Source of the DNA: Coriobacteriales bacterium
GTDB taxonomy: Bacteria > Actinomycetota > Coriobacteriia > Coriobacteriales > UBA8131
Assembly (NCBI GenBank): GCA_031272005.1
Contig: JAISUQ010000179.1
Location: 1 to 39,342 of the forward strand
Length of the DNA: 39,342 bases
Direction: 5' to 3'
Shown here: positions 1 through 39,342 of the stretch, piece by piece
How positions within the stretch are numbered: the stretch's first letter is position 1
Layout: every line of letters starts with the position of its first letter
Made by a program: the position numbers and the translations under genes
Notes under the pieces: model-generated
What the model was told of the DNA's origin: nothing
The model's input: the letters and a program-made list of their open reading frames with translations, nothing else
The model's database searches: none

Positions 1-1011
1 TCCAACTCCCGCCAAGACATCGAACAGGTCCAGGCCGGCGACATCTGTGCCGCCGTTGGCCTTAAAGACACTTCCACCGGCGATACGCTCTGCTCTGAGA
101 ACAGCCCGGTAATCCTGGAGTCGATGGTCTTCCCCGATCCGGTCATTGATATCGCCATCGAACCGAAGACCAAGGCTGAGCAGGATAAGCTGGGCGTGGC
201 CTTGCAGAAGCTGGCCGAGGAGGATCCCACCTTCCGCGTCACCACCAACCAGGAGACCGGCCAGACCGTCATCGCCGGCATGGGCGAGCTGCATCTGGAG
301 ATCATCGTCGACCGCCTGCTGCGGGAGTTCAAGGTCGAGGCCAACGTCGGCAAACCGCAGGTAGCCTATCGCGAGACCGCCGGCAATCCGGTGGAGAATG
401 TCGAGGGCAAGTTCGTGCGCCAGAGCGGCGGTCGCGGCCAGTACGGCCATGTCTACATCAACCTCTACCCGCAGGAGCCGGGCAAGGGCTACGAGTTCGA
501 GAGCAAGATCGTTGGCGGCGTCATCCCCAAGGAATATATTACACCGGTGGATAAAGGCATCCAGGAAGCCCTGGCCTCCGGCGTGATTGCCGGCTTCCCG
601 GTCGTGGATGTGCGCGTGGAGCTGGTTGACGGCTCCTATCACGAGGTCGACTCCTCCGAGGCGGCCTTCAAGATTGCCGGCTCGATGGCCATCAAGGACG
701 CCCTGCGCAAGTCCAAGCCGGTGCTGCTGGAGCCGATGATGGAAGTCGAGGTCGAGACCCCGGAGGATTACATGGGCGACGTGATGGGCAACCTCTCATC
801 GCGCCGCGGTCAGATCCAAGGCATCGATGAGCGTGGCGGCGCCAAGCTGGTTCGGGCCATCGTGCCTCTCTCCGAGATGTTTGGCTATGCCACCGATTTA
901 CGCTCCTCCACCCAGGGGCGCGCGTCCTACACCATGCAGTTCAGCTCCTACGAGCCGGTTCCCAAGAATATCGCCGAGGAGATCGTCAGTAAGGCAGGAG
1001 GAAACGCCTAA
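1..1011 (+). CDS. fusA: Elongation factor G, C-terminal part (5' truncated by window edge)
   Basis: Frame 1 is open from base 1 ([30 protein letters not shown]...) and joins the 124-1011 ORF; EF-G motifs [17 protein letters not shown] and RRGQIQGID; followed directly by rpsJ. Confidence 0.97.
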
Positions 1012-1331
1012 TGGCCACCACCACCACATCGCAGAAGATCCGCATCCGTCTGAAGGGCTACGACCACGAGATCGTGGACCACTCCACCAAGCTCATCGTG
1101 GATACCGCCCAGAAGACCGGCGCCAAGGTCAGCGGCCCGATTCCGCTGCCCACCGAGCGCAATCTGTACTGCGTGATCCGCTCGCCGCACAAGGACAAGG
1201 ACAGCCGCGAGCAGTTTGAGATGCGCACCCACAAGCGCCTGATCGACATCCTTGAGCCCACGCCCAATACCGTGGACTCGCTGATGCGCCTGGATCTGCC
1301 GGCTGGTGTGGACATCGAGATCAAGTTGTAG
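1011..1331 (+). CDS. rpsJ: 30S ribosomal protein S10
   Basis: [44 protein letters not shown] overlaps the fusA stop by 1 nt. Confidence 0.97.
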
Positions 1332-1404
1332 CCAACGGTCCGCTGGGGAGCGACACACGGGGTGTCGCCAGTGTCCCATGACCGAAAGTGATAAGGAAGT
1401 AGTT

Positions 1405-2022
1405 ATGTCAACGTTATTGGGAAAGAAGCTGGGAATGACCCAGGTCTGGTCGGAGAACGACCAGCTGGTGCCGGTCACCGTGCTTCAGGTCGGACCTTGC
1501 GTGGTGACGCAGATCAAGACCAACGACAAGGAAGGCTATGAGGCCATCCAGATCGGCTTTGGCGCCATCAAGCCGAGCAAGGTCAACCAGCCGATGCAGG
1601 GCCACTTCGCCGCCGCCGGCGTCGAGCCGCAAAAGGTGCTGCGCGAGGTCCGGGTGGACAGCGCCGGCGTCTATGAGCTGGGCCAGCAGCTGACGGTTGA
1701 GGATTTTGCCGAAGCCAAGAAGGTCCATGTCACCGGTATCTCCAAGGGCAAGGGTTTTGCCGGCGTCATCAAGCGGCACAACTTCCGCGGCGGTCCGGGC
1801 GGCCATGGTGCGCACTTCCATCGCGCTCCCGGTTCCATCGGCCAGTGCGCCACCCCCTCAAGGGTCTTCAAGGGGCTCAAGCTCCCCGGGCACATGGGTA
1901 CCGACAAGGTGACAGTGAAAAACCTCGAGGTCGTCAAGGTCGACGCCGAGCAGAACCTGCTGCTCGTCAAGGGCGCCGTACCTGGCGGCAAGAACGCTCT
2001 CGTCAGCGTCCGGACAGCATAG
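1405..2022 (+). CDS. rplC: 50S ribosomal protein L3
   Basis: [15 protein letters not shown]...; internal ATG at 1405 chosen over the longer ORF start because of the upstream AAGGAAG. Confidence 0.96.
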
Positions 2023-2035
2023 GAGGCTTGCGAGA

Positions 2036-2665
2036 ATGGCAACTTTAGCAGTAGACATCAAGAACGCCGAAGGTAAGAAGGTCGGCAGCGCCAAGCTGGA
2101 CGAGAAGGTCTTCGGCATCGCTCCCAACATCCACGTGCTGCACCAGGTGGTGCGGGCCCAGCAGGCCGCTGCCCGCCAGGGCACGCACGACACCAAGACC
2201 CGCGGCCAGGTCAGCGGCGGCGGCAAGAAGCCCTTCCGCCAGAAGGGCACCGGGCGGGCCCGTCAGGGTACCATCCGCGCACCGCACTACACCGGCGGCG
2301 GCGTGGTCTTCGGGCCGCATCCGCGCAGCTACGACTTCAAGGTCAACAAGAAGGAAGTCAAGCTGGCCTTGCGCTCGGCGCTGTCTGCCAAGCAGGCCGA
2401 AGGCGTGTTGCTGGTCGTGGAAGCCCTGGACTTCGAGAAGCCCTCGACCAAACAGGCTGTGGCCACCCTGAAGGCTTTGGATGTCAGCGGCCGTGTGACC
2501 ATCGTGCTCACCGAGGAAGACATCAATGCCTTCCTCTCACTGCGCAATATCCCCGGGGTGCGGGTCATCGCCGTCAGCGAGGCCAACACCTACGATTTGA
2601 TTGACAACAAGGCGCTGCTGTTCACCAAGCCGGCGCTGACGCGCATCGAGGAGGTGCTGAAGTAA
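2036..2665 (+). CDS. rplD: 50S ribosomal protein L4
   Basis: GGGKKPFRQKGTGRARQGTIRAPHYTGGGVVFGPHPRSY motif; operon position. Confidence 0.97.
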   Translation: MATLAVDIKNAEGKKVGSAKLDEKVFGIAPNIHVLHQVVRAQQAAARQGTHDTKTRGQVSGGGKKPFRQKGTGRARQGTIRAPHYTGGGVVFGPHPRSYDFKVNKKEVKLALRSALSAKQAEGVLLVVEALDFEKPSTKQAVATLKALDVSGRVTIVLTEEDINAFLSLRNIPGVRVIAVSEANTYDLIDNKALLFTKPALTRIEEVLK

Positions 2666-2949
2666 TGGAAGATCCCCGTCAGGTGATCCTGCGCCCCATC
2701 ATCTCCGAGCGCAGCTACGACCTTCTGGAGCACAACCGCTACAGCTTCGAGGTTGCCAGGAAGGCCAATAAGGTGGAGATCGGGCAGGCCGTCGAAGCCA
2801 TCTTCGACGTCACCGTGCTCTCGGTCAACACCATGAACGTCAGCGGCAAGCCCAAACGCGTGCGTTACGCCAAGGGTCACAGCCGCTCCTGGAAGAAGGC
2901 CATCGTCACCTTGAAGGATGGCGATAAGATCGAAGCGTTCGGAGTCTAA
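2665..2949 (+). CDS. rplW: 50S ribosomal protein L23
   Basis: [42 protein letters not shown]; operon position. Confidence 0.96.
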
Positions 2950-2950
2950 C

Positions 2951-3781
<831 letters not shown>

Positions 3782-3783
3782 CG

Positions 3784-4059
3784 ATGAGCAGAAGTCTGAA
3801 GAAAGGGCCGTTTGTCGAGCCACGGTTGTTGGAGCGCATCGCCCGGCTGAACGAAGCCGGCGACAAGCAGGTCGTCAAGACCTGGTCGCGGGCCTCCACC
3901 ATCTTTCCGGAGATGGTCGGTCATACCATCGCCATCCACGACGGCCGCAAGCATGTACCGGTCTATATCACCGAGTCGATGGTCGGCCACAAACTCGGCG
4001 AATTCGCCGTGACCCGGACCTTCCGCGGCCACGCCGGCGACAAGAAAGGCAAGAAGTAA
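3784..4059 (+). CDS. rpsS: 30S ribosomal protein S19
   Basis: [11 protein letters not shown]..., [16 protein letters not shown]. Confidence 0.97.
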
Positions 4060-4397
4060 TGGAAGCCAGAGCCCAAGCCCGCTATGTGCGGGTATCACCC
4101 AGCAAGGCCCGCCTGGTCGTGGATCTGATCCGCGGCAAGGAAGTGCCCCGCGCCCGCGAAATCCTGCAATTCTCCGACCGCAATGTGGCCGAAGTTGTGG
4201 AGAAGTGCCTGAACAGCGCCGTTGCCAACGCCGAGCGCGATGGCGTCAAGCCGGAGAGCCTGTTCGTCAAGTCGACCTACGCCGACGAGGGCCCCACACT
4301 GAAGCGTTATCGTCCGCGCGCCAAGGGATCGGCCAGCCGTATCCGCAAGCGCACGAGTCATATCACCGTTATCGTCGCAACCCGAGAGGAGGCATAA
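4059..4397 (+). CDS. rplV: 50S ribosomal protein L22
   Basis: [20 protein letters not shown]..., [20 protein letters not shown]. Confidence 0.97.
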
Positions 4398-4401
4398 GCG
4401 T

Positions 4402-5115
4402 ATGGGTCAGAAGGTTTACCCAACCGGTTTCCGTCTCGGCATCACCGAAGAATGGCGCAGTCGCTGGTATGCAAATAAGGACTACAGGACTACGCTGGCC
4501 AATGATTTGGCACTGCGCAAGTTCCTGGACAGCAAGCTGTCCCGGGCCGCCGTCTCCAAGACCGAGATTGAGCGGGCTGGCGACAAGATCAAGGTAATCA
4601 TCACCACCGCCCGCCCCGGCATCGTCATCGGCAAGCAGGGCTCAGAGATCGACAAGCTGCGCAAGGACCTGGAGAAGATCGCCAATGGCCAGGTCAATGT
4701 CGAGGTCATCGAGATCAAGCGCCCCGAGCTGGATGCCGTGCTGATTGCCCAGAGCGTCGCCGAGCAGCTGGAGGGCCGCGTGGCCTTCCGCCGGGCGATG
4801 CGCAAGGCCGTCCAGAACGCCCGCAAGAGTGGCGCCAAGGGCATCCGTATCCAGTGCTCCGGCCGTCTGGGCGGCGCTGAGATGAGCCGCCGCGAGTGGT
4901 ACCGCGAGGGCCGCGTGCCCCTGCACACCCTGCGGGCCAAGATCGACTACGGTTTTGCCACGGCAGCCACCACCATGGGCTCCATTGGCGTCAAGGTCTG
5001 GGTCTATCACGGCGAGAAGCTGCCCGGCCAACCCACTCCAGAGCCGGCGCTGGAAGGCTCCAGCCGTCCGGATCGCGACCGTCCGCGTCGTCCGCGTGGC
5101 GAAGGGAGGAAGTGA
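4402..5115 (+). CDS. rpsC: 30S ribosomal protein S3
   Basis: [15 protein letters not shown]..., [17 protein letters not shown] motif. Confidence 0.97.
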
Positions 5116-5117
5116 AC

Positions 5118-5537
5118 ATGCTTATCCCCAAGCGCGTCAAGCACCGCAAGGTGCAACGAGGCTCGATGAAGGGCACGGCCAAAGGTGGCACCGAGCTGAA
5201 CTTCGGCACCTATGGCATCAAGGCCCTGGAGCCGCATTGGATCACCAACCGTCAGATTGAGGCTGCCCGTGTGGCCATGACCCGTCATATGAAGCGTGGC
5301 GGCCGTGTCTGGATCACCATCTTCCCAGACAAGCCAATCACCAAGAAGCCGGCCGAGACACGCATGGGCTCCGGCAAGGGCAATCCTGAGGAATGGGTGG
5401 CCGTGGTCAAGCCCGGGCGCATCATGTTCGAGATCGCCGACGTGGATCACGAGATCGCCGTGGAGGCCCTGCGCCTGGCCATCCAGAAACTGCCCATCAA
5501 ATGTAAGATCGTCACCAAGCAAGCAGAGGGGGAGTAG
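5118..5537 (+). CDS. rplP: 50S ribosomal protein L16
   Basis: [27 protein letters not shown] at 5118 within the longer ORF. Confidence 0.97.
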
Positions 5538-5538
5538 C

Positions 5539-5751
5539 ATGAAAGCCAAAGAGATTCGCGAACTCTCCAACGATGACCTGAAGGTCAAGTTAAAGGAAGG
5601 CCGCGCCGAGCTGTTCAACCTGCGTTTCCAGATGGCCACCAGCCAGCTGGATAACACGGCGCGTATCAAGACAGTGAAAAAGGACATCGCCCGGGTACTG
5701 ACCGAAATCCGCGCCCGCGAAGACGCTGTCCAGCTGGATGTTGCCAGTTGA
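5539..5751 (+). CDS. rpmC: 50S ribosomal protein L29
   Basis: [42 protein letters not shown] at 5539. Confidence 0.95.
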
Positions 5752-5812
5752 GTTGGAGTTTGGGACCAATAATCATGTTGGCCGTGCAGCCGACAGGTAA
5801 GGAAGAAGTGAA

Positions 5813-6073
5813 ATGAGCGAGCAACGCAATCATCGCAAGGTGCGCCAGGGTACGGTGGTCTCCGCCGCCTCGGACAAGACCTGTGTGGTCGAGGTCAAGG
5901 AGCGCAAGCCGCATCCCATCTACGGCAAGATGATGACCCGCACCAAGAAGTTCCACGCCCACGACGAAGCCAACGCCGCTGGTGTGGGTGATGTCGTAAC
6001 CATCATGGAGACCCGGCCCCTGTCCAAGCTCAAGCGCTGGCGTCTGGTCGACATCGTGGAGAAGGCAAAGTAA
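5813..6073 (+). CDS. rpsQ: 30S ribosomal protein S17
   Basis: [45 protein letters not shown]. Confidence 0.96.
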
Positions 6074-6184
6074 TAGCAAGTGAGCTTATTAGTATTTGGC
6101 CACCACCCCCGTGGACAGGCCGGATGACCAGCGTCAGTTGTGTCAATGATGTAGTCGGACAAGCAGTAGGTAAGGAAGAGTAAG

Positions 6185-6553
6185 ATGATTCAGGTAGAGA
6201 CAATGCTCCAGGTGGCCGATAACTCCGGCGCCCGCAAGGTGCAGTGCATCAAGGTGCTCGGCGGCTCCAAGCGCCGTTACGCCGGTCTGGGCGACGTCAT
6301 CGTCTGCGCCGTCAAGGAAGCCACGCCCAACGGCAACGTCAAGAAGGGCGAGGTTGTGCGCTGCGTCATCGTCCGCGTCAAGAAGGAAGTCCGCCGCAAG
6401 GACGGCAGCTACATCAAGTTCGATCAGAACGCCGCCGTGGTCATCGACGCCGCTGGCGCCCCGCGGGGTACGCGCATCTTCGGCCCTGTGGCCCGCGAGC
6501 TGCGCGACAAGCGTTACATGAAGATCGTCTCCCTGGCTCCGGAAACGCTGTGA
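6185..6553 (+). CDS. rplN: 50S ribosomal protein L14
   Basis: [37 protein letters not shown]. Confidence 0.97.
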
Positions 6554-6607
6554 GCCAGGACTGTCAGGCATTGATGTGGTCGTAGAGATTACAGGTAAGG
6601 TTGGAAA

Positions 6608-6931
6608 ATGAGTAACAACAAGATGCGTATCCACAAAGGAGACACCGTCAAGGTTATCTCCGGCAAGTCCAAAGGCGCCGTCGGCCCGGTGATGCGGGCT
6701 ATCCCCGAGAGCCGTAAAGTGGTGGTGGAGAAGGTCGCCGTGGCCAAGAAGGCCCAGCGCCCGACCCGCGACAACCCCTCCGGCGGCATCATGAGCATCG
6801 AGAAGCCCATCCATGTGTCCACCGTCATGCTGGTCTGCCCCAAGTGCAGCCAGCCGACCCGCGTGGGCCTGAAGCTGACCGATGGCAAGAAGCAGCGCGT
6901 CTGCAAGAAGTGCGGAGAGGTGATCGACTGA
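6608..6931 (+). CDS. rplX: 50S ribosomal protein L24
   Basis: [20 protein letters not shown]-terminal CPKC...CKKC zinc-ribbon-like extension. Confidence 0.96.
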
Positions 6932-7476
6932 TGACCGCCAGGCTGAAAGAGAAGTACAAGACCGAGATCGTTCCCTCGCTGGAGCAGAAGCTGAGCATCA
7001 AGAACATCAATCAGGTGCCGCGGTTGGAGAAGATTGTCGTCAACATGGGCGTGGGTGCGGCTACCCAGGATGCCAAGCAGCTGGATGCGGCTATCGCCGA
7101 TCTGCGGGCCATCACCGGCCAACAGCCGCGCATCTGCCGGGCCAAGAAGTCCATCGCCTCCTTCAAGCTGCGTACCGGCATGGCCATCGGCGCCAAGGTG
7201 ACGCTGCGCGGCGAGCGGATGTGGGAGTTTTTGGACCGGTTGCTGTGCACCGCCATCCCCCGGGTGCGCGACTTCCGCGGTATTCCCACCGAGAGCTTTG
7301 ACGGGCGGGGCAACTACTCGCTGGGCATCACCGAGCAGCTGATCTTCACCGAGATTGATTATGACAAGGTCGACAAGACCCGTGGCATGGACATCACCTT
7401 CGTGACCACGGCCGAGACAGACGAGCAGGCCAAAGCCCTCTTCGAAGAGCTGGGCTTCCCGTTCAAGAGGAACTGA
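6931..7476 (+). CDS. rplE: 50S ribosomal protein L5
   Basis: [16 protein letters not shown]..., [19 protein letters not shown] at 6931 overlaps the rplX stop. Confidence 0.96.
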
Positions 7477-7523
7477 GCATTGTCACCCCCTGATAGGGGA
7501 CTGAGAGATTGAAGGAGTAAGTA

Positions 7524-7709
7524 GTGGCAAAGAAGTCGATGATCGCCAAGGCTCAACGCGACCCCAAGTTCTCTACGCGCCAGCACAACCGCTGCACCCG
7601 CTGCGGCCGCCCGCGCGCCTATTATCGGCAGTTCGGCCTGTGCCGGGTCTGCCTCAGGGAGCTCGCCAGTCGCGGCGAACTGCCCGGTGTTCGCAAGGCC
7701 AGCTGGTAG
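7524..7709 (+). CDS. rpsN: 30S ribosomal protein S14, zinc-binding short form
   Basis: 61 aa; [20 protein letters not shown] two-CxxC motif; GTG start preceded by AAGGAG. Confidence 0.96.
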
Positions 7710-7822
7710 GCAGCAAAGGCCCAGGACAACCGGGAAGACCGGCCGGTCAGGCGCCCCTGCCAGGGGTGGTGGCGAACCAACCGGAGCGGTTCATCAGGTA
7801 GGACACATACAGGAGGCACAAA

Positions 7823-8221
7823 ATGTCAATGACAGACCCCATCGCGGATATGCTCACCAGGGTGCGAAACGCCAACTCCGCGAGCAAGGAAAAGGTGAGC
7901 ATCCCTTCGAGCAAGAAGCTCATCGAGATTGCCCGCATCCTCAAGGAGGAGGGCTATATCGTCGATTTTGAGGTGATCGATGCGGCTCCGGTCAATGAGC
8001 TGGTCATCACCTTGAAGTACGGCCCCAAGAAGCAGAAGACCCTCAGAGGGCTGAAGCGCATCTCCAAGCCCGGCCTGCGCGTTTACGCCGGTAAGGACGA
8101 GCTCCCGCGGGTGCTCGGTGGCCTCGGCACCGCTGTTATCTCAACATCAAAAGGCGTGATGACCGATCGCGACGCCCGCAAGGCTGGCGTTGGCGGCGAG
8201 GTCCTCGCGTTCATCTGGTAG
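7823..8221 (+). CDS. rpsH: 30S ribosomal protein S8
   Basis: [20 protein letters not shown]..., [26 protein letters not shown]. Confidence 0.97.
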
Positions 8222-8233
8222 GAGTGAGGCATC

Positions 8234-8773
8234 ATGTCACGTATCGGTAAGCAACCTATCCCCGTGCCCGCCGGCGTCACCGTCAGCGTCGATGGTCTGA
8301 ACGTCAAGGTCTCCGGTCCCAAGGGCCAGCTGGAGCAGGACATCTGCAAGTATGTCAGCGTCCGTCAGGATGGCGAGCAGCTGCTGGTCGAGCGGATCGA
8401 CGACAGCCGCGAGGCCCGCTCCTATCACGGACTGTACCGTACGCTGATCGCCAACATGGTCATCGGCGTCAGCGAGGGATTCAGCAAGGGTCTGGAGATC
8501 CAGGGTGTGGGCTATCGCGCCGCGCTGAAGGGCAACGACCTGGAGATGCAGCTGGGCTATTCGCACCCCGTGCTGGTCAAGGCCGGCGACGGTATCAGCT
8601 TCGAGGTACCGGCACCTACCCAGATCAAGGTGCTGGGCATCGACAAGCAGAAGGTCGGTCAGGTGGCCGCAGACATCCGCAAGTGGCGCAAGCCGGAGCC
8701 CTACAAGGGCAAGGGCATCCGCTATGAGGGCGAGTATGTGCGCCGCAAGCTCGGTAAGGCCGCAGGTAACTAA
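8234..8773 (+). CDS. rplF: 50S ribosomal protein L6
   Basis: [15 protein letters not shown]..., [23 protein letters not shown]. Confidence 0.97.
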
Positions 8774-8870
8774 GTCGGCGGTGCTCTCCTGAGACGAGGG
8801 CCCGGCGGTATCGAAGTGGTAAGCAAGGGCTGTCGCCAAGACAGCCACCAGGGTTTGAGAAAGGCATGAA

Positions 8871-9239
8871 ATGGACAAACTCAAGGCAAAGGCAGCAGGC
8901 CTGAAGCGGCGCCAGAAGCGGGTGCGCGGCAAGATCAGCGGTACCCCCGAGGTGCCCCGCCTGCGGGTCACGCGCTCCAACGGCAACATCTATGCTCAGG
9001 TCATCGACGATGTGGCCGGCCGCACGCTGGTGTCGGCCTCCTCGCTGGACCCGGAGTTCAAGAAGCAGGACAAGACCGGCGCCACGGTTGAGGGCGCGGC
9101 AGTTGTCGGCGAGCTGGTGGGCAAGCGGGCAGTGGACAAGCAGATCAAGGCCGTCGTCTTCGACCGCGGCGGATACATCTATCATGGCCGGGTCAAGGCT
9201 CTGGCCGACGGCGCCCGCAATGCGGGCCTGGAATTTTAG
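8871..9239 (+). CDS. rplR: 50S ribosomal protein L18
   Basis: [35 protein letters not shown]..., [20 protein letters not shown]. Confidence 0.96.
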
Positions 9240-9257
9240 GAAGGGCTGGTCTGGTAC

Positions 9258-9791
9258 ATGGCAAGAGTAAAAGCACCCGTAGCTGAGCTCCAGGAGAAGG
9301 TCGTCTATATCAACCGCGTCTCCAAGGTGGTCAAGGGCGGTCGCCGCTTCGCCTTGACGGCGTTGGTCGTCGTCGGCGACGGCGAAGGCAAGGTCGGCGT
9401 GGGGATGGGTAAGAGCACCGAAGTGCCCATCGCCATCAAGAAGGGCGTTGAAGACGCCAAGAAGAACCTCTTCAGCGTGCCGCTGACCCCCGAAGGCACC
9501 CTGCCGCACGAGGTGTTGGGCACCTACGGCGCCGGCAAGGTCATGCTCAAGCCCGCCACCCCCGGTACCGGTGTCATCGCCGGCGGACCGGTGCGCGCCC
9601 TGCTGGAGCTGGCCGGCGTGAAGAACGTGCTCTCCAAGTCGTTGGGCACCAACAACGCCATGAACATCGTCAAAGCGGCCGCCGAGGGACTCAAACAGCT
9701 CTCCAGCCCGAGCGAGGTAGCCTCCCGCCGCGACACCACCGTAGCCCGTATCTACGGTTGGAAGCCTAAGAAGGAGAACAGCGATGCCTGA
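9258..9791 (+). CDS. rpsE: 30S ribosomal protein S5
   Basis: [40 protein letters not shown]. Confidence 0.97.
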
Positions 9792-9984
9792 GACAAAGAA
9801 GGCCGCCAAGACGCTGAAGGTCACCCAGATAAAGTCGACCATCGGCTACAAGTCGGATCAGGCCAGGACCATCAAAGCCCTGGGTTTGGGCAAGATTGGC
9901 CGCAGCGTCGAGCAGGTTGACAACCCCGCCGTGCGCGGCATGATATTCAAGGTCAAGCATTTAGTGAAAGTGGAGGAGATCTAG
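9784..9984 (+). CDS. rpmD: 50S ribosomal protein L30
   Basis: [51 protein letters not shown]. Confidence 0.96.
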
Positions 9985-9985
9985 C

Positions 9986-10435
9986 ATGCAGCTCCATGAT
10001 CTGGCGCCAGCACCAGGCTCGCGCAAAGCCCGTAAGAGGGTCGGTCGGGGCCATGGCTCCGGCCTGGGTAAGACAGCCGGCCGCGGCTACAACGGTCAGA
10101 AGTCCCGCGCTGGCGGCGCCAAGGGCGCCGGCTTCGAGGGCGGTCAGACCCCGCTGGCCCGCCGCCTGCCCAAGCTGCCCGGATTCCGCAACATCAACCG
10201 GGTGGAGTACGCAGCGGTCAACGTCGGTCGCCTGGACGCCACATTCGCCGATGGCGATACGGTCGACGGCGATTCACTCCTGGCCAAGGGCATCATCAAG
10301 AAGTCCACGGCCCTGGTCAAGGTGCTCGGTGACGGCGAACTCACCAAGAGCCTGACTGTCAAGGTGGATAAGGTCTCAGCAACAGCGGCCGCCAAGATTC
10401 AGGCCGCCGGCGGAAAGGTGGAAGCGCCTTGCTAA
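9986..10435 (+). CDS. rplO: 50S ribosomal protein L15
   Basis: [44 protein letters not shown]. Confidence 0.97.
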
Positions 10436-11703
10436 GCGCCATCCTCAACGCGTTTCGCGTTCCCGACCTGCGCAAGAAGATCCTCTTCACGCTGGCCATC
10501 ATCGCTTTGTACCGTCTGGGTTCCTTTGTGCCGGTACCCGGCATCGACGCCCAGGCCCTGACGGCGGCCTTCAAAGAGGGCATGACCAGCGGCGGGGCGA
10601 CCGTCTGGCTGAATCTCTTCTCCGGAAACGCCCTGTCCAACTTCTCGGTGTTGTCGTTGGGCATCATGCCCTATATCACGGCGTCGATCATCATGCAGCT
10701 GATGCAGGGCGTGATTCCGGCGCTGCAGCGTTGGGCCACCGAAGGCGAGACCGGCCGGAAGAAGATCACCCAGATCACCAGGTATGTGACGCTGGGTCTC
10801 GGTGTCATTAACGCCATCGGCTACCTGTTGATGTTCCGCTATCAATACAACGTGCACCTGACCGACACCATCCCGACCATGGTCACTTCGGCCATTATCC
10901 TGTTTACCCTGGTGGCCGGCGTGGCTTTGATCATGTGGATGGGTGAGCTGATTACCCAGCGCGGTGTGGGCAACGGTATGTCACTGATCATCTTCTCCAA
11001 TATCGTGGCCGGGTTCCCTTCGGCTATCTGGGAGTCGGCGGCTGTCGAGCAGAACCGGGCCATCACCATCCTGATTCTGGCTGTGGTGCTGCTGGTGATT
11101 CCGGGCATCGTGCTGATTGAGCGCGGTCAGCGGCGCATTCCGGTGAATTACGCCAAGCGCATCCAGGGCCGCAAGGTCATGGGTGGCACCTCCACCTACA
11201 TCCCCCTGAAGGTCAACGGTGCCGGCGTCATCCCGATCATCTTTGCCAGCGCCATCCTCTATTTTCCGGCGCAGCTGGCGGTGTTCTTTCAGGTGGACTG
11301 GCTGCAGAGCTTTGCCAACGCTTTGACCAGCGGCTGGTTGAACTGGATACTCAATGCTGCGTTGATTGTCTTTTTCTGCTTCTTCTACACCTCGATGGTC
11401 TTCAACCCCGAGCAGACTGCCGATAACCTGCGCAAGCAGGGCGGGTTCATCCCCGGCGTGCGCCCCGGGCAGAATACCGTGCAATACATCAAGAATGTCT
11501 TGAACCGCATCACGTTGCCGGGCGGCTTCTACATCGCCGCCATCGCCGTGCTGCCCAGCATCATCTTCGCCTTCATCGCCGACCCGCTGATCTCGGCCTT
11601 TGGTGGCACGTCAATCCTGATTATGGTCGGCGTGGCCCTGGATACCATGAGCAAGATCGAGAGCCAGCTGAAGATGCACCACTACGACGGTTTCTTCAAG
11701 TAG
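10429..11703 (+). CDS. secY: Protein translocase subunit SecY
   Basis: 424 aa polytopic protein; [35 protein letters not shown] start overlapping rplO. Confidence 0.97.
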
Positions 11704-11716
11704 GGCAGGCAGGCAC

Positions 11717-11738
11717 GCCGGCACCGCCTGGTGCCGGC
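11717..11738 (+). terminator. Perfect 9-bp stem-loop between secY and adk (terminator or attenuator-like; no clear U-tract)
   Basis: GCCGGCACC-GCCT-GGTGCCGGC; a TATAAT (11768-11773) lies just upstream of adk. Confidence 0.4.
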
Positions 11739-11790
11739 ATCAACGCTCAGTCAGTATGCTCGAGCTTTATAATTGAGAAAGGGAGGATGT

Positions 11791-12414
11791 ATGAACATCG
11801 TTCTTCTGGGAGCCCCGGGGGCCGGCAAGGGAACACAGGCCGCCAAACTGGTTGCGGAATATGATATTGCTCACATCTCCACTGGCGACATCCTGCGTGC
11901 GGCGGTCAAGGCTGGCACGCCGCTGGGGCTGGAGGCCAAGCAGTACATGGACGCCGGCGAGCTGGTGCCGGACTCCGTGGTTATCGGGCTGGTCAAGGAG
12001 CGCCTGCAGGAGAAGGACACCGACAAGGGCTTCATCCTCGACGGCTTCCCGCGCACCACGACTCAGGCGGTAGCCCTTTCCAGCGAGCTCTCGGAACTCG
12101 GGCGCGACATCGATGCGGCCATCGCCGTGATTGTCGACCCGGAAGCCATCGTCAAGCGCCTGACCGCCCGCCGGCTCTGTAAGGCCTGCGGCTACATCGG
12201 CAACGCCGATGACGCCACCTGCCCCCAGTGTAGCGGCGAGATGTACCAGCGCGACGATGACAAGCCCGAGACGGTACGCAATCGCCTGGACGTCTACGAG
12301 CAGGCCACAGCGCCGTTGATTGACTACTATCGCGGCAGCGACCTGCTGGTCGAGGTGGATGGCGACAGGCCCGTGGATGAGGTCTTTGCGGCCATCAAAA
12401 AGGCGTTGAAATAG
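11791..12414 (+). CDS. adk: Adenylate kinase, LID domain with Cys4 zinc motif
   Basis: MNIVLLGAPGAGKGTQAAKL P-loop; LID CKAC...CPQC; ATG 11791 after GGGAGG. Confidence 0.96.
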   Translation: MNIVLLGAPGAGKGTQAAKLVAEYDIAHISTGDILRAAVKAGTPLGLEAKQYMDAGELVPDSVVIGLVKERLQEKDTDKGFILDGFPRTTTQAVALSSELSELGRDIDAAIAVIVDPEAIVKRLTARRLCKACGYIGNADDATCPQCSGEMYQRDDDKPETVRNRLDVYEQATAPLIDYYRGSDLLVEVDGDRPVDEVFAAIKKALK

Positions 12415-12457
12415 TGCAGAGCCGCTGCGACGCGGCAGCACAGCGGCACAGGCAGGC

Positions 12458-12484
12458 AATCCAGGTAATCCAGGTAATCCAGGT
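12458..12484 (+). repeat. Three perfect tandem copies of AATCCAGGT between adk and map
   Basis: aatccaggt|aatccaggt|aatccaggt read directly. Confidence 0.9.
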
Positions 12485-12489
12485 CCGAA

Positions 12490-13242
12490 GTGATTATTCT
12501 TAAAACGGCAGAGCAAATCGAAGCGATGAAAGAGGCCGGCAGGGTATCGGCCAAGGCTTTACGCAAGGTCGGCGAGCTGGTGCGCCCGGGTATCTCCACC
12601 CTGGAATTGGATCGCTTTGCGGAGAACCTGATCCGTATGGAGGGAGGCACGCCGGCCTTTCTGGGCTACAATGGCTTCAAGGGTTCAATCTGCGCCTCGG
12701 TCAACGACCAGATTGTCCACGGTATCCCCTCGGCTGACGTTATCCTGCGCGAAGGCGACATCATCTCCATCGACGTCGGCGCCATCATCGGCGGCTGGGT
12801 GGGCGATAACGCCGCCACCTTTGCCGTGGGCCAGATTGCCCCGGAGACCCAGCGCCTGATGGACGTCACACTGCAGAGTATGTGGGCCGGAATAGACGCC
12901 GCCCGCCCGGGCAACACCTTAGGCGACATCGGATACGCTGTGCAGCACGTAGCCGAAGGCGCCGGCTTTGGCGTGGTCCGCGAGTATGTGGGTCATGGGG
13001 TAGGCCGCAAGATGCACGAGGATCCCAACGTCCCCAACTTCGGCAAGAAGGGCCGCGGCACTCGCCTCAAGGAGGGTATGGTGCTGGCCATCGAGCCGAT
13101 GATCAACGCCGGCACCCACCGCACCAAGGGCCCCTTCGCCGACGGCTGGGCCGTCTACACCGCCGACAACAAGCCCTCCGCCCACTTCGAAAGAACCATA
13201 GCCATCACCAAAGCCGGCCCGCTGGTCCTGACCGCGGAGTAG
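12490..13242 (+). CDS. map: Type I methionine aminopeptidase
   Basis: MIILKTAEQIEAMKEAGRVSAKAL..., SVNDQIVHGIPS, GHGVGRKMHEDPNVPNFG; GTG start. Confidence 0.96.
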   Translation: MIILKTAEQIEAMKEAGRVSAKALRKVGELVRPGISTLELDRFAENLIRMEGGTPAFLGYNGFKGSICASVNDQIVHGIPSADVILREGDIISIDVGAIIGGWVGDNAATFAVGQIAPETQRLMDVTLQSMWAGIDAARPGNTLGDIGYAVQHVAEGAGFGVVREYVGHGVGRKMHEDPNVPNFGKKGRGTRLKEGMVLAIEPMINAGTHRTKGPFADGWAVYTADNKPSAHFERTIAITKAGPLVLTAE

Positions 13243-13641
13243 GCAGCCTCGCCAAACCAAGTGCAAGCTGCGCTGCTCAGCGGCTGCGCCGCTTCGGTAT
13301 GTCAGCTGCCGAACTGTCACCCGGCATAGAGCCTCAGCTCCACGCGCCTGCATCAAACTCACCATAACACCCCACGCCAAGCCTGCAAATCTGCGGTCAA
13401 TTCTTCAGTCAGTGTTATGTTTGGCAAGCAAAGTACCCCATAGAAGGCAATATTGTACAAAATGAAATATAGGAGTGCAAAAATTACTGAATTTAGTTTA
13501 ATATAGGGCAATAATAGCGTATTTTGGCGGAACTTTGCCACACTCCTATCTCAGAGTGACCCTTGATTGAATGCGAAGCAAATGTTTCAATGAACGCTCC
13601 GAGCAACAGGGAGAGTGCTTGGTGCGATGTAAGGGGGACGG

Positions 13642-13878
13642 GTGCAAACCGTGCGGGATTTGCTGCGTCGGCAGGTGCTTTTACCTGCAGTGCTACTCTC
13701 CGCCATCCTCTCGGCATCCTCAACAATCGTATTGCCGATCCTGATCGCCAATCTGCTCAATGGCTTTGAAGCCAAAACAGCCCTACTGTTCGCCGCAACC
13801 TCGCTGGCTGTACTGATCGAGTTAACTACCATAAGCAACGCCCCTGCTTTACCAGCTCTTTGTCTGGAACAGCCATGA
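13642..13878 (+). pseudogene. Possible remnant of an ABC-exporter transmembrane domain
   Basis: QTVRDLLRRQVLLPAVLLSAILSASSTIVLPILIANLLNGFEAKTALLFAATSLAVLIEL resembles the start of an exporter TMD; no NBD or downstream continuation. Confidence 0.3.
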
Positions 13879-14027
13879 GATGACAATAGGAACTTGAGAG
13901 ATATCTAACTGGACTTTGACAATTAGACAGTAGCATCAAGTGAGCTACGCACCAATCTCAAGTCCTGAGGCGATATACCCGGGAAGACAACGATTAAAGC
14001 TTGAGGTTGCAATCTGCACCCAATCTG

Positions 14028-14074
14028 CTGGATGTCATTACCGGACTTGTCCCGGAAATCCAGTGGCAATGACG
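14028..14074. repeat. REP-like palindromic sequence
   Basis: CTGGATGTCATTACCGGACTTGTCCCGGAAATCCAGTGGCAATGACG: GTCATT/AATGAC outer and CCGGAC/GTCCCGG inner complementary segments. Confidence 0.5.
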
Positions 14075-14219
14075 AACGGGTGTGGAATCAAAGCCTTGCA
14101 AGCCTTCTGCAACAGCATGCTAATCTGCGTTTCCCCTGGCTAATTGCCACAGCGCCGGCGCCTCTGCCACAGAAGCCACAGCAGCCAGAGATAAGGCCAT
14201 CCAGGACGAGTACTTCAAT

Positions 14220-14735
14220 TTGCCGATATACCTGCTGGCAGACACTATTGGTGCTGTGCCTGTTTCGCAGGCGGCAAGGACCATTAAGGGTGCAACGACA
14301 CCCAGTAGAAATGTCTTTGCTATCTCCAACAATATGGATTTATCGCTTGATGGCGCAGTTGTTTCGGCAAAGAATATTACATTGGTTTCAAAAAGCGCAA
14401 CGCAAAGTAGTCGAGATACTCTGCGGGCTGCCTTTGGTGGAAATACAACGTCAAAGACTTCCAGCGCTGCCGCAAGTGCGACATCGGCTTCCGGGAAGTC
14501 TCTGAGCATCGATGACCCCCTCTTTGTTCGATGGTTGAACTCAGGGACAGAAGATACGGGAGTATACCTTGCTGGAAGTGTCGAAAAGAAGGTTGAATAT
14601 GACTCCGAAGCTGACCTGTTCAATGTCTTCTCCACAAACGTTGTTGCCATGGAAAGACTCACCACCGCTCTTCAGGAACTCTGTGACAATGACCAGCTTT
14701 TCGAGGAAGTGTTGATGCGCATTGAGTTGCCGTGA
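14220..14735 (+). CDS. Hypothetical protein or decayed ORF
   Basis: 171 aa ORF, open in-frame upstream to ~14123; acidic C-terminus; an opposite-strand ORF of similar length overlaps it, so coding status is uncertain. Confidence 0.3.
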   Translation: MPIYLLADTIGAVPVSQAARTIKGATTPSRNVFAISNNMDLSLDGAVVSAKNITLVSKSATQSSRDTLRAAFGGNTTSKTSSAAASATSASGKSLSIDDPLFVRWLNSGTEDTGVYLAGSVEKKVEYDSEADLFNVFSTNVVAMERLTTALQELCDNDQLFEEVLMRIELP

Positions 14736-14897
14736 AGGGATGAATGCTGTCCTGATAGCGCAAGCAATTGCTTATAGCCAGCTATTACCGCCTGCGGAAT
14801 ACCGGGATTATCCGGATAACGTGGGCATGGGTGGGGGTTTTTCGGATATACTGAAAGCGTATAATGTCAGGCTTTGAATCTCCAGGGGGAGTTCGAC

Positions 14898-15731
14898 ATG
14901 ACGACCAGAAAACATGCCCTGCTGCTGTTCTCCAAACCGCCTTTGCCAGGGGAGGTTAAAACCCGTTTGACGCGGGAGAAGGGTGGACCGTTCTCGGAGG
15001 AGGAGGCGGCGGAGATTTTCCGGCGTACGATGTTTGACGTCTCAGAGCTGTGCTGCCTGGCTCTGTATGAGATGGAGCAGGAGAGCAAAGCCGAGGTGGC
15101 CGCCAACCCGGCGGCTGCCCCCAAGAGTTACGATTTCTTTGTATCCACCACGCCGGTGGAGAATGTGGAGATCATCAAGCACACCTTTGAGGAGATTGGC
15201 GAGTGGCCACGGCACTTCACCTACATTGCCGACCGGGGCCGCAGCTATGACGAGCATCTGCAGGATGCCTTTCAGCAGATCTTCGACCTGGAATACGACA
15301 GCGTGCTGTATGTGAGCCCGGATGCGCCGCTGCTGCCACGGGAGCATGTGCTCAACGGTCTGCGCTGGTTGGATTACTTCGGCCAGACCAGCAGTGTCGG
15401 TGGCGTGGTGCAGGCCACCACCCAGGATGGCGACGTCTGCCTGATTGGCTGGACGCGCAATGCCGACATCGATCATCTCGATGTCACCAGCGACCAGCGC
15501 GGCCGGCCACCGCTGGACATCTACCTGGGTAAGGCGGCGGATAAGGGCATCCCGCTGATTACCTTGCCGCCGGTGTTGGGCTTTGACGACATCAATGATT
15601 TCGCTCAGACGGTGACCCAAGCCCGGGCTCTGCGCTACAGCCAGAAGTACCAGCCCGACCTCTACCTGCCAATCCGCTTTCTGGATTGGGTGGACTGGCG
15701 CGGCATCAAGGTCGGCAACCCCCCGGCCTGA
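14898..15731 (+). CDS. DUF2064 / TIGR04282-type nucleotide-diphospho-sugar transferase-like protein
   Basis: ALLLFSKPPLPGEVKTRLTREKGGPFSEEEAAEIFRRTMFDV; YVSPDAPLLP; ATG 14898. Confidence 0.75.
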   Translation: MTTRKHALLLFSKPPLPGEVKTRLTREKGGPFSEEEAAEIFRRTMFDVSELCCLALYEMEQESKAEVAANPAAAPKSYDFFVSTTPVENVEIIKHTFEEIGEWPRHFTYIADRGRSYDEHLQDAFQQIFDLEYDSVLYVSPDAPLLPREHVLNGLRWLDYFGQTSSVGGVVQATTQDGDVCLIGWTRNADIDHLDVTSDQRGRPPLDIYLGKAADKGIPLITLPPVLGFDDINDFAQTVTQARALRYSQKYQPDLYLPIRFLDWVDWRGIKVGNPPA

Positions 15732-15790
15732 GTCGGAGGCGCGACGCGGGAGGCATTGATTCATCCCAACAATTGCGCTCCTTGTGGGGG

Positions 15791-15805
15791 CGGGTTTGAG
15801 ACCCG
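15791..15805. repeat. Short palindrome, possible degenerate dispersed repeat
   Basis: CGGGTTTGAGACCCG within gtgggggcgggtttgagacccgttattgca. Confidence 0.35.
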
Positions 15806-15913
15806 TTATTGCAGTGTGAGGTGATGTTGCCGGCTGGGCAGCGCGTGATGGGCTGCGCCTCCCGGAGGGCCAGGGTTACCAATGGCAATGTCATGTTTAA
15901 GCAGCGTGTGCCG

Positions 15914-17032
15914 TCAGGGCAAGAATGGCACCGGGTTGACGGCTACGCCGTCAATCTCTACCTGGAAGTGCAGGTGCGGACCGGTGGAGTTACCGGTTGA
16001 GCCAACATACATGATGGTCGTGCCCTGGGTGACGTAAACGCCGGCGGCCGTGCCGGAGGCGAAGGCTGAGGCGTGCATGTACTTGGTGACCACGCCGCCG
16101 CCGTGCATGATCCAGACCCAGTTGCCACCGGAGGAGTTGTACTCCGCCCGCACGATGGTGCCGGCAGCTGCCGCATAGACCGGCGTGCCGGAGGGCACGG
16201 CGATGTCCAACCCGAGGTGCACGGTGCCCCAGCGCGGGCCAAAGCCGGAAGTCCAGGTGCCGTGGCTGGGCAGAGGATAGATGAAGTAGGGCACTCGCCC
16301 CAACTGATCTGAGCTGACTTCACTGCCGCCGTTGTTGGCGATGCGCCGGGCCTGTTCCTCTTCCCAGAGACGGGCCTGCTCGGCGGCCAGCTCCTCCTGA
16401 GCCTGAAGTTCGGCGGCTTCGGCGGAGAGGCGGTCGACCTCGGCCTGCATCTCGGCGCTCTTGACCTCCAGGTCGGCCTTGAGCTGCTCGATTTCCTTTT
16501 CCTTCTCCGAGGCTACGCGCTCCTGCTCGGCGTAGGTGGTCCGGGCTTCCTCGGCCTCGGCCTTGGCATTCTTGGCGTCCTGGACCAGCTGGGCGTCACG
16601 CTCATTGAGGCGGCTGATCATATCCCAGGAGGTGACAAAATCCGAGAAGGTGGTGGCGCCGAAGAGCACGCCCAGATAGGAGGTGTTGCCGTTGCGGTAG
16701 GTCTGGGCGGCGCGGGCGCCCAGCTCGGCCTGGACGTCGGTCATCTGCTGCTCGGCCTCGGCCTCGCGGGTCTCGGCATCCTGCATCAGGGCCAGGGCGT
16801 TCTCGTGCACGGCCACGGCCTCGTCGTACTGGGCATAGACCTCGTTGAGCTCAGTCTGCAGGGCATCAAGCTTCTTGACCATCTCGTCGGCCTCGGCCTT
16901 CTTTTCGGCGGAGGTCACGGCAAAGGCCTGCTGCAGCTTCCAGGGTGCCAGCGCCGAAGCAGCTGCCGTAGCGGCCAGCAGGGCAAAGGCGCGGCGGGAG
17001 AAGAGCTGAGAATACTGTTGTCGTGAGCGCAT
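15914..17032 (-). CDS. Coiled-coil plus M23 (LytM-like) peptidase, possible Tat signal peptide
   Basis: SRRAFALLAATAAASALA N-terminus; long Glu/Ala coiled coil; HLGLDIAVPSGTPVYAAAAGTIVRAEY...GNSTGPHLHFQVEIDG. Confidence 0.92.
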   Translation of the reverse strand: MRSRQQYSQLFSRRAFALLAATAAASALAPWKLQQAFAVTSAEKKAEADEMVKKLDALQTELNEVYAQYDEAVAVHENALALMQDAETREAEAEQQMTDVQAELGARAAQTYRNGNTSYLGVLFGATTFSDFVTSWDMISRLNERDAQLVQDAKNAKAEAEEARTTYAEQERVASEKEKEIEQLKADLEVKSAEMQAEVDRLSAEAAELQAQEELAAEQARLWEEEQARRIANNGGSEVSSDQLGRVPYFIYPLPSHGTWTSGFGPRWGTVHLGLDIAVPSGTPVYAAAAGTIVRAEYNSSGGNWVWIMHGGGVVTKYMHASAFASGTAAGVYVTQGTTIMYVGSTGNSTGPHLHFQVEIDGVAVNPVPFLP

Positions 17033-17331
17033 CGGTGCTCCTAAGCTGTGTTTGCGTCACATTCAGCGACTGTCATTTTCGCGAAAGTCCATTTTATCAA
17101 GAAATAGCTAATCTCGCTCGCTATTAACCGGAATGCCACCGTTATGTAACTTGTGTCATTTTGAAGATTCTTTGCTGAACGTGAATCCTGAGAGTGAATC
17201 GTTGGGTTGAAGCAGCTGGTGAATCAAGAAACTTTAACATAATTGTACTAAATTAAATGTAATACTACCGTCTATGGCCAAAATATTAAATTTGCAACAA
17301 TAATATGTACAAAGCGGCAGTAATCTCTCAA

Positions 17332-17529
17332 ATATGGAGGCTTGCAGTTTGTGGCCAGGCGCCTTGAAGTGCTGCCTTGAAGAAGAGGTGTATATGCCGG
17401 GCGGGCGCTCTGAGGGCAGGCGCGGGTGCCCGCGCCTGCCCCCAGAACACCCGCCCGGAATATACACCTATCCTTTTTCAAGGCAGCACTTTAACCACCA
17501 GGCGCCTGGCCACGACCTGCATGCTCGCA
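17332..17529. mobile_element. MITE-like imperfect palindrome flanked by 11-bp direct repeats
   Basis: Arms contain GTGGCCAGGCGCC (17351-17363) and GGCGCCTGGCCAC (17501-17513); centre GGGCAGGCGCGGG-TG-CCCGCGCCTGCCC (17414-17441); TAATCTCTCAA at 17321-17331 and 17530-17540. Confidence 0.7.
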
Positions 17530-17602
17530 TAATCTCTCAATTTGCCGGGATTCTCATACGGTTTCATATCCAGTATTTGAAGGTTTATCTGCTGTTGGTT
17601 TG

Positions 17603-17709
17603 GGAAGCGCTGATTTATTCCAACCACGGCAAATCCTGTAGGGGATTGCAGTCCAGTGGACTGCGAATGGCTTCAAACAACGCAGGCTTGGGACCTGCTC
17701 AGCGTTTCC
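17603..17709. mobile_element. Second short inverted-repeat-bounded element (weaker)
   Basis: GGAAGCGCTGA (17603-17613) vs TCAGCGTTTCC (17699-17709), 10/11 complementary; internal palindrome GCAGTCCAGTGGACTGC (17648-17664); TTTGGGAAGC repeated at 17599 and 17710. Confidence 0.45.
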
Positions 17710-17722
17710 TTTGGGAAGCTGG

Positions 17723-18490
17723 TTATTTTGTCTTGCTGGGCAGGAAGCTGCCCAAAACCTCGCCGATGTTCTCGCGGAAGAGCAGGTCGGCGGCCGAATC
17801 GCGCCAGGTTTCGCCTTTGTTTATGACCACCAGGCAATCGCCTCTGAACAGGTTGACCAGGCTGGCAGCCGGATTGACCACCAGTGAAGTGCCGCCGATG
17901 ATCAGCACTTCGGCGTGGCGTACGGCATCGGCTGCGGCCTCCAGAATCGCCGAGTTCAGGGGCTCCTCGTAAAGCACCACATCCGGCTTGATTAGCGCGC
18001 CGCAGCCCGCGCGGGTACACAGCGGCAGGTCGCCCTGCTCCAGCAGATCCAGCAGCTGCAGCAGCTCCTCGGCGTTGTAGGCTGCCCCGCAGCTGGTGCA
18101 GGAATTGCGATGGATGGAGCCGTGCAGCTCCCAGACCGTCTGTGAGCCGGCTTTCTGATGCAGCCCGTCGATATTCTGGGTGACCACCGCGCTGAGATGC
18201 CCGTCGGCTTCCAGCTGGGCCAGGGCCCGATGGGCGGCGTTGGGCACGGCGGCCAGCGCCGGCAGCAGGACCTTCTCCTGATGGAATCTGTAGAACTCCT
18301 CGGGGTGGGCATCGAAGAAGCTGCGGGAGAGCATCTCTTCCGGGGGCCAGGCGAATTTTTGCTGGTACAGGCCGTCCTGACTGCGGAAATCGGGGATGCC
18401 GCTCTCGGTGGAGACCCCGGCGCCGCCAAAGAAGACCACCCTGCCGCTGCCCAGCACCGCTTTGTGCAATTGTTCATATCTCGTATCCAT
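17723..18490 (-). CDS. Sir2-family NAD-dependent protein deacylase
   Basis: GAGVSTESGIPDFRS, TQNIDGLHQKAG, ELHGS, Cys zinc site CTSC...CTRAGC, IIGGTSLVVNPA. Confidence 0.95.
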   Translation of the reverse strand: MDTRYEQLHKAVLGSGRVVFFGGAGVSTESGIPDFRSQDGLYQQKFAWPPEEMLSRSFFDAHPEEFYRFHQEKVLLPALAAVPNAAHRALAQLEADGHLSAVVTQNIDGLHQKAGSQTVWELHGSIHRNSCTSCGAAYNAEELLQLLDLLEQGDLPLCTRAGCGALIKPDVVLYEEPLNSAILEAAADAVRHAEVLIIGGTSLVVNPAASLVNLFRGDCLVVINKGETWRDSAADLLFRENIGEVLGSFLPSKTK

Positions 18491-18553
18491 GATGACTTAT
18501 AATACTACTTGGGGAGTGCCGGTTAAACTGAGGTTTTATGTTGGGAGAGATTC

Positions 18554-20092
18554 TTGGCTGATGTTCGACCATTTGTCTGCTGTCGTCCGCAGGCAGATTT
18601 GGCCGCTGAGGTGGCGGCCTTGCCCTATGACGTTTTCAGTCGGGCAGAGGCGGAGGCGGAGATAACCCGTCATCCGCACAGCTTTTTGCGGGTGGATAAG
18701 AGCTGCGCGCTGCTGCCGCCGGCGGTGGGGGAATACGATGCGCAGGTCTATCAGGAAGCCGCGGAGTGCTTTGATGCCGATCTGGCGGCTGGGCTGTACT
18801 GCACCGACGCCCAGCAGCATTACTATGTCTACCGATTGGTCAAGGACGGCCGGGCTCAGATCGGCGTGATTGCCCGGGTGGCGACCGACGACTACATGAA
18901 CGGGGTGGTGCGTCGCCACGAGAACACCCGAGAGCTGAAGCTTATCGACCGCATCCAGCATATTGAGGCGCTGGATGCTCAGACCAGCCCGGTGTTTTTG
19001 GCCTATCGGGCGGATGCCGGCATCGATGCGGTGGTAGCGCAGGTGATGGCGACTGGCACACCGCTGTATGACTTCGTGACCGATGACGGCGTGCGGCATA
19101 CCGTCTGGCGTGTGGAGAATGGGGCTGCCGATGCCTCTGATGATACTGCCAGGGGTACTGCCGCCGCCGACGTCGCTACCGCCGCCGCTACCGACGCCGC
19201 CAATGGCACAGCCAGGGGTACTGCCGACGCTGCCGTCAATGCCGATGCCACCGTCAATGCCACTGCTGCGTTGCAGGCTGCCTTTGCCGCTCTGCCGGCC
19301 CTGTATATCGCCGACGGGCACCATCGGGCGGCGGCTGCGGCTGAGATTTCTTTGAAGCGTCGGGCTGGCGCTGGCGCAGACGTTGGTTCAGGCACAGGTG
19401 TTGGCGCAGGTGTTGGCGCAGAGCAGGGGCATCCCGCGCCGCAGCCGGAGCTTCTGCCGGAGTCGCAGTCTGCGTCGCCGCCCGCGCCACGGCCGGCGCC
19501 ACGGCCGCAGCCGAAGCCGCAGCCGGAGCAGCGGCCCGCCGATTACTTCCTGGCCATCCTGTTCCCCTCCAATCAGCTGAGCATCCTGGATTACAATCGG
19601 GTGGTCTTTGACCTCAACGGCCGCACGCCAATGGAGTTTCTGGAGGCCCTGGCACCGGCCTGGGAGCTGACGGCGGTAGCCGCCGCCGAAGCGCCCTGGC
19701 GGCCACGTCAGCGTCACGAATTCGGCATGTATCTGGCCGGGCAGTGGTATCAGCTGCGTCTGGGCCCGGAGCTGCTGTCTGGTCTGGACGAAACGGACCC
19801 GGTGGCCAGCCTGGACGTCTCCATTCTCCAGCATCAGCTGATTGCACCGTTGTTGGGGATAGATGACCCGCGGACCTCCGAGCGCATCGCCTACGTGGGC
19901 GGCGTCCGGGGTCTGGCAGAACTGGAGCGCCGGGTGGAGGCGCTGGAGCAGCCCGGGGTGGCCTTTGCCCTCTATCCAACGACCATTGACGAGCTGTTTG
20001 CTGTGGCCGATGCCGGCAAGCTGATGCCGCCGAAATCCACCTGGTTTGAGCCCAAGCCGCGCAGCGGCCTGTTCATCCACCAGCTGAGTTGA
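18554..20092 (+). CDS. DUF1015 family protein with two low-complexity insertions
   Basis: HENTRELKLIDRIQHIEALDAQTSPVFLAY, ALYIADGHHRAAAA, RIAYVGG; start (TTG at 18554) uncertain. Confidence 0.85.
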   Translation: MADVRPFVCCRPQADLAAEVAALPYDVFSRAEAEAEITRHPHSFLRVDKSCALLPPAVGEYDAQVYQEAAECFDADLAAGLYCTDAQQHYYVYRLVKDGRAQIGVIARVATDDYMNGVVRRHENTRELKLIDRIQHIEALDAQTSPVFLAYRADAGIDAVVAQVMATGTPLYDFVTDDGVRHTVWRVENGAADASDDTARGTAAADVATAAATDAANGTARGTADAAVNADATVNATAALQAAFAALPALYIADGHHRAAAAAEISLKRRAGAGADVGSGTGVGAGVGAEQGHPAPQPELLPESQSASPPAPRPAPRPQPKPQPEQRPADYFLAILFPSNQLSILDYNRVVFDLNGRTPMEFLEALAPAWELTAVAAAEAPWRPRQRHEFGMYLAGQWYQLRLGPELLSGLDETDPVASLDVSILQHQLIAPLLGIDDPRTSERIAYVGGVRGLAELERRVEALEQPGVAFALYPTTIDELFAVADAGKLMPPKSTWFEPKPRSGLFIHQLS

Positions 20093-20109
20093 AAAACCGA
20101 GGGGGAGAG

Positions 20110-21351
20110 ATGACCAGCAGGGCGCAGCCAATCCGCAAGCATCGAGCTCTGAAGCCCAATCCGGGGTGCAAACCCAAGCCGCGCCCGGCACAGCGGGCTC
20201 TGGCTGAGCGTTGGCCGCAGTGGCCTGGGCCACGCATCAGTACTGCGCCCCCAGCCCGCCCGAAGCCACAGTCCCTGTCGGCAACCGCTCGACCTGCCAA
20301 AGTCCGCCAGCCTCGGCGCTGGGTGCCGCGTGTGCTGTTTACCGTGGCTGCCCTGCTGGTGCTGGTGGCGGCGGGGTTGCTGATCAGCTCGTTTCTGTAT
20401 GTGCAGCATATTGATGAGGACATCGCCCTGCCACCGACGGTAGTGGAGGAGCTGGAGCCGGTGCTGGTGGTGCCGGAGCAGCCCGATCAAGCCTACTACG
20501 TGCTGGTCATCGGCACTGATTATCGCGAGGACCCGCTGTATCTGGAGCAGGGCGGCAGCATACGCTCTGATACTATCATGTTAGCACGCATTGATCCGGA
20601 GGTCCCGCAGGTCACGGTGTTGTCGATCCCCCGGGATACCGAGTACGACTTCCCGGATCACGGTATCGACAAGATCAACTATGCCTTTGCCAGCGGTGGG
20701 CCAGCCGGCGTGGTAGCGGCGGTTTCGGACCTTTGCGGTGTGGACATCGCCCATTATGTGGAGCTGGACTTTCAGGGCGTGGTGCAGATGGTCGATCTGG
20801 TGGGCGGTGTGACTGTGGACGTGCCGGTGGATTTGGAGCTGGACGGTGTCTTCATCCCCCGCGGCGTGCAGACCCTGGACGGCTCGCAGGCTCTGATCAT
20901 GAGCCGCTGCCGGACCTTCCCCAACGACTTTGTAGCCCTGCCCGACCTGCAGCGGGTTCAGAACCAGCGGTTGCTGGTGCAGGCTGTGGCCAGCAAGGTG
21001 CTGGCGGCGGACATCGGCGCCATGCCTGGGCTGATCAGCGAGCTGGCCAAGTGTGTGAGCACCGACCTTTCGGCCACCGACGTCATGGACCTGGCGCTGA
21101 AGATGCGCGGCATGGACGCCGCCAATATGTACCTGGATACCATTCCGGTCTACGCCAACAGCCGGGAGATCGACGGGGTCTACAACTCGCTTCTGAGCAT
21201 CGACCAGCCGGCCTTTGCCGAGATGATGGAGCGGGTGGACAGCGGCCTGTCGCCCCGGGCAGCGGAGGGGGAGACGACGGCCGAGGCGGCAACGGCAGCG
21301 GAGCCAGTGGCGGAGACGACCGCCGAGGCGGAGGTTGGGGAGGCACAATGA
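20110..21351 (+). CDS. LytR-CpsA-Psr (LCP) family glycopolymer transferase
   Basis: Basic/Pro-rich N-terminus, one TM helix, RSDTIMLARIDPEVPQVTVLSIPRDT, GIDKINYAFASGG; ATG 20110. Confidence 0.92.
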   Translation: MTSRAQPIRKHRALKPNPGCKPKPRPAQRALAERWPQWPGPRISTAPPARPKPQSLSATARPAKVRQPRRWVPRVLFTVAALLVLVAAGLLISSFLYVQHIDEDIALPPTVVEELEPVLVVPEQPDQAYYVLVIGTDYREDPLYLEQGGSIRSDTIMLARIDPEVPQVTVLSIPRDTEYDFPDHGIDKINYAFASGGPAGVVAAVSDLCGVDIAHYVELDFQGVVQMVDLVGGVTVDVPVDLELDGVFIPRGVQTLDGSQALIMSRCRTFPNDFVALPDLQRVQNQRLLVQAVASKVLAADIGAMPGLISELAKCVSTDLSATDVMDLALKMRGMDAANMYLDTIPVYANSREIDGVYNSLLSIDQPAFAEMMERVDSGLSPRAAEGETTAEAATAAEPVAETTAEAEVGEAQ

Positions 21352-22355
21352 AACTGTTGATTACCGGTGCCGGCGGCCAGCTGGGCCGCGAATTGCAGCA
21401 GGTTCTGCGGGAGAACAGCGCCCGGGTTGGTGGCCGCCAGGCCGCTACCCTGTTGCCGGCAGTTTACGACAACGTGGAGGTCATCGCTGCCAGTCATGCC
21501 GATTTGGACATCTGCGATGAGCCGGCGGTCATGGAGTATCTGAGTCGGCAGCGTCCGGACGTATTGATTAACTGCGCTGCCCTGGCCGACGTGGACGCCT
21601 GCCAGAGCAATCTGCGGGCGGCTCATGCCCTCAACGCCCTGGCACCTGGTCATCTGGCCCGGGCTGCCCAGGCTTATGGCTGCCGATTGCTGCATATCTC
21701 CACCGATTATGTCTTTGCTGGTGACAGCGACCGACCCTATGTTGAGGATGACCTTGTACGGCCGATGAACACCTATGGCGCCAGCAAACTGGCCGGAGAG
21801 CGCCAGGTACTGGAGATGAGCCCGCAGGCCCTGGTGGTGCGTACCGCCTGGCTCTACGGGCGCTGTGCCGACGACAGCTATGTGGCCAGGGTATTGCGCC
21901 AAGCTGTGGAGAATCAACAACTGCGCGCCGCCATCGACCAGACAGGCAGTCCCACACTTACGGGCGATCTGGCTTTGGAGCTGCTGCACCTGGCGGTGAG
22001 CGGGCTGACCGGTGTGGTGCACTGTGCCGGCGCCGGCGGCTGCTCGCGCTATGAGTTGGCTGAGGCGGTATTGCAGCTGACCGGCAGCCGTTGCCAGCTG
22101 GAGCCAGCCCGGGCGGAGGATATTGCCCAGCTGGCGCCGCGTCCGGCCTTCTCCGCATTGGATAATGCGCGCCTGCGCCGGGAGTGCGGGCGGGAATTGC
22201 GACCCTGGCGTGAAGCCCTGGCGGCGTATCTGAGCGAGCAACGTGGAGAACAACCTACGGGGTTGCCCGGGGGCTCATCCGCAGGGCAGCCAGCAGGGCA
22301 GCCAGCAGGGCAGCCGGTAGAGCAACCCGCGTGGCCGCCGGGGGGTCTGCGCTGA
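21348..22355 (+). CDS. rfbD: dTDP-4-dehydrorhamnose reductase with repeat-derived C-terminal tail
   Basis: LLITGAGGQLGREL, DLDICDE, STDYVFAGDSDRPYVEDDLVRPMNTYGASKLAGE; ATGA overlap with the LCP gene. Confidence 0.92.
   Translation: MKLLITGAGGQLGRELQQVLRENSARVGGRQAATLLPAVYDNVEVIAASHADLDICDEPAVMEYLSRQRPDVLINCAALADVDACQSNLRAAHALNALAPGHLARAAQAYGCRLLHISTDYVFAGDSDRPYVEDDLVRPMNTYGASKLAGERQVLEMSPQALVVRTAWLYGRCADDSYVARVLRQAVENQQLRAAIDQTGSPTLTGDLALELLHLAVSGLTGVVHCAGAGGCSRYELAEAVLQLTGSRCQLEPARAEDIAQLAPRPAFSALDNARLRRECGRELRPWREALAAYLSEQRGEQPTGLPGGSSAGQPAGQPAGQPVEQPAWPPGGLR
22281..22316 (+). repeat. Three 12-bp tandem repeats within the rfbD tail
   Basis: GCAGGGCAGCCA x2 + GCAGGGCAGCCG, encoding AGQP repeats. 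Confidence 0.9.
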
Positions 22356-22903
22356 TGGGCGGCTTCAACTTCATACCCACCGACATCGCCGGCCTGACCA
22401 TCGTCGAGCCAGTGCTGCACGGCGACGAACGCGGCTACTTCATGGAGACCTGGCAGGTCAGCGACTTCGCCGCCGCCGGCATCCAGGCCGACTTCGTGCA
22501 GGACAACCAGTCCGGCTCGCAACGCGGCGTGCTGCGCGGCCTGCACTACCAGCGTCAGCACCCTCAGGCCAAACTGGTGCGGGTGCTGGCCGGCGAGGTC
22601 TACGACGTGGCCGTGGACCTGCGACCCGACAGCCCTACCTGTGGCAAGCACTTCGGACTGATCCTCTCCGCTGCCAACCGCCGGCAGCTGTTCGTCCCGC
22701 GCGGCTTTGCCCATGGCTTTTTGGTGCTCAGCGACTTCGCCGAGCTGGCCTACCGCTGCGACGCCCCCTACCACCCCGAAGACGAAGCCGGTGTGGCCTA
22801 CAATGATCCGACTTTGAACATACCCTGGCCGCTGGAGGCCCTCCAGGGCCAGCCGCTGGTGCTGTCGGAGAGGGACCGTCAGCTGCCATGCCTGGGGCAA
22901 TGA
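22355..22903 (+). CDS. rfbC: dTDP-4-dehydrorhamnose 3,5-epimerase
   Basis: IVEPVLHGDERGYFMETWQ, FVQDNQSGSQRGVLRGLHYQ, VPRGFAHGFLVLSDFAE. Confidence 0.93.
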   Translation: MGGFNFIPTDIAGLTIVEPVLHGDERGYFMETWQVSDFAAAGIQADFVQDNQSGSQRGVLRGLHYQRQHPQAKLVRVLAGEVYDVAVDLRPDSPTCGKHFGLILSAANRRQLFVPRGFAHGFLVLSDFAELAYRCDAPYHPEDEAGVAYNDPTLNIPWPLEALQGQPLVLSERDRQLPCLGQ

Positions 22904-22922
22904 TGGTAGCTGGAGCGCAATC

Positions 22923-25244
22923 ATGAGCAACAGCATGCAGCCCAAAGGCCCTCTGTACCTGGCGCGCCGCTCGGCCCATATCCTGGCCAGGCGAGGCCCC
23001 AGGGCGCTGCTCAGGACGGTGCGGGGCTATCTGCAGGAGAGGCAAGTTGCCGGCGGGCGCCCAGGACAGCGGTATCTGGACGTGCTGTTCATCAACGGCT
23101 GCACCCTGCCGCATCCTTCGCGCTATCGTGTGGACCACCAGATTGAGCAGCTCCAGGCTCATGGGCTGGCGGCTGGCAAAATCTTCTACACCGAATTGAA
23201 GCCGGAGATGGCCAAGGGCGCCCGGCTGTTCGTCTTCTTTCGTTGTCCGTATACCGACACCATCGGCGAGTTTGTCGCCGCCGCCCGCCGGCAGAACAAA
23301 CCGCTGCTCTTCGACATCGACGATCTGGTGATCGACGAGAAGTATACGAATACCATTGCCTATCTGCAGCGGCTCAGCGCCGACGAGCGGGCTCAGTATG
23401 ACGATGGCGTGCAGCGGATGCAACAGCTGTTGCGCCTCTGCGACGCCGCCATCACCACCACCGAGGCTCTGGCCGGAGAGCTTGAACAGTATGTGGAGCA
23501 GGTCTTGCTCAACCGCAACGTGGCCTCTGAGGAGATGGTGCGCTGCTGCGATGCTGCCCTGCGCCAGCGGCAGGCCCAAGCCCAGGCTGCTGCTTGCCAA
23601 CGACAGGCTCCTGCCCGTGACCAGGCCCATGACCAGGCCAGCGCTCAAGCCACCACGTGCGTTGCCGGCAAAGTCGGCAACACGACCACCCCAGATACCC
23701 CCAGCCGCCTGCGCATCGGCTACTTCAGCGGCAGCATCACCCACAACGATGACATCATCTGGCTGGCCCCCGTGCTCCGCGATTTACTGGGTGCCTGTCC
23801 CCAACTGGAGCTGCTGATTGTCGGCGAGCTGGACCTGCCGGCCGAGCTGGCGGCCTTTGGCGAGCGGGTGGCCCAAAAGCCCTTTGTGGACTTCACCCGC
23901 TTGCCCCAGTTGATTGCCTCGGTGGACATCAACATCGCGCCGCTGACCCCGGGGCTGTTCAATGAGGCCAAATCCGAGATCAAATGGCTGGAAGCGGCGC
24001 TTCTGGAGGTCCCCACCGTGGCCAGCAACCTGGGGGCCTTTGCCCGGATGATCAAGGACGGCGAGACCGGCATGCTGGCCAGCGACGCCGAGCAGTGGCA
24101 TACGGCCCTGACCCGCCTGATCAACAGCCCCGAGCTGCGCCAGCGCATCGGGCGCGCAGCCAGCGAGTTCGCTCGCGCCCACTGCTGCACTCTGACCACC
24201 GGCGGGCCGCTTGCCGAGTTTCTCCGCCGCCGCCTGACTGCGAATATCGCCTTTGTTCTGCCCTCCACCAAAATCTCCGGTGGCGTGCGGGTGGCGCTGG
24301 AGCATTGCCGCATCCTCAATGAGGCCGGCCAGGACGCCTTCATCATCGTCGATTCCAACCAGGCCGAGAACATCCGCTACGCCGGCCGGGAGGTACCGGT
24401 ACTCAGCGCCCGGCGCTGCGGGTTTGCGGGCAGCATCGACAAGGCGGTGGCCACGCTGTGGTCGACAGTGCCCTTTGTGCTGGAGCAGCCCAGCGTGCGC
24501 CAGCGCTTCTACCTGGTGCAGAACTACGAGACCGACTTCTACGAGCCGGGCAACCCCTGTCGCATCGATGCGGAGAAGACCTACACTGCCGAGCTGCCGC
24601 TGCAGTACCTGACCATATCGCGCTGGTGTCAGGATTGGCTGAAGCAACGTTATGGCAAGTTGGCCCGCTATGCTCCCAACGGCATCAACACTGCGCAGTT
24701 TGCCGCTGCCACCCGCAGCTGGCCGGCGGCGGGTGCCGGGCAGCGCGTGCGGGTACTGGTGGAGGGCAACAGCAGCGACCGCTACAAGAATGTCGATGGC
24801 GCTTTCAGGGTGATAGAGCAGCTGGATACGGCCCGTTTTGAGGTCTGGTATATGTCCTACGACGGCCGGCCCAAGCCCTGGTATCGGGTGGACAGATTCC
24901 TCCACAAGGTGCCCTTGGAGCAGGTCGGCGAGGTCTACGCCCAATGCGACATCCTGCTCAAGAGCAGCCTGCTGGAAAGCTTCTCCTATCCGCCGTTGGA
25001 GATGATGGCCACCGGAGGCTGGGCGGTGGTGGCGGCCAACGCCGGCAACGCCGAATACCTGCGTGATGGGGAGAACTGCCTGCTCTATGACGCCGCACAG
25101 CCCGAGGATGCCGTCGCCGCCATCGAGCGTGTGTGTGCCGATGCCGAGTTGCGGGCCCATCTGGCGGCCAACGGCCTGGATACCGCGCGCGCCCGCGACT
25201 GGGCTGGCCTGGCAGAGCAGATTGTAGACTTCTATGGATCATGA
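22923..25244 (+). CDS. Tandem two-domain glycosyltransferase (GT4-like; second half WsaF-like)
   Basis: Domain 1 RLRIGYFSGSITHNDDI...EIKWLEAALLEVPTVASNLGAFARMIKDGETG; domain 2 NIAFVLPSTKISGGVRVALEH...YLVQNYETDFYEPG...SLLESFSYPPLEMMATGG. Confidence 0.85.
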   Translation: MSNSMQPKGPLYLARRSAHILARRGPRALLRTVRGYLQERQVAGGRPGQRYLDVLFINGCTLPHPSRYRVDHQIEQLQAHGLAAGKIFYTELKPEMAKGARLFVFFRCPYTDTIGEFVAAARRQNKPLLFDIDDLVIDEKYTNTIAYLQRLSADERAQYDDGVQRMQQLLRLCDAAITTTEALAGELEQYVEQVLLNRNVASEEMVRCCDAALRQRQAQAQAAACQRQAPARDQAHDQASAQATTCVAGKVGNTTTPDTPSRLRIGYFSGSITHNDDIIWLAPVLRDLLGACPQLELLIVGELDLPAELAAFGERVAQKPFVDFTRLPQLIASVDINIAPLTPGLFNEAKSEIKWLEAALLEVPTVASNLGAFARMIKDGETGMLASDAEQWHTALTRLINSPELRQRIGRAASEFARAHCCTLTTGGPLAEFLRRRLTANIAFVLPSTKISGGVRVALEHCRILNEAGQDAFIIVDSNQAENIRYAGREVPVLSARRCGFAGSIDKAVATLWSTVPFVLEQPSVRQRFYLVQNYETDFYEPGNPCRIDAEKTYTAELPLQYLTISRWCQDWLKQRYGKLARYAPNGINTAQFAAATRSWPAAGAGQRVRVLVEGNSSDRYKNVDGAFRVIEQLDTARFEVWYMSYDGRPKPWYRVDRFLHKVPLEQVGEVYAQCDILLKSSLLESFSYPPLEMMATGGWAVVAANAGNAEYLRDGENCLLYDAAQPEDAVAAIERVCADAELRAHLAANGLDTARARDWAGLAEQIVDFYGS

Positions 25245-26016
25245 GTTGGTGGCCATAGTGGTGCTCTACAACCGCCCGCTGGCCGCATCGCCGAGCATCG
25301 CGGCCTTGCAGGAGCAGGAGGGCCTGCGCCTGCTCATCTGCGACAACAGCACCATGGAATTGGGCAACGCCGAGGCCGCTGCCCGCAGCGGCGCCCAGTA
25401 CATCAACATGGGGGGCAACCAGGGTCTGGCCCGAGCATATAATCAAGCTATTGCTACGCTGCCGTTGCCGCAGATCGAGGCCGTCTGTCTGTTTGACGAT
25501 GACACCGAGGTACCCGTTGACTACGCTGCCAGAGCCCGACAGTACCTGACCGACCGCTCAGCCGACATCTATCTGCCGCTGGTTTACGACGGCCGGGGCC
25601 TGCTTTCGCCTTGCCGGCTTCAGCGTTACCGGGCCATGCGCCTGGGGGATGCGGAGTTGACGTCTCTCGGTGCCAACCAGGCCATCCCTGCCGAATACGT
25701 GGGCGTCAACAGCGGCATGCTGATCCGTCCGGCGACGTTGCTTCGCTGCCGCTTCGATGAGCGCCTGCTTTTGGATTATGTGGACTTCAGCTTCCAGCGG
25801 CAGGCCCGGGCAGAGGGTGCCACGGTGGCGGTGATGCCCGATATTATCCTCCACCAGGACTTCTCTGCTACCAGCAGCAGCACGCAGGCAGCTGCCGAAC
25901 GCCGCCAGCGACTGCAGAGCTTTACCCGGGATTTGCGTATCTATTGCGGCAACAGCCTGCGAGGGCGGCTGGCCGCTGCGGCCATCGCCTGGCGTCGGAG
26001 ATTGGCGGCTGGCTGA
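25234..26016 (+). CDS. GT2-family glycosyltransferase (rhamnosyltransferase-like)
   Basis: AIVVLYNRPL, GGNQGLARAYNQAI, CLFDDDTEVP; overlaps the preceding gene by 11 nt. Confidence 0.85.
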   Translation: MDHELVAIVVLYNRPLAASPSIAALQEQEGLRLLICDNSTMELGNAEAAARSGAQYINMGGNQGLARAYNQAIATLPLPQIEAVCLFDDDTEVPVDYAARARQYLTDRSADIYLPLVYDGRGLLSPCRLQRYRAMRLGDAELTSLGANQAIPAEYVGVNSGMLIRPATLLRCRFDERLLLDYVDFSFQRQARAEGATVAVMPDIILHQDFSATSSSTQAAAERRQRLQSFTRDLRIYCGNSLRGRLAAAAIAWRRRLAAG

Positions 26017-29000
26017 TGGTTGACATGGATAAAGAGCAACTCGCCGAGCTGCTGGCCGAACAGCTGGCCGCCGCTCAGCAGGAGTTGGCTGCCGCCCAAC
26101 AGCTGCTGGCCCAAACCGAGCAGGAATTGGCAGCCGTCCGGGCTGAGAGTGCCCGCCTGGAGCAGGATAACAGCTCGCTGCTGCGCTGGCTGGATACCGT
26201 GCGCACGGAGCTGCCGGCGGCTCAACTGGCGCAGGAGTACGAGCAGCGCTGGCTGGACGTTGTCCAGTCCCGGAAGTGGAAGTTGATTTCCAAAGCCCAG
26301 CCCGGCCTGGACCGCCTGGCCGATCTGCGGCACCGGCTGGCTCGGCAGCGCCCCCAGCAACCCCAAAGTCTCAACAGCCCACAGCAACAGCACTCCGGCA
26401 GCTCTCAGCAACCCCAGCATTCCGGCAACCCCCAGCAACCCCAGCACTCCGGCAGCACCCTGCACTCCGGCAGCACCTTGCGCCCCGGCAGTCGCCGTCA
26501 GCCGAACCAGGCCGCCCAAGCCTTGAGCATCGGCGCTGGCGCCAAGGCCTGCCAGCGTCTGCGTTTCAGTCTGCTCAGCCTGCCGGCGCAACCCGCGCTC
26601 GCCGGCAAACGCATCGCCGTGCATCTGCACCTCTACTACGAGGACCTGGCCCGGGAGTTTGCCGGCTATCTGCGCCACATCCCCTGTGACTTCGACCTCT
26701 TCATTTCGGTGCGCGATGCGGCGGTCATCCCGGAGGTGCGCCGGGTCTTCTCCAAACTGAAACATGCGCAGGCTCTGACCATCGAGGCCGTGCCCAACAG
26801 CGGTCGGGACTTTGCCCCGATGCTGGTGACCTTCGGCGAGCGCCTGTCAGCTTGCGACTACGTGCTGCATATCCATTCCAAGAAGTCCCTGCGTATGGAG
26901 GATGCAGACGCTGCCGAGGACTGGCGCAAATACCTGCTGAATTCGGTGCTGGGCTCGCGCTGGCTGGTAGAGCGGATCTTCTTTCTGTTGGAGAATTATC
27001 CCGGCATGGGCCTGATTATCCCCGAGACCTACCACCTGCCGCACTGGGCGCATACGGCACTCGGCACTTATCAGCACCTGCGTCAGCTGTTCGCCCGCCA
27101 GGGGCTGGACTTCGAGGACCGTTACCTGGACTTCTCGGCGGGCAGCGCCTTCTGGTTTCGGCCGGCGGCATTCAGGGGGCTGTTTGGCCTGGGGCTGAGC
27201 TACGCGGACTTCGGCCCGGAGACGGGCCTGGACGAGGGTACGCTGCACCACGCCATCGAGCGCTGTTTTGGCGAGCTGGCCCACCTGGCCGGATACAACT
27301 ATGCCGTGCTGGATGTGCCCCGGATGCTGGTCAAGCTGAACTTTGCCGACAAGGGCCTGCCGCGCTACTTCGACCAGACCAAGACCACGCTGCTGAACCG
27401 GCTGCTGCAGGCCGAACTGGTGACCTTCGACATCTTCGACACGCTGATAACCCGTCCGCTCTGGCAGCCTCACGACCTCTACTCGCTGCTGGAACCGCAG
27501 ATGCTGGCGGAGTTCGGCATCGCCGATTTTCGCGCCCAGCGCCTGGCGGCCGAGCAGGAGGCCGGGCGCCGGGCTGAGTGCTGGCATGACGTCAGCATTG
27601 ATGACATCTATGCGGTTCTGGCCGAGGCCTGCAACCTGTCCGCAGCTCAGGCCGCCGCCGCCCGCCAGCTGGAATGCGACACAGAGATCGCAATTGCCCT
27701 GCCACGGCTGGAGATGCTCGATGTCTACAAGCTCCTTGTGGCCAAAGGCCGGCGGATTATCCTGCTCAGCGATATGTATCTGCCCAGCTCGGTGCTCCAG
27801 CAGATGCTGGAGAAATGCGGCTATGCCGGCTGGGAGGAGCTCTGGGTCTCCTGCGAGCGGGGCTGCCGCAAGGATGTGGGCGATATGTGGGAGCAGTTCT
27901 TTGGCCAATACGGCCAGTATCAGACCGTCCATGTGGGCGACAACGAAGCCTCCGACATCCAGCGCCTGGCCCAGCGCTCCCGCCCCAGCGAGCATGTGAT
28001 GCAGGGTCGCAAGATGTTTCTGCTCACCGAGCTGGCGGAGCGGATGCGCGCGGAGCTGGGCGCTCTTCCGCCGGCCAACAGCGTGCTGATGGGTCTGTTC
28101 GTCAACCGGCTGTACAACTCGCCCTTTGCCTTCAACCAGACCCGGGGCAGGTGCAACATCAGCAACCTGCACGATTTTGGCTACCTGGTGTTTGCGCCGC
28201 TGCTGCTGTATTTCTGTCTCTGGTTGGAGGAGCATCTGGCCGATGACCGGCCCGAAGCGCTGCTGTTCGTCGCCCGCGACGGCTATAACATCCAAAAGCT
28301 CTATAGCGAATATCAACGCATCTTTGGCCGCCAGCCGGGGCCCGCCCAGCACTACTTCTATACCTCGCGGGTGGTGGCTGATCTGGCCACCGTCAGCAGT
28401 CCGGAGGACCTCGCACGTTTTGGCGAGAAGGCATTTACCGGTCAGCTGGCGCAGCTGTTCAAAGCCCGCCTGAACCTGGAGCTGCCCGCAGACGAGGATC
28501 AGCCCATCGCACTGCCCCGGGATGCCAGGCTGGTTGAGGCCGCGCTGCAGCGGCACAGCAACCGGATTCTGGCTGCCGCCCGGCAGATGCGCCAGGATTA
28601 TCTGGGCTACCTGGCTCAGACCGTGCCGGATTACCGCCAGCAGCGGCTGGCCATCGTAGACATCGGCTACGCCGGCAGCGCCCACGCCGCCCTGGCCGAG
28701 CTGACCGCCCGCAAGATCACCGGCTACTACTTTGCCCTCTGCAAGCCCAAGCCGCCAGATTTGGGCTGCGTGTGCCGGGCAGCCTTTGGCAGCACGGAGG
28801 AGCATGAGGACGTGCCCTTGCTGGCCCAGGCCGGGATACTGCTGGAGAGCTACCTCTCCTCTCCCGAAGGTCGGGTTATCGGTTACCAGCAATGCGACGG
28901 CCGCTATCTGCCGCTGTTGGACGCCAACACGCTCGGCGGCTTCGAGCAATTCTCCGCCGAGCTGACCGCTGGGATCATCGAGTATATGGAGGACGTGCGG

Positions 29001-29204
29001 CGCTATCTGCCCGCCGCCTTCTGCAACACCCGCAGCATCGCCACCGCGCCGATGCTGGGCGTCTACCGCCAGATCATCTGCCAGGCCGACGCCCTGACCT
29101 CCGAGCTGCACGACCAATTCCTCATCGAGGTGGCTACCGACTCCGAAGAGGTCATCGGCAACGCGCTGGAGATTATCCGCAAAGCCCACAATATCGACCT
29201 CTGA
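26016..29204 (+). CDS. Coiled coil + rhamnan synthesis F (RgpF-like) + HAD-like domain + C-terminal domain fusion, about 1060 aa
   Basis: RgpF-like IAVHLHLYYEDLAREFAGYLRHIP...NSGRDFAPMLV...HIHSKKS; HAD-like LVTFDIFDTLITRPL...IILLSDMYLPSSVL...VHVGDNEASDI; ATG 26016. Confidence 0.85.
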   Translation: MVDMDKEQLAELLAEQLAAAQQELAAAQQLLAQTEQELAAVRAESARLEQDNSSLLRWLDTVRTELPAAQLAQEYEQRWLDVVQSRKWKLISKAQPGLDRLADLRHRLARQRPQQPQSLNSPQQQHSGSSQQPQHSGNPQQPQHSGSTLHSGSTLRPGSRRQPNQAAQALSIGAGAKACQRLRFSLLSLPAQPALAGKRIAVHLHLYYEDLAREFAGYLRHIPCDFDLFISVRDAAVIPEVRRVFSKLKHAQALTIEAVPNSGRDFAPMLVTFGERLSACDYVLHIHSKKSLRMEDADAAEDWRKYLLNSVLGSRWLVERIFFLLENYPGMGLIIPETYHLPHWAHTALGTYQHLRQLFARQGLDFEDRYLDFSAGSAFWFRPAAFRGLFGLGLSYADFGPETGLDEGTLHHAIERCFGELAHLAGYNYAVLDVPRMLVKLNFADKGLPRYFDQTKTTLLNRLLQAELVTFDIFDTLITRPLWQPHDLYSLLEPQMLAEFGIADFRAQRLAAEQEAGRRAECWHDVSIDDIYAVLAEACNLSAAQAAAARQLECDTEIAIALPRLEMLDVYKLLVAKGRRIILLSDMYLPSSVLQQMLEKCGYAGWEELWVSCERGCRKDVGDMWEQFFGQYGQYQTVHVGDNEASDIQRLAQRSRPSEHVMQGRKMFLLTELAERMRAELGALPPANSVLMGLFVNRLYNSPFAFNQTRGRCNISNLHDFGYLVFAPLLLYFCLWLEEHLADDRPEALLFVARDGYNIQKLYSEYQRIFGRQPGPAQHYFYTSRVVADLATVSSPEDLARFGEKAFTGQLAQLFKARLNLELPADEDQPIALPRDARLVEAALQRHSNRILAAARQMRQDYLGYLAQTVPDYRQQRLAIVDIGYAGSAHAALAELTARKITGYYFALCKPKPPDLGCVCRAAFGSTEEHEDVPLLAQAGILLESYLSSPEGRVIGYQQCDGRYLPLLDANTLGGFEQFSAELTAGIIEYMEDVRRYLPAAFCNTRSIATAPMLGVYRQIICQADALTSELHDQFLIEVATDSEEVIGNALEIIRKAHNIDL

Positions 29205-29220
29205 TGGGTATACTTATCGC

Positions 29221-30087
29221 ATGGAACTCAGCGTAGATAACATATTGGCCCTGTTCAGCGTCGTGGTGCTGGCGCTGGCGCTGGTGCTGGTGCTGGTGCG
29301 GCTGCCACAGCTGCGGGCGGCCTGGCCGGAGTTTATGCAGTATCGCCACCTGCTCGGCGAGCTGGTCAAACGCGATGTCACGGTCAAATACCGGCGCAGC
29401 GTGCTCGGCGTGCTCTGGAGCGTCTTGCAGCCGCTGTTCATCATGCTGATTGTGACCTTCGTCTTCTCGTATGTCTTCCGCATCGACGTCGTGGATTATC
29501 CGGTCTTCTACATCACCGGCAACTTCGTCTTCGGCTATGTGAGCGAGGCCACCAATCTGTCGCTCGGCGCTATCTTGGGCAGCGGCAACCTGATCAGGAA
29601 GGTCTTTATCCCCAAGTACCTGTTTGTGCTGGAGAAGTGCCTGTTTGCCCTGGTCAACACCCTGTTCTCGCTGATAGCCGTGGCTATCGTCTTAGTGGTG
29701 CAGCAGGCGGCGCTGTATCCGACATTCCCGCTGCTGGTGGTGCCGCTGCTGTATGCGGCCGTCTTTGCCCTGGGCCTGGGGCTTTTGCTCAGCGCGCTGG
29801 TGGTGTTCTTCAGGGACGTGGCGCATATCTATGGCATCTGGCTGACGGCCTGGTTTTATCTCACCCCGGTGCTTTATCCCTTGAGCATCCTGCCGCCGCT
29901 GGCGCAGTCGCTGATCCGCCTCAACCCGCTGGTACATTATGTGGAGTATGCCCGCGACGTGATGATGTATGGCCTGGTGCCCGGGTGGCAGGCCAATCTG
30001 ATCTGCTTGGGGATGGCGGTGGCCATGTTGTTGCTCGGTATCCTGGTGTTTTGCAAGACCCAGGATAAATTCGTCCTCTACCTGTAG
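29221..30087 (+). CDS. ABC-2 type polysaccharide exporter permease (Wzm-like)
   Basis: LVKRDVTVKYRRSVLGVLWSVLQPLFIMLIVTFVFSYVF; multiple TM helices; followed by the ATPase. Confidence 0.92.
   Translation: MELSVDNILALFSVVVLALALVLVLVRLPQLRAAWPEFMQYRHLLGELVKRDVTVKYRRSVLGVLWSVLQPLFIMLIVTFVFSYVFRIDVVDYPVFYITGNFVFGYVSEATNLSLGAILGSGNLIRKVFIPKYLFVLEKCLFALVNTLFSLIAVAIVLVVQQAALYPTFPLLVVPLLYAAVFALGLGLLLSALVVFFRDVAHIYGIWLTAWFYLTPVLYPLSILPPLAQSLIRLNPLVHYVEYARDVMMYGLVPGWQANLICLGMAVAMLLLGILVFCKTQDKFVLYL
29269..29298 (+). repeat. Hexanucleotide tandem repeat CTGGYG x5
   Basis: ctggcg ctggcg ctggtg ctggtg ctggtg, encoding LALALVLVLV in the first TM helix. Confidence 0.85.
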
Positions 30088-30102
30088 GTTTGTAGGTGCC
30101 CT

Positions 30103-30840
30103 GTGGAAACCGCCATCACAGTCCAGAACGTGACCATGCGCTTCAACATCGCCCGGGAGCGCGTGGACAGCCTCAAGGAATACCTGATCAAGTACGTCCA
30201 GCGCCAGCTGAGCTTTGAGAAGCTGACGGCGTTGGACGACGTCAGCTTCACGGTGGCCCGCGGTGAGGTGCTGGGTATCGTGGGGCTCAATGGCAGCGGC
30301 AAGAGCACACTGCTGAAGATCATCTCCGGCATCCTCAAGCCCACGGCCGGCACGGTGCTGAAGCGCGGAAAAGTGGCGCCGCTGATTGAGTTGGGCACCG
30401 GCTTTGACCAGGACCTCACGGCTCAGGAGAACATCTTTCTCAACGGGGCCGTGCTGGGTTATTCGCGCCAGCAGATGCAGGCCCGCTACCAGCAGATCCT
30501 GGATTTTGCTGAACTCTGGGAGTTTGCCGATGTGCCCATCAAGAACTACTCCTCGGGCATGGTGGCCCGCCTGGGCTTTGCCATCGCCACCGCCACCGAC
30601 CCGGAAATCCTGATTATCGACGAGATACTCGGAGTCGGCGACTTCCGCTTTCAGGAGAAGAGCGAGGGGCGCATCGCCGAGATGATGGCCAGCGGGGCGA
30701 CGGTGTTGATTGTCTCGCACTCCATCGAGCAGATCCGCAAGCTCTGCCAACGGGCCATCTGGCTGGATAAGGGCCAGCTGATGCTGGAAGGCCCGGCGGA
30801 TGCAGTCTGCGATGCCTACCAGAGCCAGGCCGGCCTCTGA
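30103..30840 (+). CDS. ABC polysaccharide exporter ATPase (Wzt-like, no C-terminal carbohydrate-binding domain)
   Basis: Walker A GLNGSGKST, YSSGM signature, ILIIDEILGVGD Walker B; GTG start. Confidence 0.94.
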   Translation: METAITVQNVTMRFNIARERVDSLKEYLIKYVQRQLSFEKLTALDDVSFTVARGEVLGIVGLNGSGKSTLLKIISGILKPTAGTVLKRGKVAPLIELGTGFDQDLTAQENIFLNGAVLGYSRQQMQARYQQILDFAELWEFADVPIKNYSSGMVARLGFAIATATDPEILIIDEILGVGDFRFQEKSEGRIAEMMASGATVLIVSHSIEQIRKLCQRAIWLDKGQLMLEGPADAVCDAYQSQAGL

Positions 30841-32982
30841 ATGGGCACCGTTCTGTTGAGAGAAGCCCGGACGCTGGCCTATGGTTGCTATCTTCTGGCC
30901 GTGCTGGCCGTGCTGGCTGCCCTGGGCTTTGGCCTGACCCATCACACCAACCGCGCCGATGTGTGCTTGCTGCTGGGGCTGGTGGCCGCGCTGGTCGGTT
31001 TTGGGCTGCTGCTGCGGGGACGGCTGTTGAACGGGCAGCTATCAGCCAGCTTACTATTATGCTATGCGCCATTTGCGCTGCTCTGGCTGCTGGCCCTGGC
31101 CTCGCCTTTGACCAGCTGGCACAACATCCTTTTTGGCGACTGGGGCCTGCTGATATGGCTTGGCCTGCTGGCCTTCGTGGGTCCCGCGCTGGTACTGGCA
31201 GTGCGGCTGGGCCGCCAGCTGCGCCTGGCGCCGGTGCTGGCCGGGTTGCGACAATACTGGGCGATAGCTGTATTGCTGGCCGCCTTTGTGCTGCTGTCGC
31301 TGGAGACGCTGACCATGTGGGTCAACGTGGACTCCCTGAGTTATCTCAATGCCACCCAAACGGCTCTGGCCTTCAACTTCAGCCTGGAGTTCCCCGATCT
31401 GCTGCGGCTCTGCGGCCACCACTCCTATGTGGCCATCCTCTGGTACATGATTGGCGGCTACCTGACCCCCAACAGCGCCGCTGGCCTGCGCCTGGTGAAC
31501 CTGGTGCTGGTGGCCTCCTCGGTGCTCTGCGTCTATCAGATGCTGCTGCATTTCTGCCGAGGGATAGAGAAAGCTGATACAGACAGATGGCTCAGCTTAC
31601 CGACTCGTTGCGCCCTGCTGACAGCCCTTTACGCCTTCAACCCGCTGGTACTGGGGCCGCTGTATCTGCTCAATCTGGATGTCCTGACCATGGTCTTTGC
31701 AGCCTGGACTGCCCTGGCCTTTCTGAAGCGTAATAACGTGTTGCTGACTGCCAGCAGCCTGGCCCTGGTTTTCAGCAAGGAAGTTGGCCTGGTGATGCTG
31801 CTGGGCCTGCTGCTGTTCAGCCTGGCAGCGAAGCTGCTGGCGAGGCGCAAGCCGGCTTCTGCACAGAGCTGGCGTGCGGAAATCATCATGGCGCTGGTAC
31901 TGGCTGCTGCCGCGGTCATCAACCTCTGCGCTCCCAGCTGGGCCGAGATAGCCACACCCGCCCCCGGCTTCAACATCTTCACCCTCAACGCGCTGAACAT
32001 CGTGGAGAAACTCAAGCAGCTCTACCTGCTGGACTTCTCCTGGTTGCTGACGCTGGTGATTCTGGCAGGCGGGGGAGCCTGGCTCTGGCAGCGACGCAAG
32101 CGAGCGAAGCGCGATGACCGCGACAGCGATAGCCTCTGTCAGGGCAAACTCGGCAGCGACGGCCTGGCCCTGCTGGGGATGTATCTGGCAGTGGTGGTCT
32201 TCAACCTGACATTTTTGACCTGGAGCCATCCGCGCTATATCCAGCCGCATCTGCCGCTGTTCTGCGTGGCGGCCAGCCTGGCCCTGGCCTGGTTGGGGAG
32301 CGCTCAATTCACTCCAAAAGCAGCAATCACCACAGGCGCGCTATTCATTGCGCCCATTCGAGCTACCCTTCCAGCCGCCGTCTTAGCCGTGTTGCTGCTG
32401 GCTCAGACCTTCATCACCTTCGACCCGGTGACCCTGGCGGCCTTTCGGCAGGTGAGCATCGGCCAGACCGAGCTGGTGACGACGGCGAAGTTCCTCTATC
32501 TCAATGAGCAGTTGGATACCGACCCCGACCAGGCCAGCCACCTGGAGCTGGTGGACGCTGTTGCCTACAACCGCCAGGCCGGATACCAGGGTGGCGCGCT
32601 GGAGGCCTTTCTGAAGGACATCGACTACAACAGCACAACGCTGGTACTCGTCGACCCGATATACGACTACGAAGGCAACACCAACCTGACCTACATCGCT
32701 TTGCTCGGTGGCCGCAACAGCGAACAGGACACCTACTACTACGATCCCCAGAGTGGCCAAATCAGCTACCTGCCCAACGGCGAGCCGTTTAACGTTGAAG
32801 TGGTCTATCCAAAAAGTGTTATAGAAATAAGCAATTATCCCCAGTACCAACGCATCTACTACCTCAGCGCCCCCTGGCGCAACAGCTTCCAACAATGGCA
32901 ACCTGTCGCCAACCTGCCCATCCTGGAAGCAGGCACCTCCACCTACCGTGGTTGGGAATTGGAGTATCGCCGCCTGAAATAA
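30841..32982 (+). CDS. Polytopic membrane glycosyltransferase-like protein
   Basis: About 713 aa with many TM helices and an extracytoplasmic C-terminal region; begins directly after the ATPase stop. Confidence 0.6.
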   Translation: MGTVLLREARTLAYGCYLLAVLAVLAALGFGLTHHTNRADVCLLLGLVAALVGFGLLLRGRLLNGQLSASLLLCYAPFALLWLLALASPLTSWHNILFGDWGLLIWLGLLAFVGPALVLAVRLGRQLRLAPVLAGLRQYWAIAVLLAAFVLLSLETLTMWVNVDSLSYLNATQTALAFNFSLEFPDLLRLCGHHSYVAILWYMIGGYLTPNSAAGLRLVNLVLVASSVLCVYQMLLHFCRGIEKADTDRWLSLPTRCALLTALYAFNPLVLGPLYLLNLDVLTMVFAAWTALAFLKRNNVLLTASSLALVFSKEVGLVMLLGLLLFSLAAKLLARRKPASAQSWRAEIIMALVLAAAAVINLCAPSWAEIATPAPGFNIFTLNALNIVEKLKQLYLLDFSWLLTLVILAGGGAWLWQRRKRAKRDDRDSDSLCQGKLGSDGLALLGMYLAVVVFNLTFLTWSHPRYIQPHLPLFCVAASLALAWLGSAQFTPKAAITTGALFIAPIRATLPAAVLAVLLLAQTFITFDPVTLAAFRQVSIGQTELVTTAKFLYLNEQLDTDPDQASHLELVDAVAYNRQAGYQGGALEAFLKDIDYNSTTLVLVDPIYDYEGNTNLTYIALLGGRNSEQDTYYYDPQSGQISYLPNGEPFNVEVVYPKSVIEISNYPQYQRIYYLSAPWRNSFQQWQPVANLPILEAGTSTYRGWELEYRRLK

Positions 32983-32984
32983 TC

Positions 32985-33052
32985 CCGGTGATTGCCGCTC
33001 CCTGAACCGGGAGCCCACCGTGAGACTCACGAACAAAGACGGACATCGCCGG
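32985..33052. terminator. Multi-hairpin region between convergent operons
   Basis: GCTCCC-TGAACC-GGGAGC (32997-33014) and CGTGAG-A-CTCACG (33019-33031) nested between CCGGTGAT and ATCGCCGG. Confidence 0.55.
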
Positions 33053-33071
33053 TTATCCGCCCGCCAGAACC

Positions 33072-34313
33072 TCAGCGCTTCTCTCGCAGACACCAGAAAA
33101 AGCACGCAAACACCAGCCCGGCCAGCAGAGCCATGCACCCCAGGTAGCACCAGGCGGCGCCGGTGACCCCCCAGTGCTCCACAGCCAGGGGTGCGGCCAC
33201 AAAGGCCACTGCCGACGTCACCGCATAGGCCGCAAGCAACAGCTTCTGGCGCCGGAGGATGGTGGCGCCCACGCCAAACAGGCTGGCCAGGGCAAAGAAG
33301 CCGCCGCCGCAGACCAGGATGCAGAGCTCGGGGATGTACAGCTCCAGGTCGGTGCCAAACAGCAGTGAGAGCACCGGCGCGCCGAGCAAAAACGCCGCCA
33401 GCGTGCAGCCCAGGGTAATCAGCGCCGTCCACAGGGTCTGACGGGCAAAGGCCCGGGCAAACTCCGGGCGCCGCCCCTCGCTCCACAGCCGCGACAGCGT
33501 GGCCACCAGCGGGTTGTAGAGCAGGCTGGCCAGCAGCGAGACGATGAACACCGGCATGGAGATAAAACCGTACACCGCCTGGGCAGTGTCGCCGGCCAGG
33601 GCATCGATGGCAAAGCGTGGCGCGAAGCCGATATAGAGCAGCAGAAAGGCTGCCAGGAACAGGGGAGTACACTCCCGCAGCAACCGCCAGACCTCAGGCC
33701 AGCTGAAGCCCAGATTGCCCGCCGGCAACCTGAAGCATCGCCAGGCCCAGGCCAACAGGCTGCCAGAAGTGACCACAGAGAGCAGCACAGCCCAAAGCGT
33801 GGCGGCAGCCAGACTCTGGCTTATCACCAGCGCTCCGCAGAAGGCCGCAATCATCACTGCACAGCGGATAAACATCAGCTTGCCAGCCACATCCAGGTGT
33901 TGATGCTGCTGGAAGTTGCCAAAGAACACATCCTCCACAGAGTCCACGGCCTTGAGCAGGCACATCAGCAGCATCACCATGGTCTTCTCGCCGGAGTAAG
34001 CCAGGGTCTGTGCCGAGATGGCGATGTAGACGGCAGCCGCAACCAGCATCAAGCCAGTCGTCACTACCCGGGAAGCCGCATAATCGCCAAAGCTGAAGCG
34101 ACATTCCGGCGGCACATCCGAGACCTGGAAGTTGCGCATCCCAAATTTGCCGATATTCAGCAGTTGATTGGCCAGCGTGAAAGCGATGGTAAAGACCCCG
34201 GCCACCACGATGTTACAGACATGGGTGATCACCACCAGCATTATCACCGACTGAAACGCCGAAAGCCCGCCGGAGGCAGCGTTCCAGAGATATGCTGAAC
34301 GTTGGCTGGTCAT
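33072..34313 (-). CDS. Polysaccharide flippase / Wzx-like membrane protein
   Basis: MTSQRSAYLWNAASGGLSAFQSVIMLVVITHVCN...; MATE-like multi-TM pattern; internal ATG at 34313. Confidence 0.8.
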   Translation of the reverse strand: MTSQRSAYLWNAASGGLSAFQSVIMLVVITHVCNIVVAGVFTIAFTLANQLLNIGKFGMRNFQVSDVPPECRFSFGDYAASRVVTTGLMLVAAAVYIAISAQTLAYSGEKTMVMLLMCLLKAVDSVEDVFFGNFQQHQHLDVAGKLMFIRCAVMIAAFCGALVISQSLAAATLWAVLLSVVTSGSLLAWAWRCFRLPAGNLGFSWPEVWRLLRECTPLFLAAFLLLYIGFAPRFAIDALAGDTAQAVYGFISMPVFIVSLLASLLYNPLVATLSRLWSEGRRPEFARAFARQTLWTALITLGCTLAAFLLGAPVLSLLFGTDLELYIPELCILVCGGGFFALASLFGVGATILRRQKLLLAAYAVTSAVAFVAAPLAVEHWGVTGAAWCYLGCMALLAGLVFACFFWCLREKR

Positions 34314-34338
34314 AGGTATTCTGGCTGGGTTTGCATCG

Positions 34339-35631
34339 TTATCCAGCGGCTTCAGAATCGTCGCTGGCGCCGGCGAAGTCGCCCTTGATGGCGTCGACAA
34401 CCTCACAGCTGCGCAGCAGTTCAGCAACCGAGGCGGCATACCGAACCGGCAGATGATATGCCGCCCGGAAGGCGTCCATCGCCAGTGGATCAAAGACTAT
34501 GATATTATGATAGCCCTGCTCCAGCAGGCAGCCGATTATCGCCGCTGCCGGGCTGTCGCGCACATCATCGCTGCCTGGCTTGAAGGACAGGCCATACAGG
34601 CCGATAACGCTGTCTGGCGAGCTGCAACGCTGGATGATCGATAGCGCGCGTCGGGTGCGTGCCCTGTCGTTGACCGCCAACACCGCCTCAAGAATCTCCG
34701 GTGCAACGCCTGCGGAGCGTGCCGATGCTGCCAGGGCCTGGGTGTCTTTGGGTAAACAGTAGCCACCAAAGCCGGTCCCCGGCAACACATAGCTGGCCAT
34801 GCTGGCCGCTGCCAGCGACTCGCAACCACCACCGTCGCCTCCGCCGCCTGCCGGCAGTGCCCAGCGGCGGTCCAGATGCAGCGCCGCAAAGGCAGCATCC
34901 ACATCAATACCTCCCAAAGCCGCAGCAATCGCATCCATCTCGTTGGCGTAGCTGATCATCGTGGCCAACAGGGTGTTGGAGAGGTACTTGACGAACTCCG
35001 CAGTCGCCGGTTCCATGAACAGCATTGGCGCAGCAAACGGCTGATAAATCCGGGTCAGCGCTGCCCGGCTGACCTCGTCATGGCAGCCGATAACGATACG
35101 ATCCGGGTAGATGAAGTCCGGCCAGCAATGCCCCTCACGCAAAAACTCAGGGTTGCTGGCATAGCCCACATCGCGGCCCAGCTCCAGGCCATCTGCCGTG
35201 AGCAGCGGGATCAGCAGCTCATCAGCGCTGCGCGGCGGTACTGTGGATTTAACGACAATGGTCTTAAAGCCGCCACTGCCCGCCAAAGGCCGTATCTCGG
35301 CAAGTGCGGCGCTCAGCTCTGAGAGGTCGGCCCGGCTGTCTTCGCCGCAGGGGGTACCCACGCAGAGGAATACCACCGTAGCATCAGCAACGGCAGCGGC
35401 CAGGGAGTCCACAACCGTAAAGCCCGAACCCAGCTGCCTGACCAGCGCAGCATCCAGGCCAGGTTCCACAAACGGCAGCTGGCCGGCGCGAATCTGCGCC
35501 GATCGGGCGGCGTCGCAGTCGTAGCCCACAACCGCAAGGCCGGTCTTCTCCGCCAGGCCTACAGCTGTCGTCAGACCGACGAAGCCCAGGCCGATGACGG
35601 CGATTTTATCCGCATCAGGCAGGCAGGTCAT
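34339..35631 (-). CDS. UDP-glucose/GDP-mannose dehydrogenase family
   Basis: KIAVIGLGFVGLTTAVGLAEKTG, VGTPCGEDSRADLSEL, NPEFLREGHCWPDFIYPDRIVIG, GTGFGGYCLPKDT. Confidence 0.93.
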   Translation of the reverse strand: MTCLPDADKIAVIGLGFVGLTTAVGLAEKTGLAVVGYDCDAARSAQIRAGQLPFVEPGLDAALVRQLGSGFTVVDSLAAAVADATVVFLCVGTPCGEDSRADLSELSAALAEIRPLAGSGGFKTIVVKSTVPPRSADELLIPLLTADGLELGRDVGYASNPEFLREGHCWPDFIYPDRIVIGCHDEVSRAALTRIYQPFAAPMLFMEPATAEFVKYLSNTLLATMISYANEMDAIAAALGGIDVDAAFAALHLDRRWALPAGGGGDGGGCESLAAASMASYVLPGTGFGGYCLPKDTQALAASARSAGVAPEILEAVLAVNDRARTRRALSIIQRCSSPDSVIGLYGLSFKPGSDDVRDSPAAAIIGCLLEQGYHNIIVFDPLAMDAFRAAYHLPVRYAASVAELLRSCEVVDAIKGDFAGASDDSEAAG

Positions 35632-36701
35632 GGTAACTCCTGCTCGCTGTGTAAAAACCGCAGGTAGCGGCGTATGCCATCGACAGGCCGAATCTGTGGT
35701 TCATAGCCCAGCAAGATGCGCGCCTTGGTGATAGACGGGCCGCGGCGCTTGGGGTTGTCGACCAGGTATTCAGGGTCGTCGGAGGGTTGGTATTCAATAG
35801 TCCCGTTATAACCATAGAGCTCCTGCGCGACTGCACAGTACAGCTCGGCCATCTCGCTGACCGTAAGCATCGGGAAGTCCATGCCGATGTTGTAATAGTC
35901 GTAGTTGCCGGCGGTGAGGATGCGCAGATAGCCGTCAAGCGCGTCGGCGACGTAACAATAGGTGCGGGTCGGGCGGCCATCGGAGTGGATGATGATATTC
36001 TGCCCACTGAGCACCGCTTTGGCAAAGTCCGCCGGCAGCCGCCGGTCGTCCAGGCTCATGCCCGGGCCGTAATTGTTGAACGGCCGAGCCACGCCGATGG
36101 GCATGCCATAGGTTTGCGCGTAGATGTAACAGAGCGTCTCGCCGATGCGCTTGCTCTCATCGTAGCAGGCCCGGGGGCCCGTGCAGCTGACTTCGCCGGG
36201 GAAGTCCTCGTCAGTGGGCACAAACAGCAAGCTGGGTTCGCCATAGATCTCGCTGCTGGAGAAGAACAGCAAGCCCTTGAGGCAGCTGCTGTCTCGGTAG
36301 AACTCCAGCAGTGTGCGCAGCCCCAGGACATTGGCCTCGAAGGTGGCTATGGGGTGTTGCCGGTAAAACGTTGGTGAGGCAATGGAAGCCATGTGGACCA
36401 CATAGTTGGCTGCTGCCAGGTCGGCCCCGGTGTATTCATCCCGAACGATGTCAAAAGCCCGCACATCCACCCGCGCATCGCTGGCCAGCGCCGCTACCCA
36501 ATCAGGCTTGCGCAGACAGAAGTTATCCAGCAGAATCAATCGGCGAATGTCCAGGGTCAGCAGATACTGGCAAAAGTAATACCCCAAAAAGCCGGCAAAG
36601 CCGGTGATTACAATGGTCTGCCCGGTAAAGGCATCGCCGTCCTGCTTGGAGCGCAGATAGCGCAGGTCCTCTGCCAGCACTGGATTTGTCACAGTCCTCA
36701 C
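35628..36701 (-). CDS. NAD-dependent epimerase/dehydratase, UDP-glucuronate decarboxylase-like
   Basis: IVITGFAGFLGYYFCQYLL, SSSEIYGEPS, YDESKRIGETL, GVARPFNNYGPGM. Confidence 0.88.
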   Translation of the reverse strand: MRTVTNPVLAEDLRYLRSKQDGDAFTGQTIVITGFAGFLGYYFCQYLLTLDIRRLILLDNFCLRKPDWVAALASDARVDVRAFDIVRDEYTGADLAAANYVVHMASIASPTFYRQHPIATFEANVLGLRTLLEFYRDSSCLKGLLFFSSSEIYGEPSLLFVPTDEDFPGEVSCTGPRACYDESKRIGETLCYIYAQTYGMPIGVARPFNNYGPGMSLDDRRLPADFAKAVLSGQNIIIHSDGRPTRTYCYVADALDGYLRILTAGNYDYYNIGMDFPMLTVSEMAELYCAVAQELYGYNGTIEYQPSDDPEYLVDNPKRRGPSITKARILLGYEPQIRPVDGIRRYLRFLHSEQELP

Positions 36702-36849
36702 CTATCCCTTCAATACTTCCAACCCCTCAACCATCAAAACAAAAGCCCCGAACCCGCAAACCTCAAACCCAAACTGGGAAAGGGCGTTTCACATATCATT
36801 AGGTAAAGCTATGTTAATATGTTACTGAAGCGCATCTCCTGCTGCCTGC

Positions 36850-37640
36850 TCAAAGCAATGACTCTGCTACAGCAATCCTCTCCTGCATCATGGCAATCCG
36901 CATCCGATCCTCATTTGAAAGAAAATCATAGTAAGCAGATTTATTAATTAGATAAAGTGCTTCAAACTTCATTGCCTTGAGAATGCCATTTTTCAGTAAT
37001 CTGTCATCATCAGTCATCGTGAAGACAATCTTTCTTGTCTCAAACTTATCTGCATATGGCGCAAACTGCTTCAGGAACGAAATTGAATCAAATGTTATTC
37101 CCCCCCTACTCCTATGCGCATTTTATGCGCTTTAGCTTTGTTGGCAAATTCCTTAGATATTTCCATCATGCGTTCGTTGTTGACTTCTGATTTGGGCAAA
37201 TGCAGCGAACCAGAAAGGTCAACGCGCCCAATGACAATAGTGTCTAAAAAACCATCAGCTACAGCAAGGATGCCGTCAATGTTCTTCAAACAGGTCATAG
37301 TTTCGGTGTTGATAATCCATTCGATTTCGTTTGAACAATCAGCGTAGACTCTGGATGCAGTTTCTCGAAATTTTTTCATTGCATAAGAAGACTCTATCAT
37401 TGGTGCCATAATCCCATTGGCACCAAGATGCCGGCACTGATAAAGATCCCTGACTGCCTCACACCCGCCAATCTTAATAGTCAAATTCATATTGGCTCTG
37501 AAGACAATCTCGGTAAGCAGGACCAATTCGTCAGTCCTCGAACCCTCGGCTTCAAACTCTGCCTTCACAGCGAGAACACCGTAATTGTCGCGAAGTTCTT
37601 TGAGCAGCTCAAACATTTGCTTCTCGGTTGCATTCATCAC
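36850..37640 (-). pseudogene. HpcH/HpaI aldolase / citrate lyase-like protein, frameshifted at a G7 (plus-strand C7) tract
   Basis: ORF 37095-37640 ends at ...RIGVGGE*; the shifted frame continues uninterrupted as GITFDSISFLKQFAPYADKFETRKIVFTMTDDDRLLKNGILKAMKFEALYLINKSAYYDFLSNEDRMRIAMMQERIAVAESLL*. Confidence 0.75.
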
Positions 37641-39289
37641 CTGTACCCCATGTCCTGATAATCGCTTGTCGAAGAAGAGTATAGTCTATGTGCTTCATAA
37701 TAGTAGTCATTTCTAACATAAACAGTACTGTCCAAAGCATCATTAAATGGGGTGTAGTTTGCTTCGATGTACTCAACGTAGTCAGCGGCGTATTCTTGTT
37801 GAGAATAGCCTCTTGGTGCAAGAGTCGAATTATAAATCACTACTTTTGGCTGATTATGGGCGAAGTCCTCCAGCCCTTTCTGCCCATACTTTTCAGTCAT
37901 CCATGCTGATATGCCGCCGTATGGAGCCGCTGGCAAGTGGCCAGTACCGATATAGAGGTCGACTCTGACATCACACACGAGTATCCGATCTTCAGGAGTG
38001 GTAATGGCGTTGATGATAGCCCCGGTACTTCCAGCGGTGGTATATGTATCATTGATGTCCCGATTCAGGTTGGCTGGCATCTGCACGATATAAGAGTTGC
38101 AAATCAGTAAGCTCGCAATTAGTGGAAAAATGGAAACTGCCGGTAGTGCTTCCCTGTATTTATTACGCGACTGAAAGGCTTTTACAGCAGGGTATAGAAG
38201 AGTGAAACACGACACGGCATAGTACGGAATCATGTGCCAGCCGCCAGCGATATTGTATCGAGCCATTGACATGACAATGAAAACGAAGATCATCAATCCA
38301 TGCAATTTATTCTTCAAGAAAACATAGAATATGAAGCAAATGTTACCGATAAAATAGCTGGCCACCATCAGGCTGCTGAAAGCCTGATCACCAATTGAGG
38401 TAACCGAATCGAACAACGAAGTGAAGAAAAACAAGAATGGGAGAATAAATGCCTCCAGGATACTGGAGCCATACTTATTGTCATTATACTTTGGGTAGAT
38501 TTCTCTATTGATTACCCAGATACCTTGATAAGCGTCATCAAGCGTACCAGTTAAAACCAAGTAGAGCAGAAAAACCAACAGGGCGCCGATAATTATTCCA
38601 AAAAGCAATTTGAATTTTGTGAAAAGATGCAGTATAAATTCCTTGAAAGTGCGCTTTTTCGCCTGCGCATCTGAGGCTTCAATAATCAGTACGCTGAGCA
38701 AAGTAGTGAAAAGCACAAATCCCGAGACCATCGCTGAGCCCAACATGAGAATGACACTGATACCCAGAGCAATCGAACTACGCCTCGACAGTTCTTTGGT
38801 TTTCAGATAATGCAGGAATTCCAACAGGAGCAGAACCAAACCCATCATGTGTAGCAAGTCGGTGGTTACTGAGTAGAGTTCGGATTGCAGGCTCAAAGAA
38901 CTGATGAATAAAGCTGGAAAGATCAGGCACGGTATTGCGCCATACCATTTCTTATAACGAAGCCATGCAAAAGTAAAAAAACCTGACAACAGACAGTATG
39001 TGCCAACTCGAAAACCAATGAACCCTTTAACTCCAAAGAGAGTTAGTAGATAGCAGAAGAAGTACATCAGCGGTGGATGCTGAGAGGGGTAGCCGTCGTA
39101 GAGCAGTGCACCGTTTTTCATCACCAATGCACCAATCATGTTGTCCGACTCATAAATTGTAGCTGGCATATTGATATGAGGAATGAACATCAGAAAATAG
39201 AGCGCAAACACACCGATGGTCAGCAAGGCAGCTTTTTGCATCTGCGTGCCCTTTTTCTTGCTCAGCAGCGTTTTGTTCGTGCTACTCAT
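37637..39289 (-). CDS. Polytopic membrane glycosyltransferase-like protein (GT39/ArnT-like)
   Basis: Multi-TM; IYESDNMIGALVMKNGALLYDGYPSQHPPLMYFFCYLL N-terminal region; ATGA overlap with the downstream aldolase gene. Confidence 0.7.
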   Translation of the reverse strand: MSSTNKTLLSKKKGTQMQKAALLTIGVFALYFLMFIPHINMPATIYESDNMIGALVMKNGALLYDGYPSQHPPLMYFFCYLLTLFGVKGFIGFRVGTYCLLSGFFTFAWLRYKKWYGAIPCLIFPALFISSLSLQSELYSVTTDLLHMMGLVLLLLEFLHYLKTKELSRRSSIALGISVILMLGSAMVSGFVLFTTLLSVLIIEASDAQAKKRTFKEFILHLFTKFKLLFGIIIGALLVFLLYLVLTGTLDDAYQGIWVINREIYPKYNDNKYGSSILEAFILPFLFFFTSLFDSVTSIGDQAFSSLMVASYFIGNICFIFYVFLKNKLHGLMIFVFIVMSMARYNIAGGWHMIPYYAVSCFTLLYPAVKAFQSRNKYREALPAVSIFPLIASLLICNSYIVQMPANLNRDINDTYTTAGSTGAIINAITTPEDRILVCDVRVDLYIGTGHLPAAPYGGISAWMTEKYGQKGLEDFAHNQPKVVIYNSTLAPRGYSQQEYAADYVEYIEANYTPFNDALDSTVYVRNDYYYEAHRLYSSSTSDYQDMGYR

Positions 39290-39342
39290 TTTTTCCTCGG
39301 GGGATAGCGATGCTCTTCAAGAGCCTATCGTGGATGAATTCT

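Follow-up and report, generated by a model that had tools for sequence, protein, structure and literature searches.

The window analysed here is a stretch of 39,342 nucleotides (positions 1 to 39,342 of contig JAISUQ010000179.1) from a Coriobacteriales bacterium. In this window, a 690-bp spacer lies between an M23 peptidase gene (15914-17032, - strand) and a SIR2 deacylase gene (17723-18490, - strand), and it holds a near-complete palindrome of 198 bp (17332-17529). The palindrome consists of two head-to-head half-units of about 95 bp. At its middle is a perfect palindrome, GGGCAGGCGCGGG-TG-CCCGCGCCTGCCC (17414-17441, strand-neutral), with a 2-nt centre and 13-bp arms, and the inverted-repeat arms of the element comprise stretches of 47, 32 and 22 nt that are 87%, 81% and 91% complementary, respectively. 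The left arm (17332-17427, + strand) has the terminus (A)TATGGAGGCTTGCAG...GTGGCC, which is common to the copies C54, C104, C150 and others described below, and is without the TGGTGG block of the right arm. The right arm (17428-17529) is in reverse orientation (- strand) and has the terminus TATGCGAGCATGCAGG. The two ends form terminal inverted repeats (TATGGAGGCTTGCAGTTTGTGGCC versus TATGCGAGCATGCAGGTCGTGGCC), and GTGGCCAGGCGCC, present at 17351, recurs as its reverse complement at 17501. Immediately outside the arms are exact 11-bp direct repeats, TAATCTCTCAA, at 17321-17331 and 17530-17540 (+ strand), these being its only two + strand occurrences in the window. The palindrome, its centre, the inverted GTGGCCAGGCGCC and the flanking TAATCTCTCAA had all been noted by the initial annotation within 17321-17540, and all are confirmed. 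Its description of the setting as AT-rich holds for the surrounding spacer (38-41% GC) but not for the element itself, which is 62% GC. The near-identical peptides that it reported from the two strands (VYMPGG... on +, VYIPGG... on -, both with GTG starts) are present, yet they are a trivial consequence of the symmetry and were rejected as evidence of coding. The element has no credible ORF and no gene of its own; the initial annotation had likewise seen no transposase and read it as non-autonomous or an RNA-hairpin repeat.

The M23 and SIR2 gene neighbourhood is partly conserved in relatives belonging to other genera. In two of these (G015 and G001) the genes are adjacent, with spacers of about 262 and 205 bp, respectively, versus 690 bp in the window. 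The palindrome was not found in either syntenic spacer, although both are too diverged to reveal the target TAATCTCTCAA. The palindrome and a second palindromic repeat at about 17599-17722 account for part of the extra length in the window. The latter belongs to an unrelated family, with the core GCAGTCCASTGGACTGC and the ends GGGAAACGCTGA/TCAGCGTTTCCC, that has dozens of matches in the same genome but was not matched in any of 32 other genomes from the taxonomic family.

When the two 43-bp flanks of the palindrome were shuffled, an 11-mer shared anywhere between them appeared in 0.025% of the shuffles (2.5e-4). The two copies of TAATCTCTCAA are direct rather than inverted, which rules out that they simply continue the palindrome. 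They are best read as a putative target-site duplication, whose length may be 9, 10 or 11 bp given the ambiguous TA/A at the junction. We also considered whether TAATCTCTCAA could be part of an outer repeat unit (...GGAGAGAATCGCGAGC...); there is a resemblance on the right, but on the left TAATCTCTCAA would be wrongly oriented, and the idea was rejected. A weak promoter-like site directed towards the M23 gene, a consensus match only, is seen at 17302-17331 (- strand), and its first hexamer (TTGAGA) falls within the left copy of TAATCTCTCAA.

Further copies were sought by BLAST and with a sequence-only profile in the source assembly, which comprises 1.93 Mb in 193 contigs and is 83% complete. 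Half-units of the palindrome were found at about 23 places, mostly in partial or composite form, and the terminal 24-mer occurs nine times at up to three mismatches, as against zero for a reversed-pattern control. The copies are of two classes, and the core CAGGCGCGGGNGCCCGCGCCTG of the central palindrome recurs in both. Class 1 includes full or near-full palindromes (C160, which is the window copy, C54 and C104:1018-1238) and truncated ones (C163, C137, C150, C97, C34, C106, C78 and C157). Class 2 copies (C6, C113, C94, C164, C104:5838-6200, C19, C18, C3, C33 and C166) have one arm and the centre; if the contig extends beyond these, a different GC-rich sequence is joined on. Outside, they have a second half-unit placed head-to-tail, and in C6 the units are in tandem with a period of 91 bp. 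Outer half-units are also found at the ends of two contigs (C79 and C190). The family is thus modular, built of half-units of 85-93 bp with tandem and composite forms and single-arm remnants. The genes beside the copies are unrelated and mostly of housekeeping function (tsaD, degV, alaS, priA, rpoN, mobB, SAICAR synthetase and others). Contig ends are close to most of the copies: 17 of the 23 places are no more than 600 bp away from one, where 12% would be expected (binomial tail about 1e-11). The assembly therefore breaks at these repeats, and the true copy number of the family is probably higher than about 23. The initial annotation had regarded a single-copy repeat as the outcome that would speak against a mobile element; the many dispersed copies with different flanks dispose of that objection. 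Its MITE-like reading is supported, with the corrections that the family is more modular than a single 198-bp element and that a clear duplication is confined to the window copy.

At least two of the full palindromes spread as one unit. Arms are more alike between loci than within a locus: the left arm of C160 and the right arm of C54 are 94% identical, and the right arm of C160 and the left arm of C54 are 93% identical, versus 81% between the two arms of C160 and 79% between those of C54. The C160 left arm and the C54 right arm are also both without the TGGTGG block. The flanks of the two copies are unrelated, and homology ends at a TATGG terminus that recurs in other copies. The shared asymmetry together with the unrelated flanks indicates that the arms had already diverged when the palindrome was moved or copied as a whole. 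C160 and C54 thus descend from one asymmetric ancestor.

These observations bear on whether the family could have spread passively, the arms multiplying by template switching, microhomology-mediated exchange and palindrome recombination, with the 11-bp repeat a by-product or a coincidence. The mosaic class 2 copies, the tandem 91-bp units of C6 and the arm swaps at a shared CAGGCGC motif in C104a and C157 are what such a process would leave, and the arm junctions at that motif do suggest microhomology recombination. However, passive spread accounts poorly for an exact 11-bp direct repeat at the two ends of the window copy, given the shuffle frequency above, and for both arms being inherited together at another site with unrelated flanks. 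We consider it improbable as the origin of the family.

The explanation we favor, with a probability of roughly 0.7, is that the palindrome is a non-autonomous MITE-like repeat of about 198 bp that was moved in trans with a duplication of 9-11 bp, and whose copies are now mostly decayed. The palindrome would have inserted into the SIR2-M23 spacer, duplicating the target TAATCTCTCAA. Without a gene of its own, it would most likely have been copied by a transposase acting in trans, recognizing the terminus (T)ATGGRGGCTTGCAGGTTGTGGCC, which is inverted at both ends. The enzyme itself and its DDE-type staggered cut of 9-11 bp are presumed, and a mobilizing IS or transposase gene would be expected to have the ends TATGGRGGCTTGCAGGTTGTGGCC. 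In the 83%-complete assembly, PF01609 (DDE_Tnp_1), PF00872 (Transposase_mut) and PF01797 (Y1_Tnp) had no match. Given its incompleteness, this does not exclude these families, and assemblies of this kind often lack IS elements. The tandem and composite copies count against the favored explanation, as simple cut-and-paste does not explain them. Because related half-units are also arranged head-to-tail or fused to other sequence, most copies appear to have arisen by decay or recombination. A clear duplication is present at the window copy only; at C104a it is imperfect (CTCGGGAA/CTCAGGAA), and the other copies have none, which fits decay and arm exchange. The label "MITE-like" is used because of this restriction to the window copy, because the relatives' spacers are too diverged to show an empty site with one TAATCTCTCAA, and because none of the three transposase families was matched. 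The window copy serves as a clean insertion footprint, setting the duplication length (9-11 bp) to look for in finding the transposase.

The palindrome has most of the features of MITEs (PMC10969869): it is short (198 bp, under 500 bp), non-coding and free of a transposase, has terminal inverted repeats within a wholly palindromic body, is dispersed at about 23 places in its genome, and has an exact target-site duplication, a feature expected at least in young copies. The exception is AT-richness, which is typical of MITEs though not strict. Its nearest analogues, compared by anatomy, appear to be YPAL/RU-2, ERIC and the REPINs. YPAL/RU-2, the Yersinia palindromic sequence, is about 168 bp long, palindromic, not AT-rich and intergenic, and its target-site duplications range from 3 to 26 bp (PMC2229807). 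The present element resembles it anatomically in these respects, but differs in having many composite and tandem derivatives and in showing the duplication at a single copy. ERIC/IRU/RU-1 and Correia/NEMIS are likewise short, intergenic and MITE-like, with a long stem-loop, no transposase and TA-motif termini (PMC2229807, PMC10969869). By description the palindrome shares these traits, including TA at the termini, but such MITEs are as a rule rich in AT, unlike the present element with its 62% GC and its duplication of 9-11 bp.

In REPINs, an inverted doublet is mobile as a hairpin, singlets are its remnants, and tandem clusters occur (PMC3116915). All three have counterparts here, and the pair of inverted half-units could likewise have been moved as a single-stranded hairpin by a Y1 tyrosine transposase (RAYT), the single half-units being dead remnants. 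We regard this REPIN/BIME-like route as unlikely. Y1_Tnp (PF01797), matched in five control genomes, had no match in the 83%-complete assembly, and the half-units, at about 95 bp, are not short REP sequences. The 11-bp target duplication also argues against it, since none is expected of Y1 single-strand transposition (IS200/IS605).

Transcripts of ERIC/IRU/RU-1 and Correia/NEMIS are reported to be processed by RNase III or RNase E (PMC2229807, PMC10969869). If transcribed from SIR2 towards M23, the palindrome would form a very stable hairpin: the predicted fold is -158.7 kcal/mol on the + strand, where shuffled sequences average -77.3 (z = -16.6), and -160.2 kcal/mol on the - strand (z = -16.9). 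By analogy, RNase III may cleave such a transcript, or the hairpin may affect how stable the mRNA is; either effect would probably be incidental. The extreme stability on both strands and the position between co-directional genes could instead mean that the element is a structured RNA, an mRNA-processing element or a terminator kept by selection, without recent mobility. Six paired positions differ between C160 and C54, and four of the six keep a standard pair, as such selection would favor; none of the six, however, is changed on both sides, and the hairpin thus gives no hint of compensatory selection. Neither the window element nor four other copies had an Rfam match, and an intrinsic terminator was rejected as no terminator-like site is present at the hairpin. 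The element is moreover absent from all relatives searched, and its copies decay into single arms. Selection for an RNA role is therefore a very doubtful explanation of the repeat.

On present evidence, the family is confined to the source lineage. A search of 398 other genomes of the order, from 123 genera and with no same-genus genome among them, did not match the palindrome, and it was absent from the viral contigs, plasmids and phages searched. A 34-bp match in G043 over the GC-rich centre was treated as chance. A core-pattern scan of GTDB genomes, among which the source genome is not included, gave three unrelated matches that were also taken as chance. The family is real and undescribed, and belongs to a known kind, the small palindromic mobile repeats.

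In class 1, in the class 2 composites and in the GCAGTCCASTGGACTGC-core family, the centre is intact while one arm is swapped for a different sequence. The central palindrome of about 22 bp could conceivably be an active exchange point, a suggestion we hold to be rather unlikely; if true, it would suggest that fold-back or template switching builds new composite mobile repeats in this lineage. Composite class 2 repeats of at least 400 bp are seen at L037:6950-7515, L036:1-580, L041:11900-12649 and L040:100-560. Their likeness to the window palindrome is limited to one arm and the centre, and they usually reach a contig end. Beside two class 2 repeats there is a third inverted repeat, ATTATTGGCCCAAAGTAAAC...GTTTACTTTGGGCCAATAAT (L036:90-160 and a matching stretch near the high end of L041). 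At L033:1176-1180, the beginning of a truncated copy overlaps with the TGA that ends the tsaD frame, and the repeat therefore abuts or supplies this stop.
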